Source: Anaerolineales bacterium (GTDB taxonomy: Bacteria > Chloroflexota > Anaerolineae > Anaerolineales > E44-bin32). Taken from it: a DNA stretch of 64,000 nucleotides. Below are positions 1 through 64,000 of this stretch, piece after piece. The stretch is from the NCBI GenBank assembly GCA_016927115.1, contig JAFGNH010000012.1, positions 28,403 to 92,402 on the forward strand, given 5' to 3'. Numbering within the stretch: the first letter of the stretch is position 1; each line of letters begins with the position of its first letter. The notes beneath the pieces are model-generated. The model did not search any database. It saw nothing but the letters and a program-made list of their open reading frames with translations, and was not told where the DNA came from. Position numbers and translations under genes: made by a program.

Positions 1-96
1 TGCTCTGATTCTCCCAAGGAGCGGGATGGTCTCAGGCCGGTTAATCTTGAAGACGATATCAAACTTTATCTGCCTGAAGCGTATCTGGAACCGTAA
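1..96 (+). CDS. C-terminal end of an upstream gene truncated by the window edge, product unknown
   Basis: Frame 1 is open from base 1 to TAA at 94-96, giving CSDSPKERDGLRPVNLEDDIKLYLPEAYLEP*, which has protein-like composition. Confidence 0.4.
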   Translation, partial: CSDSPKERDGLRPVNLEDDIKLYLPEAYLEP

Positions 97-465
97 CCCG
101 GAAAAAACAGCAGCCGATTCATGTGTTGGTAAGCAGAGATCCTTATTAACCATACGCCCAGTTCTAAGCCTGTATGTGTACGATTTGGTGCAGAAAAATC
201 ACGGGAATATCAAGCGATATTCAAGGCGGACAACTGGACTGGCAGTCAGCCAGCACAGCTTTTCTGTCACCCCATTGTCAGTTCTTTCCCGGTTGGGATG
301 CTATACTTAAGCATGTGAGTATGCTGGCAATCCTGGTGTGGAATTCAAATCGGGAGAGCTGGTATTGTTTCCGAAGTGCGAAAACAGTTCACTGTTCTTG
401 ATACATTACGGGAAATTATCCATAACATCCCGGTACATCGCGGAAAAAATTAATCAGGAGGTTCC

Positions 466-1518
466 ATGAATATCGCAGTTGTAATTAGAGGTATTGCTAC
501 ACTATCGTGGGTTGCCGCATTGGTTGTAATAGGCCTGGCGGTATTTCAATCAGCACGTGGAAAGAACCTGAAATCTGCTGGCGGATTGATCATCGGTGCG
601 ATCGTGCTGGCGCTCTTGCTGACAACATTGGGGTCCGGTATGGTTTTTGTTCAACCGGAGGAGCGCGGTATTGTGATTTCAGCCGTTACACCGAATGGCT
701 ATCGGACCACAGCCATGCAGCCCGGGCTGCACTGGGTCATACCCTTTGCTGAATCAGTAGTAGTCTATCCGATCTCCAAGCAGACATACACCATGTCGAT
801 AGCCGGGGAGGAAGGGCAGGTACAGGGAGATGATTCGGTTGCTGCCCGTACGTCCGACGGACAGGAAGTTTATATCGATGCTTCTGTTATCTATGCTGTT
901 GACTCCAATCAGATTATCGATGTGCATATCACCTGGCAAGACCGATATGCTGACGATCTGGTACGGCCTCTTGCACGCGGTGTAATCCGGGACCAGGCAA
1001 GTCAATTTGGTGTGGAAGAAATCTACAGCGAAAAACGAGCTGAATTAATAAAGGATATTACTTCTGATCTGGAAGAGCTTTTTAAAGCGAATGGCATAAT
1101 CCTGCATGATTTTGTGCTTCGCAATATTACCTTCTCGTCCGAGTATGCCGCATCTGTGGAGCAGAAGCAGATTGCAGAGCAGCGTGCACAGGAAGCCCAG
1201 TTAACGGTTGAGCAGCGCAGGCAGGAAGCGGAACAAGCCCGCCAGGTTGCACAGGGTCAGGCTGATGCAGCTGTGATCGCAGCAGAGGGACGGGCAGAAT
1301 CCCGTCTGATTGAAGCAGAAGCCGAAGCAGAAGCTTTGCGAATGATTGCCGCAGCTTTGCTGGATAATCCTGATCTGCTGACATTTGAGTATATCCAGAA
1401 ACTGGCACCCGGCATCGAAGTTATGCTTGTGCCGAACGATTCCCCATACCTGCTGCCTCTTCCATCATTGGGAGCAACGACGACTGTACCTGCTACAACA
1501 ATTCCTGACTCGGAGTGA
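466..1518 (+). CDS. SPFH/Band 7 (prohibitin/stomatin-like) domain membrane protein
   Basis: N-terminal TM segments, then GIVISAVTPNGYR..GLHWVIPFAESVVVYPISKQTYTMS, and a C-terminal Ala/Glu/Gln-rich coiled coil typical of SPFH proteins. RBS aggagg upstream of the ATG. Confidence 0.88.
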   Translation: MNIAVVIRGIATLSWVAALVVIGLAVFQSARGKNLKSAGGLIIGAIVLALLLTTLGSGMVFVQPEERGIVISAVTPNGYRTTAMQPGLHWVIPFAESVVVYPISKQTYTMSIAGEEGQVQGDDSVAARTSDGQEVYIDASVIYAVDSNQIIDVHITWQDRYADDLVRPLARGVIRDQASQFGVEEIYSEKRAELIKDITSDLEELFKANGIILHDFVLRNITFSSEYAASVEQKQIAEQRAQEAQLTVEQRRQEAEQARQVAQGQADAAVIAAEGRAESRLIEAEAEAEALRMIAAALLDNPDLLTFEYIQKLAPGIEVMLVPNDSPYLLPLPSLGATTTVPATTIPDSE

Positions 1519-1570
1519 GCCGGCTGCAGGCAGAGTTTGAATACAATTGAAAATCAGGCTCAGTAGAACG

Positions 1571-1608
1571 AACGAGTCACCTGAGGATTTGGTGGCTCGT
1601 TATTTTTT
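1571..1608 (+). terminator. Rho-independent terminator downstream of the SPFH gene
   Basis: Stem aacgagtcacc / ggtggctcgtt (one G-U) followed by a T-rich tract. Confidence 0.75.
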
Positions 1609-1665
1609 ACGTAACTGGTATGGTGGAATCTCCAGGGGGAAAATTCTACCAAAGAATGAACTGTG

Positions 1666-2943
1666 TCAGATGAGGAACCCTGCGAGCGGAACAATCATCT
1701 CATCCGAAGAGAGACCTCCGTGCCTGCCCTCGAGTGGATTAGGCCTGTCCCCCCACCATAAATAGCTGTTTCCGGTGCCGATACCAACAAGATCACCAAT
1801 TCTGTCTGCTGAAGCCGGGGAGGGGTTCCCTGGCCCGAAAAATCCCTGATCCAGGAGTTGATGGGAATCGAGCAGTACAAAGGTATCTCCCCAGGTTTTG
1901 TGGAAGTATTGTTTTACTGCGTTTACCTGCCCCGGGCGAATGTGAAGGAACGTTAACCGGTTTTCGCCAGTGGGATACAGATGGAGGAGCTGCAGGAGGT
2001 CGGGATGGTTGGACAGATCAAAAACGGGATCTTTCGGTGTGGAAATCTGGCCGTGATCGGCTGTCAGCAGCAGCAATGTGTGGTTGTTTGAGCCGCTGAA
2101 TGGTTTGAGGAAATGTTCCTCCATGGTTCGAATGAACAGATCAAATTCTGCCCGGGTGTATTCACTATCCGGGCTGCGATGGTGAGACATCGTATCAATA
2201 CCGGCATAGTATGCCCAGATAAAACGGCGCCGTGAGGGACGTTTTTCCACCAGTGTGCGCAGGTTGATCCACATTTCCGGGAGAGAGCTGAATCCCGCGG
2301 CCTGCACATCTGCATAATGCATACGTGAAAGCCCTGAGTGTTTGATGTATTTATTGAGAAAGGCGTAGGTTGAAATGCCATACTGGCTGAACAACGTTCC
2401 GAGTGTGCGGCCGTTCGTGGCAGTCTCCGGGTCGAAGCCAGCTTTATAAAGGAGCCCTTGTTCATGAGGCATCATGATTGGTGAATGACTTATCATGTTT
2501 GTTACAATGCCGATTTCTTTCAGAAAGAGTTCATACCCAAGGATGGCATGCTCGGCAGGGCTTCGGCCAGTCCAGAGCGTTGTAAGGACTGAGCAGGTCG
2601 TTGATGGTATAACAGAGGTAAGTGCCTGTATAAAACCATCCTCCACCAGCCGATTCTGCAGCGGGTGATTCTGAATCCAGTTCTGGAAACGGCTAAAAGA
2701 AAGTCCATCCAGGAGGCAGACGATGACCTGGGTGATGTCGGAACTGGATTGGAGAAAAGGATTCTCCAGAGACTGGTGAGGAAGTTCGGGGCACCCGAGT
2801 ATGGAAGCGACAGTTGAAGGAAGATTCAATAAAGAAAAACCCGTATACCAGGGATGGATCAATTCCGCAGGAAGGTTGAGTTCCGGAAATCGAGCTGCTT
2901 TGATGGCTTTGATATTTTCGATATGGTTGTCTGGTTTTTGCAT
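1666..2943 (-). CDS. Alkaline phosphatase superfamily / nucleotide pyrophosphatase-type phosphodiesterase
   Basis: VIVCLLDGLSFSRF, SVIPSTTCSVLTTLWTGRSPAEHAILGYE, YYAGIDTMSHHRSPDSEY and LLTADHG match alkaline-phosphatase-superfamily metal and nucleophile motifs. Confidence 0.85.
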   Translation of the reverse strand: MQKPDNHIENIKAIKAARFPELNLPAELIHPWYTGFSLLNLPSTVASILGCPELPHQSLENPFLQSSSDITQVIVCLLDGLSFSRFQNWIQNHPLQNRLVEDGFIQALTSVIPSTTCSVLTTLWTGRSPAEHAILGYELFLKEIGIVTNMISHSPIMMPHEQGLLYKAGFDPETATNGRTLGTLFSQYGISTYAFLNKYIKHSGLSRMHYADVQAAGFSSLPEMWINLRTLVEKRPSRRRFIWAYYAGIDTMSHHRSPDSEYTRAEFDLFIRTMEEHFLKPFSGSNNHTLLLLTADHGQISTPKDPVFDLSNHPDLLQLLHLYPTGENRLTFLHIRPGQVNAVKQYFHKTWGDTFVLLDSHQLLDQGFFGPGNPSPASADRIGDLVGIGTGNSYLWWGDRPNPLEGRHGGLSSDEMIVPLAGFLI

Positions 2944-3318
2944 TGGTCCTTCCCGGGTGGCTTATTACAGCCTTTCTGGAAATTGTAGCTTATTTTTACT
3001 GAAATATACCTTTAGATTCATGCCCTGGTTCATGACAGGGTTTTAATATCAGGCTGAAAACAATGTATTGTTTTGCCGGAGTTTTGGGATAGGAGTAAAC
3101 AAGATACCATTGGAAAAGGCGGGAATCTGAATCGGGGTTGGGCCGTCGATCCTGTTTACCGGTCGGGTTTGCACTCTGTTTGCCTTGAAAAAACCGGATT
3201 TCCATGAGAATATTTGCCGATTCACATATGTGTTTGAATATGGTCCGAACTATGATTGATTCTGGGTTTCTTTTCTTGAGTGAATTTAAGAAGGAAGTGG
3301 AAGGGGTGTGTAAGAGAT

Positions 3319-5049
3319 ATGAATAAATTCGACATGCTGCGATCGGCCGCTCTAGATTTCCAGCAATCACGCCGACGGGCGCAAATGGAAGCGGTCTTGA
3401 GCAGGTTGTCCGGCCGTCCAACCGAATTACTCCCGTACGAAGAGATCCGGAAAAAACTGCGGCTTGGCACAAGTGTGGATCAGGGTGTAGAGGCTGTCCC
3501 TATTGATTCAATCATAGGTAGTGTGGGTCGGTATCAGGATTTTACCCGCAGCTTTCTTCCGAGGCATGATAGTGATCGTGAGCGCTGGGCACGGGTAAAA
3601 GCCGGTGTATCTGATTTGAGTGGGCTGCCGCCTGTGGAACTATACCGGGTAGGGGAGGCTTATTTTGTTCTCGATGGACATCATCGGATTTCAGTGGCAA
3701 AACAGGTCGGAGCAACACATATCGAGGCTTACATCCGTGAGGTGCCTTCCCGGGTTTCTCTGACACCCGAAACAAACGCACGAGAGTTGATCCTAAAATA
3801 TGAGTATGCAGATTTTCTATATGAAACCGGATTCGACCAGGAATTTCCTGATGTGGAACTTCTGATTACAGAACCCGGGTTGTATCGGGCCCTGAAAGAA
3901 CATATTGACGTGCACCGCTATTACATGGGATTGGATCAGGAACGAGAAATACCCTATTCTGAAGCTGTACGGCATTGGTACGAGGGAGTATATCAACCGG
4001 TGATCCAGGTCATTCAGAACCTGGGCGTGCTGCAGGATTTTCCGAATCGGACAGAGACCGATCTTTATCTATGGGTAGCGGATCATCGGGTAGAGTTGGA
4101 AGAAGAGCTTGGATCTCCTATTACGACAGCTGCAGCGGTCAGCGATCTGGCCTCACGAAAGAGTCTGACACCGTTGAGAGTGGCCAGCAGAATTGGAAAC
4201 TGGCTGCATGACAAACTTCTGCCTGATGCTATCGAATCCGGCCCAAAACCTGGTATCTGGAGAGAAGAACTGGGATCTGACCCACAGTCCTCCCTCTTTC
4301 CTTCGATTCTGGTGCCGCTCAGCGAGCTGGACACCGAATGGCAGGCGCTTGAACAGGCGCTGTTTGTGGCAAGCAGGGAAAACAGCTTGATTCATGGCAT
4401 CTATGTGCAAACACAGGAAGACAGGCCGGTAGAAACAATTGAACGTTTACGTGAAGGGTTTAATGCGCGTTTGTCGGAAGCGGGCATCGAAGGGCAGTTT
4501 GTGCTTGAGAAGGGAACGATCTCGCGAACGATATGTGATCGAGCCCGCTGGAATAATCTGGTTGTGGTTTATGCCGCACATCCTCCGGCGGACCGGCCGA
4601 TGGATCGGTTGAGCTCCGGGTTGAGGATGATGATACACCGCTGCCCCCGGCCGATCCTGGTTGTTCCACAGCGGGCACGCCCCCTCAATCGAATTCTGCT
4701 GGCATATAACGACAGCCCGAAGGCACAGGAGGCGCTTTTTGTTGCGGCCTATTTCGCCGGGGTCTGGAAGTGTGATCTGACGGTTTTATCGATGGCGGAA
4801 AAAGGAAGATTGAACTATAACTGGCTGGATGATGCCAGGAGATACCTCGAACACCACCAGGTCCATGCCTCATTCCACCATAAGTTTGGCAGTGTTCCAC
4901 GGGTTATCGAAAGGGCTGCTGCCCAGTATCACAGCGATATTATTCTGATAGGTGGCTATAAAGCCTCCCCTATTACCGAAGTTATGCTTGGAAGCAAGGT
5001 TGATGACCTTATGCGCAGTTCAGATTTTCCACTGCTCGTATGCAGTTGA
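3319..5049 (+). CDS. ParB/sulfiredoxin-like domain protein fused to C-terminal universal stress protein (UspA) domains
   Basis: EAYFVLDGHHRISVAKQVGATHIEAYIREV resembles a ParB/Srx-like nuclease fold. The C-terminus has two Usp-like segments (ILVPLSELDTEWQALEQALFVASRENSLIHGIYV; RILLAYNDSPKAQEALFVAAYFAGVWKCDLTVLSM...DIILIGGYKASPITEVMLGSKVDDLMRSSDFPLLV). The internal ATG at 3319 is preferred over 3280. Confidence 0.75.
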   Translation: MNKFDMLRSAALDFQQSRRRAQMEAVLSRLSGRPTELLPYEEIRKKLRLGTSVDQGVEAVPIDSIIGSVGRYQDFTRSFLPRHDSDRERWARVKAGVSDLSGLPPVELYRVGEAYFVLDGHHRISVAKQVGATHIEAYIREVPSRVSLTPETNARELILKYEYADFLYETGFDQEFPDVELLITEPGLYRALKEHIDVHRYYMGLDQEREIPYSEAVRHWYEGVYQPVIQVIQNLGVLQDFPNRTETDLYLWVADHRVELEEELGSPITTAAAVSDLASRKSLTPLRVASRIGNWLHDKLLPDAIESGPKPGIWREELGSDPQSSLFPSILVPLSELDTEWQALEQALFVASRENSLIHGIYVQTQEDRPVETIERLREGFNARLSEAGIEGQFVLEKGTISRTICDRARWNNLVVVYAAHPPADRPMDRLSSGLRMMIHRCPRPILVVPQRARPLNRILLAYNDSPKAQEALFVAAYFAGVWKCDLTVLSMAEKGRLNYNWLDDARRYLEHHQVHASFHHKFGSVPRVIERAAAQYHSDIILIGGYKASPITEVMLGSKVDDLMRSSDFPLLVCS

Positions 5050-5098
5050 TCTAATTTCACCATCCTGATCCTTCCAGGGCATTGATGTCTGTTTTCAG

Positions 5099-5123
5099 AA
5101 CAGCAAAGGGAAGCTGTTTTTTT
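5099..5123 (+). terminator. Rho-independent terminator
   Basis: aacagc - loop - gctgtt followed by a T7 run. Confidence 0.65.
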
Positions 5124-5292
5124 ATTTACTTGATGAACTGCATTCAGGAGTATATTTAAAAGTTAAAGGCCGCTTGACAGCTTTTCGGGTTTGAAGGAGA
5201 CTATCATAAGTGGAATCTGTGATTTTGAATTGCAGTTCAGCGGAAATTCAAATTCTCTACCCATACGTTGAAAGTGTTTGAGGAGATAAGCC

Positions 5293-6066
5293 ATGTATTC
5301 AGGGCAGGAAAAAGTACTTATAATTGACGACGATCCCCTGATGGCAAAAATGGTTGAAGGGCACCTTAAGGTTGCCAAATTCAAAACAAGGTATGCAACC
5401 GATGGCGGACAGGGGATCCTGATCGCCAGAGATTGGGATCCGGATTTGGTCCTGCTTGATGTTATGATGCCAGGTATGGATGGTTTTACAACATGCGCCC
5501 GCCTGCGCGAATTTTCTTCGGTACCCGTCATCATCCTGACGGCCAAGGGTGAAGAACGGGATAAAGTGCGCGGATTGGATGCGGGCGCTGATGACTATAT
5601 TGTGAAACCCTTTTCAGCACAGGAACTGCTTGCCAGGGTCAGAGCTGTGCTAAGGCGTGCAGAGCAGACTAATTTTTCCAAATTTCCACAAAGATATTTC
5701 CGCCATTATGATCTGATGATAGATCTTGCGCGAGCCGAGGTCACTGCAGATGAAGTCCCTGTTTCTCTTACGGCAACAGAATACAGGCTCCTTCAGACTC
5801 TCTCGGATTCAATTGGCAAAGTGCTCAGCCCTGAAGAACTCCTCTCCCGTGTATGGGGGGTGGACTATCGTAAGGAGAAGGAGATCCTCTGGGTTACCCT
5901 AAGCAGACTGCGGCAGAAAATCGAAAAGGATCCCAGAAATCCGGTTCATATTGTGACCCGGCAGGGCCTGGGCTACCTGATGCCGAGTGAAACAAATGAA
6001 TCGGAGCAGGGGGATACTGCAGATATGGACCAGTTCGATCCTGATACAAGGCCTCCTGCTGCCTGA
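5293..6066 (+). CDS. OmpR/PhoB-family response regulator, no adjacent kinase
   Basis: Receiver (VLIIDDDPLMAKM, PDLVLLDVMMPGMDGF, VIILTAKG, GADDYIVKPF) plus winged-helix output domain (LTATEYRLLQTL...VTRQGLGYLM). Confidence 0.93.
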   Translation: MYSGQEKVLIIDDDPLMAKMVEGHLKVAKFKTRYATDGGQGILIARDWDPDLVLLDVMMPGMDGFTTCARLREFSSVPVIILTAKGEERDKVRGLDAGADDYIVKPFSAQELLARVRAVLRRAEQTNFSKFPQRYFRHYDLMIDLARAEVTADEVPVSLTATEYRLLQTLSDSIGKVLSPEELLSRVWGVDYRKEKEILWVTLSRLRQKIEKDPRNPVHIVTRQGLGYLMPSETNESEQGDTADMDQFDPDTRPPAA

Positions 6067-6214
6067 TTCCATCAGCATTTGTGTTTTTTTCATTCACCGG
6101 CAGCCAGGTATTAATTCATGATGGAACAACCCCATTAGATATCCTTTCCTGTCGGGTTAGTCATTCTGCCAGCCCAGGTTTCCTGAATAATTCCGTCAGA
6201 CCACAAATCTCTCT

Positions 6215-8602
6215 TCATGGATTGGTATCAGGATAATATTCAGTTTCAACCCATAGAGAAACCCCATCTGTCGATAGTGTGATCCACCCATGTTGATCTG
6301 TGCGCAGCACTGTCCGCTGCTGCAGCTGTTCGAGGATATTGTGATGTGGTGTATTCTTTTCTGCGCCGGGCTCGACGAAGAGAAGAACAAGAGAAGGATC
6401 CAGGATTTTCAGGAGAGCAGAGGGGTTTGTGGCCAGACCACCACTACCGGGCAGAATTGCAGCAGAAACCTGTTCGATATCAGATAGCGAAGAAAGATTG
6501 TAAACCATATCTGTATCTTCACCCTGTGTCAGAAAAAGGCGGAAATTACCATACTGCACAAGATAAGCGGAGCCGTTCTCTCCCACGTAGATGATTTTCA
6601 GGATTACACCATCATGGAAGTCTAAAATACTACCGGATTTCATCACCTGTGTCGGGATTTCCTTGCTGGCAATCAAGGCGGAGATAGAGCTGTACGTGGG
6701 TGATGTTCTGGTGGTTGAGAGCAGGATGCGGCTGATGCTGTATTGCTCCGCAACACCTGGAAATCCTGCCGTTGTTTGTTCTGCAGAAGTCCCCAGCAGC
6801 AACCAATCGATCCGGGTAAAGAATGGGGAAAGGCGCATTCCAAGTGCTTCGGACAGGGTTATTGGGCTGTCTCCACAACCCAGCAGCACCGTCCGGCCCG
6901 CAGGTGATTGAATGAGGAGCGTTTCGGATTGCCCTGCGGGGATGAGAGTTATACGCAATCTGGAATCCGACCGGCCCGCCCAGGCAGTCCAGACCAGGAA
7001 GCAGCAGAGTGCAGCAGCTGCCAGGCCGGAACTCACAGGAATGGCGGCGGTTTTTTGGAGGATCTTTTTCCCAGTCCGGTTCGTGGCAAGAAAGGTTCCT
7101 GCAATCAGGAGGACGAAGTAGAACAGGATCACAGGGAGAGAATTGCCGGCCAGGGGGATAGTTGCACTTTTAAAAGATGAAAAAAAGGAGACAGTCCGTG
7201 TGGTCAGGCTCAGTAACGGCCATGTAACCCGGGCTGCAAGCTGCCCGGCTGGTCTGCAGATCATTCCAACGAGGACAGATACACCTCCCAGGATCATAAT
7301 CATGGGCTGGGCAGGCAGGATGATGGGATTAACAAGGAGGGAGCTGACCGGGATTTGATGAAAGTAAGTCATTGTAAGGGGCATCGTTGTCAGTTGAGCA
7401 GCGAAGGTAAGCAGGACACATTCATTGATCAATGATGTGATTCTGGCTGTTTTACTTTCAGAGAGGACGCGTGATACCTGCCGGCGGAACCCATCCTCGA
7501 GGATCGGGCCATAATAGAGCAGGCCAAGTGTTGCAAAAGCTGAGAGCTGGAAACCAACGTCTTCCAGTATATCGGGATCCTTTAGTGTCATTAGGAAGAC
7601 AGCTGCAGCCAGCGCATTATAACCTTGATTCTGGCGCCCAATCAGCCTGGCGACCAGGCTGACAGCGACCATAAGCGCAGCTCGAACAACTGCTGCATCA
7701 GCACCAACAAGGATGGTATACAGGCAGATTGATATGCCTGCAGCAATTATTCCTGCCCGCCGTCCAAGCCAGGAACGCAGCATGTTCAGAATTACAGCGG
7801 AAATCAGGGTGATATTGAATCCTGAAATTGCGATGATATGTGCTGTGCCGGTATTTTGAAAGGCTTCCATCATGCTGGTGGATATGCCACCTTCAATACC
7901 AAGCAGGATCCCGCTGAGCAGAGAAGCTTCGGGGTCAGGGTACAGGGACTGCAGGGTGAAATGCGCACGAGAACGGAAAAGGAATAGCGCTTTACGTATC
8001 GGGTGGGACCAGCTCCGCCTGCAAATTTCACTTTCCCTGCTGTAGAGTAAAGTGTAAATATCCTCTCTGGCCAGGTAATCACGATAGGAAAAACCTTCAA
8101 AAACAGGCGGCGATGCAGGCAGGCCGTAGACCCGGATGATATCGGCGTACTGAAAATCTGATACAGCCCGGGTGTATACCAGGGCTTTTCCTGTAACAGT
8201 TACCAGCTGCCCATCTCTTCCGGGGCGAAGTTGATCCACTTCCAGCAAAAAACGGATATTCCGGTCAAGGACCTCTGGCGGGGAGATGATTTTCCCGGTT
8301 ATGGTAAGTGGATAACCCAGATCGTTATATTGGCTTATATGAAAAGGAGGCTCTCTCCATCCGGCAATGCTTTGATATATTGCGCCTGATTCAAAGAATA
8401 GCAGGAAGAGGAAAAAACGCCTGGCGGCTGGGGCTTTGCGCAGGATAATTATGCTGATAGCAGAAACACAGCCAAGAATCAGCCAACACCAGAATGCAAA
8501 AGAAAGCAGCTTGGAACAGATAATTCCACCGCACCAGAATATGCAGAGAAAAAAAAGAAGCATGGTTCCCCCCTTACTCTTCTTATGCTTATGATTATAC
8601 AT
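6215..8602 (-). CDS. comEC: ComEC/Rec2 family competence channel protein with degenerate C-terminal metallo-beta-lactamase-like domain
   Basis: ComEC core LLSGILLGIEGGISTSMMEAFQNTGTAHIIAISGFNITLISAVILNMLRSWLGRRAG and many TM segments. The C-terminus aligns with the ComEC lactamase-like domain but lacks its histidine motif. Confidence 0.87.
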   Translation of the reverse strand: MYNHKHKKSKGGTMLLFFLCIFWCGGIICSKLLSFAFWCWLILGCVSAISIIILRKAPAARRFFLFLLFFESGAIYQSIAGWREPPFHISQYNDLGYPLTITGKIISPPEVLDRNIRFLLEVDQLRPGRDGQLVTVTGKALVYTRAVSDFQYADIIRVYGLPASPPVFEGFSYRDYLAREDIYTLLYSRESEICRRSWSHPIRKALFLFRSRAHFTLQSLYPDPEASLLSGILLGIEGGISTSMMEAFQNTGTAHIIAISGFNITLISAVILNMLRSWLGRRAGIIAAGISICLYTILVGADAAVVRAALMVAVSLVARLIGRQNQGYNALAAAVFLMTLKDPDILEDVGFQLSAFATLGLLYYGPILEDGFRRQVSRVLSESKTARITSLINECVLLTFAAQLTTMPLTMTYFHQIPVSSLLVNPIILPAQPMIMILGGVSVLVGMICRPAGQLAARVTWPLLSLTTRTVSFFSSFKSATIPLAGNSLPVILFYFVLLIAGTFLATNRTGKKILQKTAAIPVSSGLAAAALCCFLVWTAWAGRSDSRLRITLIPAGQSETLLIQSPAGRTVLLGCGDSPITLSEALGMRLSPFFTRIDWLLLGTSAEQTTAGFPGVAEQYSISRILLSTTRTSPTYSSISALIASKEIPTQVMKSGSILDFHDGVILKIIYVGENGSAYLVQYGNFRLFLTQGEDTDMVYNLSSLSDIEQVSAAILPGSGGLATNPSALLKILDPSLVLLFVEPGAEKNTPHHNILEQLQQRTVLRTDQHGWITLSTDGVSLWVETEYYPDTNP

Positions 8603-8791
8603 GGTGATGCGAATAAGTTAACCGAAATCCGGCCATGGTCGGATAAGGCTGTGATATGATGAGATTGTTTCCGCCACAGATGAAGGAAACGAACACGGGA
8701 TCTCATTGCCTGTATGGTTTCCCCGGTTTGCGTTCTGAAACCGTCTGTGGGGATAAACCAACGGCCGGAGCGGTTCCAGCAGGATGGAGAC

Positions 8792-9325
8792 ATGACCATA
8801 CAAAATCAGGTGCATCTCTACACCAGTTACTTTACGATTTATGGGGAGGTTACTCCTGGCCCGGCCGGTATGTACAGCCATATGAATCTACCCACATCTT
8901 CGCATCTCGAACTCAGCAATGCCGACATTATTCCACTATTTAAACTCTCAAGCGAGCCTGTGCACCGGGATCGGTTGTGGTTGGTGAAAGAAAAGGTTGT
9001 CGTTGTGGTATTGGAGCGGGTATCAGAAATGGGCACTTCGAATCTGTCCCGCCGCGGCTTTACCCGGCCATTTCCACATTGGGTGCGGGCCGAAGTGGGG
9101 GATTATGAACTTACAGGTGTTCTTCAGCTGGGAGGTAACTTCGAGTTTGGTGAGGTGATAAGCAAGGGGGAGAGGAACTTTATCCCTTTATATAAGGCAA
9201 GATTGGGCTCAGCATTGTATCCTGCTGTGAATGTTGAAATGCCCGTAATGTTGTTCAATCGCAAGTGGCTCCAGGGGATGGCCCTGCTCACGCCGCGGGA
9301 AATACCGGAAGGAGAGACAGTGTAA
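8792..9325 (+). CDS. Conserved hypothetical protein, paralogue of 9412-9957
   Basis: Open frame with RBS-like aggatggaga upstream of ATG 8792. Shares YTS...GxxTPxxxGxYSxxN, GxYELxGxxxxxGxFxF and PLYxAxLxxxLxPxxxxxxxVMLFNRKxxxxxxxL with the convergent neighbour. Confidence 0.75.
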   Translation: MTIQNQVHLYTSYFTIYGEVTPGPAGMYSHMNLPTSSHLELSNADIIPLFKLSSEPVHRDRLWLVKEKVVVVVLERVSEMGTSNLSRRGFTRPFPHWVRAEVGDYELTGVLQLGGNFEFGEVISKGERNFIPLYKARLGSALYPAVNVEMPVMLFNRKWLQGMALLTPREIPEGETV

Positions 9326-9411
9326 CAGGATCGGCTGTCTGTCTTCCGTATCAGATCATGAAGACGGTTAGCGTTGGAACTCATGGAGACACAGGTCCCG
9401 GGGAACAGAAA

Positions 9412-9957
9412 TCAGTTTGATCCGCCCTGGTTGGTTTCAGGTTGTTCGTTCTTTGGCAGAAAACCAATCGCTTCAACTTTTTTCCGGTTGAAGAGCATTA
9501 CCGCAGACCCCGTTTCAATTTTGGGGAATAAGATCGCTGCGAGTGTGGCATCGTAGAGGGGGGAAAAAACGGTATCACCTTCGAGAAGAAACGTTGCGAA
9601 GTTGAAAGCTCCGTGCATTTCGATCATGCCTCTCAACTCATAACCGCCAAGGATTATGTGTATCCAATGATTCCTTGTTTGGGTGTATCCTCCCCGGGCT
9701 GTTCCGGTGGCTCCCAGCTCCATGCGATTGCTTAAAAGCACTGCAAGCATCTCGTTCTTTACCAGTGACAGGGTGGTATAACGCCCAACCATTCTGTTAG
9801 GCTGGTGCAGCCGGCTGAGGAGTGCTCCTTCGATTTCAATATAGGAAGAAGTATTGTTGTTCAGGTAGCTATATAAACCACGGCCGGAAGGGGTGATCCT
9901 TCCCAAAATGCGATGGCTTGATGTATATATTTCGGCGGCAATTGGTTTGAGGGGCAT
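9412..9957 (-). CDS. Conserved hypothetical protein, paralogue of 8792-9325
   Basis: Starts 4 bp after the end of the upstream gene (9961), suggesting co-expression. Sequence similarity to the neighbouring convergent protein. Confidence 0.78.
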   Translation of the reverse strand: MPLKPIAAEIYTSSHRILGRITPSGRGLYSYLNNNTSSYIEIEGALLSRLHQPNRMVGRYTTLSLVKNEMLAVLLSNRMELGATGTARGGYTQTRNHWIHIILGGYELRGMIEMHGAFNFATFLLEGDTVFSPLYDATLAAILFPKIETGSAVMLFNRKKVEAIGFLPKNEQPETNQGGSN

Positions 9958-9960
9958 CGG

Positions 9961-11583
9961 TTACTCCAACCTTTTTACTGGCAGTGCAAGATGTATGATT
10001 GTACCTTGATCTGTTTCATCAAACCATAATCCTCCCCCCATGCTTTCAGCAATCATTCTGGCTTCACCGATGCTGAAACCGACGTGGAAAGAAGCTGCGG
10101 ACAGATCCCCTGTGGGAGTTCGTAATGCATGAATCATTTCAGGGGGGAGCCCTGAACTGGTATCAGCAACACTCAGAATAGCCCAGACACCGTCCGGGAA
10201 ATGAATATCATTCGGCAGGTCGAAATCACTGGAAGCCCCGTTCACCACGGAGACATAGTGGCTTTCAAGTTGGATGCGGCCGCGGGTGGTTCTGCGCAAA
10301 GCTGCAGATGCAAGGATCAGGAGAATTCGGCGAATCTGGCTGCGGTTCCCCGGAAAGAGCGGGATAGTTTTTTCTGACAGGTAGGATAGTTCCAGACCTC
10401 GCTGAAGGGCTCCGTCCTGCAGCGCAACCGAAACTTCTCGTAAGATGCTGTGAAGGTCTACAAGTTCCTGGCTGGGAAGTGTGATTGTTGTGTCGACCGG
10501 CTTGTCGTGGAACTGGCTGAGGTCCTGTTTCAATTTAGATATTTCCCGCTGCTGTGCATCTGTAAGTGGGCCGAGTGCGCTGCTCAACAGGGTGTTGATC
10601 GAGATCAGCATCTGCTGCACGGGAACCTGGTCGGGCGGAACGCCTTGGATCTCCTTTTCCATCTGGGACTGTTTCCGCAGTGAGGCATGTTCGAGTGCGA
10701 CCCCCGCCCAATCAGCGAGCGTCATGATAAGAGTCAGCTGATATTCGCTGAAGGGGTTTGCTACGACACGGTTGTATACGCCCAGCACACCGATAATCTG
10801 ATTTGACACATGAATCGGCACTTTTATGAGGGAATAGACACTGAAGCCCGTTTGAATTTCAACCGGACCTTCTTCGGGTGAGGGTTGACGCAGTACAGGC
10901 TGACCAGTATCAAATACTTCTCGAACGAGGGATTCGCTGCTTCGCAGTCGTTGCAGCGTCGCTTCGGGTATGCTTGCCTGCTTGCTCGCCCGGAGAACAA
11001 GCTCATTAGTGTTTGGATCTACAAGATAGATATTGGCCTCATCTGCATTGGAGACATACGCAGCTGCTTCAACCACACGTGTCAGGATCTGTTCCAGATC
11101 CGGTAGATTTACTACAACCCGTCCAATTTCCGAGATTAATCTGATCTCCTCAGACCGTTGTCGTGCGATTTCCATAGCCGCTTTCAGGCGGCGTTTGAGA
11201 TCGGCGGTATCATTTTCCCCACTCTGGATCTTGATTCCTTCACGGATGGCTTTATTTAATTCTTCAGGCCGGAACGGTTTATGCAGAATATCGGTTACCC
11301 CAAGGCGGAAAAGATCACGCATGCGTGAAGGGGGGAAGTGTGCAGCGAGAATAATGGCTGGTGTGTTGTCCCCGCTTGCCCGCTTGCTGCGTAGATTCCC
11401 GAGGGGATCTCCCATCATGCGGGTGATATCTACAATAAGTAAATCCGGTTTTTTTTCGGCGGAAGAGCCCTGTAAAACCTCAATACCCGCGGGACGGAGG
11501 ACTTTATTAATCAGGATCTTTGCATTGCTCTCGACATCTGCAATGACTTCGACGGAAGGTTGCTTGATTTCTTTTGTTCCCAT
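9961..11583 (-). CDS. Receiver-GAF-HATPase-like hybrid signalling protein (histidine kinase-like, degenerate)
   Basis: N-terminal receiver (PDLLIVDITRM, GVTDILHKPFRPEELNKAI), GAF domain (LISEIGRVVVNLPDLEQILTRVVEAAAYVSNADEANIYLVD), C-terminal HATPase_c-like region (SIGEARMIAESMGGGLWFDETDQGTIIHLALPV). Confidence 0.82.
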   Translation of the reverse strand: MGTKEIKQPSVEVIADVESNAKILINKVLRPAGIEVLQGSSAEKKPDLLIVDITRMMGDPLGNLRSKRASGDNTPAIILAAHFPPSRMRDLFRLGVTDILHKPFRPEELNKAIREGIKIQSGENDTADLKRRLKAAMEIARQRSEEIRLISEIGRVVVNLPDLEQILTRVVEAAAYVSNADEANIYLVDPNTNELVLRASKQASIPEATLQRLRSSESLVREVFDTGQPVLRQPSPEEGPVEIQTGFSVYSLIKVPIHVSNQIIGVLGVYNRVVANPFSEYQLTLIMTLADWAGVALEHASLRKQSQMEKEIQGVPPDQVPVQQMLISINTLLSSALGPLTDAQQREISKLKQDLSQFHDKPVDTTITLPSQELVDLHSILREVSVALQDGALQRGLELSYLSEKTIPLFPGNRSQIRRILLILASAALRRTTRGRIQLESHYVSVVNGASSDFDLPNDIHFPDGVWAILSVADTSSGLPPEMIHALRTPTGDLSAASFHVGFSIGEARMIAESMGGGLWFDETDQGTIIHLALPVKRLE

Positions 11584-12523
11584 GCCATCTCCACACGTAT
11601 TGAGGCTGTCTCAGGTTTCCAATCAGAAGCTGTGATCCAAAACTGCCGGATCAGATTTCCAGTCTCCTGCCAGGTTCGATTGCGTTTCTTTGCTCCTATG
11701 CGGTTTCAGCAATACAGCATAGCGGGCAGTAAACAGGTCTTGGCAAATGCTATCTGTTCTGGCCAGGTTTTCCTGAAGGACCGTCTGCGGCAGCGCTGCA
11801 TGAAATAACCGATAAGTCATGGTTGATAAAAAGAAAGGGTTGCATCGGCTGCCGAACTATACCGGATACGGCAAGATGGAAATGGTTCCTATTTTGTTTA
11901 CATTTTACTGCAGGTATGGGAAGAAATGGTATTCATTTTCAGTCCGGGTTCGTAGACTCTCCAGTGAAAAAACCAGACGTGAATAACGATTACGTTTTCC
12001 CCGCCTATCCTGCGCATTACTGCTGAAAAAAGTTGAGTACCTCCTGACTGATACGTGGCGCTGTCTTTTGAATTTAATCACCGATCAATACTGCAACTAC
12101 AAAGAGAATGTGAGGGGTGTGCGGCAGCTCTATCACAGGGCGATTGCCGGCAGCGCCTCTATGCTGCCATTATTGTACCCGTCAGACCATAGAAAACCAA
12201 TTGTTCCTTGAATCTTGCTTGCAAATACGCCCCTGATAAAGTTCCTGCGCCGGATGCCTTCATTCCATACTGAAAACGAGCTGCTTTTATTGTTGAAAAT
12301 CAGATGAATGAATAAAATGCCGGGTTCGGCCCCAGGTGGTTTCTCCAGGTATCATTCATATGCATGTTTCCTGAAAAAGCGTGCATGTCTCAGGTTTCAA
12401 CTCAATATCGGATGTCTTTGTGCCAGCGATTCTCACTGGTGGAAAAATGTTCTGGAAATTGAGAAAATACGCTGGCATATCATGTTTTCTGGAAAAGGAA
12501 TGTCACCAGTTTTGCGGTGTTTA

Positions 12524-13900
12524 TCAATCCCGTTCCGCCTGCTCTCGATTACGAAAAACCATTTTGATCGGTGTTCCTTCGAAGGGATATGCGGCCCTGA
12601 TCTGGTTTTCAAGATAACGCTGATAACTGAAATGAACCAGATCCCGATCGTTTACGTGGAAGAGTATCACCGGGGGGTTTACGCTTACCTGCGAGGTATA
12701 CAGTATTTTCAGCCGCTTTCCAGCTTTGGAAGGTGGCGCATGGTGGTCGAGTGCGTGGTGGATGATACGATTGAGCTCTCCTGTGGAGATCCGGTGGAAG
12801 CGTTCCTGCTGCACACGGAGGGCTGTCGGAATGATCTGATGAGTATTTTTACCGGACAGTGCGGAGATGAACAGGATGGGTACATAATCAAGAAAATTCA
12901 GTTCCTGGCGAATAGTGGTGGTGATCTGGGCCATGGTGTGGGTGTCTTTTTCCACAGCATCCCATTTATTGACAAGCACAATAACGCTTTTTAAATGCTC
13001 GAGCACCATTCCTGCAATATGGGCATCCTGTGCGATGATACCCTGTATACCATCCAGTAAAAATAGAACAACATCGGCACGTTCGACAGCTTTAAACGCA
13101 CGGATCACGGAAAATTTTTCAACACCGGGTTCTATCCGGCCTCGTTTGCGAATACCGGCAGTGTCAATTAACGTGATCTGCTGGCCGTAATAGGCCAGCT
13201 TGGTGTCAATAGCATCACGGGTTGTGCCGGGAATGGGGGATACAATCACTCGATCCTCTCCCAGGAGGCGGTTCAGCAGGCTGGATTTTCCGACGTTCGG
13301 GCGGCCTACGATGGCTATTCTCACTGTCGATTCGATATCGTCTTGTGGAATCTGCCGTGCCCCCATACTATTGAATACCTGATCCAGTAGATCACCCACG
13401 CTGGTTCCATGGAGTGCCGAGATTGCGACAGGTTGCCCCATGCCCAGTTCATAAAATTCGATGGCCGCATCTCTACGGGCTTGATTTTCACATTTATTCA
13501 CAGCAATCAGAACAGGTGGATTGATCTCCTTGCTGCGGGTTCGCCGCAGGATCGTTGCGATTTCAAAATCAGCCGGTGTGAGACCACTTTCTGCATCCAC
13601 CAGAAAAATCACAGCATCAGCGTCTTTCACTGCCATTTCGGCCTGTTCCCGGATCTGAGGGATAAAATCCTTACTGGCGATCGAGAGAGGTTCCTGGTTC
13701 TGGATACGGGTAGGATCAATGCCCCCGGTATCCACAATGTAGAACAGGTTGCCCGCCCATTCTGCATTGGCAAACAGGCGATCTCGTGTGGTGCCGGGGA
13801 TACTATCCACAACGGCAAGACGTTCTCCGGATATACGGTTAAAGAGGGTGGACTTCCCAACATTCGGGCGTCCGACAATAGCAATCACTGGTTTTGTCAT
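12524..13900 (-). CDS. der: Ribosome-associated GTPase Der (EngA)
   Basis: Two tandem G domains (IVGRPNVGKSTLFNRISGERLAVV..; IVGRPNVGKSSLLNRLLGEDRVIV..) with DTGG/DTAG and NKCE/NKWD motifs plus KH-like C-terminus. Confidence 0.97.
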   Translation of the reverse strand: MTKPVIAIVGRPNVGKSTLFNRISGERLAVVDSIPGTTRDRLFANAEWAGNLFYIVDTGGIDPTRIQNQEPLSIASKDFIPQIREQAEMAVKDADAVIFLVDAESGLTPADFEIATILRRTRSKEINPPVLIAVNKCENQARRDAAIEFYELGMGQPVAISALHGTSVGDLLDQVFNSMGARQIPQDDIESTVRIAIVGRPNVGKSSLLNRLLGEDRVIVSPIPGTTRDAIDTKLAYYGQQITLIDTAGIRKRGRIEPGVEKFSVIRAFKAVERADVVLFLLDGIQGIIAQDAHIAGMVLEHLKSVIVLVNKWDAVEKDTHTMAQITTTIRQELNFLDYVPILFISALSGKNTHQIIPTALRVQQERFHRISTGELNRIIHHALDHHAPPSKAGKRLKILYTSQVSVNPPVILFHVNDRDLVHFSYQRYLENQIRAAYPFEGTPIKMVFRNREQAERD

Positions 13901-13911
13901 AGTATTTCCTG

Positions 13912-15153
13912 CTACGGTATGGTCGGTTCAGGTGTGGCTGGTGGCTTGTTGCTGATTGTTACTTCAACCACAGCTGGCAGGATGGATCCTTCCACATCAG
14001 TAGGCGGTACGATAATTTGGGGTGTCACCTGGTGTGTGCCAATGTCTTTATCGAACAGATCGATAACCACACGAATATCATCGGGTGTGAGCTGTTCAAG
14101 TGTTGTGAGTGGACCGGTGAGAAACACGGAAACGGATGAAGGCGATGCTGTTGCATACAATCCTTCCGCCAGCCCCTGGATTTCAATCGGGCTGGTGAGT
14201 GACATTGAGTTTTCGATGGCTTCAATACTGACCTGAACCAGAATATTCTGGTCACCGACCAGGGCTGTTTTCTCAGGCAGATCCAGAGAGGCGCGGACTT
14301 CCACAGCTTCCTGGGCATCAGCGATATCAATCGGGACGGTTTCCACATAGCCAGGCAGGGTGTCAAACACGGTCGGGTCGGATGAAAAAATGATAACTTG
14401 CTCAGGTATGACATTAATCTTGGTTATCCGGAAACCGAAGTCTGGCTGGCCGGTAATAATAGGGATAACGGCTACAAGCCGGTAGCGTTCTCCCTGTTGG
14501 ATGGGGGCAGTCACGGTGGTGTGGGTTGGCTCAATCGTGATCTCCTCCAGCAGGGTACCATTTATATCAAGCGGCAGCAGACGAACGTTCTGCTCGACAT
14601 CCATGCGCTCGCCGGTGATATCAAGTACTGCTTCAATGGAAGCGACGCTGTTGATCAGCGAGGCAGGGCCTACGATGGTTACTGCCTCGGGATTTGAAGT
14701 CGGTGTATTGGCTTCGTAACCAATTGCCGGCTCCCCATTCAACTGAATTTGAATAGGGAAGGACTTCTCCACCAGGGTTTCGATTTCCAGATTGATCTGT
14801 GCAGGCATTAGCTCTGTCACCAGGACGGGTTTTGCGTCCACTCCGGGTTTGCCGAGTGTGATAGCGTATTTTCCTGTGTCCAATCCGCTCAGATCAACAA
14901 CGATAGAAAAATCGTCCTGAGTAAGGATTTCCCACACACTCTGGGGAGCCTTTATCCGAACAATACATTCGGAAGGAGGGTCTCCGCTGAGAATGAGTCC
15001 TTCAGCGAGGTTTATGTATTGAATGGGGATCTGGTCAGGGAAGATATCCTGCTGCAGTGGATCTGCTTCATTAATGGCATAAACCCAGACTGTAATTGCA
15101 AGGGTAAACGCCAGCAGCAGAGTCCCTCTATTTTCCCATAGGGATTGGAGCAT
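13912..15153 (-). CDS. YbbR-domain protein, CdaR-like regulator of diadenylate cyclase
   Basis: N-terminal TM (LLLAFTLAITVWVYAINEADP) followed by repeated YbbR-like domains; directly downstream of cdaA. Confidence 0.85.
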   Translation of the reverse strand: MLQSLWENRGTLLLAFTLAITVWVYAINEADPLQQDIFPDQIPIQYINLAEGLILSGDPPSECIVRIKAPQSVWEILTQDDFSIVVDLSGLDTGKYAITLGKPGVDAKPVLVTELMPAQINLEIETLVEKSFPIQIQLNGEPAIGYEANTPTSNPEAVTIVGPASLINSVASIEAVLDITGERMDVEQNVRLLPLDINGTLLEEITIEPTHTTVTAPIQQGERYRLVAVIPIITGQPDFGFRITKINVIPEQVIIFSSDPTVFDTLPGYVETVPIDIADAQEAVEVRASLDLPEKTALVGDQNILVQVSIEAIENSMSLTSPIEIQGLAEGLYATASPSSVSVFLTGPLTTLEQLTPDDIRVVIDLFDKDIGTHQVTPQIIVPPTDVEGSILPAVVEVTISNKPPATPEPTIP

Positions 15154-15161
15154 GCGAACCT

Positions 15162-16106
15162 CTATACTTGATGCGATGAGAAACGATTTTTGAAGATCCG
15201 ATTAAGAATATTATAAAGCCAAGGAGGGAGAATTGTCTCCGATCTTGGTCGATAGAAAGCGATGAGAATATTTCTCAGTCGATTGGGGTCCAGCCGGCGG
15301 ATCATCCGGCCATTATGAGTGACAGAAATGGCACCCGTTTCTTCTGATACCACTACCGAGATTGCGTCGCTGACTTCGCTGATGCCAAGTGCCGCGCGAT
15401 GTCGAAGGCCCATTTGCCGATCCAGAGATCGCGAGAAAGTGCCGCTGGCGGATAGAGGCATTACACAGGATGCTGCGGCGATGAGATTCTCCCTGATAAT
15501 AACAGCACCATCATGCAGTGGTGTATTCACGTAAAAGATCTGCAGCAGCAGTTCCGGAGTAAGAATCGCATCCATGGGAATACCGGTTTCAATATACTCA
15601 TCCAGGTGAACGGTCCGTTCAATCACGATAAGGGCACCATGACGATTATTTGAAAGGCGCTGTGCAGCGGTCACGATACCGGGGATGATCTGTTCACTGG
15701 CGCGGTTATCGGGACGCTGAATGATATTGCTTCCCGCACGCCCCAATCTTTCGAGACCTCGTCTGATTTCCGGGGCGAAGATCACCGGTATTGCTATCAG
15801 GAGTGCCGGCAGGGTATTGCGAAGAAGCCATGAAAAGGCGGGAAGCGGGAGCAGGGAAGAGAAGATGCTGATTGCGATAATCATCAGAATCATGCCGCGG
15901 ATCAGCGTATCACCCCGCGTCCCCTGCAGCAGTTGAAGGATAAAGTAGAAGATGGCGACCACAAGGATCAGATCAAATATATTTGAAAAGTTGATACGTT
16001 CCAGATTGAATAATAATTCCCGAGGTAAATTGTCCACTTTTTTGCCTGTGCCCTGTTGTGGGAGTGTGTTCTCTCTGTCCTCATTAAGTCCTGCTGCGGC
16101 TATCAC
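15162..16106 (-). CDS. cdaA: Diadenylate cyclase CdaA (DisA_N domain, membrane type)
   Basis: N-terminal TM helices. DAC motifs NTPLHDGAVII and MGLRHRAALGISEVSDAISVVVSEETGAIS. Confidence 0.95.
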   Translation of the reverse strand: MIAAAGLNEDRENTLPQQGTGKKVDNLPRELLFNLERINFSNIFDLILVVAIFYFILQLLQGTRGDTLIRGMILMIIAISIFSSLLPLPAFSWLLRNTLPALLIAIPVIFAPEIRRGLERLGRAGSNIIQRPDNRASEQIIPGIVTAAQRLSNNRHGALIVIERTVHLDEYIETGIPMDAILTPELLLQIFYVNTPLHDGAVIIRENLIAAASCVMPLSASGTFSRSLDRQMGLRHRAALGISEVSDAISVVVSEETGAISVTHNGRMIRRLDPNRLRNILIAFYRPRSETILPPWLYNILNRIFKNRFSSHQV

Positions 16107-16373
16107 TCCGCTGGTCTATAGCCGATGCATCAGATCCATGTATCTGTCGATTCTATCCTGATCGACGCAGATTTCTGCAGTAAAACTCTGGAGATATCAA
16201 TGACGAAGAAAATCCGGGGCTGTAAGGAATGGGGTGGAACCCGGTTTTCATCCGGCCCTTGTATATGAGCAGGGCTGATCTCCTTAAACTATAACAACAA
16301 TCACTCGCCGCCGGTGCGCTGACTCCCATACAGTTGTGGAAGGACAGGTGAATAAGGGAGGTGCTGCGAGTGT

Positions 16374-18704
16374 TTACACACCTTTCTCCAGATTGTTAAG
16401 GAGATCGTGGTATCCGTCCACATTAATATCAGGTGGTCCAATTTCAATAATGGTACGGATAGTCTTGATCGCCTCTTTTCTATGACCTGCGTCGAGTTGA
16501 ATCTCGCCGAGGGCATCATATTGTGCGATGGCGTCGCTCTTTCTGCCAATTGCACGATAAGCATCTGCCAGCCTGGCATGCAGGATCTGACGACCGGGGT
16601 GCTCTCTCGCAAGATCTTCCAGCAGTGCAAGCGCTTCTTTACCCCGCCGGGTCTGGACAAGGAGTTGAAGGTGCTTATCCAGGTGGGCGACAATGACCTC
16701 CTCTTTGCCCAGCCGCAGTCCGAGGTCAATCATTTTCAATCGGGCGATCTCATCGTCGTCTGACAGGGTGAGGATTTGCTCGTACACGCGCAAGGCACGC
16801 TGCCAATCAAGGCGGGAGATGTCCAGATCTCCGATTTGATGCAGTATTTTAACAGACCAGTCAACCTCGTTTTTGGAGCGCTGTGCCAGTTTGAGAGCGT
16901 CTGTGAGGGTCTGGCGTGAGCGTTCGCTCTCGGCCATCTGACGGAACAGGTCAGCAAGGTCGTAATACTGTGAAAGTGCATCGTCAATCTGATCCTGCTG
17001 TGCCAGCAGATTAATCAATTCTTTACGGGCGACGAGGTCCACCGGGGATGCTTTGATCAGCCGGTGGTAGATCTTGGCAGCTTGTACCGTTTCACCGCGA
17101 ACGGCGTGGGTTTTTGCAATCATGGCTAATTTGCTGAGGCCCTGTTCTCTATGATCGCTGTCGATCAGGATTTCAGCCAGACGGAGATGCAGTCCCAGAT
17201 AGAGGGGTGCGTAATCGAGTGCCAGCATAGCCTCTTCAATAGCTGAATAATACTTGTGCTGTGAAGCCAGGGTATCAATCCGTTCGATGGCCTCCACCAC
17301 ACGATCGGTACCACCAACAGCCAGGATTTCGGCGATGGGGATTACCGTTGAACTGCTTCCCTGGGATTCAAGCTTCTTGCGTGCTAATTTGATGCGATGG
17401 AGCCAATGCGGTCCACTGAGGAAGGCGAGTGTGTTTTCCACGATCTGTGAGAGGTTCTGGTCATCGTCCTTGGTTTGTGAAACCATGATTGTATCGTAGA
17501 AGCGGTTCAGTTGGGAGGATTGATCACTGCTAACGGTAAGGGTATCCGCAATGCGAAGCGCCTGGAGCAAATGGCGGGCGGCTTCAGTCAAATCTCCCGC
17601 CTGTCGGGCCAGGCGGCCCAGGGCGAGATTTGCTCCCAAAGTCAGCTCTGGATGACCGATGGCGGCGGTGATGTTTTTTCGGGCTCCTTCAAAATCATGC
17701 AGATCTTTCAGCAGGATCCCCAGATTGTAATAAGCAGCGGGATGATCGAGCCCTTCTCCGATAGCATTGACCAATTCTTTTGAAGCCTGGCGTTTATTGC
17801 CTCGTGTCTGCAGGTCAATCGCCTGGCTGAGGTATTTATACCGGTCCTTCTGTTCTGTTTCCCTGCGCAGCATGGACAGGGGGCCCTGCCCTTCAGCATG
17901 ATCCTCATCTTCATCAAAATCTGTGGTACTTTCATCAAAGAGCATACCGGCCAGAATGGTTAAAGCCTGCCGCTGAGCGGCTACTTCCGGATCATCGAGT
18001 TCATCAGACGATTCATCCGGGTCCTCTTCCGGGGAAGCTTTGAGGTATTCCTCCATTTCTGCAATACGAAGCGGACCAGTGTGGCCGCGTGGTGGTCCTG
18101 GAGGGGGAAGTATTTTTTGATGGCGCAGACTGCGTACTGCGTTACTGGCTTCCGGGTCGCCTGGTGTCAGTCGCAGGGCAAGTTGAGCAGCCTCGATGGC
18201 ACGATCCTGCTTGTTCTTTTTCTGCAGGATGGAGGCGACTGTCAGGTATTCATACGAGGCTTCCCGGCGCCTCCCAAGCCGTTCGTAGGTTAGCGCCAAT
18301 CTGGAACGGACAGCAAGGTTATCTGGTGTCAACCGGGCGATGCAGCTCCAATTCTCTATTGCTTTCTCCGTATTTCGGCGTCGGATATACAGATCGGCAG
18401 CAGTCTCGCGCTGGTTAACAGCTTGTTGTATATCTCCCTGCAGCTCGTGAATTTCTGCACATTTTTCCACCGGAATCGGATCTTCCGGTGAAGCAGCACA
18501 GGCTTTCCGGTATATTTCGAGTGCCTCATTCCGATTCCCGGTTTCAAGCAAGGCCAAGCCGAGGCTTGTCAGCGCGGTGGAATGGTCGGGAAATTCAGCC
18601 AGGGCTTTGCGGTAATATTCCAGCGCTTTATCCCAGTCCATCTCCCAGGCAGCTGAATGCCCCAGATTCATTGATTCGTCAAAAAGGTCCTGGCGTCCTG
18701 TCAT
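16374..18704 (-). CDS. Large tetratricopeptide repeat protein
   Basis: Multiple TPR units (WDKALEYYRKALAEFPDHSTALTSLGLALLETGNRNEALEIYRKA...; AIGRKSDAIAQYDALGEIQLDAGHRKEAIKTIRTIIEIGP). Confidence 0.88.
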   Translation of the reverse strand: MTGRQDLFDESMNLGHSAAWEMDWDKALEYYRKALAEFPDHSTALTSLGLALLETGNRNEALEIYRKACAASPEDPIPVEKCAEIHELQGDIQQAVNQRETAADLYIRRRNTEKAIENWSCIARLTPDNLAVRSRLALTYERLGRRREASYEYLTVASILQKKNKQDRAIEAAQLALRLTPGDPEASNAVRSLRHQKILPPPGPPRGHTGPLRIAEMEEYLKASPEEDPDESSDELDDPEVAAQRQALTILAGMLFDESTTDFDEDEDHAEGQGPLSMLRRETEQKDRYKYLSQAIDLQTRGNKRQASKELVNAIGEGLDHPAAYYNLGILLKDLHDFEGARKNITAAIGHPELTLGANLALGRLARQAGDLTEAARHLLQALRIADTLTVSSDQSSQLNRFYDTIMVSQTKDDDQNLSQIVENTLAFLSGPHWLHRIKLARKKLESQGSSSTVIPIAEILAVGGTDRVVEAIERIDTLASQHKYYSAIEEAMLALDYAPLYLGLHLRLAEILIDSDHREQGLSKLAMIAKTHAVRGETVQAAKIYHRLIKASPVDLVARKELINLLAQQDQIDDALSQYYDLADLFRQMAESERSRQTLTDALKLAQRSKNEVDWSVKILHQIGDLDISRLDWQRALRVYEQILTLSDDDEIARLKMIDLGLRLGKEEVIVAHLDKHLQLLVQTRRGKEALALLEDLAREHPGRQILHARLADAYRAIGRKSDAIAQYDALGEIQLDAGHRKEAIKTIRTIIEIGPPDINVDGYHDLLNNLEKGV

Positions 18705-18945
18705 TGTGCACCTGAATTAATCATTCGAAGCGAAGCGAGTATAGCATAAGTTCTTCAGGCCTGCTTTGTCTGATACCGTGGTCAATATTACTTTCACTGT
18801 CACCAGATAGATCTGCTGTAATCAACATAGCATGAAATGTGCCGCGCTGCCCGCATGGTCCGGGTTTCGGGTGCCTTTCTTCGGTCAGGTCTGTTTCTTC
18901 CGCATCTGCCGGCTGATATGAAAATGCTGCCAGGTTATGCCGGAT

Positions 18946-21720
18946 TTATTCGATTGGCTCAAGTGCGGCCCAGTTATGTCCGGCTTTTGCATCTGCAATT
19001 AATGGAACATCCAGTTGGGCAGCTCCTTCCATGATCTCTTTGATGAGAGGGATGGTTGTCTCCAGTTCAGACTGCGGGCATTCCAGGACCAGCTCATCAT
19101 GTACCTGCAGCAGGAGGCGGGCGGAAAGGCCTGCTGCGGCAAGTTTTTGCGGAAGTCGAATCATGGCAAACTTGATAATATCAGCAGCTGTCCCTTGAAT
19201 AGGTGCATTGATGGCTTCCCTCAGGGCACGTGATTTTTCTGTTTCAGAGATAGATCTGGCGTCGGGAAGAAGCTGCGGAAAGTAGCGCCTGTGGCCGAAC
19301 ATAGTTTCCACATATCCTTCTGTCCGCGCCTGCTGTCGAATATTTTCAAGATACTGTTTGACCCCGGGGAATTGTTCAAAATAACGCTGGACGAAGGTCT
19401 CCGCCTCTGGCAGGGTCAGATCGGTGGAGCGGGAAAGGCCGAAGGCACTCATTCCATAAATCAGTCCGAAGTTAACAGCTTTGGCTTGCCGGCGCAGGCT
19501 GGGTGTGATCTTTTCCAGAGGCTCACCCGAAATAGCCGCAGCGGTGGCTGAATGAATATCTTTACCCTCCCGGAAGGCCTGCAGCATGGCTCTATCCCCG
19601 GACATATGGGCAACAATACGAAGTTCGATTTGCGAATAATCAACAGCCAGCAGGGTCCAGCCTTTCTCGGCGATGAAGGCCCGCCGGATTTCCTTGCCGA
19701 TCTTGCTGCGGACAGGAATATTCTGCAGATTGGGATTGGACGATGCAAGCCGCCCGGTGACAGATCCGGTTTGTTTGAACGATGAGTGGACACGACCTGT
19801 GGCAGGATTCACTTCACGAGGTAGTGCATCGGCATAGGTTGATTTAATTTTCGCAAGCTCCCGATGTTCGAGTATGACGTCAATAATCGGGTTCTTATCC
19901 TGAAGTTCTTCCAGCACCGAGGCTGCTGTGGAATAATAGCCACTTTTTGTACGCCTGGTGCGATCTGGTGGTTTGAGGGCGAGATCTTCAAAAAGCACAG
20001 AAGACATTTGGGGCGGAGAGTTCAGGTTGAAGGTTTTTCCGGCCAATTCATAGATCCGTTTTTCCAGCGCTTGCAGCTGTTCATCGAGTGACACAGTAAG
20101 TTTCTGCAGGAATGCAGTATCGAGCAGAATGCCGGTCTGTTCCATGGCAGCAAGGATCGGAATCAACGGCATTTCCATCTCCTGGAAGATCTGCCACTGG
20201 CTTTTCTCCTTCAACTCCTTTTCCAACTGTGGCTTGAGTTTCATACAGACAACTGTGTCAGCAATCGCATAAGGGGCGGCTTCGGACACAGGTACCTGTG
20301 CCATCGTGCGCTGATTCCTGCCGGTGCCGATCAGTTCTTTTATCTGAGTCATTTCTATTCCAAGCCGGACCCAGGCCAGGTTTTTCAGCCCCAGATTTCG
20401 AGAATCCGGGTTGCATAACCATTCCGCAATCATTGTATCGAAGGCATATGGGTGGAGGGTGATCCCATATTGTTGAAGCAGAAGGGAATCATATTTTAAA
20501 TTGTGGCCGATCTTTGATATTCCGGGATTCTCCAGTACAGGGCGGAGCGCATCCACAACTTCCTGCAGCGGGAGTTGTTCCAGCCCCGCAGTGGCGGGAT
20601 CATGACCTACCGGAAGGTAGAATCCCTCTTCGTCATTAATGGCCAGTGATATTCCAACAAGGGCCGACTGCAGGGGATCTGTGCCGGTGCTTTCCACATC
20701 CACAGCCAATTCTTTCAGTTGTGAAAGGCGTTCAGTCAGCTTTGCCAGTTTCTGGAAGGTGTGAATGACTTCCCCGTCTTCAAAGGCTTTTTCCGGCTCC
20801 TGTTCCACAGCGAAAAGTGGAAGCTGTCCTGTTTGGTCGACGGGAGTCATACGGTCAAGCAAGCTGCGGAATTCAAGCTCTCGGAAGAGTTCAGCAACAC
20901 TTGTGCGGTCATATTCAGCCGCACGACAGGCGTCGAGGTTAAAATCGATGGATACATCGGTGATGATGGCAGCGAGCTTCTGACTGAGGTATGCATCCTC
21001 TCGATTTTCTTCCAGTTTCTTCCGAAAGCGGTCGGGAATCTCATCGATATGTGCAAAAATGTTGTCCAACGTTTCGTATTCCTGCAGGAATTTAACTGCA
21101 CTCTTGTCGCCAACGCCGCGCACGCCGGGGATATTATCACTGGAATCACCTACAAGAGCCTTGTAGTCAACGATTTGATCCGGCCGAATGCTGTAGCGCT
21201 GATACACTTCGTCTGGCCCGTAATCCTGTGCTTCCGAAAGTTTCTGGCCGGCGAGACGAATGGTAACATTCCGGGTGGCCAGCTGCAGCAGATCGCGGTC
21301 GCCAGTAAGAATGACAACCCGGACCCCTTCTTCTGCTGCCTTATGGGCAATGGTACCGAGGACGTCGTCTGCCTCATATCCGTCCGCTTCGAGGATTGGG
21401 ATACCAAAGGCTTTAACTACCTGACGAATACGTTTGATCTGCAGGCGTAAATCATCCGGCATTTTCTGGCGTGTCCCTTTGTAGTCAGGGAAGATGTCAT
21501 CACGGAACGTTCGCCCGGTATCGAAAGAAACAGCCAGGTATTCCGGTTTTTCCTGTTCGAGGAGCCGCAGCAGCACAGAAACGAATCCATATGTTCCGGC
21601 AGTTGGTTCACCTGATGAGGTTATCCAGCGAGAGGGGTCCCCACCGCGGGTGAGAGCATAGTAGGTGCGGTAGGCCAGAGCATGTCCATCGATTAGAAAC
21701 AAACTGGATGCAGCAGACAT
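18946..21720 (-). CDS. polA: DNA polymerase I with 5'-3' and 3'-5' exonuclease domains
   Basis: LIDGHALAYRTYYAL 5' nuclease; DVESTGTDP and NLKYD exo motifs; DYSQIELRIVAHMSGD, RRQAKAVNFGLIYGMSAFGL and QVHDELVLE polymerase motifs. Start set at 21720 because AAGGAGGAACCTG precedes that ATG. Confidence 0.97.
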   Translation of the reverse strand: MSAASSLFLIDGHALAYRTYYALTRGGDPSRWITSSGEPTAGTYGFVSVLLRLLEQEKPEYLAVSFDTGRTFRDDIFPDYKGTRQKMPDDLRLQIKRIRQVVKAFGIPILEADGYEADDVLGTIAHKAAEEGVRVVILTGDRDLLQLATRNVTIRLAGQKLSEAQDYGPDEVYQRYSIRPDQIVDYKALVGDSSDNIPGVRGVGDKSAVKFLQEYETLDNIFAHIDEIPDRFRKKLEENREDAYLSQKLAAIITDVSIDFNLDACRAAEYDRTSVAELFRELEFRSLLDRMTPVDQTGQLPLFAVEQEPEKAFEDGEVIHTFQKLAKLTERLSQLKELAVDVESTGTDPLQSALVGISLAINDEEGFYLPVGHDPATAGLEQLPLQEVVDALRPVLENPGISKIGHNLKYDSLLLQQYGITLHPYAFDTMIAEWLCNPDSRNLGLKNLAWVRLGIEMTQIKELIGTGRNQRTMAQVPVSEAAPYAIADTVVCMKLKPQLEKELKEKSQWQIFQEMEMPLIPILAAMEQTGILLDTAFLQKLTVSLDEQLQALEKRIYELAGKTFNLNSPPQMSSVLFEDLALKPPDRTRRTKSGYYSTAASVLEELQDKNPIIDVILEHRELAKIKSTYADALPREVNPATGRVHSSFKQTGSVTGRLASSNPNLQNIPVRSKIGKEIRRAFIAEKGWTLLAVDYSQIELRIVAHMSGDRAMLQAFREGKDIHSATAAAISGEPLEKITPSLRRQAKAVNFGLIYGMSAFGLSRSTDLTLPEAETFVQRYFEQFPGVKQYLENIRQQARTEGYVETMFGHRRYFPQLLPDARSISETEKSRALREAINAPIQGTAADIIKFAMIRLPQKLAAAGLSARLLLQVHDELVLECPQSELETTIPLIKEIMEGAAQLDVPLIADAKAGHNWAALEPIE

Positions 21721-21952
21721 CAGGTTCCTCCTTAATTGGAAACATAGTAACGATTCTAGCATTATTCTCACGGGTTCGGTAACGTAATTGTGTTTATACT
21801 GTACTGATGTCACTCAATAGAAAACCGATATGCTGCGGAATCCCGGGCGGGTGAACGATTTCCATGCTGCGATGGATCAGATATTTCCACCTCTAGAGAG
21901 GGATGCCGTTTGACCGGGTTGGGAGCGATAGCAAGCAGACGTCCGATGATTC

Positions 21953-21990
21953 AAAACAGCCCCCGTTGTTGGTTACAGGGGCTGTTTTTT
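21953..21990 (-). terminator. Bidirectional rho-independent terminator
   Basis: aaaacagcccc (21953-21963) / ggggctgtttt (21978-21988) with T tracts on both strands, immediately downstream of the 22011-23144 gene. Confidence 0.8.
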
Positions 21991-22010
21991 AAGTTAATAG
22001 GGTAAAGTAC

Positions 22011-23144
22011 TTAATCCACAATATATTTAACCTTGAGCTTTATATTGCCAAATGTGATATTGTCGGCAGTGCTATCGCTGTCAGTTTCCAGTTCATTAAA
22101 CTGGGCGCGAACCTGGAAGTTGTCATCCTCAAGAGCGTCCTGAAGTGCGTCCAGGGCAATACTATTGCCTAACTGATCGTCACTGTCATCCAGTTGAGCA
22201 GTTGAACAGAATCGCCATCCTGTGTTGTTTACTGGAGGCGGCGTGTAGTCGCTGCCGCCGAGTGAACCGTACTGGTCAGGATAAACGCGCAGGCAGCCAA
22301 GGTCACCAAAGGGATCTCCCTTGATAGTCGGTGAGTTACCGAGATCAAGACTGACCTCCTGAATGGTGGCATCATCCGGGATGGCACTGATGTCGAAAGT
22401 CAGAAAGGCCTGTGTACCGAGGTCTCCGGCTGTATCTCCGGCAACCGGTGAGTTAACGGTGGTATTGTTACTGCGGGCTGACCCATCGCTGCTGACGTTG
22501 AAAGTCTTGGTGACAGGCCCGGGCGTTGGGGTGGGGCCTACGACAATACGTACAAAAATGGACGCATCTCCACCGGTTACACCGAAACCGAAAACGGTGC
22601 CATCCGGAGCGCGCATTTTCCAATTGCCCTGGTGGGTTCCATTGGAGGAAGGTGCCGTAAGGTTCACACTGATATCAACGTTTGAATTAGGCGATACATT
22701 TCCGATAAGCGGGACAGAGGATGATCCGCCCATAATGTTGCCGCTTGAAAATACCAGGGAGTAGTTTGAATTCCAGGTGCATGTTCCTACATTCTGGACT
22801 CTCCAGGTTTTTATAAAGCTGTCACCGGGGTTGAAATGGGTATCATCCGGAATGGTTACATCGCTGATATAACGGGCCTTGTTGGTGCATGGTGTTGGGG
22901 AAGGCGGCTGCGATGTGGGTGCCTGGGTGGTGCTGACAACCTGCTGTGTGGGGGGCTGGGGTTCCTGTGTGGTGTTATCAGAAGGTTGTGCAGCGTTTGT
23001 AAGTTGAGCAGCAACCGTTTGGGCAGCGGAATCCTGTATGCTCTGTGTTGGTGTAGCCACGCCCGGCATGTTACACGCGAGCGGCACAATTGCCAGCACT
23101 GACAGAACCAGCAAAATCGAGTGAAATCTGCGATTGCTTTTCAT
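22011..23144 (-). CDS. Secreted lipoprotein with NBR1-type Ig-like domain and C-terminal DNRLRE/CBM96-like beta-sandwich
   Basis: Lipobox (VLAIVPLACN). DDTHFNPGDSFIKTWRVQNVGTCTWNSNYSLVF..GTHQGNWKMRAPDGTVFG resembles the NBR1 Ig-like domain. AFLTFDISAIPDDATIQEVSLDLG resembles DNRLRE/CBM96. RBS GGAGG before ATG 23144. Confidence 0.75.
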   Translation of the reverse strand: MKSNRRFHSILLVLSVLAIVPLACNMPGVATPTQSIQDSAAQTVAAQLTNAAQPSDNTTQEPQPPTQQVVSTTQAPTSQPPSPTPCTNKARYISDVTIPDDTHFNPGDSFIKTWRVQNVGTCTWNSNYSLVFSSGNIMGGSSSVPLIGNVSPNSNVDISVNLTAPSSNGTHQGNWKMRAPDGTVFGFGVTGGDASIFVRIVVGPTPTPGPVTKTFNVSSDGSARSNNTTVNSPVAGDTAGDLGTQAFLTFDISAIPDDATIQEVSLDLGNSPTIKGDPFGDLGCLRVYPDQYGSLGGSDYTPPPVNNTGWRFCSTAQLDDSDDQLGNSIALDALQDALEDDNFQVRAQFNELETDSDSTADNITFGNIKLKVKYIVD

Positions 23145-23338
23145 GGTAATAACCTCCATGGTGTAAGAAACAGGAGAATATCTGCATCCTACAGTGTTCT
23201 GTAAACTCAGTCAAGCGAAAATTGTGTGAATACTGGATTACCCTGCAGCAGGATCACTATTCCTAATTGTATGTCAGCTGTTCCTCCATTGGAAGGAAGA
23301 ATTCAGGATGAATAATAGACCCGGGTCGCAACCTGTGG

Positions 23339-24652
23339 TCAGATCAGCTCCCCGCGCATACTCCAGGTGCCCGTCCGGATAATACGGCTTGAAACGATTT
23401 TTCCGAGCAGGTTTTCTTCAGAATTGATAAAGACGAGTTTATTTGTACGTGTGCGGCCTTTCCATTGCATCTTGTGTTTCTCATCGATGAGAACTTCAAC
23501 AGTCTGATGTAACATGCGCTGGTGAATCCGGGTGGAAATTTCAGCCTGCAGGTTTTCAAGCATACGAAAGCGTCTCATTTTTTCCTGTTCGGAGACATCA
23601 TCAACATAGTGGCGAGCGGCAACAGTGCCCGGTCTGGTGGAGTAGCGGGCAAGGTGGGCGACATCCATCTGAAGCTCTTCCATCAGATTATAGGTGTCCA
23701 TAAATTGTGCTTCCGTCTCGCCTGGAAATCCGACGATGATATCTGTTGCAATAGAGACGCCCTCTATTCTGTCCCGCAGCAGCTGAACCAGCTGCCTGTA
23801 GTCTTCTGCTGTGTAGCCCCGTTTCATCCGCCGAAGAACTTCGTTGTTGCCAGCCTGTGTGGGAACCTCGATATGTTCGCAGACCTTTGGCAGTTTTGAC
23901 ACGGTGTCGATCAGTTCTGGGGTCATCCAGTTTGGATGGGAGGTCAGAAACCGGATGCGTTCCAATCCGTTTATCCGGTGAAGCTCGTTGAGAAGCAGGG
24001 GGAGGTCTGGTTTTCCAGGCAGATCCAGGCCATATCGGTCCACAATCTGGCCGAGAAGTGTTATCTCCCGCACTCCCTGGTTAGCCAGGGAGGCAGCCTC
24101 GGAAAGGATATCTTCCATAGGGCGGCTCTGCTCGGACCCTCTTCGATAGGGGATGATACAGTATGTACAGGCGAAGGAGCATCCGTACACAACCGGAATA
24201 TGGGCGCTGAAGGTTTTCCCAATCTCATTTTCGGGGAGCGGCAGTTCTCCATCGAGGTAGGCATTCATTTTCAGCTTATCCTGCTGGAACACCTCCTGGT
24301 CGTTTTTACGCTGGAGGTATTGCAGCAGTGGTGTGGGATCAGAGGGTGGGGAGAAAACGTCAACAAAGGGAAGCTTCTCCTGCAGCGGATGATTGTCCTT
24401 ATATCCAACCAGACAACCCATCAGGTTGATAACAAGCCCGGGATTCTTTTCTTTAAGTTTACGAAGTGAATAGAGCCGGCCCAGCGCCCGATCCTCTGCA
24501 CTCTGACGAACCACACAGGTATTCAGAACAATAACATCGGCCTGTTCTGCACGCTCAATTGATGTGTAGCCCAGCTTCTCGAGGGCGGAAGCAGTTCGCT
24601 GCGAATCGGAAACGTTCATCTGACAGCCGGAAGTCCAGATATAGTATTTCAT
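23339..24652 (-). CDS. miaB: tRNA-2-methylthio-N6-dimethylallyladenosine synthase MiaB
   Basis: MKYYIWTSGCQMNVSDSQ, radical-SAM CSFACTYCIIPYRRGSEQSR, TDIIVGFPGETEAQF and C-terminal TRAM region. Confidence 0.94.
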   Translation of the reverse strand: MKYYIWTSGCQMNVSDSQRTASALEKLGYTSIERAEQADVIVLNTCVVRQSAEDRALGRLYSLRKLKEKNPGLVINLMGCLVGYKDNHPLQEKLPFVDVFSPPSDPTPLLQYLQRKNDQEVFQQDKLKMNAYLDGELPLPENEIGKTFSAHIPVVYGCSFACTYCIIPYRRGSEQSRPMEDILSEAASLANQGVREITLLGQIVDRYGLDLPGKPDLPLLLNELHRINGLERIRFLTSHPNWMTPELIDTVSKLPKVCEHIEVPTQAGNNEVLRRMKRGYTAEDYRQLVQLLRDRIEGVSIATDIIVGFPGETEAQFMDTYNLMEELQMDVAHLARYSTRPGTVAARHYVDDVSEQEKMRRFRMLENLQAEISTRIHQRMLHQTVEVLIDEKHKMQWKGRTRTNKLVFINSEENLLGKIVSSRIIRTGTWSMRGELI

Positions 24653-24936
24653 GGGTAGGATTATAATCGGCAAGACTGGTTTCGGCAGGGAAAAAAATTA
24701 TCTGATTTATTTGCAGGCAGTGAATGTTTTTTGATCTGGTCTGGCATAAGTGCGGAAAGGTTGATTTATCAGACATGGGCTTGTTAGAATACAGGCTGAT
24801 TATCGGAAAGACTTCTGGCAGCACCGATAGAAACTGCACACTCTGCCTTGTCTGCAGAGAATCAGGGAAGGCCTGAAATTACAGGCTCAGAATTCTGCCG
24901 GAAATATCCGCAAGAGATCCGGTTTCAGAGAAACGC

Positions 24937-25944
24937 TTGAATCGAAAAACCGCAGGAGCATGGCAAAAAACAATGGGATTCAATCAGGGTATGAAACAGG
25001 AAACGAAGGTCGGTAAAAAACTGTCAGGCGGCCTGGCAGTATTACTGCTTATTGTTTTGCTGCATAGCTGTACACCGGCAGGCCATTCTTCTGAGAATCA
25101 GGAAACATTGTCTGTAATAACGAAGACCGCGACAGCATTTACGGCTGCGACAGGAATACCTTTGGAAACAGTATCAGTGCAGGAAACAGCCGCAGGTGTT
25201 ACCACCCGGTCTGCCTGCAGTGAGCACGAAGGCACACTTGGAACATATTATTATGACAGTGCAGTTCTTTCTGAAGTGCTTGAAGTTCGGGTATATCTGC
25301 CACCCTGCTATCAGGAAAGCGCGATCCAATATCCCTCGATATATTTTTTCCACGGGAGCCCGCCTAATTCGGCTGACTGGGTTTTGCTGGGAGCGGTCGA
25401 TCAGATGAATGCAGGGATAGAATCGGGAGAATATCCCCCGGCCATTCTTGTATTTCCACTCCAGCCCGATTCGATTTTTATCTGGAGTGATGGTGGCCCT
25501 GAATCCTATGAGGAGGAATTCTTCCTGGGATTGGTACCGTTTATCGAAGCTCACTTCAGGGTTCTTTCACAGGGCAGTGCGCGTGCGATTGCAGGTATTT
25601 CCAGGGGTGGTGTCTGGGCGTTGGAGATATCCATGATGCATCCCGATGATTTTTCCGCAGTGGCGGCATTGAGTCCTGCCCTGCAGTATAACGATCCGCG
25701 TCCGGAGTACGACCCATTCAACATTCTGCAAAGCATGGAGAGAAGCCCGGAGCGGATGCTGCTGCAGGCAGGGGATCAGGATTGGGCCCGTGATGAAACA
25801 GAAGATCTGGCTTACGCTCTGGAACAGGCCGGGAAATCGGCAATCCTGTCAATCGTTCCCGGTAGTCATGAGGCACCTCTGTGGTCCGGTTCGATGGGCC
25901 AGGTGTTGGCTTACCTTCTTCAGGACTGGGAACAGCTGTATTGA
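24937..25944 (+). CDS. Esterase family (esterase D-like alpha/beta hydrolase) lipoprotein
   Basis: Lipobox-like LLIVLLHSCTPAG; VRVYLPPCY..YPSIYFFHGSPPN, nucleophile elbow AIAGISRGGVWAL, terminal GSHEAPLW. Start may be internal (24973 or 24991). Confidence 0.83.
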   Translation: MNRKTAGAWQKTMGFNQGMKQETKVGKKLSGGLAVLLLIVLLHSCTPAGHSSENQETLSVITKTATAFTAATGIPLETVSVQETAAGVTTRSACSEHEGTLGTYYYDSAVLSEVLEVRVYLPPCYQESAIQYPSIYFFHGSPPNSADWVLLGAVDQMNAGIESGEYPPAILVFPLQPDSIFIWSDGGPESYEEEFFLGLVPFIEAHFRVLSQGSARAIAGISRGGVWALEISMMHPDDFSAVAALSPALQYNDPRPEYDPFNILQSMERSPERMLLQAGDQDWARDETEDLAYALEQAGKSAILSIVPGSHEAPLWSGSMGQVLAYLLQDWEQLY

Positions 25945-25998
25945 GCAATATCCTATGCTTCACGGTTTTTTGTATTTGATGGTAATATCGAGGAGAGG

Positions 25999-26712
25999 AT
26001 GCTGATGATTCAAAGTGACAACGACATGCCCGAACAGGAGCGCGATATGAGTGAAGTCGAACCAAATGCTGATGACGTTATTCAGGCATATCGTCGAAGA
26101 AAAGAAAGAATGGTGCCGATTTTACTGGGAGGTCTCGCTGTAGTCCTGCTGGTTGTAGGCCTGTTCCTGGTTGTTCTCTGGCTCACTGGTGACAATCCTC
26201 CGGCTTCACCTGCTTTTCTCGCGTCCGATACACCCACACCAACATCCACCAATACACCGCTTCCGCCGACAGCAACAGCTACAATTACCAATACGCTTGA
26301 ACCAAGCGAAACGCCCACTCCTGAAGGCCCAATCACCTATATTGTTGATGAAGGAGATACACTGGGGGGGATAGCTGACCAGTTCGAAGTTGATCTCATG
26401 CTGCTGATGTCTGTAAATGGCATCAAGGATGCGAATGAGATCACCATCGGCATGGAACTGACCATTCCGGAGGAAGGAACAGAACTGCCCACGCTTACAC
26501 CACTGCCGGAAACACTAATCCCCGGGAGCAAGATTGAGTATGTGGTCCAGTCCGGTGACAGCTTGCAGTCGATTGCATCCCAATTCAACAGCACAGCAGA
26601 GGCGATTGCTGAAGAGAATGATATTGAAGATCTGAATAATATTTATGTCGGGCAGGCGCTCGTGATCCCTGTTGGGGTGGCGACAGCGACAGCGACAGCT
26701 TCTGGGGGATAG
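25999..26712 (+). CDS. Single-pass membrane protein with two extracytoplasmic LysM domains
   Basis: TM LLGGLAVVLLVVGLFLVVLW, Thr/Pro linker, then ITYIVDEGDTLGGIADQFEVDLMLLMSVNGI and IEYVVQSGDSLQSIASQFNSTAEAIAEENDI. Confidence 0.9.
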   Translation: MLMIQSDNDMPEQERDMSEVEPNADDVIQAYRRRKERMVPILLGGLAVVLLVVGLFLVVLWLTGDNPPASPAFLASDTPTPTSTNTPLPPTATATITNTLEPSETPTPEGPITYIVDEGDTLGGIADQFEVDLMLLMSVNGIKDANEITIGMELTIPEEGTELPTLTPLPETLIPGSKIEYVVQSGDSLQSIASQFNSTAEAIAEENDIEDLNNIYVGQALVIPVGVATATATASGG

Positions 26713-26817
26713 CTGGGCCAATATACATACAAGTTCAGGCGTGCTTCCGGGCGTTTGATCTGGATCAACGGACCGCCCCTGCATGACATGGTGCAGCAGG
26801 TATTATGGTTCATCCGC

Positions 26818-28860
26818 TCAGTGCAGCGTATTTTGCACTTCAGGCCATGAACAGAAACTTTCACCCGGATATTGTTTGCAGATCTCGGTCAGGTTCCAGG
26901 TCCCTCCTTCTTCACAGAGGTAAGGTCCCCAACCACTGCCACAATCACTCTTGTTGAAATTCGGAAAACAACCCGGGCAGGTTGCTGCGCCCGACATGTT
27001 GGGAACCGGAACATCAGAACTGGAAGAGGTGGAGGAATCATCCTCACCTGAACCCATGACTTCCTTAACATTCAAATACCTTAAATAATGTATCTCTAAT
27101 CCTGCCTCAATAACCTCTTTCAGTTTATCCCTGAATATTGTATTGATCGTTTCTTCCGTATAATATGGTATCGCGTTGTAGGCTTCAGCCATCCATCTGA
27201 ATATGTGTGGGTGGTCCCAGTTCCAGTCGACAATTTCGAAATCCACCTCCCTGGTCCCGGCACATTCACTGTTGAAACAACATGGCTGATCATCAGGAAT
27301 ACACAACATTCCACAATGCTTCTTTCCTGCAGGACAATCATTACTTCCACGTTTCATAAGAGTGATCTCATCAGCGAGAGCACTTGATGAAACGCAGCAG
27401 TAATTGGATGTCTCACTGAAAAACAGGCCGGATGTGCATTGACCCGAGAAATTCTCCCCACATCGTAGTGGCAAGAGGCAGTAGGAGCCATCCACGATAC
27501 TGCAGCATCTTGTGTTACGCGGAACACAGCCATTTCCGCACGGTATGTAAGGGAAGGGGCAATCGGTGGCTAAAAAGGCAGGAGACTCGATACCAGGTGT
27601 CTTATCGCCGACGGCTCGCAAAGTAACGGAAGATGTGTTTTGCGGGAAATAAACGGGATTCAACCCGACTTTTACTGTTCCCCAAAACGGACGCACTTCG
27701 ACCAGTGTGCTGTGTATACTTCTCAGGTAACCATTTGCCGTACCTGTGATAAAGCCAGTGCCCATACTTTCGACCAGATAGTCGCCAACCTCCACCAGAT
27801 AGGGCAGATGTTCATCCGGAAGGTAATGGTATATACCGGAGCGCCATTGCAGAATGTTCTGAAGGACGCGGGTTTCATCTATGCCCAGATTCACTTGAAA
27901 AATAAAATCCTGTTGACCCACAAAGATTTCCGCTTCATCTTCTTCATCAATAGCGTCATAATTGTTGAAAGCAGAAAGCAGACTGCCGTCAGGCAGGAGA
28001 AAGTGGCAGTACCTGTCCTCAGTAATCTTGATCTTGCATCCGCTGTCAAATGTGTCGCCCGGGGCGACCGGTGACCATGCACTGTCTCCACATTGGACAT
28101 AAGTATTATTACATTCTTCGATTGATGGATTGTTTTCCCCCACCTGCCATGAATCCGCTACCTCTTCATGATAAGTGGCATTGGATCGGATCTCCTCGAT
28201 AAAATCAAACACTTCAATCTGTTGATGTGATTCCATGGGGTCATAGGGGAGCCATTGCGGCTCAAGAGAAGCCAGCGCTTCGGCTTCATTTTTTGACGAT
28301 TTCAACTCTATCAGGAATTCAGGCAGCTCAGTGGCGAAAATTTTCGATATGATGAACTCCCCTTCATCGGTGTAGTAATACAGGGCACCAGAGCCGCCGA
28401 CCAGGAGAAGTAATACTACCACCAGGATAACAAAACTTCCGCCGCAGCCTAACTTACGATGCTTACGGGGGAACGAGGGTTTTTCCTGCTGCTGACCTCG
28501 CTTGTCCGCGGGGGCGGATGCAGATAAGGAGCGAACAGACAGATTTTCCCCGCAGTTTGAGCAATACTGTGAACCTGGAAGGTTATTCCACCCGCAATGA
28601 GGACATAGATCGTTTATCGATGCAGAATCCTGAGAAGAGACAGGATCCGGGGACAATTTCTGACCACAAGAGGAGCAAAACAGTGAAGCCGGGAGATTGG
28701 TTTTACCGCAATTAGGACAAGGACGAGGTGGTTTTTCAGTTTCCGCAGCCTGGATCGGTGTTTGTTGAAGCTCTGCGCCACAGGCAGAACAGTACACGGA
28801 ACCTGGCGGATTGGACTTCGAACAAATGGAACAGATTGTTGGTGGCTGATGGTTTGACAT
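26818..28860 (-). CDS. Triple zinc-ribbon, TM-anchored protein with FecR-like and Cys-rich extracytoplasmic domains
   Basis: Three N-terminal CxxC..CxxCG ribbons, TM FVILVVVLLLLVGGSGALYYY, FecR-like VGDYLVESMGTGFITGT..VEVRPFWGTVKV, then repeated Cys-rich motifs. Confidence 0.8.
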   Translation of the reverse strand: MSNHQPPTICSICSKSNPPGSVYCSACGAELQQTPIQAAETEKPPRPCPNCGKTNLPASLFCSSCGQKLSPDPVSSQDSASINDLCPHCGWNNLPGSQYCSNCGENLSVRSLSASAPADKRGQQQEKPSFPRKHRKLGCGGSFVILVVVLLLLVGGSGALYYYTDEGEFIISKIFATELPEFLIELKSSKNEAEALASLEPQWLPYDPMESHQQIEVFDFIEEIRSNATYHEEVADSWQVGENNPSIEECNNTYVQCGDSAWSPVAPGDTFDSGCKIKITEDRYCHFLLPDGSLLSAFNNYDAIDEEDEAEIFVGQQDFIFQVNLGIDETRVLQNILQWRSGIYHYLPDEHLPYLVEVGDYLVESMGTGFITGTANGYLRSIHSTLVEVRPFWGTVKVGLNPVYFPQNTSSVTLRAVGDKTPGIESPAFLATDCPFPYIPCGNGCVPRNTRCCSIVDGSYCLLPLRCGENFSGQCTSGLFFSETSNYCCVSSSALADEITLMKRGSNDCPAGKKHCGMLCIPDDQPCCFNSECAGTREVDFEIVDWNWDHPHIFRWMAEAYNAIPYYTEETINTIFRDKLKEVIEAGLEIHYLRYLNVKEVMGSGEDDSSTSSSSDVPVPNMSGAATCPGCFPNFNKSDCGSGWGPYLCEEGGTWNLTEICKQYPGESFCSWPEVQNTLH

Positions 28861-29649
28861 CTTTCCCCTCTCTTTATTATGCTATAGTGTCCCATGACTG
28901 TTTTTTTGAAATCTGAAAATCCACATTATATTCATCTAGCCTGCAATTCCCCCTCAGGTATGATAAATTTTGTGTAACTCAAATAACTTTAACATAATTA
29001 CCTCCAGGTTTTTTAGTGCTTTTTGTCACAATTTCAAATCGTAGAGATGTTTTTCCTCCCCGAGTTAAGTGGAAATAGCAGGTCGATATGTGAAAGAGGG
29101 TTTTTCGGGATAAGCTCTTTCCAACTATCATCCGATAAAGAAAGCTCCCGGAAAGCTACATCACCGCGCTTCTGGGTGCTCGGATGATCTTATCAGCCAG
29201 GAAGATGTGCTTCAATCTGAATGTCCTGATTTGTTGTAAGGATTCCATTCACTTTGTGAAGTCCAACGTAGTGAGTAATTATATTATGTAAGCCAGCATC
29301 ATTAACTGAAAGTCAGGATTTTTTGCGGCGTTTTCCGAAATAGAAACAATCAGATATTCGGAGTGAGAATTTACAGTAGAAGATACAATTTGAGGAAACA
29401 TGGCAGCATCCTTATCCATACGCACTTTTCTTCAAGATTCTTGCAAGCTGCCTTGAGTGTTATTCACTATATGGGTGAAATGATGTTTCTGACGGGAAAT
29501 CCTGGAAATCATCCCGAGAGGGTAAAAAGAAGCGATTCTGGCTTGAAATCGATGTATTATTGGCCTTACACAACATGTGTTTACAGCAAGAGTGGGATTT
29601 TTCAACCCCCCTTTTCTTGGATTGATCAGTCGACGTGAAACCCGGGTAT

Positions 29650-29793
29650 ATGATAGCGCAAAGTGCAGTCGACTGGGCAAGGGTAATCGTGAAAACATAC
29701 CTGGAAAAGGAACTTAAGCTGAAAGTCAACCCAAAGAATAGCAAGGTGGATCAAACAAACCGGGTGAAATTTCCATGGTTCAGTTTCTACTAA
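29650..29793 (+). pseudogene. Remnant of a group II intron reverse transcriptase/maturase
   Basis: Manual translation from ATG 29650: MIAQSAVDWARVIVKTYLEKELKLKVNPKNSKVDQTNRVKFPWFSFY*, resembling the RT segment ...RVM..V..FLEKKLKLKVN..KS.V.....KFLGFSF. No intact RT frame around it. Confidence 0.6.
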
Positions 29794-29867
29794 CCCAAAG
29801 GACAAGTACTCATGCGAGTACCTGGCTGGAGCCTGGAAAGGTACCGGTCAGAAAACAGAAAGATCTG

Positions 29868-31010
29868 CTATTTCTGCCGGATCTGGAGGGCGGTATAAAT
29901 TGCCTGACGCACGGCCGGGTCGGTTTCAAACCGATTCGCTGCCTTCAGGATCTCTTCAACGGCTGGAAATGGATAATGCCCGAGGCTCCAGGCAGCATGC
30001 TGGCGCAAGATACTGCTCTGATTGTGCAGAAGATGCCGGTGCAGCAGGGGGACCAACGCTTCGTCAGGGTGGCTGCCTGCCAGGATCAGGGTGTTTCGCA
30101 GGATTCCTTCAAGTTTGGTGCGCTGAATCGGGCTGTCGTGGAAAATCATGCGGAATGATTCCCTGTCCATTCTGAGTAAACTTTGCAGATCCATGCTCCA
30201 ATACGAATCCCGGATTTGAAAGGCGGGTTCTGCAGTCGGGTGGGCAAACCGTTTGTTCCAGGGGCAGACTGTCTGACATACATCACAGCCGAAGAGCCAG
30301 GAGCCTATGCTTGCATGATGTTCCGGCGGGATTGTGCCTCGATGCTCGATGGTCAGGTATGAGATGCAGCGCCCGGCATCGAGCGTACGATCGGACAGTA
30401 TGCAGGAAGCAGGACAGGCTTCTCGACAGGCAGAGCACTTCCCGCAGAAATCAAACTCGAAAGGTTTGTCAGGCTGCAGTGGAAGCCCAAGTAGAATCTC
30501 ACCGAGGAAGAGATAAGACCCCATCTGTGGATTAATGAGGCAGCTATTTTTCCCGATCCAGCCCAGGCCTGCCTGCCGGGCGTAGACCTTCTCGAGAATT
30601 GGGCCGGTATCTGTGTAGGTGCGGAATGGCAAGGATCTGCCTGCTGTGGCCTGAATATTTTCCGCGAGCTGCTCCAGCTTCTTCTTGATCAGCAGGTGGT
30701 AGTCCTGCCCGGCTGCATAGGCTGAAATGGACCAGTCTTCGTGCTGCAGAGCTTCGATGTTGTGGGGGAGATACTGTTTGGCTACCACAAGGATGGATTG
30801 GCACTCCGGGAGGAGTTGCAGCGGGTTTTCCCGGGCCTGGAGGGCGGATTCGCGTGCGAGATATCCCATGCCGGCATGGTGCCCTTCTTCTATCCATCGA
30901 CTGTAGATGTCGAAGTGGGGTGGAGGTTCCGGCCGGCATACTCCCACCAGATCAAAGCCGAGATCGAGGGCTGATTCTTTCACCGCCTGGGTTAATGCTG
31001 CTTTATTCAT
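29868..31010 (-). CDS. queG: Epoxyqueuosine reductase QueG
   Basis: YADTGPILEK-like TYTDTGPILEKVYARQAGLGWIGKNSCLINPQMGSYLFLGEIL; CGKCSACREACPASCIL and CDVCQTVCPWN 4Fe-4S motifs; C-terminal HEAT-like region. Confidence 0.95.
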   Translation of the reverse strand: MNKAALTQAVKESALDLGFDLVGVCRPEPPPHFDIYSRWIEEGHHAGMGYLARESALQARENPLQLLPECQSILVVAKQYLPHNIEALQHEDWSISAYAAGQDYHLLIKKKLEQLAENIQATAGRSLPFRTYTDTGPILEKVYARQAGLGWIGKNSCLINPQMGSYLFLGEILLGLPLQPDKPFEFDFCGKCSACREACPASCILSDRTLDAGRCISYLTIEHRGTIPPEHHASIGSWLFGCDVCQTVCPWNKRFAHPTAEPAFQIRDSYWSMDLQSLLRMDRESFRMIFHDSPIQRTKLEGILRNTLILAGSHPDEALVPLLHRHLLHNQSSILRQHAAWSLGHYPFPAVEEILKAANRFETDPAVRQAIYTALQIRQK

Positions 31011-31075
31011 CCTCTACCTGTTGTTGGGCTGCTGATTCCCCGCCTGTTTTAAAGGCCGGAGTCCGTCTATACGGG

Positions 31076-32539
31076 TTATATACGCGAAGCAGCGTTCAGT
31101 GAAAGTTCGATGGTATGTGCTGCACACATGCCGTCCAGGACTGCGGAAACAACAAGGTGTGGACCATGGGCTGCATCGCCACCGGCGAAGATCCCGGGGC
31201 GGGATGTGGCCCTGGTGGCCGGGTCGATAGTTATCAGCCCATCTGCATATGTACTCAGGCCGGGCGTGGTTTTCCCGATGGTTGGGTCAGGATGGACCCC
31301 CATTGCAACGACAATAGTATCCGCTCTAAGAAGGAAATTCGATCCCGGAATTGGGACTGAGTCCCTTTGTCCGTTCTGGTCTGGCGGGCCGAGTTCGCAT
31401 TGAAGGCATTCCACTGCTGAGACATTCCCCTGCGGATCCGGGATAAACCGAACAGGCTTTGTCATATAACGGAAATGAGCTCCCGCTTCTTTTACCTCGG
31501 CTTTGATCAGATCGCTGACCGGCATATCAGCCTCGCTTTTTTCATAGACGCAAGTAACTTCAGCACTGCCGATCTGGAGCGCTGCTCTCATACAATCCAG
31601 CGCGGTATTTCCTCCACCCAACACAAGGATGCGGATACCGAGAGGCTGTCGGTGCTGCATCTCAAGAGGAAGCTGCTCCGGTATCAGCCTGGCGCGGGCG
31701 ATAAACTCTGATGCAAGGCATACACCGGGAAGGTCCACTCCGGGAATATCAGGGATACTGTCGATATTACACCCCACCGCGATGAAAACTGCGGAAAAAC
31801 CCTGTTGGATCAGGTCGTCAACAGGGATATCCCTGCCGATATTAATGCCTGTTTTAAAGGTGACCCCGACTGACTCCAGCGCCCCTATATAGTTGTTTAT
31901 CCAATCCGGAGGCAGTTTATACTCGGGGATGCCGTAGCGGAGCATACCGCCTGGAAGCGGCATTTTTTCGAAAATGGTAGCAGAAATACCGCTGCGCACC
32001 AGGGTTTCGGCACAAGCCAGCCCGGCGGGGCCCGATCCTACAATAGCGACTGAGCGATCCTGTGGGGTTCCGGGGGTAATGGACTGCTGCCCCGACTCGC
32101 GCTCAACAAAACAGACATATTCCCCAAGGAGATTGATCTGAGGTGCAGCAGCGCTGCAAACCTGGTTACATGCCTTCTGGCAGACGAGATCTTCAGAACA
32201 TAACCGCCCGCATGCTTCAGCAAAAGGGTTTTTCTCCCGGAAAATGGCTGCTGCCTGCAGGAATTGATTCTGCCGGATAAAATTCATTGCTTTGGGGATA
32301 TCGATCTGAAGAGGGCACGCCAGCGTACAGGGTGCAGGATCCGCACACAGCAAGCAGTTCTGCGCAGATTGAACAGCCTGTTGTGGGCTCAGAATACGTG
32401 GAAACAGGCTGGTTTCGGAGGGAAAAAGCGGCTCATACCGCGCTGCCCGCGGGTTATCTGCCAGAAGATTTGATTCTGGTAATTCCTGTTCCTCGCTGCT
32501 GCTAGCAGACGGTTTATCAACCGGAGAAACGTTCCTCAT
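31076..32539 (-). CDS. NAD(P)-dependent oxidoreductase, glutamate synthase small subunit (GltD)-like
   Basis: N-terminal Fe-S CLLCADPAPCTLACPLQIDI / CGRLCSEDLVCQKACN; FAD-binding VAIVGSGPAGLACAETLVRSG; NADPH-binding ILVLGGGNTALDCMRAAL. Confidence 0.9.
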   Translation of the reverse strand: MRNVSPVDKPSASSSEEQELPESNLLADNPRAARYEPLFPSETSLFPRILSPQQAVQSAQNCLLCADPAPCTLACPLQIDIPKAMNFIRQNQFLQAAAIFREKNPFAEACGRLCSEDLVCQKACNQVCSAAAPQINLLGEYVCFVERESGQQSITPGTPQDRSVAIVGSGPAGLACAETLVRSGISATIFEKMPLPGGMLRYGIPEYKLPPDWINNYIGALESVGVTFKTGINIGRDIPVDDLIQQGFSAVFIAVGCNIDSIPDIPGVDLPGVCLASEFIARARLIPEQLPLEMQHRQPLGIRILVLGGGNTALDCMRAALQIGSAEVTCVYEKSEADMPVSDLIKAEVKEAGAHFRYMTKPVRFIPDPQGNVSAVECLQCELGPPDQNGQRDSVPIPGSNFLLRADTIVVAMGVHPDPTIGKTTPGLSTYADGLITIDPATRATSRPGIFAGGDAAHGPHLVVSAVLDGMCAAHTIELSLNAASRI

Positions 32540-32675
32540 AGTTCCATCATAACTACGCTTGGGTAGAAAGCGCAGTCAAGGATGTCCTGATTGGGGCAGC
32601 AGGTTGTCACATGATCTAACTAATTTCTAACGAACCCCTTGATGATATCCCGGGTACAATTGCTAAGCCCGTATT

Positions 32676-33266
32676 TTGAAACTTTTTCGGGGATTAATCG
32701 TGAATCATAACAGGGATTGTCAGCAGCAGGAGGATTTCTGGATCCAGCAGGCAAAAGCTGGTGATACTGCTGCTTTTGAAAACCTTGTTGAGAAGTTTTC
32801 ACCGGTGATTTTTCGCACTGTGTCGCGCATGGTTCCTGATAAGAGTGAAGCAGAAGCGATCGTGCAGGATGCCTGGTTGAGGGCATGGCGGGCTTTGCCA
32901 GGGTACACCACCGACAGGCCCTTTCTGCCATGGATTTTGCGGATTGCAGTAAACCGCAGCCGGGATATCTGGAAAAAACTGAAACCGCTATCGTTTTCTG
33001 ATGCGGAAATTGAGGAAGACAGTCTGCCTGATGAACAACCCGATGCGGAACAGCAGATGATAAATGAACAGGCATTGGCCAGACTCGCACAGGGAGTCGT
33101 TCAGCTGCGTTTTGAATATCGTACTGTTATTACGCTGAAATATGACAGTGGCCTCGCCTATCAGGATATTGCTGCAGCAATGGGCGTGCCGGTAAACACT
33201 GTTCGGACATATCTCCGACGCGCGAAACAGGAGCTGCTTGTCTGGATGGAGGCAGAAGATGGATGA
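32676..33266 (+). CDS. ECF-type RNA polymerase sigma factor
   Basis: Region 2 (FWIQQAKAGDTAAFENLVEKFSPVIFRTVSRMVPDKSEAEAIVQDAWLRAWRAL) and region 4 (LRFEYRTVITLKYDSGLAYQDIAAAMGVPVNTVRTYLRRAKQEL). May start at GTG 32700. Confidence 0.93.
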   Translation: MKLFRGLIVNHNRDCQQQEDFWIQQAKAGDTAAFENLVEKFSPVIFRTVSRMVPDKSEAEAIVQDAWLRAWRALPGYTTDRPFLPWILRIAVNRSRDIWKKLKPLSFSDAEIEEDSLPDEQPDAEQQMINEQALARLAQGVVQLRFEYRTVITLKYDSGLAYQDIAAAMGVPVNTVRTYLRRAKQELLVWMEAEDG

Positions 33267-33693
33267 TTATCTGGATGATGCTCTGCAGAAATTACCGTCT
33301 GAACCGTATCCGGAAAGTTTAACGGGCCGGATAATGCTGCAGGTCGTGCGGGAGCAGCGAAAAAGGCGGCAGTTGAAGTTTACCGGTTGGGCTGCTGCTG
33401 CAGGTGCAGCACTCTATGGAACTATTCAAATTTCGGGCTGGTGGGTAAAGAGCGGGGATGTGATTCCTGCCTTTTCAGTAAAGCCAATCCTGGAATGGGC
33501 CGGACGGTTCTCAACTTCACCACAGCAGGCCCTGCTCGGGAGCACGCTCTCTTTCTGGGATTGGACCAGGTTGTTCGCCGCACAGTTTGACTGGTTGGTT
33601 GTGGCGGCTCTGCTGCTGCTCCTCACCGCAGGGATGTGGGGTCTTTATTCCCTGATGCTTGAATCTGACAGGGATGAGGTGTTATGGGTATAA
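33259..33693 (+). CDS. Membrane protein, putative anti-sigma factor without zinc-binding motif
   Basis: Overlaps the end of the ECF gene (ATG 33259). Short cytoplasmic N-terminus followed by two hydrophobic segments. Confidence 0.65.
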   Translation: MDDYLDDALQKLPSEPYPESLTGRIMLQVVREQRKRRQLKFTGWAAAAGAALYGTIQISGWWVKSGDVIPAFSVKPILEWAGRFSTSPQQALLGSTLSFWDWTRLFAAQFDWLVVAALLLLLTAGMWGLYSLMLESDRDEVLWV

Positions 33694-34349
33694 CAATGAA
33701 AAGATTTCTGATCTACTTTTTTGCCCTGGCCGCAGTTTTTCTTCTGCTGCTGGCAGATGTGTATAAACCTGGAGGGGGTATCGAGAATGGTTTGCGGGAG
33801 ATTTTCCTGAACATGGACCATCCTGCTGCCCTGGATCGTCATCCTCAGGTGGATTCGCTATACACGACAGGATTCCTGGCCATTTTTACTGCATCGATCC
33901 TGATGCTTTATACAGTACCCGCACGTGTGGGCTTGATTGCACGCCGGTTCGACTATAAACATAGCCTGCTGCGCCAGCTTTCAATTGGGCTGGCTGGAAA
34001 TCTGGTTCTGATCGGTCTAATCGTATTGTCTGTTTTTACGCCATATACATTCCCCCTGGCGATTATTTCGGTTTTAATTCTATTTGGGGCGATATTCCTT
34101 GGCAGCATCTCTATCCTTTTACGCCTGGCAGGTGATTTTTTCCGGTGGGCAGGGTGGGAGACATCTTCTCCCTTGCTCAGAATCGGATATGGTCTGCTGA
34201 TTTTCATCTCACTGTGTACCCTGCCCTATCTCGGAATCGCACTTCGAATTCTTCTCTGGCTGCTTGGGAGTGGAGTGTCTTTTGTTAATAAATTTGGAAG
34301 TGGAAAGAAATGGACACTGCGTCCATTAGTGGAGGAACTTAAACAATGA
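33684..34349 (+). CDS. Multi-pass membrane protein of unknown function
   Basis: Overlaps the previous gene; at least four hydrophobic helices; 3' end overlaps the next gene (ATGA). Confidence 0.7.
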   Translation: MGITMKRFLIYFFALAAVFLLLLADVYKPGGGIENGLREIFLNMDHPAALDRHPQVDSLYTTGFLAIFTASILMLYTVPARVGLIARRFDYKHSLLRQLSIGLAGNLVLIGLIVLSVFTPYTFPLAIISVLILFGAIFLGSISILLRLAGDFFRWAGWETSSPLLRIGYGLLIFISLCTLPYLGIALRILLWLLGSGVSFVNKFGSGKKWTLRPLVEELKQ

Positions 34350-35749
34350 AACGTTGGAAATGGATTGCTATTATCCTGGTTGTGCTTGTTGGAGGCTTCT
34401 TTGCGATCCGGCAAGTTCGATCAGCAAATGTTAACGGACAGGCAGCTCAGTATGAGACTGTGATTGCTGAGAAGGGTGCACTTACTGCCATAGTGGGTGC
34501 AACCGGCGTGGTTGAAGCAGATCAATCAGCGGACCTGGTTTTTGAAACGGATGGAACGGTTGAATCCGTCCTTGTAGAACTGGGTACAGTGGTGGAGAAA
34601 GACCAGATTCTGGCAGTGCTGGTGGAGTCTTCGCTATCATCACAGATCATTCTGGCTCAGGCAGACCTGATAGATGCCCAGCGGGCACTGGATAATCTCA
34701 TGGTTACAGGACTGAGCAGGGCGCAGGCACAGGAGGCGCTGGCACAGGCTATGGATGCTCTCGACCGCGCCGAGTACAGCTGGCAGGTGCAGCAAAAAGG
34801 ATACAGAGCTAATGGGGAGGTAATTGCCCGGGCAGAGGCGAATCTTGTTCTGGCTCAGAATCAGGTGGATCGTGCTCAGCATGAATACAGCCGTGTCTCT
34901 AATCTTCCTGACGATAATTCACAACGAGCGCTGGCCAGGGCAAACCTGGCGGATGCAAGGCTGAACCGTGATTCCATTCTGCGCTCACTCAACTGGTACA
35001 ACGGTGAGCCTGATGAGATTGAGCAGGCGCTTCTGGATGCTTCGGTTGCGCTGTCGGAAGCACAACTGAATCAGGCAGAACGTGAATTTGAACGCTGGCA
35101 GGATGGCGTTCCTGAGGAAGAAATTATCCGTATCCAGGCGCAAATCGCAGCAGCCCAGTCGCTATTGGATATGACTGTGGTGAAAGCGCCTTTTGCCGGT
35201 ACCATAACCAGAGTGTCGGTGGCTCAAGGGGACCTTGCATCCATTGGATCCCCCGCTTTCCGGGTATCTGATCTGGAGCACCAGGTGATCCAGGTAGAAA
35301 TTTCGGAGGTTGACATCAACAGCATTGAGGTTGGCCAGCCGGTGCAGCTCGATTTTGATGCAGTTCTGGAGAAAACCTACCAGGGCGAGGTGATTGAGGT
35401 TGGCATGGAAGGAGTTGAGACACAGGGTGTGATCAACTTCCTGGTAAAGGTCGAAACGCTCGATACTGATGAGCGAATCAGGCCCGGCCTGACAGCGGCG
35501 GTAAACATCATCGTCAACCAGCTTGACAATGTACTGCTGGTACCGAACCGCGCCGTGCGGGTTGTAGATGGCGAACGTGTGATTACCATTCTGAAAGATG
35601 GAATACTCGAACAGGTCCCGGTCATACTGGGAGCTTCAGCGGACCAATACAGCGAGGTGGCCGGCGGTGAGCTGCAGGTCGGAGATATCATTGTTCTCAA
35701 TCCACCGACATCCTTTGGTCCTAATCATGGCGGGCCTTTTGGTGGATAG
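34346..35749 (+). CDS. HlyD/MacA-type periplasmic adaptor subunit
   Basis: N-terminal TM, long coiled coil, lipoyl/barrel motifs (VVKAPFAGTITRVSVAQGDLASIGSPAFRVSDL; VLLVPNRAVRVVDGERVITILKDG). Confidence 0.9.
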   Translation: MKRWKWIAIILVVLVGGFFAIRQVRSANVNGQAAQYETVIAEKGALTAIVGATGVVEADQSADLVFETDGTVESVLVELGTVVEKDQILAVLVESSLSSQIILAQADLIDAQRALDNLMVTGLSRAQAQEALAQAMDALDRAEYSWQVQQKGYRANGEVIARAEANLVLAQNQVDRAQHEYSRVSNLPDDNSQRALARANLADARLNRDSILRSLNWYNGEPDEIEQALLDASVALSEAQLNQAEREFERWQDGVPEEEIIRIQAQIAAAQSLLDMTVVKAPFAGTITRVSVAQGDLASIGSPAFRVSDLEHQVIQVEISEVDINSIEVGQPVQLDFDAVLEKTYQGEVIEVGMEGVETQGVINFLVKVETLDTDERIRPGLTAAVNIIVNQLDNVLLVPNRAVRVVDGERVITILKDGILEQVPVILGASADQYSEVAGGELQVGDIIVLNPPTSFGPNHGGPFGG

Positions 35750-35750
35750 G

Positions 35751-36467
35751 ATGATGAAAGATTGTGTAATTGAGGCAAAAGATCTGACAAAGGTATACTT
35801 GATGGGCGAGATTGAGGTGTATGCTCTTCGCGGTGTTTCCCTCAAGGTGAACTGTGGCGAGGTGCTTTCGATCATGGGGCCGTCCGGCTCGGGAAAAAGC
35901 ACCTTGATGAACATTCTTGGCGCACTGGACCGGCCTTCCAGCGGATCCTATATGTTGGACGGTGAACTCGTTTCATCACTGACAGATGACCAGCTGGCTG
36001 AAATACGAAACCGGAAGGTGGGCTTTATCTTCCAGAGTTTCAACCTGCTGCCGCGAATGACAGCGCTGGGCAATGTACAGCTGCCGATGCGCTATGCCGG
36101 AGGAACGACCGGCTTGAAGGATAAAGCCGTGGAGGCACTGGAAGCGGTGGGGCTGGGGGATCGAATCCATCACCGCCCGAATGAGCTTTCAGGTGGGCAG
36201 CAGCAGCGCGTGGCGATTGCACGTGCACTGGTCAACAACCCATCCATTGTGCTGGCTGATGAGCCTACCGGAAACCTGGATACTAAATCAGGTGACGAAA
36301 TCATGGAACTGCTGCTCAGTCTGAATGAATCTCAGGGTACAACACTGGTATTCGTTACCCACGATCCTGAAATTGCTGCACAGACTCAGCGTGTGGTCAA
36401 CCTGCGGGATGGCCTGGTTACAACCATTGATTCCAACGGAACCAGGAAGGCTGTGGAAAGTGTGTGA
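35751..36467 (+). CDS. MacB/LolD-type ABC transporter ATP-binding protein
   Basis: Walker [14 protein letters not shown], signature [15 protein letters not shown], Walker [13 protein letters not shown]. Start corrected from the longer ORF (35598) to the ATGATG at 35751/35754. Confidence 0.94.
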
Positions 36468-36476
36468 GGTGCGGGT

Positions 36477-37700
36477 ATGAATATCATGCAGAATATTGTG
36501 GAAGCACTGGAAAGTCTTATAAGCAACAAGATGCGCTCCAGCCTCACCGTGCTGGGTATCGTTATCGGTGTTGGTGCTGTGATCGCTATGCTTGGCATCG
36601 GTGAAGGAGCTCAGCAAGCGATCACGGGCCAGATCGGTGGGCTGGGGACGAATCTGATTTTTGTGCTGCGCGGTGGCGACGAGAATATCCGAAATCCACA
36701 GCCTTTAACCATCACAGATGCAGATGCTTTGATGGACCCTTTTAACGCCCCTTCGATCACGGGTGTGGCACCGTATGTGTCTGGTAATGTAGAAGTCAGT
36801 TACAGCGGTGAGAGCTCGTATATTTCGGGCAATGGCGTTACAGCTGATTATGACGATATGCGAAATATCACTCTGCTGGAGGGTGAATTCATCTCAGAAG
36901 CTCATATCCTGTCTCGGGCCGCGGTGGTAGTCCTGGGACCGGATACCGCCGAAAATCTGTTTGGCCATTCCGATGGTGTTATCGGCGAGACAATACGTAT
37001 CGAGGGCCAGCCCTTCAGGGTTGTGGGTGTGACCGAGCCTAAAGGGGGATCCGGTTTTTCCAATGAGGATGACCAGGTTTGGGTTCCGCTTTCAACGGCG
37101 CAAATCCGTCTCCTGAAGCGGCCGGTAGATCGCGTAGATGTAATACTTGTGCAGGCTGGAAACCCAGACCTGGTTCCGCAGGCAGAAGAAGAGATAAAAA
37201 TGATTCTCCGTGTCCGGCATCGTACACCAATCGGTCAGGATGATTTTACAATTTTTACACAGAAGGATATTCTCGATACCGCCAGTATGGTAACCAGTAC
37301 CCTCACCATATTCCTCGGGGGCGTGGCGGCGATTTCCCTTCTGGTGGGTGGGATTGGCATCATGAATATCATGCTGGTTTCGGTCACGGAGCGGACACGT
37401 GAGATAGGCCTGCGGAAAGCGATCGGGGCACGAAAGCGGGATATTATGGTGCAGTTCCTGGTGGAATCGATCCTGCTCAGCCTGGTGGGTGGAATTATCG
37501 GTATCCTGCTGGGTTACGGCATCACGCTGATTGTGGATTCCATCGCGAAAGCATCTGATGTTGCACTGAATTCATCAATTAACCTGAATGCGATCCTGCT
37601 GGCCACCTTATTCTCTTCAGCAGTAGGTCTTTTCTTCGGGGCATACCCGGCAAAGAGGGCAGCGGACCTGGAACCTGTTGAAGCGCTGCGGTCGGAATAA
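36477..37700 (+). CDS. MacB-type ABC transporter permease (MacB_PCD + FtsX domains)
   Basis: MRSSLTVLGIVIGVGAVIAMLGIGEGA and C-terminal GGIGIMNIMLVSVTERTREIGLRKAIGARKRDIMVQFLVESILLSLVGG. Confidence 0.94.
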   Translation: MNIMQNIVEALESLISNKMRSSLTVLGIVIGVGAVIAMLGIGEGAQQAITGQIGGLGTNLIFVLRGGDENIRNPQPLTITDADALMDPFNAPSITGVAPYVSGNVEVSYSGESSYISGNGVTADYDDMRNITLLEGEFISEAHILSRAAVVVLGPDTAENLFGHSDGVIGETIRIEGQPFRVVGVTEPKGGSGFSNEDDQVWVPLSTAQIRLLKRPVDRVDVILVQAGNPDLVPQAEEEIKMILRVRHRTPIGQDDFTIFTQKDILDTASMVTSTLTIFLGGVAAISLLVGGIGIMNIMLVSVTERTREIGLRKAIGARKRDIMVQFLVESILLSLVGGIIGILLGYGITLIVDSIAKASDVALNSSINLNAILLATLFSSAVGLFFGAYPAKRAADLEPVEALRSE

Positions 37701-37816
37701 AAACAGGGCGGGATCAGGAACAGGCGATCGACAACATCATTTGCGGTGTTCGCAGCCTGGCCGAATGCCCCGGCTCTTTCGAAGCCCGCCCTTGATTTTC
37801 CCTCCCCTACAGGTGT

Positions 37817-40696
37817 TCAGCACATGAACGTCTTCAGGAACTGTCCGGTGTATGATTCGGCTACCGAGCAGATCTCCTCCGGTGTGCCCTCCGCGAGGAG
37901 TTCGCCGCCGCCATCTCCACCTTCCGGCCCGAGATCGATGACCCAGTCTGCCACCTTTACGATGTCCGGGTGGTGTTCAATAATCAGAACTGTCCCCCCC
38001 TGATCCACAAGGGTCTGTAAGACCTCGATTAATTTGTGCACATCAGCAGCATGAAGGCCGACAGAAGGTTCATCCAGGATGTAGAGTGTGCTCCCGTTGG
38101 TGCGCCGGGAGAGCTCGCGCGAGAGTTTCACCCGCTGCGCTTCACCACCGGAAAGGGTGTTGGCGGGTTGGCCTATTTTCAGATATCCAAGCCCTACATC
38201 ACGCAGCGTTTCCAGTTTTCGGAGAATGGGTGGGAAGGCGGAGAACAATTCCAGGCCTTCTTCTATGGATGTGTTGAGTACATCGGCAATTGTCCTGTCT
38301 TTGAAGCGAACCTGTAAAGTCTCCCGGTTGAACCTTGCTCCATGGCATACCTCGCATGGTACATAAACATCCGGCAGGAACTGCATTTCGATACGCAGCT
38401 GCCCCTGTCCCTCACATGCTTCGCAGCGGCCGCCGCGTACATTGAAGGAAAAGCGGCCGGGCTTATACCCCCGGATTTTTGATTCCGGCAGCTCCGCATA
38501 CAATTTGCGGATGTGATCATAGAGACCGGTGTATGTGCCCGGGTTGGAGCGTGGTGTGCGTCCGATCGGACTCTGGTCGATATTGATCACCTTTTCCAGA
38601 TTCTCCATACCTTCGATGCGGTCAAATGCTCCGGGTTTTGTTCTGGCTCTATGAAGCTTCTGAGCTAGCGCACGGTAGAGTATGTCTATCATCAGAGTGG
38701 ATTTCCCTGATCCTGATACGCCTGTAATGCAGGTAAAAGTGCCCAGGGGAAATCTCACATCCAGATCTTTGAGGTTATTTTCACGGGCACCAAAAAGGGA
38801 AACATAGCCGCCGTTTCCCGGGCGTCTTTCGGTTGGAGTTTCGATGGTGAGTTTCCCTGCCAGGTAGCGGCCGGTGATGGAATCAGGATTTTTTATCACT
38901 TCATCAACCGTGCCCTGTGCCACGACCTGGCCGCCTGCTTCACCGGCACCAGGGCCCAGGTCGATCAGCCAATCAGCAGCTCGTATTGTGGCTTCATCAT
39001 GTTCGACAACCAGAACAGTGTTTCCAAGGTCGCGCATATCTTCCAGTGTCCGGATCAGACGGGCATTATCTCTCGGATGCAGACCGATTGATGGTTCATC
39101 CAGAACATACAAAACCCCCATCAGTCTTGAGCCGATTTGTGTGGCGAGCCGGATACGCTGGGCTTCTCCACCAGACAACGTTGCAGCCGAGCGGGCGAGT
39201 GTAAGGTAGTTCAAACCGACATTCACCAGGAAACCCAGGCGTGAATGGATTTCTTTCAGGATTCTCATGGCAATGATCTGGTTTCGCTCACTCAGAGGGC
39301 TGTTTTTGCCCTGCAGGTGCTCGATCCAGTCCTGTGTCCGTGATATTGGCCAGCCAGTTACCTCATCGATGTTACGATCCTTGATCGTAACCGCGAGGGC
39401 TTCCGGCCGCAGCCGTTGTCCCTGACAGCTCGGGCAGGTATGCTCACTCATATACTCCTGGATATTCGAACGGACGTACTCGGATTCAGTCTCCTGGAAG
39501 CGGCGCTCAAGGTTGCCGATAACCCCCTCGAAGGGAGTCTGGTAGCTGGCTTCACGGCCATCACGGCTGACATAATGGACCGGGATTTTTTCATCACGTG
39601 TGCCGTGCATGAGGATGGTGAAATGTTCCGGGGAGAGGGACAGGACCGGTTTGTTCAGGTCGATCCCATAGTGTTCAGCTGTGGCTTCAAGCAGCTGCCA
39701 GTAGTAACCCTGCTGGCCGCGACTCTGGCGCGACCACTCCATGGCAGCAACAGCACCATCAGCTATCGAGACGCTTCTATCAGGGATAACAAGGTCAGGG
39801 TCGATTTCCAGCCGGAAACCCAATCCCTGGCAGTCCGGACAGGCACCGTGCGGTGTGTTGAAAGAAAATGTACGGGGTTCGATTTCGGGCAGCGAGGTGC
39901 CGTGTTCCGGGCATGTGAGGGACTCTGAGAAAGGTAATTCTTCTTCAGGGTCTTTGCTGAGATTTACAATCAGCAGCTGGCGTTCTCCCCATTTTAATGC
40001 AGTCTCTATTGAATCTGTAAGGCGGGACTGAAAGGAATCGTAATCCGGATTTTCCTTGTCTTTCAGGACCAGCCGGTCGACCACTACTTCAATGGTATGG
40101 TTTTTATAGCGATCGAGCTCGATGTCCTCATCAAGCATTCGCATTTCACCATTGATCCGTACACGCAGGAAGCCGGAAGTGCGCATCTGATCCAGCGCAG
40201 CCTGGTGGGTCCCCTTTCTCCCTCGGATAAGGGGGGCCAGAACCAGGATCCGGGTCTCTTCCGGGAGTGAAGCTACAGCTTCAACGATTTCCTGGGCAGA
40301 CTGCCGCTGAACAGTACGACCGCATATCGGGCAGTGTGGTGTGCCGATACGTGCGTAAAGCAGACGCAGGTAGTCATAGACCTCGGTAACAGTTCCCACT
40401 GTGGAGCGAGGGTTATGGGATACTCCTTTTTGATCGATGGATACTGCAGGAGAGAGGCCATCAATGGAGTCTACATCCGGCTTGTCCAGCTGACCAAGGA
40501 ACTGCCGCGCATACGCAGAAAGTGATTCAACATAGCGGCGCTGCCCTTCAGCAAAGATGGTGTCAAAAGCCAGCGAAGATTTCCCTGAGCCGGATATACC
40601 GCTGATAACAACCAGTTTATCACGCGGAATCTCCACGCTGATATTTTTAAGATTATGTGCTCTCGCGCCGACTACTACAATATTTTCTTGTGTCAT
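37817..40696 (-). CDS. uvrA: Excinuclease ABC subunit A
   Basis: [54 protein letters not shown], two ABC ATPase units, zinc-finger [13 protein letters not shown] and [26 protein letters not shown]. Confidence 0.97.
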
Positions 40697-41175
40697 AGAC
40701 CCTGCCTGTGAAGAATCCGGGAAGCAAACAAGTATTATATCAAAAAGACCGTGGCGACTGGCAGCCTGTGTGTTTCTGTGTGACAGAATCGCAGTGGTCT
40801 TTCTACTTTATCCGATCTTCGGACTGGCTGGTGAGCTGTTCTCCAGATTGTTTTTATGGTTTTTAAATCGGTGATACATCCTGCTGTAAAATCGTCAGAA
40901 CCCGGTAGCGTAATTTTTTCTGGATTAAGTCGCTTTTCTTCCGGCAGATCGCCGATACAGTGGAAAGGACCGGGTATTTCTGTGCTGGTAAGGCTGGCTG
41001 GAAGTTTTTACGCCCTTCTGTGAAAAAATCGGGGTTTTACCATGGCGAGTGTTTTGGTATTGGGGAAGTACAAAATGTGGAAAAGGAGAAATGAATTCCG
41101 GCAGTGCTTTCGGAATTGGTTTTAAGGGAGGAATTGAAGGTTCCTTGATAGACTCCCGGATTCAATCGGCAGAGT

Positions 41176-41850
41176 CTACTCCTGTTCGCCGGGGGAGAGA
41201 TCGATATCTTTACTGCACCAGGGGCAGCGGGTATCCCCGGCTTTGATCACAGCGTCGCAGTGCGGACAGTGAACGCGTTCCTCAGGCGGGAGAATCCCCC
41301 CCTCCATTTCCGCTGCCAGCTGGACAAGTTCCGATGCGGACATTATCGAGGATTTTGAGCCGCGCATGATCGGTGTTCCGCCCAGACGGATGCCTGTGCT
41401 GTCTTCTTCAATGAGATAACCTCGGTCTCGCATCGATTGGGCAAGCGCATCCGCTTTACTGATTTGATCATCTATTGGCAGAGGCAGCGGTGACGGCGAT
41501 TTTGCTGCTTCAGGATTCTGTGGCATCTTCTCCGGCAGGGAATCGCCTGCTGAGCTCAAACCGGACTCTGGACGAGGTTCAATTTCCGAGTTTTTCTCTG
41601 AAGCTGGTTGTACGGTTTTTTGCTCTGAGGTTGTTTTCAGGATGTTGCGTGCTTCCTCGGGGAGCTCCTCAAGCAGGGTGCTCCAGTGCTCTTCTCTATC
41701 TCCCGTGCTGTGCGAGAGGATGCGCTGCATGCGCTGCAGCGGGGAGGATGTATCGCTGGGATTACGGCGCTGATCGGATTCCCCTGCTGCGCCTGCAACC
41801 TCACGATTGCTTTTTATGGAGGGAGTGCGTTTTACAGATTCATCTTCCAT
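41176..41850 (-). CDS. Hypothetical low-complexity protein with C-terminal zinc ribbon
   Basis: Pro/Ser/Glu-rich; C-terminal CPHCDAVIKAGDTRCPWCSKDI. Confidence 0.65.
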   Translation of the reverse strand: MEDESVKRTPSIKSNREVAGAAGESDQRRNPSDTSSPLQRMQRILSHSTGDREEHWSTLLEELPEEARNILKTTSEQKTVQPASEKNSEIEPRPESGLSSAGDSLPEKMPQNPEAAKSPSPLPLPIDDQISKADALAQSMRDRGYLIEEDSTGIRLGGTPIMRGSKSSIMSASELVQLAAEMEGGILPPEERVHCPHCDAVIKAGDTRCPWCSKDIDLSPGEQE

Positions 41851-42043
41851 CAGTCTGGCACCTTTTCAGGTTATATCTCCGGCAGGAAAAAAACGGTGGT
41901 TCCCGATCTGCGATACTTTCAATTTCCGCACACTTTCTGTTATGTTGTTGATTGGACATGCGGTTTATGCATGAGCTTTTGAGTTGTTGTTTGTTCCAGT
42001 TTTATTTTTCGATCATACCATCTTTGGGGTATGGCTGTCAGTA

Positions 42044-43591
42044 TTATGGCTGGTTTTCAGCATTCTCCGGTGCAGAGTCTGCAGCGTTGTCCTGAATGGG
42101 GGGTGTCCGGTGTTCATTTTGTGCAGTATGTACAGGGTTTTCGGGTGGTGGGGGTGGCAGTATAGGGCCCTGATCCTCCACCTGATGGACAGTTTTGACT
42201 GTGGAAGAGCGGTTTGCCAGGTGGAACAGTTCGGCATAACCACGATTCCGCCAGTCGAAGACCGTCAGATCCTGGGGTGGTGATGAGGCAAGGAACAATG
42301 TGGAAAGTACGTAAAAAGCGTCGGCCGGCGGAGAGAATCGGTTGCTCCGCTCTAACAGGATTAGCAGGGGAATGCCGAATCCAATGGATGCAGTAATTAT
42401 TATCAGGAAGCTGCCAAGAAATAGATTGCCGATTTTTGCAGGAATACCTGAAATCAGCAGGAGCAGTATCAAAAGAAGGCTGCTTCCGGCAGAATACAGA
42501 AAGCCTCTTGAGCGCTGGGTTTTCTCTGCATCACTCTGTGCTGTGGCACGTTTTCGACATTGTGAGCAAAGAGGGATTCGGATGGGTGTGGGCACCCGCT
42601 GGGAACTGTCTTTTGCGTCGGGCAGGAAGGCGGTCAGAGAAAGGGATGAGCTGGCAGGGGAGGCCAGACAGTGAGAACATACCTTATAAGGGAATTTGAT
42701 CTGAGAACCGGATAGAACCACCCGGTAGCGAATTCCAGGTTCCGGTTCGTGGGAATGCAGTTTTTCAATGTTTCTTATTTCTTCTGCTGGTGCTTCCGGC
42801 TTTTCCGGGATCTGAATGGGCTTATCCTGCTGTGCCCCTTCCTGTGAAACCCTCATGCTGTGGGGAATGAAAACAGGAGCACGTTCAAGATCGGATTTTG
42901 CCTTCTCCGGCCGCAAAGCCGATACCGGTTTCTCTGAGAAAGCCTGCGCAGGTTTCGGAGGGACAGGGGCCGAGGTTTTGACTGCCCCGGTTTCTCTCGG
43001 TTCAGGGGTTCTGCCTTCATTTGAGAGCAGGAGATCAGGTGTTGGTAATGGTTCTTCCTTCCATAATGCAGAAAAACCGAGACCTGAGCCGGCTTTCCCG
43101 GCGTCCGGTTCTTTTGTTCTTTTCGGGCTGCTCTGACCCGCAGCTGGAGGTTGTTCTTCCTTCCTGAACGGCTCAGCCGGAGATTCGGCTGCCGGTTGTA
43201 CGATTTCTCTTAAAGGAGGTGCAGCTTCCGCTTGTTCCTCCGAGATCTGTCGGGCGCGCGCCGGCTCGTATGTCAATATCTCTTTTTCTTCGGTTTTTTC
43301 AACGGCTGGCGTAGGGCGTTCCAATTCGGCTATCTGCTGAACGGCAGCAAGGATAATCCATTGTTTGAGTGCTATTTCGCGTGTTTCGGAATAATCCGGG
43401 TGGATTTTTCCATAAAGAACATGTTCCCCATCTTCTGCGAGGATAAAGGCTGAATGGCAGTTTGAACATTCGATGTAGTCCGGAAAATTTGCTACATGGA
43501 TGACCTGAAGAGAGGGATGTCCACAGATGGCACAGAGGTTCCCTGTTGAAATGTTTTCGGATAGAGTTTCGATTGGTTTATAGGTCATCAT
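42044..43591 (-). CDS. Hypothetical protein: N-terminal Cys-pair domain, disordered linker, C-terminal TM segments
   Basis: CAICGHPSLQVIHVANFPDYIECSNCHSAFIL at the N-terminus, long Pro/Glu/Lys linker, second Cys-pair region (CSHCLASPAS..CSQCRKRA), hydrophobic helices. Start probably MMTYKPIETL. Confidence 0.65.
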   Translation of the reverse strand: MMTYKPIETLSENISTGNLCAICGHPSLQVIHVANFPDYIECSNCHSAFILAEDGEHVLYGKIHPDYSETREIALKQWIILAAVQQIAELERPTPAVEKTEEKEILTYEPARARQISEEQAEAAPPLREIVQPAAESPAEPFRKEEQPPAAGQSSPKRTKEPDAGKAGSGLGFSALWKEEPLPTPDLLLSNEGRTPEPRETGAVKTSAPVPPKPAQAFSEKPVSALRPEKAKSDLERAPVFIPHSMRVSQEGAQQDKPIQIPEKPEAPAEEIRNIEKLHSHEPEPGIRYRVVLSGSQIKFPYKVCSHCLASPASSSLSLTAFLPDAKDSSQRVPTPIRIPLCSQCRKRATAQSDAEKTQRSRGFLYSAGSSLLLILLLLISGIPAKIGNLFLGSFLIIITASIGFGIPLLILLERSNRFSPPADAFYVLSTLFLASSPPQDLTVFDWRNRGYAELFHLANRSSTVKTVHQVEDQGPILPPPPPENPVHTAQNEHRTPPIQDNAADSAPENAENQP

Positions 43592-43817
43592 ATTATCTCG
43601 GGTGTTGTGTGTGTCTAAGCATAATCTAGCACAAGCGGCCATGCTTGGCAAAGAGGTGCTTTGGTACTGTAGTACCGCGGACTGCTTATGATAGTACTAA
43701 TATTATGATTATACAGATAAAGATAATCCGTAATTATTCTTCCCTTAACCTCGATTTAACCTTGGCCCTGCCGCATCCGATTACACTTTCAACATCTTTA
43801 TAAAAAGGAGCAAACCC

Positions 43818-44312
43818 ATGGGAAGAAAAGCTGCTGCATTAATTACAGCTGCATTGACCATTTTTGTGCTCGGCGCCGGAGTGTTGGTGGCAATAAGGTT
43901 TACTGATCCTATCAAGGTCCAGGCGGCCGATGCGGCTGCGGCTGAACAAAGTATACTGGAATCTCAACTGGAGACACTGTTGTCGAGAGAGATGCAGTAT
44001 CAGGCTTCGATGGATACAGCCAATCAGAGGATAGCAGAGGCCAACTCAAGAATCGCCGCGCTTCAGCAAGAAAAGAAAACGCTGGAGGAACAGAATGGCC
44101 TTCTGTTGGAGCGAGAAGATGCTTTCAGTCTGGCGATTGCAGAGGCCAATGCCCTGCTGGCTGAACTGGCGGCAATCCCCGAGGTTATTATTGTTCCTTC
44201 TTCGCCCAGTTCCTCTTCCGGATCGGATGCCTCCTCTACTTCTGACCACGATCGTGAGGATGAAAATCATGAAGAAGATCACGACGATGACGGGGAACAC
44301 GACGATGACTGA
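43818..44312 (+). CDS. Membrane-anchored or secreted coiled-coil protein with Asp/Glu/His-rich C-terminal tail
   Basis: N-terminal TM (AALITAALTIFVLGAGVLVAIRF), coiled coil, tail SDHDREDENHEEDHDDDGEHDDD. Confidence 0.75.
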   Translation: MGRKAAALITAALTIFVLGAGVLVAIRFTDPIKVQAADAAAAEQSILESQLETLLSREMQYQASMDTANQRIAEANSRIAALQQEKKTLEEQNGLLLEREDAFSLAIAEANALLAELAAIPEVIIVPSSPSSSSGSDASSTSDHDREDENHEEDHDDDGEHDDD

Positions 44313-44667
44313 GAATGGAAAATCATCCCTGAAACCAATGCTGGCTGTTGTTACACTCGGAACCACGCTTGGCGGGTGGGGGCTGCTCGCGAAGAACCAA
44401 ATGGATAAGGCTGCCGTTTCGATGGAATCCCTGCCGACTACTTCTGTTTCTGAAACCCAGCTCCTTACGGAAAATCTGCCCCCGATTCCCACAGTAGCAG
44501 CACTGATTGAGTATGCTGCTGCTGATCAAAGCGAAATCAGCCTGGATATGGAACCAGTCCCGGTGGTGGTTGATCCGGGTCCGCGCCAGCAAGTATTTCA
44601 GCAGGCACCTGCAAGTTCATCTCCGCAGCCAAGGCAGCCGGTGACATCGTCCGGCTCTTCGAATTGA
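44305..44667 (+). CDS. Small TM-anchored Pro/Ser-rich protein of unknown function
   Basis: ATGACTGA overlap with the preceding stop suggests translational coupling. N-terminal hydrophobic MLAVVTLGTTLGGWGLLA. The longer upstream extension to 44095 lies over the preceding gene and is not favoured. Confidence 0.6.
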   Translation: MTENGKSSLKPMLAVVTLGTTLGGWGLLAKNQMDKAAVSMESLPTTSVSETQLLTENLPPIPTVAALIEYAAADQSEISLDMEPVPVVVDPGPRQQVFQQAPASSSPQPRQPVTSSGSSN

Positions 44668-44678
44668 ACTGCTGATCG

Positions 44679-45734
44679 ATGGAGCACATGCTGGCTGATC
44701 CGGGTTTAAAAGATCCATCTTTTCACCACATATCGTTCCGTGCGATGGGTTGTCGTATGGACGCATGGGTGGTTACTGGGGAAGACAGGATAGCATCCGA
44801 GCGGTTAAATCTGGTCAGGTTTTGGATGGATCTGGTTGATAAGACACTCTCCCGATTCAACCCGGAAAGCGAACTGAGCAGGCTAAACGAATACACGGTT
44901 ATACCTCCAGTTGTAAGCCGGCTCCTCTGGGATGCTCTGGATTGGGCATTGACAGCAGCGGAGATAACGGATCGATTGTACGATCCGACTGTCCTGAATG
45001 CTCTGCTCGATGCAGGGTATGATCGCGATTTTTCCGAACTGCAGCAGGAACAATCCGGTCTGCCGGTACTATCGATGCTTCCTGATCCATTCATGCTCCA
45101 CAATGAACCAGGGCGAGGCAGTGAAGTGGGAGGGTGGCGCCTGGTTGAACGCGATCCGGTCGACCGGACCGTTGCGCTGCCTTCAATCCTGAAACTCGAT
45201 CTGGGCGGCACAGCCAAAGGTTGGGCGGCGGATCGCGCATTACAGATGCTCGCACCGCTGGGCCCATCACTGGTCAATGCCGGCGGCGATGTGGCTGTGA
45301 GTGGATCCTACCCCGACGATACGGGGTGGAAAATAGGAATCCGGGTGCCGTATGGTTATCCGGGAAGCGATCACATGAAGGGCCCGCTGGCGGTGCTGCA
45401 AACAGGAACCTGTGGCATAGCGACCTCTGGTATAGATTACCGCTGGTGGAATCACAAGGGCAGCCGAAACCACCACTTGATTGATCCTTCAACACAGCAG
45501 CCGGCGGTCACAGACCTGTTGTCGGCCTCTGTTATTGCTCCGGATGTTGCCCGGGCAGATCTGTTTGCCTCGGTTGTGATGATTCTTGGTATGGAGCAGG
45601 GGGCTGCCTTCCTGGAGGCACATACTGATTTCGAAGGGCTGCTGGTAGGCATGGACGGAACCTGCTGGCAATCCTCCGGGCTGCATTCCATATTGTATGA
45701 GCCTGTCCGGGAACTGGCAAAGGAGAAGGTATGA
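44679..45734 (+). CDS. apbE: FAD:protein FMN transferase (ApbE family)
   Basis: FRAMGCRMDAWV, VDKTLSRFNPESELSRLN, LDLGGTAKGWAADRALQML, LVNAGGDVAVSG, RNHHLIDPSTQQPA. Confidence 0.93.
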   Translation: MEHMLADPGLKDPSFHHISFRAMGCRMDAWVVTGEDRIASERLNLVRFWMDLVDKTLSRFNPESELSRLNEYTVIPPVVSRLLWDALDWALTAAEITDRLYDPTVLNALLDAGYDRDFSELQQEQSGLPVLSMLPDPFMLHNEPGRGSEVGGWRLVERDPVDRTVALPSILKLDLGGTAKGWAADRALQMLAPLGPSLVNAGGDVAVSGSYPDDTGWKIGIRVPYGYPGSDHMKGPLAVLQTGTCGIATSGIDYRWWNHKGSRNHHLIDPSTQQPAVTDLLSASVIAPDVARADLFASVVMILGMEQGAAFLEAHTDFEGLLVGMDGTCWQSSGLHSILYEPVRELAKEKV

Positions 45735-46441
45735 AACGAATGGAATGGGATACGGCTGTCTGGACCGCTCTTGGAGGTCTTATAGGCACTACCGCAGCGA
45801 TTTTCCTCCTGCCGGTTTGGATCCCGGGATTGACGGCTTCGATTCTGGATGAGACTGTTTACTGGCTGCTTGCCAGGGTGGGCGGGTTCATATCGTACGG
45901 CCTGCTGTGGCTTTCAGTGGTTTTCGGCCTGCTGCTTTCAAGCCGTACAGCCCAAATATGGCCGGGTATGCGCAGGGCTAATGTTTTCCATCAGGATATC
46001 AGCTTGCTGGCTTTGATATATATCTTCTCACATGCATTGATCCTGATGGGTGACCGGTATATTGGTTTTTCCGTGTTTTCGCTGCTTATTCCTTTTGGTT
46101 CACCTTATAAGCCTGTGGCTGTAGGCCTTGGGCAGGCAGGTGCCTGGCTTACGGTACTGATTACATTGAGCCATGTTCTCCGAAAGCGAATAGGAACCCG
46201 GATATGGCGCAGTATACATTATCTGACTTTTCCCGTTTACCTTCTTGTGCTTATACATGCATTGCTGGCAGGAACTGACAGCCAGACCCCCTGGGCACTC
46301 GGGATTTACATCAGCACAGCGGTAATAACGTATACTTTAACCGTGTATCGTGTGCTTGTAAAAGTGAAGGCTAAAACTGGAAAGCAATATGGATCAAACC
46401 GGAAAGCCCAAACGGGGCAAACTTCTGCTGGTAGAGGATGA
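45731..46441 (+). CDS. Ferric reductase-like transmembrane protein (putative b-type cytochrome)
   Basis: Multiple TM helices with conserved His (NVFHQDISLLALIYIFSHALIL; RSIHYLTFPVYLLVLIHALLAG). 4-bp overlap with apbE. Confidence 0.85.
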   Translation: MKRMEWDTAVWTALGGLIGTTAAIFLLPVWIPGLTASILDETVYWLLARVGGFISYGLLWLSVVFGLLLSSRTAQIWPGMRRANVFHQDISLLALIYIFSHALILMGDRYIGFSVFSLLIPFGSPYKPVAVGLGQAGAWLTVLITLSHVLRKRIGTRIWRSIHYLTFPVYLLVLIHALLAGTDSQTPWALGIYISTAVITYTLTVYRVLVKVKAKTGKQYGSNRKAQTGQTSAGRG

Positions 46442-47108
46442 TGAGAGAATTGCTGAACCCCTTATCTTCGGCCTTGAAGCAGCAGGTTATCAGGTCCTGC
46501 ATTCTGGAGATGGTAAGGAAGGGCTCTCCCTGGCACTGTCCGCTGAGCCTTCACTTATCCTGCTGGATGTCATGCTTCCGGGGATGGATGGATTCGAGAT
46601 CTGCAGAAACCTGCGAAGTGTTTCATCCGTTCCGATTATCATTTTAACGGCAAAAGGGCAGGAAATGGAAAAGGTGATGGGGCTTGAACTTGGAGCGGAT
46701 GATTACATTGTCAAACCGTTCAGCTTTCGTGAGCTGCTTGCGCGAGTCACTGCTGTCTTGCGCAGACGCGAACTCGACCTGGGGACCAGAAGCACCTCTT
46801 CCCGACTTCGTGCCGGAGTAATAACAATTGACCAGGCTTCCCGGCGGGTTTTTCGGGATGAACAGGAAATCGATGTTACCCAGCGTGAGTTTGAGCTTCT
46901 CCATGTTTTAATGGCAAATGCAGAAAATGCGCTTTCGCGACAGAATTTGCTTGATGCGGTGTGGGGAGAAGAATGGATCGGCGACAGCCGCACGCTGGAT
47001 GTCCACATACGATGGCTGCGGGAAAAAGTAGAAGAGGATCCTTCCACTCCGCAGTATATAGAAACAGTGCGAGGATATGGCTATCGGTTTGCAAAATCAC
47101 TCCAGTAA
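46389..47108 (+). CDS. OmpR-family response regulator
   Basis: LLLVEDDERIAEPLIFGLE, LILLDVMLPGMDGFEICRNLR, GADDYIVKPFSFRELLARV, output domain ending VRGYGYRFAKSL. Confidence 0.95.
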   Translation: MDQTGKPKRGKLLLVEDDERIAEPLIFGLEAAGYQVLHSGDGKEGLSLALSAEPSLILLDVMLPGMDGFEICRNLRSVSSVPIIILTAKGQEMEKVMGLELGADDYIVKPFSFRELLARVTAVLRRRELDLGTRSTSSRLRAGVITIDQASRRVFRDEQEIDVTQREFELLHVLMANAENALSRQNLLDAVWGEEWIGDSRTLDVHIRWLREKVEEDPSTPQYIETVRGYGYRFAKSLQ

Positions 47109-48651
47109 TCAACCTTCTGCTGACAGGCCCCGCCGAAGGACATTCAGTCTTCGGGCGCTGCTCCCACTGACTTATCTGGCGCTTGTCGGTTTCAGTGTCG
47201 GAGGGCTGATCCTGTGGGCGGGACTTCGTATTCAGTCTGATCAGATCACTCAGATAGGAAGTGATCTGGAGCTTCAGGCACGTTTGATTGCGGATGGAGT
47301 GGAAGACCCGCTGGTGCGTTGGGAAGAGCTGTATATCGATCACCTCGAACACGATTATGAGGATAATGAGGATGACGATGAGGACGAACTGGAAGCAGGG
47401 CATGAGGGAAGATACGTGCCTTCGGGGCAGTCCATCACGCTGGAACCGGCACTGATACGGCTGATTACAGCCGCAGCTGAAAATACCGGCGGCGTGGTTA
47501 CGCTGACAGATGCCGAGCTTAATGTCCTCTATAGCTCTGATGGTTCAGAGACTGCAACCGTACTGGCCTTGACGCCCGAATTTACCACACAGGTACATGA
47601 TATCCGCCGTACAGACCATTCCCTTGAACAAAGGTTGTTTGTAACAGAACCGGTTGTCAAGCCGGGTGGAACCCTTTCGGGGTATGTCCAGCTTTCCATT
47701 CCCATGTCTATAGTTGCACGCAAGAGTATTCGGACATGGTCCGGCTTGCTGCTTTCCGGCGGTTTGATCTTTCTCCTGACCGTAATAATCAGCCTTGCAC
47801 TGGCCCATTTCATCCTGAAGCCCATCACCACGCTTACGAAAGGATCTGCCGCCATCGCGGCTGGAGACCTTTCACACCATGTGCCCCCATCGGGGCCGGA
47901 AGAACTGCGGCGGCTGGGTGATGGTTTTAACCTGATGACATCCCGTCTGCGGGACCTTCTTGCCAGGCAGCGTGATTTTGTAGCCCATGCTGCACATGAA
48001 CTGCGGACTCCGCTCACGGCTTTGAGCCTGCGGTTGGAGCTTGTACAGTCCCATGGGAGTTCTGATCCCGAATTTGCAGCCCGCTACCTTGTTCAGATGT
48101 CGGATGAGATCGAGCATCTTCGGCGCCTGAGTGACCAGCTGCTGGCTCTGACTTCTCTGGATTCTGATGAAAATCCGACACGACGTTTGCTCGATCTTTC
48201 TCCAATGCTGTATCGTCTGGCTGATGATTTCAGTACGCTTGTGCAGCAATCGGGCCAGAGCTTGTACATCGAGATACCGACGCATCTTCCTTTAATTTTT
48301 GCTAACGAAGATCAGATCAAAGCTGCTGTGCGGAATTTGCTTGAAAATGCCCTGAAGTATACGGACTCTGGTGGAAGTATTATTCTCAAGGCTGATTCCG
48401 AAGGGGATGTTCTGGAAATTTGCGTTTCAGATACCGGTCAGGGAATCCCCGGTCACGCATTTCCGCGCCTGTTTGACCGGTTCTACAGAGTTGATCCTGC
48501 AAGAGAAAGGCAGAATGGTGGCGCCGGCCTGGGGCTGGCACTGGTTAAGGAAATTGTAGAGACGCATGGAGGGCAGGTCCTGGTGGAAAGCGAACCAGGT
48601 ATCGGCAGCAGGTTTTTAATTCATCTTCCGGTATTTACCCCCACAAGGTAG
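47077..48651 (+). CDS. HAMP-domain sensor histidine kinase with acidic extracytoplasmic loop
   Basis: Two TM segments flanking a sensor with EDNEDDDEDELEAGHE; HAMP; H-box FVAHAAHELRTPLTALSLRLELVQ; N-box NLLENALKYT; G boxes DTGQGIP and GAGLGLALVKEIVETHGG. Confidence 0.95.
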   Translation: MAIGLQNHSSNQPSADRPRRRTFSLRALLPLTYLALVGFSVGGLILWAGLRIQSDQITQIGSDLELQARLIADGVEDPLVRWEELYIDHLEHDYEDNEDDDEDELEAGHEGRYVPSGQSITLEPALIRLITAAAENTGGVVTLTDAELNVLYSSDGSETATVLALTPEFTTQVHDIRRTDHSLEQRLFVTEPVVKPGGTLSGYVQLSIPMSIVARKSIRTWSGLLLSGGLIFLLTVIISLALAHFILKPITTLTKGSAAIAAGDLSHHVPPSGPEELRRLGDGFNLMTSRLRDLLARQRDFVAHAAHELRTPLTALSLRLELVQSHGSSDPEFAARYLVQMSDEIEHLRRLSDQLLALTSLDSDENPTRRLLDLSPMLYRLADDFSTLVQQSGQSLYIEIPTHLPLIFANEDQIKAAVRNLLENALKYTDSGGSIILKADSEGDVLEICVSDTGQGIPGHAFPRLFDRFYRVDPARERQNGGAGLGLALVKEIVETHGGQVLVESEPGIGSRFLIHLPVFTPTR

Positions 48652-48884
48652 AAAGCATGATCCCAAATTGAAAAGTTTTAGATCGACTCAGCCGGGGAAG
48701 AGTATCGGTGGCAGGTCTCGCCTGCACAGGAAGAATGGAATACGGGTATTTCCAGATTCTCCGGGTGTGGGGAAGCCAGGATCAGGCTTGTTGGATACGT
48801 GCATAAACGCTGCGTAAGAATTCCTTACAGCAAGCTTTCAGTAGCAACCGTAGATTTATTTCCTGTGTTTTAATGGGAATATAC

Positions 48885-49155
48885 AACAGAGTAGGGGCAA
48901 CCTCTACCCTGTTTCCACTCAAGACTAGGCCGCGGAAGCGGCTTATGTCTTTTAAGCCTGCACCTGGCTGCTGGGTCGGCAGCGGTTGCCCTTTTGTACT
49001 TAACATACTACACCGTCCGGAAGTGTATTTCAAGTGATTTGGTTTTTCAACGGCCATTCCGGGTGCACATGCGGCGATCACCGGCAGGGAAGCCCATACT
49101 CGATTGATTTGTCGGAGAAAGCAAGAACCTCAACGGAATGGCCGTTGAGGTTCTT
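48885..49155. other. Structured intergenic region, possible noncoding or regulatory RNA
   Basis: Several perfect or near-perfect inverted repeats: aacagagtagggg/cctctaccctgtt; aagac..gccgc-ggaa-gcggc..gtctt; 14-bp aagaacctcaacgg/ccgttgaggttctt; 14-bp caacggccattccg (49048) / cggaatggccgttg (49134). No credible ORF. Confidence 0.45.
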
Positions 49156-49606
49156 TACATTTTGTCAGCATTTCTGACCCCCTTCCCCCTGGAATGGCTG
49201 ACAATTCCCTGTCGATTGGCATTCCCCCTTCTGGTTTCCCTGAGACCTCGGCCCGCTTTCGAAAAAGCGGGATGATATTCAATAAACCCAACTACTGGCG
49301 AAAAGAAACAAGCAGTTTTTCTATAGCATGAATAACCGATACTTAACAATAGAAAATGGTTTTTACCAGTGAGAATAGCCTGCTCGGTTGTTCTGCTCCC
49401 CCGAAAGGGTTGGTCGCTGTCCTTATTTTTTTCCCATATTGGAAAAATCCAGGATTCACCGATTTCCCTTGGCGACTGGATTTACATTACACCTGCCAGG
49501 AGATTGAATCAATAAAGTAAACATAAAATGCGTATATACCTGTCTCACTGTCTGAATTCTGTGGTTCCAGGGTGAATCCCTGAGGTGATCGGGGTATACT
49601 GTTTTT

Positions 49607-50740
49607 ATGTGCAGTAAAGATTTCCAGAATCGCAGAACATTCCCCGGAACAGAGGGCGGCCCATTCGACCTGCTGGTAAAAATATGGGATTGGATAGAGA
49701 AAATCCCCTGGCCGTTCTTCCTTCTCGCACTGCTCTTGCTGGCGTGGTCCGTCAACAGGCACGATCAATATGGAGCGGTTATTCTCGGCGGCGTCTTTTT
49801 GCTGGATTACCTGCTGATGCGTGGCCTGCCCCTTTTCCGCATTTCCTACGGTCCCGCTAAACCCCCAACGCTGATGCTGGCGCTGCTGCGTTTGCCCTTT
49901 TCCCTGCTGCCGTTTGGAGAAAATCTGGTGTTTCAAATAATCGGAACGGTACTGGTTATCTATGGATTCTGGATTGAACCCCGGCAGCTGCGGTTGACCC
50001 ATCAGAAGCTGACGGCAGAAGGTTTCAAGCCTGCCAGGCCGCTGCGGCTGCTGCATTTGGGCGATCTCCATTTTGAACGGAAAACCCGTCGTGAGGACCA
50101 GCTGCTGGAAATGGTGCGGGAGCTGCAGCCTGATGTAATCCTGTTCTCCGGTGATTTCCTGAGTTATTCCTATACTTACGATCGGGAGACGTGGTCAGCA
50201 GCGAATGCATTTTTGCGATCTTTTTCCGCACCACTGGGTGTTTTCTGTGTGCGAGGAAGCCCGCCGGTGGATCCTGAACCGGTTCTGGGAGAAATTCTGC
50301 AGGGTACGGAGTTTGTACGCCTGCAGAACGAATATCGCACAGTGCCTTTCGGAGAAGAAAACTTTGACCTGATCGGGGTAAACTGCAGTCATAATCCTGA
50401 ACAGGATCGTGAGCTGCTGCAGCAAGCAGCGACTGGATCGCACGCTTCTTTGAAGATCCTTCTCTACCACAGCCCTGATCTTGCTCCTGAGGCAGCTGAA
50501 GCCGGGATCACCCTGCAGCTCTCAGGGCATACACATGGCGGGCAGGTCAGACTGCCTGGATTTGGCGCCTTGTACGCTGCTTCGCTGTATGGCAAGCGGT
50601 TTGAAAGCGGCCGCTATCAACTAGGGGGACTGACCCTGTATGTCACAAGGGGATTGGGGCTTGAGGGAAAGGGAGCGCCGCGTGTGCGCTTTCTGTGTCC
50701 GCCTGAGGTTGTTCTGTGGGAGATAGGCCAGGGACTGTGA
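49607..50740 (+). CDS. Membrane-anchored metallophosphoesterase (YkuE-like), motif-degenerate
   Basis: N-terminal TM helices; LHLGDLHFERKTRREDQL, ILFSGDFLSYS, YHSPDL, LSGHTHGGQVRLP; the central GNHD motif is absent. Confidence 0.85.
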   Translation: MCSKDFQNRRTFPGTEGGPFDLLVKIWDWIEKIPWPFFLLALLLLAWSVNRHDQYGAVILGGVFLLDYLLMRGLPLFRISYGPAKPPTLMLALLRLPFSLLPFGENLVFQIIGTVLVIYGFWIEPRQLRLTHQKLTAEGFKPARPLRLLHLGDLHFERKTRREDQLLEMVRELQPDVILFSGDFLSYSYTYDRETWSAANAFLRSFSAPLGVFCVRGSPPVDPEPVLGEILQGTEFVRLQNEYRTVPFGEENFDLIGVNCSHNPEQDRELLQQAATGSHASLKILLYHSPDLAPEAAEAGITLQLSGHTHGGQVRLPGFGALYAASLYGKRFESGRYQLGGLTLYVTRGLGLEGKGAPRVRFLCPPEVVLWEIGQGL

Positions 50741-50904
50741 GCGCAGGAAACACTGCTTTTACAGATCCAGGAAGAACACGGCAAGTGAACAGCGTCCGCT
50801 GCGTATTCCCGGAAAAGTTATCTTTTGTGCAGTCGGGCAGGTCCTGCGTTAGAATACTTGGTACCCATACGGATTGATGGGTTAATGATGGCGAGCTGCC
50901 GTAT

Positions 50905-51378
50905 TTGGCCAGATTACTGCTTTTGGAGAGGAGAAAGCATTTGAAACAGCCGGACTTTTTTAAGAGAGCGATGGAGGAACAATTCGGGGAGGAGTCTTCC
51001 GATCTGCTGCTGCCGCCCCCGGTTTTTTCAACGCTTCCATGTGAATTTACAGCCTTTGACCGTGCAGCCGGGATGTTGACAGCCCGGTTTCCGGTTCGTG
51101 AAGGATACCTGAATCCCTTTAGAACCGTGCAGGGTGGGATTCTTGCTGGATTCGCTGATAATACGATCGGGCCTCTCAGTATGATGGTAGCCTTACCGAA
51201 CGTCACCCGGCGCTTTGAGATGAAATACAGCAAGCCAGTTACGATGGACATGGCGTGGGTTGAGGTGCGGGCACAGCTGGTGTCCTGTGAGGGCAGGGTT
51301 TTGAACTTTACAGCTGAAATCAGAGACCCGGACGGGAAGCTTGTGGCTCGGGCAAAGGCAGCGCATTGGCTGCTGTAA
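50905..51378 (+). CDS. PaaI-family (hotdog-fold) thioesterase
   Basis: MLTARFPVREGYLNPFRTVQGGILAGFADNTIGPLSMMVALPNVTRRFEMKYSKPVTMD. Alternative start TTG 50941 with good RBS. Confidence 0.85.
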   Translation: MARLLLLERRKHLKQPDFFKRAMEEQFGEESSDLLLPPPVFSTLPCEFTAFDRAAGMLTARFPVREGYLNPFRTVQGGILAGFADNTIGPLSMMVALPNVTRRFEMKYSKPVTMDMAWVEVRAQLVSCEGRVLNFTAEIRDPDGKLVARAKAAHWLL

Positions 51379-51440
51379 TTTAGATCCTTTCCTGGTTGTG
51401 ATCTGGCGTTTCAGCACACCGGAGGAATCGGAGCAAGGAA

Positions 51441-52322
51441 ATGGAAAGGAAAGTCCTGTCAGAAAAACTGTTGGCGCAGGCTGTTCGCTGGCAGAAGGAA
51501 GAGATAACCGGCTATTTTACCTACAATCGGCTTGCACATGTGATTAAAGACGATCACAACAGGGAGGTTGTGGCTCGGATTGCAGGGGAAGAAATGAGTC
51601 ACTACAACACACTCAAGCAGTACAGCGGCAGAGATGTCCGCCCGGATAGGGGGAAGGTTTTTCTCTTTTCCTGGCTTTCCCGATTGTTTGGATTAACCTT
51701 TGGCCTCAAGTTGATGGAACGCAGTGAAGAGAAGGCACAGGCTTCCTACACTGAATTCCTGGAGGAGATTCCTGAGCTGGAGCCTATCCTGCGCGAGGAG
51801 GAGGAACATGAGACTCAACTGCTGGACATGCTTGATGAAGAGGTATTGAAGTACACAGGATCGGTTGTGTTGGGATTGAATGATGCGCTTGTTGAGCTCA
51901 CCGGCACGCTTGCGGGGCTCACCTTTGCATTCCAGAACACAAATCTGATCGCGCTTTCAGGATTGATTACCGGTTTCTCTGCGTCTCTCTCAATGGCAGC
52001 ATCAGAGTATCTTTCAGCGCGGGCGGGAGAGGGGGAAACCCATGCGGGGCGCTCTGCGCTGTATACCGGCATGGCATACGTATTTACTGTAACAGTGCTG
52101 GTGTTCCCCTACCTGCTTTTGGATAATTACATGCTGTGCCTGGCGTGGACTCTGCTGAACGCAGTGCTCGTGATCGCGGTTTTTAATGCCTATCTGGCGG
52201 TAGCCAGAGACCTGAACTTTATAAAGCGTTTTGGGGAAATGGCACTGATAAGCATCGGTGTGGCGGTATTTTCGTTCGGGGTTGGCCTCCTGATCCGATC
52301 TGTGTTTGGGATTGATGTGTAG
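51441..52322 (+). CDS. Ferritin-like domain fused to VIT1/CCC1-type transporter (MbfA-like)
   Basis: N-terminal AVRWQKEEITGYFTYNRLA..EEMSHYNTLKQYSGRD..EEEEHETQLLDMLDEE; C-terminal VVLGLNDALVELTGTLAGLTFAF..SAAMSEYLS-type VIT1 motifs (SASLSMAASEYLSARA). Confidence 0.88.
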   Translation: MERKVLSEKLLAQAVRWQKEEITGYFTYNRLAHVIKDDHNREVVARIAGEEMSHYNTLKQYSGRDVRPDRGKVFLFSWLSRLFGLTFGLKLMERSEEKAQASYTEFLEEIPELEPILREEEEHETQLLDMLDEEVLKYTGSVVLGLNDALVELTGTLAGLTFAFQNTNLIALSGLITGFSASLSMAASEYLSARAGEGETHAGRSALYTGMAYVFTVTVLVFPYLLLDNYMLCLAWTLLNAVLVIAVFNAYLAVARDLNFIKRFGEMALISIGVAVFSFGVGLLIRSVFGIDV

Positions 52323-52378
52323 AGGAGGAAGATCTCCGAAATCCTGGAAGGATTACTGAAAAAAACAGAGGATCTGAT

Positions 52379-52417
52379 CACCCGGCGCATAGTTCTGATT
52401 CATACATACGCCGGGTG
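52379..52417. terminator. Inverted repeat between convergent genes, possible terminator
   Basis: cacccggcg (52379-52387) / cgccgggtg (52409-52417), no strong T tract. Confidence 0.45.
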
Positions 52418-52430
52418 TATGAACCCATCC

Positions 52431-53015
52431 TTAAGGCGCTAACTCAGGCGCTGGTGTAGGTGTATTTATTACTGGGGGAACGGGGATAATCAAACGGTTG
52501 CCCTTGAGAATGTAATTACATGCGTTGTTCGCCCAGATCCCGCGTTCGGTGTACGGTACTTTCTCTTCAAATTGTTGAGTCAAAAATTCCCTATTAATCT
52601 CACAAATTGCTTCTGAATATTCAATCGAAAGAAAACCAGTCAGGTGATAGACCTTTCGCGCGATGGAGCGCAGTGTTTCAGGGGGATCCAGATTTTGCAC
52701 AATATAATAGCAAGGCCAGTCCTCTCGTTCTGGATCCAGAAGACATTCATGTATTTCAAGTGGAATAATCGGTTGCTCTGGTAGTTTAGGATTTCTAAGG
52801 GATTCAATCGCTTTCCAAACAATGGCAGCTGCTACAGCTTCAACCATGACAAGCAGAATGAGGATAGTCGTAATAATCAAAACTTTGGATAATAAGCCGA
52901 AACTGGTTTGGTTTCTCTTCTTTTCAATCTCTTTCAGGAGAATTTCTATTCCCTTGAAAACGGTCGTGGCAAATGAAAGGGCGATCCCGACCATGGCAAT
53001 ATATAGTTGCAGCAT
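52431..53015 (-). CDS. Membrane protein with degenerate LysM-like extracytoplasmic domain
   Basis: Two N-terminal hydrophobic segments, then CYYIVQNLDPPETLRSIARKVYHLTGFLSIEYSEAICEIN..YILKGNRLIIPVPP (LysM-like with long insertion). Confidence 0.65.
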   Translation of the reverse strand: MLQLYIAMVGIALSFATTVFKGIEILLKEIEKKRNQTSFGLLSKVLIITTILILLVMVEAVAAAIVWKAIESLRNPKLPEQPIIPLEIHECLLDPEREDWPCYYIVQNLDPPETLRSIARKVYHLTGFLSIEYSEAICEINREFLTQQFEEKVPYTERGIWANNACNYILKGNRLIIPVPPVINTPTPAPELAP

Positions 53016-53360
53016 GAGACACCTCCAGTTTCCGGATTAGTTCATTAGGATCCTTTTTTCAAGCTTTGTGGGTACCAGGTAGTTTGTGACACCACCTGCG
53101 TATTGGAATGAATACCGTTCAATTCATTCAATTTATTATGATTTATCACGGGCAACTCCATAAAGTGATATAAAAGTGTTAATAAAATATCAGATTTATA
53201 CTTAGGTAATAAATATATTCGCGCAAATTATGTTCAATGTCAATTGAGAATTGTCATAACGTGATAAATGTCATAAAGAAAACGTGTATATATGACGAGT
53301 AATGACAGAAATGTGGTAAAATAAGCGTGTATTAATTATAAGGAGGTATAGGAGGAGTAA

Positions 53361-55418
53361 ATGCCTCATGAAAAAGGCCAGCCAAGGAAACGTTCCTGGG
53401 AAGATATCGGATCAGAATGGATAACCAATATTTACGAAGAGCGAAAGCAGCGGAATGTGGTTTCTGTAGAGACAATGGGAGAATGGGTAGGTTTCAAGGA
53501 CAAGAGTCGCACCAATTCTATGCGCAATATTCTCAAGGGTAGAACACAGCTAAAGGATGAATATATTGATTTACTCGCGCCGAGATTGGCTGAGATTGAC
53601 CCAATTAATCTCAATTCCGAGCAACGGCTGCATTCCAAGTTTGAGAGTGACAGGGTATTCACGGAGGCATGGATACGTTCATCATTGGCTACCTATGCAG
53701 GAAAACAGAGTCCGTTTCTGTTGACTCTCCCTGAAGGAGACCGAAGTGACGCGTTGAAATTGTTAGCGCAGATTTCGGCTCTGATTGAAGTATCTTCCCG
53801 GGTCTCAGCGAGTCTCCCTGTGCCAATGACGAGAGTGATCCTGGGGGAATTAAGCAATCTATGTGAAAGATGGGTTAATACAATCGATGCTCTTGTCCAA
53901 TTCCAATCGATGTCAAGTATTGGAAATCAATACGAAGCAAAAACTTCCCTGGTTGATTTTTACCAGGAAATGCTGGATGAGGCCCTTCCGGAAGAACCTG
54001 TTGCGAATCTATCGTATGCTTATAAGGTTGCCGTAACAGTTCCATTCCTTTTGAAAGTTGGCGCAGGAAAATCTGCGCTGCAGCTTGTTGAAAGAGGCCT
54101 TCATGCGATTGAGATGGCTGATACGGAAGTCATCTGGCAATTGAAGTATTTATTGCTGGTTACAAAGGGTAATGCGGTACGGACTAATGCGATGGATGAT
54201 GAAAGTAAGTTTCGAAAGGCATTGGAAACCTATCATGAAGCAGAAACCTGTATATATTCTGATGATTGGGAGGAGATTGCCCTGAAGATCTTTAATACTT
54301 ATCTATTAGCTCGTTACCAGCCTCCTGCGGATAGGATCAAGGAAGTTCAGTATATCGGAACAAACTCAGATAATCTTGAATTCAGAGTTAAAGCTTTCAA
54401 GTCGTTGGGATGGCTAGAGGCATCCAGGAGAGGTGAGCGGATAAGAGATGCCATAAAGCTGCGCCACCAGGCGATAAATCTGATTAAGGATAAAGCTGTC
54501 TCTTCGGAACTTTCTCATCAGCTGGCGATTTGTTATCAGGATGTAGCCGAAGATTATTTACATTTTGGAGAATTCACTAAGGCAGAAGAAGCAATAAAGA
54601 CTGCTTTGGGTATATTGTTGTTTCCGCATTTAGGCCGTATAGGATATGCCCATCTTATTCGGGGCCGAGTGCTTGGATACCAGTCGCTGCATTCTTCTTC
54701 TTTAGACAAGGAAGAAGTTATCAGTACTTATCTTGAGCGTTCATTCAGTGCATTTGACACTGCATTGGATAATTTTAACAGAGCTAGAGAATACTCCCTT
54801 GGAAACAGTGTTTATCAAGAAATCCAGGTAAAGAATGAAAGGACAAAATGGCACGCATTCAGGGGATATCTCCTTAGAAAAATTAACCCGGTTAAAGCGA
54901 GAAATGAAATTGAACTTGCGCGATCCTTTTTATCAAATGCCAGGGGATTGGTGGGCCCGAATAATTTCTATAATTTTGCTTTGCTTACAAACGAGTTAAT
55001 CATTTGGTTTTATGAGATATTGCTATCTGAAGATATGCGCGATTTCAATCCGGAGATTTCTCTGGAGGAGTTACTTGGAAGGGCTGAAGGATTGATACAG
55101 CGAATACAAATAAAAGAGAACGAGCATCTTCCGCTGCCTTATGATGCTGAGAGGTTTTCTACTACAATGAATGGACACATCGCGCGGTTGAGTGCGATTC
55201 AAGCTGTAGCCATGGAAAAAAGCAGTGGGGGAACAGAGGATGTGTCACATCTGATTAGTCAAGCATTCAAACTCAGTGATTCATATGATGTGCTTTCAGT
55301 TCTGGATAGTTACTTGATACTGAGCAGGGTGTTCTCCAAAGAAGATCTACTGAAAATCGCACATACGAATCTTAATCCCCACTTCTATTCATGCCTGGAA
55401 AAGTTTACTGAAAAATAG
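53361..55418 (+). CDS. Large protein with N-terminal HTH-like region and TPR-like helical repeats
   Basis: RBS aggaggagtaa before ATG. MGEWVGFKDKSRTNSMRNILKGRTQLKDEYIDLLAPRL resembles an XRE-like HTH; helical repeat character follows (AKAEEAIKTALGIL-like). Confidence 0.75.
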   Translation: MPHEKGQPRKRSWEDIGSEWITNIYEERKQRNVVSVETMGEWVGFKDKSRTNSMRNILKGRTQLKDEYIDLLAPRLAEIDPINLNSEQRLHSKFESDRVFTEAWIRSSLATYAGKQSPFLLTLPEGDRSDALKLLAQISALIEVSSRVSASLPVPMTRVILGELSNLCERWVNTIDALVQFQSMSSIGNQYEAKTSLVDFYQEMLDEALPEEPVANLSYAYKVAVTVPFLLKVGAGKSALQLVERGLHAIEMADTEVIWQLKYLLLVTKGNAVRTNAMDDESKFRKALETYHEAETCIYSDDWEEIALKIFNTYLLARYQPPADRIKEVQYIGTNSDNLEFRVKAFKSLGWLEASRRGERIRDAIKLRHQAINLIKDKAVSSELSHQLAICYQDVAEDYLHFGEFTKAEEAIKTALGILLFPHLGRIGYAHLIRGRVLGYQSLHSSSLDKEEVISTYLERSFSAFDTALDNFNRAREYSLGNSVYQEIQVKNERTKWHAFRGYLLRKINPVKARNEIELARSFLSNARGLVGPNNFYNFALLTNELIIWFYEILLSEDMRDFNPEISLEELLGRAEGLIQRIQIKENEHLPLPYDAERFSTTMNGHIARLSAIQAVAMEKSSGGTEDVSHLISQAFKLSDSYDVLSVLDSYLILSRVFSKEDLLKIAHTNLNPHFYSCLEKFTEK

Positions 55419-55495
55419 TGGCTTCTTCGAAGATAAATGTGTAGGAGCATACGACCTGCCAATAGCAAAGAAAGTGATTGAACAAGCATAGTCTT

Positions 55496-57301
55496 TCATG
55501 TATTATCCCGTGCGTTTTCAATATAAGACAGTGATTGGTGGCGGAAGTATGTGTTGTATAGATCGGCATAGGTGCCGTGCTGCTTCAGCAGTACATCATG
55601 GCAGCCCTCTTCGATGATCCGGCCATGATCCAGAACCAGGATACGGTCTGCAGCGCGCACTGTCGACAGCCTGTGGGCGATCAGGATCGACGTGGTTTTC
55701 GCAAGGATCAGTCCCAGCGCTTCCTGTATCTGTGACTCCGTAAAGGGGTCGATGCTGGCAGTGGCTTCGTCAAGGATAAAGATGGAGGGTTTCTGGATCA
55801 GCACCCGCATCAGGGCTACCAGCTGGCGCTGGCCCATCGATAATCGGCTGCCGCGCTCCCCTGCATATGTCTGCAGGCCATCCGGCAGGGTGGCCACCCA
55901 CTCACCACTTCCAATCTGGTTTGCCAGCGCCTGAATATCATTTTCACTGGCGTCCGGACTGGCATAACGGATGTTCTCAGCCACGGAGGCATCGAACAGG
56001 AACGGAGTCTGGGAAATGATTCCGAGCCGGCGGCGATAGGATGCCAGTTCAAAGGTGCGGATATCCTGTCCGTCGATATGGAGTTTTCCTTCCTGGAACT
56101 CATAAAAACGGGCAACAAGCCGGGCGATGGAGGATTTTCCTGCACCGGTGTGGCCAACCAGGGCGATGTTTTCGCCCGGTTCGATGTGCAGATTAAAATC
56201 CCTCAGCACAGCCTCATGGGGCAGGTATTGGAAATTCAGGTTGCTGAATGTTATTTCCCCGCGCAGGGTTGTCACTGGTTTGGTTTCTGTCTGAATGACT
56301 ACTGGTTCAGCGTCTATCAGGGCAAAAACGCGTTCGGCTGCGGAAAGCCCCTGCTGAATCTGGCTCCAGAACGATGAAAGATTGAGGATCGGGAACCAGA
56401 ACCGGTCCAGGCTGATGGTGAAGAGGTACCAGGCGCCGATGGTAATGGCCCCGGTGGCTGCACGCATACCGCCGGTGTACACCAGGATCGAAGTGCCGAT
56501 ACCACCAATGGCATTCAGGATTGGGAATACCATCGCCAGTGTCAGGCCGCGGCGTATGTTGACCTGGTAGGATTGCTGGTTTACATCCTCGAATTCCTCG
56601 TAAATGGCAGCTTCCTGCCGGAAGTTCTTGGCGACACCGATCCCGGTTACGGCTTCCTTGATCAATGCATTTACGTTGGCCATGACCCGCATGCCCCGCC
56701 GTGTTACCCGCCGGGCCATGGCCCTGAAACCGTAACCAAGCGCTCCTACGGCAGGCAGCATCATGATAACTACAAGGGTGAGTTTGACGTCGATCTGGAT
56801 CAAAACAGCAAACAGAATGATCGACTGCACCATCTGGCTGAAGATATCAGTAAGCAGGACGACGACCTTGGCAAATTCCTGGGTATCAGATGTGATTCTG
56901 GACACGATCCGGCCGGAGGAGAATTCATCGAAAAAGCTCAGATCGTGATGGATGGTTGACTGAAAAGCATTTTCCCGCAGCGCCAGCATCACATCTCCGG
57001 CGACACGAGCCATCATCCTGCGCCGGATCCAGTTCATGCCCCAGATAATTACTCCAAACAGGAACAGGCCGGCAGCTATAACCGGAACAGCAGCGGGATT
57101 ATTATCGTTGAGATAGTCCACACCATTGGACAGCCAGATCGGGGTCAGGGCACTGGCGAAACTCTGCAGGATGATGGCGAGCAGGATGCCGGCCAGCTGT
57201 TTTCCCTTGTGACGGAAATGCACCAGCATACGCATCACAAGTTCCCGGTCACGGTAACTGCGGTCGTACGATTCTTCGGCGAGTCCGGAGAAGAAGCCCA
57301 T
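55496..57301 (-). CDS. ABC exporter half-transporter (TMD-NBD), subunit 2
   Basis: VALVGHTGAGKSSIARLV, signature LSMGQRQLVALMRVL, Walker B IFILDEATASID, H-loop IAHRLST. Start set to MGFFSGLAEESYD at 57301. Confidence 0.93.
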   Translation of the reverse strand: MGFFSGLAEESYDRSYRDRELVMRMLVHFRHKGKQLAGILLAIILQSFASALTPIWLSNGVDYLNDNNPAAVPVIAAGLFLFGVIIWGMNWIRRRMMARVAGDVMLALRENAFQSTIHHDLSFFDEFSSGRIVSRITSDTQEFAKVVVLLTDIFSQMVQSIILFAVLIQIDVKLTLVVIMMLPAVGALGYGFRAMARRVTRRGMRVMANVNALIKEAVTGIGVAKNFRQEAAIYEEFEDVNQQSYQVNIRRGLTLAMVFPILNAIGGIGTSILVYTGGMRAATGAITIGAWYLFTISLDRFWFPILNLSSFWSQIQQGLSAAERVFALIDAEPVVIQTETKPVTTLRGEITFSNLNFQYLPHEAVLRDFNLHIEPGENIALVGHTGAGKSSIARLVARFYEFQEGKLHIDGQDIRTFELASYRRRLGIISQTPFLFDASVAENIRYASPDASENDIQALANQIGSGEWVATLPDGLQTYAGERGSRLSMGQRQLVALMRVLIQKPSIFILDEATASIDPFTESQIQEALGLILAKTTSILIAHRLSTVRAADRILVLDHGRIIEEGCHDVLLKQHGTYADLYNTYFRHQSLSYIENARDNT

Positions 57302-57302
57302 G

Positions 57303-59075
57303 TCAGTCCTCCTCCAGACGAGCGAAGATGCGCTGGTATGCGAGCGAGGTTTCGAGCAGCTGCTCATGTGTGCCCTGTGCTGCAATCTTTCCCCGCCGCA
57401 GTACAAGAATCTGATCAGCCCAGCGGATCTGTGACAGGCGATGGGTGATGATGATTGTGGTGCGGCCTTCAGCCGCCTTGAAGATCGCTTTCTGTATGCG
57501 GTCTTCTGTAGCGCTGTCGATAGCACTTGTAGAGTCGTCCAGGATGAGGATATGGGGATCGGTGAGGAAAGCCCTCGCCAGAGCGATTCGTTGGCGCTGG
57601 CCGCCGGAAAGAGTTACACCTCGTTCACCAACAACGGTTTCATATCCATCATTCAGGTCGAGGATAAAATCGTGTGCCTGTGCCTGGCGGGCGGCTTTTT
57701 CGACATCTGCACGGGTGGCGTCCGGGCATCCGAAGGCGATGTTATCGGCGATCGATCGGGCGAAAAGGAAGATATCCTGTTCAATGATCGAAATGCCGCG
57801 GCGCAGTTTTGCCAGGTTCCAGTCACGGACATCGACCCCGTCCACACGGACAGTGCCTTCGTCCACATCATACGTATGGTTCATCAGGCGGGCGAGGGTG
57901 GTCTTACCGGATCCGGTCTGGCCGACAACAGCAAGGGTTTGCCCTGGCTGCAAGGTAAAACTGATATCGGAAAGCTGGTTGTCCTGTTCACCATAACCGA
58001 ACGAAACATGTTCAAACTCCACAGCACCTTTCATGGGCTGTGAGTAACCTTCCGGATTATCGCCGAATTCTGTTTTATGGGTTATCAGATCCAGAATACG
58101 CCTGGCGCTGGACATACCCAGGGAAATCTGTGAATACGCAAAAATGCTGGCAAACGTCGGGAACCCGAACAGCTCGATGAGGCCGACATAGGCAATGAGA
58201 TCTCCTATACTCATCAAACCCTGCCGGACCAGCAGGTAGCTGTGCAGGAAAGCGCCGGCTGTAGCCAGGCCCTGGAAGAGCAGGGGGACAAAACGGGCTT
58301 CGATTTCGCCCTGCTGAACAAACGCATCACGATAGGCGCGGGCATTGCGTTCAAAAAGGGCTGCTTCTCCCGTTTCCTGCGCATGGCCTTTGACGATTTC
58401 AACACCATCGATTGTTTCCGCCAGCCGGGCATTCAGCTGACCGAACGTGGATCGTACTCTGGCTGTGGTAGGTTTCAGCCTGTGCAGGTAGGATCGCAGA
58501 GCGAGCACATACAGAATGATGAACAGGATCGGGGTAAGGACCAGGCTGGGATGGTAGCGCGGGGCAACGATCAGGGGCATGATCAGGAAATAACCTGACC
58601 CGATTACGAGGTTGAAACCCGGATTGAACATAAAATTGATTTCACGCACGTCGTTTGTCGCCCGGGCCATGGTATCGCCCACAGGTTGTGAGCTGTGGAA
58701 CGCCATACTCTTTCCGAGCAGGCTGGTATACAGCTCCGAACGAATGTCAGCTTCAAGATGCTGTGCGAAAAATTCTGCGCTGCCATTTCGTCCGAACTGC
58801 AGAATTCCGCGGATAATCTGGCTGACTCCGAGAATGATGGAAAGCCGGATCAATTCGGGAATTGGTTCACTGTAGGTAAGTATGGTATTGAAAGCATCAC
58901 CAATAAAAATGGGGACAAGAGCAGCCAGCGCAGCATTGCCAAATGCGCCAACCATCAGGGTGAGAATCAACCACCAATAGCGGCGGATATGCGAAAGGAT
59001 CCACCTGGTTGGCGACCGATAGTCTGAAGTAAAAGGAATGTTGACAGTGAATTCAGAAATACTCACGACGTGCAC
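57303..59075 (-). CDS. ABC exporter half-transporter (TMD-NBD), subunit 1
   Basis: [53 protein letters not shown]. Confidence 0.93.
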
Positions 59076-59300
59076 TTCCTCATCTGATTCTTGCGTGCTG
59101 CAGAATTTCTCCCGTCAGCATACCACAACCAGACAGGCCTGTCAGCGCATAAAGTCCATGAGCCGTTTTTGTGCTATAGTCGGGCTGCAGATCCTGGATG
59201 CAGTCTCTCCGCGGGAAATTGCCAGCCGATTATTTTTTTTATTAAACGCCGTTTACCTGTACAATTCTGTCACAGAATTCACCTCCATCACGTTATAGAT

Positions 59301-61076
59301 ATGAAACTTGAAGAGGAAAATGTGAATAAACCGGATCAAAAGGCTGTTGACCTTGTTCAGCGGGCAATACGTGGAGATCAGGATGCTTTTGCAGATTTAT
59401 TCCACCAATTGAACGAGCCCGTTCTGAACTATGTTTATCGTATGGTTGGGGACCGACCGACAGCGGAGGATATCACACAGGATGCTTTTATTCGAGCACA
59501 CCACCGCATCGATCAGCTTGGTCCCCCCTGGGATTTTAAATCCTGGGTTTATCGTATTGCTGGTAACCTGGCGATAGATCATCTGCGCAAAGCCCGACGA
59601 TTTGTGGATGTGGAGGAGGTCGAATTGATCGGCGATTCAACCACGCGGCGACCACCGGAAAAGAAAACACAGATGGCGGAACAGCGTCAGGCTGTATGGA
59701 GAACGCTGGATGGGATGCCGACTATGTATCGGCAGGCATTGGTACTGCGTGAATTTAATGCACTCTCCTATATTGAACTTTCCAATGCTCTGGAGGTGAG
59801 TTATGACGCTGCCAGGCAGATCGTTCATCGAGCGAGAATCAAATTCAGGGACCTGCACGGGATCCGGATGCTGGCGGAAGAAGCACGACAGCGTTGTTCT
59901 GTGCTTGACGATATGCTCTCGGCATATCACGATGGGGAATTGCCTGAGAGTGATCTGAAACGTGTAAAAAAGCACATGAAAACCTGCAAGGACTGCCAGG
60001 CAACTGAAAAAGAAATGCAGAAGGTCAGTGCCATGCTTGCAGTTATTCCACCGATAATTCCAACGGCTCTCTGGAAGGCTGAAATCCTTGGAGAAATCAC
60101 CCGGCGTGCAGCCGATATTAAAGTTAAACCATCCGATCAACTTTCGAAACCTGGTGTTGACTCCGGTTCTGCTGCAACAGCACAGCCGGGTACTGGAAGC
60201 AGCGTTGCTTCCGCCTTTTCCAAAGCAGCAAATTTTCTCTCGACAGCATGGCCGATGGTTGTTATACCGGTTGTCGGCATCGCTGCAGCTGCAGGTATCT
60301 TTTTGTTTGCCAACCTGCCCCCCGGGAGCCCTGGTGGTTACGGCGGTGGCGCTGAGCCTTCGCCCAGTCCCACTGTGGCATCAGCTGTGCTGCCCCAGGA
60401 TATACAAACACCAGCGCCATCTATGGCGTCTGAGATGGCGCCTTCACCTTCACCTTCGCCCACTGTTACCAGCACGATTACTGCTACGGCTACACTGGAT
60501 CCTGCAAATGCAACCGGCTTGCAGAATGTGAAGTGCCGCTACGGTCCTGACATGGTGTTTGACATCGAAACATATCTGATGAAGGATGAGACCGCACTCA
60601 TCGTGGGACGCAACAACAACGATACCTGGTGGTATATCGAACGCAATGATGGGTATGGCATGTGCTGGGTCTGGGATGGTGTAGTTGAAGTTCGCGGTGA
60701 TCTCAGCCAGGTCTCGTTTGTCGCATCCCCATCCACGCCCACACTCACACCCACACAGGCAGATACCGAAGCCCCACAGGTGGATATTTCCCTGGCCCCT
60801 GATGGAGACGGCCACCCGAATAACCACGATATGATCACGTTTACCGCTTCTGCACAGGATAACCGTGGTGTGGAGAGGATTGAAATCTGGAAAAAATCCG
60901 CTGGAGATGCCACTTTTTCGCTGGCCCATATGTGTACGGGCGTTACTGAATGTATTTACACAGGCGGCCCATATGAATCGGGTATCCTGACTTACCAGGC
61001 ACGGGCATACGATGGAGCAGGTAATGAGGGGTTGACTTTAAAAAAGCAGGTCAATGTGGTCCTTATTATTTATTGA
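59301..61076 (+). CDS. ECF sigma factor fused to zf-HC2 anti-sigma domain, TM helix and extracytoplasmic SH3b-like domain
   Basis: Sigma regions 2 and 4 (DAFADLFHQLNEPVLNYVYRMVGDRPTAEDITQDAFIRAHHRI; YRQALVLREFNALSYIELSNALEVSYDAARQIVHRARIKF), zf-HC2 (LSAYHDGELPESDLKRVKKHMKTCKDCQ), TM (MVVIPVVGIAAAAGIFLF), then CRYGPDMVFDIETYLMKDETALIVGRNNNDTWWYIE. Start 59301. Confidence 0.88.
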   Translation: MKLEEENVNKPDQKAVDLVQRAIRGDQDAFADLFHQLNEPVLNYVYRMVGDRPTAEDITQDAFIRAHHRIDQLGPPWDFKSWVYRIAGNLAIDHLRKARRFVDVEEVELIGDSTTRRPPEKKTQMAEQRQAVWRTLDGMPTMYRQALVLREFNALSYIELSNALEVSYDAARQIVHRARIKFRDLHGIRMLAEEARQRCSVLDDMLSAYHDGELPESDLKRVKKHMKTCKDCQATEKEMQKVSAMLAVIPPIIPTALWKAEILGEITRRAADIKVKPSDQLSKPGVDSGSAATAQPGTGSSVASAFSKAANFLSTAWPMVVIPVVGIAAAAGIFLFANLPPGSPGGYGGGAEPSPSPTVASAVLPQDIQTPAPSMASEMAPSPSPSPTVTSTITATATLDPANATGLQNVKCRYGPDMVFDIETYLMKDETALIVGRNNNDTWWYIERNDGYGMCWVWDGVVEVRGDLSQVSFVASPSTPTLTPTQADTEAPQVDISLAPDGDGHPNNHDMITFTASAQDNRGVERIEIWKKSAGDATFSLAHMCTGVTECIYTGGPYESGILTYQARAYDGAGNEGLTLKKQVNVVLIIY

Positions 61077-61190
61077 GACAGCTGGGAATTACATGCAGCT
61101 GAGTACAATCTGGTTTGCTGCAAGACACAGAAGCAAACTTATTCATATCAGCACCGAAGCAGTCATCGCCCCCCTGAAAGGACGGTATCC

Positions 61191-63080
61191 ATGATATCGC
61201 TGAAACACTCCCATTTGTATACCCTTGCAGGACTCATTCTTCTGGCGTTTCTTGTTTCATCCTGTGACCTTCCGGCACCTGGTGATGTCTGCAGTGGTGC
61301 GGAACTGCAAAAGGTTGAGTTGATATCACCCGCCGATTTCGAAAGTGTGGGAACCAGCCTGCCAACGCTTTCGTGGAATATGCCAGGCGATTGTGATCCC
61401 GGCTCATATACCATCCAGCTGGCCAAGGATCGGGATATGACGGTGGATTTGCTGGAGGTCACGATCGATCATCCAACCACAACGTGGGCAATTCCCGGCC
61501 CGCTGGAAAATGCTGCGGAATACTGGTGGCAGGTGAAAGCGAATGTCGAGGAAGGGGGAACACTGGTAAGCGGGCAATATTCAAACCGCTGGCGGTTCTA
61601 CTACGGACCGACCTGTGATCCGGCTCACCAGACCAACCCTGTCCTGGTATGGCCTGTGGATGGCGAGACGATCGATACCGTGCTGCCCCTGCTTGAATGG
61701 AGCTATCCATATGGCCCAGGCTGTCTGCCCGGCGGATACCGGATTGAGCTTTCCACAGACCCGGGATTGGTGGATGTGGGATTGAATGGCGGGACCGGAA
61801 ATCCAAGCACAAAATGGCTGCCGGGAGACGATCTGGTCGACTGCACCAGCTACTACTGGCGTGTGGCACCGATAGTCGATATTGCTCTGGGGCCCTATTC
61901 TGAAAGCCGCAGCTTCTTTATAGACACCGCGGGGTCCTGTGCTGCATCTCCTGCAGGATCTCTGGGAGGTTTTGTTTTTCACGATCTCTGTGCAGTTCCA
62001 TACAGTTCGGATGCTCCTGCACCGGATGGCTGTGTGGACCTGCCGGATGGCGGCATGATTGCTAATGGTATCTATGAGGAAGGTGAACCCGGCCTGGAAG
62101 GGGTCACCGTTCGGCTGGCTGAGGGTTCATGCCCGGGCACTGATACCGGATTGACTGCACTCAGTGCGGCGGACGGCTCGTATTCCTTTGAAGGCCTTTC
62201 CGCCGGAACGTTTTGTCTATCTATAAATGCCCTTGGTGATGGAAACGATCTGGTACTGATCCCGGGTGGGTGGACCTATCCGGAGAGTGGGGATGAGCCC
62301 ATTATGCAGGAGGTTACCCTTGGTGCGGGTGAGAGTAATCTGGAGGTTCACTTCGGTTGGGATTACCAGTTCCTGCCTTCACCGGCAGCCTCTGAGCCTT
62401 CCGAACCAATGGTGAAGGCACTTCAAAACGCACACTGCCGCTATGGCCCTGATCGTGATGCCTGGGATGATATGGCCTTCCTGATGGAAGGAGAAACTAC
62501 CGTTGTCGAAGGGCGCCTGGCGGATAATTCCTGGTTCTATGTGCAGAATCCCACCGGAAGCGGATTCTGCTGGATAACCGCGGGTGTTCTCGAGTTTATT
62601 GGACCTGTATTAGAAACCAAGATCGTTGCAGCGCCGGCATTTGAGCTCGCTGATGGCGGCATCAGGGGCAAGGTATGGCATGATCTCTGTGCCCCGCCCT
62701 GGCTGTATGAGGGCACACCGCCCCCGCCTCCTGAAGGTTGTATCTCCACCGGCGGTGGTGGCATGACTGCCAATGGCGTGCTGGAAAGCGGTGAACCGGG
62801 TATTTCAGGTGTCGCAGTCTATCTTGGAAGCGGCTCGTGCAATTCGACAGGGCTTGCGACGGCATACACCAACTCCAATGGTACCTATGAATTCAGCGGA
62901 TTGGCCCCGGGAACATACTGTGTCACCGTTCAGGTGACTCCCAATGCGAATGTGCTGATCCCGGGCGGGTTCAGTTATCCAGCGGTTAATGGAGATACTG
63001 CTTCTCATACTGTTACGGTCACCGCCGGAAATACCACCACCGGTGTGAGCTTTGGCTGGGATTTCCAGTTTGCACCGTAG
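61191..63080 (+). CDS. Secreted lipoprotein with FN3-like pair, SH3b-like domain and two SdrD-B-like domains
   Basis: Lipobox LLAFLVSSCDLPAPG. Duplicated Ig/FN3-like modules (LPTLSWNMPGDCDPGSYTIQLAKD / LPLLEWSYPYGPGCLPGGYRIELSTD). Two GxVxHDLCA..GxxxANGxxExGEPGxxGVxVxLxxGSC modules. CRYGPDRDAWDDMAFLMEGETTVVEGRLADNSWFYVQ. Confidence 0.85.
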   Translation: MISLKHSHLYTLAGLILLAFLVSSCDLPAPGDVCSGAELQKVELISPADFESVGTSLPTLSWNMPGDCDPGSYTIQLAKDRDMTVDLLEVTIDHPTTTWAIPGPLENAAEYWWQVKANVEEGGTLVSGQYSNRWRFYYGPTCDPAHQTNPVLVWPVDGETIDTVLPLLEWSYPYGPGCLPGGYRIELSTDPGLVDVGLNGGTGNPSTKWLPGDDLVDCTSYYWRVAPIVDIALGPYSESRSFFIDTAGSCAASPAGSLGGFVFHDLCAVPYSSDAPAPDGCVDLPDGGMIANGIYEEGEPGLEGVTVRLAEGSCPGTDTGLTALSAADGSYSFEGLSAGTFCLSINALGDGNDLVLIPGGWTYPESGDEPIMQEVTLGAGESNLEVHFGWDYQFLPSPAASEPSEPMVKALQNAHCRYGPDRDAWDDMAFLMEGETTVVEGRLADNSWFYVQNPTGSGFCWITAGVLEFIGPVLETKIVAAPAFELADGGIRGKVWHDLCAPPWLYEGTPPPPPEGCISTGGGGMTANGVLESGEPGISGVAVYLGSGSCNSTGLATAYTNSNGTYEFSGLAPGTYCVTVQVTPNANVLIPGGFSYPAVNGDTASHTVTVTAGNTTTGVSFGWDFQFAP

Positions 63081-63106
63081 GTTTGGTGCAGCAGATTGAG
63101 CAAGAC

Positions 63107-63135
63107 AATTTGCCCCGGGCATCCCGGGGCAAATT
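63107..63135 (+). terminator. Strong hairpin downstream of the 61191-63080 gene
   Basis: Perfect 13-bp stem aatttgccccggg-cat-cccggggcaaatt; no long T tract after it. Confidence 0.6.
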
Positions 63136-63540
63136 ATGTTAATGCCCCCGGAGAGCGTGCCTGCCTTTGCCATGTGTAAGGAAGACAAGAGTATCAAAAA
63201 CCCTTCGTATGATTGGTGAAAATCACTGGTACATTTACGTGTGCTAATTGACACCCGCATCTCATCTCGACGAAGATTGGGATATCCCGGAATAGTTAAG
63301 CCCTTCCCGGCTCGAAAAAATATTAACATCTCAAAGCTCCGAGGAAACTCTAGTGTCATCGTAAAGCCTGTGAGAAGCAATAGCATCACCTTACATCCTT
63401 CTGGCATCCTGAAGCGCGCAATGGACCACTACGGCGATGGTCTGGCTTGTGAGGCGCAATGATAAACGCAGACCTTCTGCATCCTTCAACCATGATGCCC
63501 CGGCACTCCGTTGACTCATCATATTAATCAACACCCACGA

Positions 63541-63646
63541 GAGGTCCTTCGCAAGCTCAGGATGACAGAAAATGATGGGAAGTCCCTCGCAAGTTTGGAA
63601 TGACAGAATAGGAAGGGAGATCCTTCGCAAGCTCGGCATGGCAGAA
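63541..63646. repeat. Three degenerate tandem copies of an intergenic repeat (TTCTGTCATCCTGAGCTTGCGAAGGA-type)
   Basis: 63541-63570 gaggtccttcgcaagctcaggatgacagaa; 63577-63608 gggaagtccctcgcaagtttggaatgacagaa; 63616-63646 ggagatccttcgcaagctcggcatggcagaa. Confidence 0.8.
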
Positions 63647-64000
63647 AGTGAGAGGGCTTCCCCCTCCTGTCATCTTGTATAGACCGGGGACATCATAAAC
63701 ACCCGGACAGGGACATAGTGGACACTTCATATTTCACATGTTTCAAATAATTTTCAGCATTCTGTTGTGTCAACACCTCAATAACACATACATCTATGTC
63801 GTTGGAGCGTCGGTCTGTTTAAAGGCACAAAAAAAAATGATCGGAGCGACCTGCTGCCCGCTCTTCGTTCACGTAATGAGGTGGGCGACTGCGGCAACCA
63901 TCTGACCCTTGTTTTGTCATTAGTATGCTAAAAATGCGGTAAATTTAGAAGAAGGGGACACGGCAGGCCGACTGTCATCAGGTCCATTGGAGACCGCCTC

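Follow-up and report, generated by a model that had tools for sequence, protein, structure and literature searches.

We describe a single open reading frame from an Anaerolineales bacterium that joins an ECF sigma factor, a zf-HC2 anti-sigma zinc domain, a predicted transmembrane (TM) helix and an extracytoplasmic domain in one chain (Table 1; the window is the whole stretch of 64,000 nucleotides that was analysed). This protein is likely to be an autoregulated, membrane-anchored one-component ECF sigma factor controlling surface lipoproteins, in which the zinc domain would inhibit the sigma domains in cis and from which these would be released by proteolysis. The argument starts from what can be read in the DNA, i.e. 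the fusion, its conservation, a conserved promoter element, the co-occurrence of gene and element, and the type of gene that follows the element.

Table 1 Features of the fused gene and its neighbourhood (positions in the window).
Feature	Position	Strand	Evidence or remark
Fused ECF sigma / zf-HC2 anti-sigma / TM / ectodomain protein	59301..61076	+	591 aa; open frame
Sigma70 region 2, residues 33-100	59397..59600	+	Pfam PF04542, 3.7e-16
Sigma70 region 4 (Sigma70_r4_2), residues 129-181	59685..59843	+	Pfam PF08281, 5.1e-7
zf-HC2 anti-sigma zinc domain, residues 199-233	59895..59999	+	Pfam PF13490, 4.9e-10
Single hydrophobic segment, predicted TM helix, about residues 312-330	60234..60290	+	Kyte-Doolittle scan
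Pro/Ser/Thr-rich extracytoplasmic linker	60333..60509	+	Sequence
SH3b-like domain, signature CRxGP and second conserved Cys	60516..60710	+	SH3_3 in orthologues, weak
Ig-like domain (Big_7-like), two conserved Cys	60762..61073	+	Big_7 in orthologues, weak; alignment
Predicted ECF promoter TGTCACA-N16-CGTT, autoregulatory	59268..59294	+	Conserved upstream of orthologues
TGCTATAGTC, housekeeping -10-like element	59172..59181	+	Exact in 5/8 same-family upstream regions
Lipoprotein with Ig-like, SdrD_B and SH3b-like modules	61191..63080	+	Pfam; SH3b-like segment by alignment
ABC exporter half, divergent, conserved neighbour	57303..59075	-	Pfam; same arrangement in L031, L032, L034
Second ABC exporter half, conserved neighbour	55496..57526	-	Pfam; synteny

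A preliminary description of this DNA had placed sigma regions 2 and 4, a zf-HC2 motif, one TM helix and a linked ectodomain in one frame, and had proposed a domain search for Sigma70_r2, Sigma70_r4_2 and zf-HC2. Pfam, the Kyte-Doolittle scan and the 591-residue frame bear this composition out, and the matches to all three domains exceeded the curated Pfam cut-offs (39.8 bits compared to 22.2 for zf-HC2). The sigma part scored 90.7 bits against NCBIfam TIGR02937 (cut-off 42.9) and shows the layout of an ECF sigma factor, with regions 2 and 4 only and regions 3 and 1.1 absent according to Pfam and NCBIfam. The H-x3-C-x2-C motif noticed earlier was confirmed as H225, C229 and C232, and C199 could be added as fourth ligand. 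Together with the TM helix downstream, C199 plus H225-x3-C229-x2-C232 gives the class I (zf-HC2/ZAS) pattern, and the four residues are invariant in an alignment of 13 diverse fused homologues. The ectodomain contains cysteines; its Pfam names are weak and come from orthologues only, with SH3_3 found in four of six (best 0.0017, under the gathering cut-off) and Big_7 in three of six (best 0.0033). By Pfam, neither the window protein nor the orthologues have a carbohydrate-binding module, and the window protein has no SnoaL domain. AlphaFold models were obtained for the cytoplasmic part (pLDDT 62, pTM 0.39; too poor for judging a contact in cis) and the ectodomain (pLDDT 48), and a PDB search with the cytoplasmic model returned sigma factors, including SigW from the RsiW complex, at low TM-scores. 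Because of these pLDDT values and TM-scores, models and matches were set aside as evidence.

An assembly or sequencing error might have joined two overlapping genes, and separate sigma and zf-HC2 genes abutting in frame (rows with one internal stop) are indeed frequent among members of the class. Such an error is hardly conceivable, since independent genomes preserve the fused frame, both within the family and in further families of the order as well as in other lineages of the phylum. Within the family, five full-length fused orthologues of 582-624 aa are 41-47% identical overall, and contig-edge fragments of the fused gene were found in further genomes, including the sole other genome of the genus. 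The earlier statement that no frameshift is visible is borne out by the intact frames in five other family genomes. These fused orthologues rule out an assembly artefact and dispose of both grounds on which the preliminary description would have given up the fusion, namely a sequencing error and the absence of the fused frame from relatives. An internal start dividing the sigma from the zinc part was rejected as well, as the linker contains no conserved start residue in the orthologue alignment, inspected by eye. Fusion is not the default in the window's genome, since the remaining two zf-HC2 proteins are encoded by separate genes, each beside a separate sigma gene. Many sigma/zf-HC2 pairs across the class are adjacent genes with a stop between them, and their recovery shows that our search detects both the fused and the separate state.

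Profile searches covering the class, the phylum and the order returned fused single frames from many families; the profile was built from fused proteins, so the sample favours fused rows. The fused proteins are of two types, a membrane type with a length of about 440-730 aa and a soluble type whose chain stops shortly after the zinc finger. In a tree of the sigma part only, 39 of them (21 membrane, 18 soluble) formed one clade with a support of 97/89, and separate sigma factors fell outside this main clade. The fused proteins of f113, with WP_012642865.1 of Thermomicrobium roseum, and those of f120 lie apart from it, so judging from this tree fusion probably arose more than once. The sole actinobacterial fusion in the tree, from Embleya (L079), sits on a branch of 4.5 units. 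The ectodomains differ by lineage: SH3b-like/Ig in f1, N_BRCA1_IG in L051, SdrD_B in L127 and a weak BACON-like match in L106, while the actinobacterial L079 has a CAP domain.

Eight upstream regions of the same family have a common CTGTCACA, with TGTCACA, 16 nt and CGTT located 6-16 nt 5' of the start codon, and a ninth locus (G013) carries TGTCACA-N16-CGTT at the same position. In the window and in every readable same-family locus, the element stands directly 5' of the start codon; other families show the same layout as TGTAAC[A/T/C]-N16-CGTT. Under a single rule for all groups, 17 of the 21 membrane-type fused genes in the main clade carried the element, where shuffled sequences predict 0.03. 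It was absent from all 38 separate sigma genes, all 18 soluble fused genes and all 11 genes of other fused groups. The rule was written after the motif had been seen in fused genes and, for this reason, the control groups rather than the 17 of 21 are the test. The -35 base differs by lineage, with TGTCACA in f1 and f14 and TGTAAC in f7, f8, f24 and f64, and a Cys-x-Tyr stretch in region 4.2 is present in both C-form families (f1, f14) and absent from the A-form families. In this small sample, such covariation of the -35 element with region 4.2 would fit recognition by the fused sigma factor itself. The true N-terminus of the window protein is uncertain: the ATG at 59301 lies only 6 nt past the predicted -10 CGTT, so transcripts from the ECF promoter would be either leaderless or translated from the GTG at 59322, which is preceded by GAAGAGGA and may serve as start in this case.

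The exact motif TGTCACA-N16-CGTT occurred at 51 sites in the ten family genomes with the fused gene (reversed control 7) compared to 5 sites in the fifteen family genomes without it (reversed control 4); the site counts differ with a Mann-Whitney p of about 1e-5, the genomes being related and the counts not independent. The 50 distinct sites in the ten genomes comprise 9 before the fused sigma gene, 38 before secreted or lipoprotein genes and 3 others, whereas none of the five sites in the fifteen genomes precedes a sigma gene or a secreted or lipoprotein gene. This assignment of genes to sites is our own reading and was not blind, as script flags were combined with inspection of the N-termini. 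In one genome (G009), 14 of 15 sites lie before secreted or lipoprotein genes and the remaining one before the sigma gene. Recurrent products behind the sites are CSLREA/beta-helix proteins, NBR1-Ig lipoproteins, Ig-like lipoproteins and a further lipoprotein family, of which a single member was scanned and proved to have an SdrD_B tail. The window's genome has 6 sites against 4 in the controls, which is no excess by count alone; the case for a regulon is built on the related genomes and on what the genes following the sites encode. Its sites lie before a run of three CSLREA genes (C1), an SdrD_B lipoprotein gene (C84), a lipoprotein gene (C6), a gene for a secreted CBM_11 protein (C60) and the fused gene, and inside a longer frame (C99). 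The run on C1 of this genome (G000; L208, 987-9134) encodes its three CSLREA/beta-helix proteins in tandem; all of them have two hydrophobic segments in the central part and an SH3b-like module at the C-terminus.

It is quite unlikely that another sigma factor reads TGTCACA-N16-CGTT and that the fused gene is merely one of its targets. ECF41 sigma factors do read the similar TGTCACA-n16-CGTC (PMC3426412), and two draft genomes, G002 and G025 (86% and 83% complete), carry such sites while the fused gene was not found in them; in G002, the sites lie before secreted genes, which speaks for a different reader. Against this, the excess of sites tracks the fused gene and the -35 variants track the fused clade across several families. 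An ECF41 sigma factor was rejected as this other reader, since no ECF41 protein (TIGR02957) scored above the cut-off in the 12 genomes searched.

The gene right after the fused gene encodes a lipoprotein in all seven readable same-family loci, the window included, and five of these lipoproteins contain the SH3b-like module; in the window, the two genes probably form one operon. At their ends, the three CSLREA proteins of C1 carry the CRxGP SH3b-like module that is also present in the sensor, and a target lipoprotein in G007 combines SdrD_B, SH3_3-like and Big_7 domains. In the window's genome, module and motif showed no general link; it was limited to the C1 run and the lipoprotein adjoining the fused gene. 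As the module is common among the secreted proteins of this genome and most other carriers lack the element, the connection of sensor and targets by a shared module is suggestive only. The ABC exporter pair at 55496-59075, which is kept in L031, L032 and L034, is a possible functional partner of the fused gene.

We propose that the fused sigma factor reads the element, is inhibited in cis and is freed by proteolysis in response to an outside signal. The zf-HC2 domain, C-terminal to the sigma domains, would bind these in cis and keep them off RNA polymerase, while the TM helix would anchor the protein in the membrane and the SH3b-like/Ig-like ectodomain would report on the cell surface. An outside signal would elicit regulated proteolysis, by a site-2 protease followed by cytosolic clearance of the zinc domain. 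The free sigma factor would then read TGTCACA-N16-CGTT, raise its own synthesis and act on the genes for CSLREA/beta-helix proteins, SdrD_B lipoproteins, NBR1-Ig lipoproteins and the adjoining lipoprotein. The -10-like element TGCTATAGTC (59172-59181) could give basal expression, with the ECF element serving as amplifying loop. The earlier conclusion that a tethered sigma factor must either be freed or act at the membrane is upheld; we infer both release and activity.

Some one-component regulators, those of the CadC type, act while still in the membrane, and by analogy an outside ligand could shift the zinc domain without any cleavage, the sigma part recruiting RNA polymerase while membrane-bound. 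In favour of this, no cleavage site is evident in the sequence, and zinc finger and TM helix are separated by a long, flexible stretch rich in Gly, Ser and Pro. Site-2 protease genes (Peptidase_M50) are present in the window's genome, which speaks for cleavage, although these proteases are near universal in bacteria. We consider action without cleavage unlikely, as the known membrane fusions of sigma and anti-sigma factor and the class I anti-sigma factors use proteolysis (PMC8999054). Class I anti-sigma factors sequester their sigma factor through zf-HC2 domains, proteolysis has been shown experimentally for the fusion IutY (ECF243), which is cut by Prc and RseP, and truncation data for SCO4117 were taken as support for release (PMC8999054, PMC5826349).

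In the soluble sister clade, which has no TM helix and whose proteins end soon after the finger, the finger can act without a membrane signal. Instead of being inhibitory, the finger of the window protein could serve as a redox or metal switch that the sigma factor requires for activity, comparable to the Cys-rich tail of CorE-type sigma factors. This is decidedly improbable, given that the zinc domain of the window protein belongs to the zf-HC2 family with profile matches to the anti-sigma chains of ChrR (6e-4) and RsiW (0.004), and that TM helix and ectodomain in the membrane clade point to an outside signal. The sister clade itself (L096-L103 and L107-L116, from f85, f75 and f88 genomes; fused sigma-zf-HC2 without TM, ending right after the finger) possibly consists of redox- or metal-sensing one-component sigma factors.

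Fusion and tethering, as put forward in the preliminary description, stood; this kind of protein has precedents, however, since the architecture is already known from the actinobacterial groups ECF48, ECF52 and ECF53 and from IutY (PMC8999054, PMC5826349). The conserved promoter and the predicted regulon, to which the preliminary description did not extend, tell more than the architecture. The ECF52 protein SCO4117 of Streptomyces likewise combines sigma2-sigma4, zinc finger and TM helix with a Pro-rich stretch plus an ectodomain in a single polypeptide, for which autoregulation and proteolytic release were proposed (PMC5826349, PMC8999054). ECF52, which was called exclusive to Actinobacteria (PMC5826349), ends in a carbohydrate-binding module, whereas the window protein comes from Chloroflexota, ends in SH3b-like/Ig-like domains and has surface lipoproteins as predicted targets. 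In ECF48 and ECF53, set beside the window protein by description, sigma is also fused to a zinc finger on its C-terminal side and to one or two TM helices, but these groups are actinobacterial. In IutY of Pseudomonas putida, sigma is fused to a membrane anti-sigma factor as well, but the protein serves iron-starvation cell-surface signalling for the xenosiderophore aerobactin, and no zf-HC2 domain is named for it (PMC8999054). In SigI/RsgI of Clostridium thermocellum, the surface sensor module recurs in an induced protein (RsgI6 GH10, Xyn10D; PMC4711584), but SigI and RsgI are not fused to each other, and the RsgI modules bind polysaccharides. ECF41 sigma factors have a similar promoter, TGTCACA-n16-CGTC, and likewise carry a regulatory domain fused at the C-terminus (PMC3426412). 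This domain is SnoaL-like, however, and the protein is soluble with other targets; the resemblance is limited to the promoter, in which the window element has T for C as the last base. The cytoplasmic part of the window protein is collinear, in a single tblastn piece, with two adjacent genes of Anoxybacillus for the class I zf-HC2 pair SigW/RsiW, which is made of two proteins.

Membrane-anchored sigma/anti-sigma fusions have been described mainly in Actinobacteria and have hardly been studied. What appears to be new is the Chloroflexota clade with its predicted circuit and targets; the literature searched, to which the ECF reclassification (10.1093/nar/gkaa1229) did not belong, contained no report of a fused ECF/anti-sigma factor in Chloroflexi or Anaerolineae. 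We give even chances to the broader reading that Chloroflexota possess widespread self-amplifying, membrane-tethered sigma receptors with swappable ectodomains on one conserved cytoplasmic core, most of which would recognise their own TGT[C/A]AC-N16-CGTT, and that at least one lineage would sense its surface with a module of the induced surface proteins. Here, a large fused clade in a mostly uncultured phylum comes with a predicted target promoter that is visible in the sequence, so that a heterologous host would suffice for testing the circuit and the organism itself is not needed. The clade offers a first handle on the control of Anaerolineae lipoproteins and CSLREA-type surface proteins, and the natural series of separate pair, soluble fusion and membrane fusion with swapped sensors bears on how two-protein switches become one.

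Three further observations concern individual fused proteins. The megaplasmid of Thermomicrobium roseum (NC_011961.1; L048, 2965-4275) encodes a fused sigma/zinc-finger/TM protein outside the main clade, WP_012642865.1, annotated merely as RNA polymerase sigma factor; being an isolate sequence, it is a candidate for experiments. In Embleya sp. NBC_00888 (L079, 1985-4042), the sigma fusion continues through a TM helix into a C-terminal CAP domain (PF00188, 1.9e-23). A single genome (G772, contigs C21, C3 and C6) carries three paralogous fused sigma receptors of 469-488 aa.
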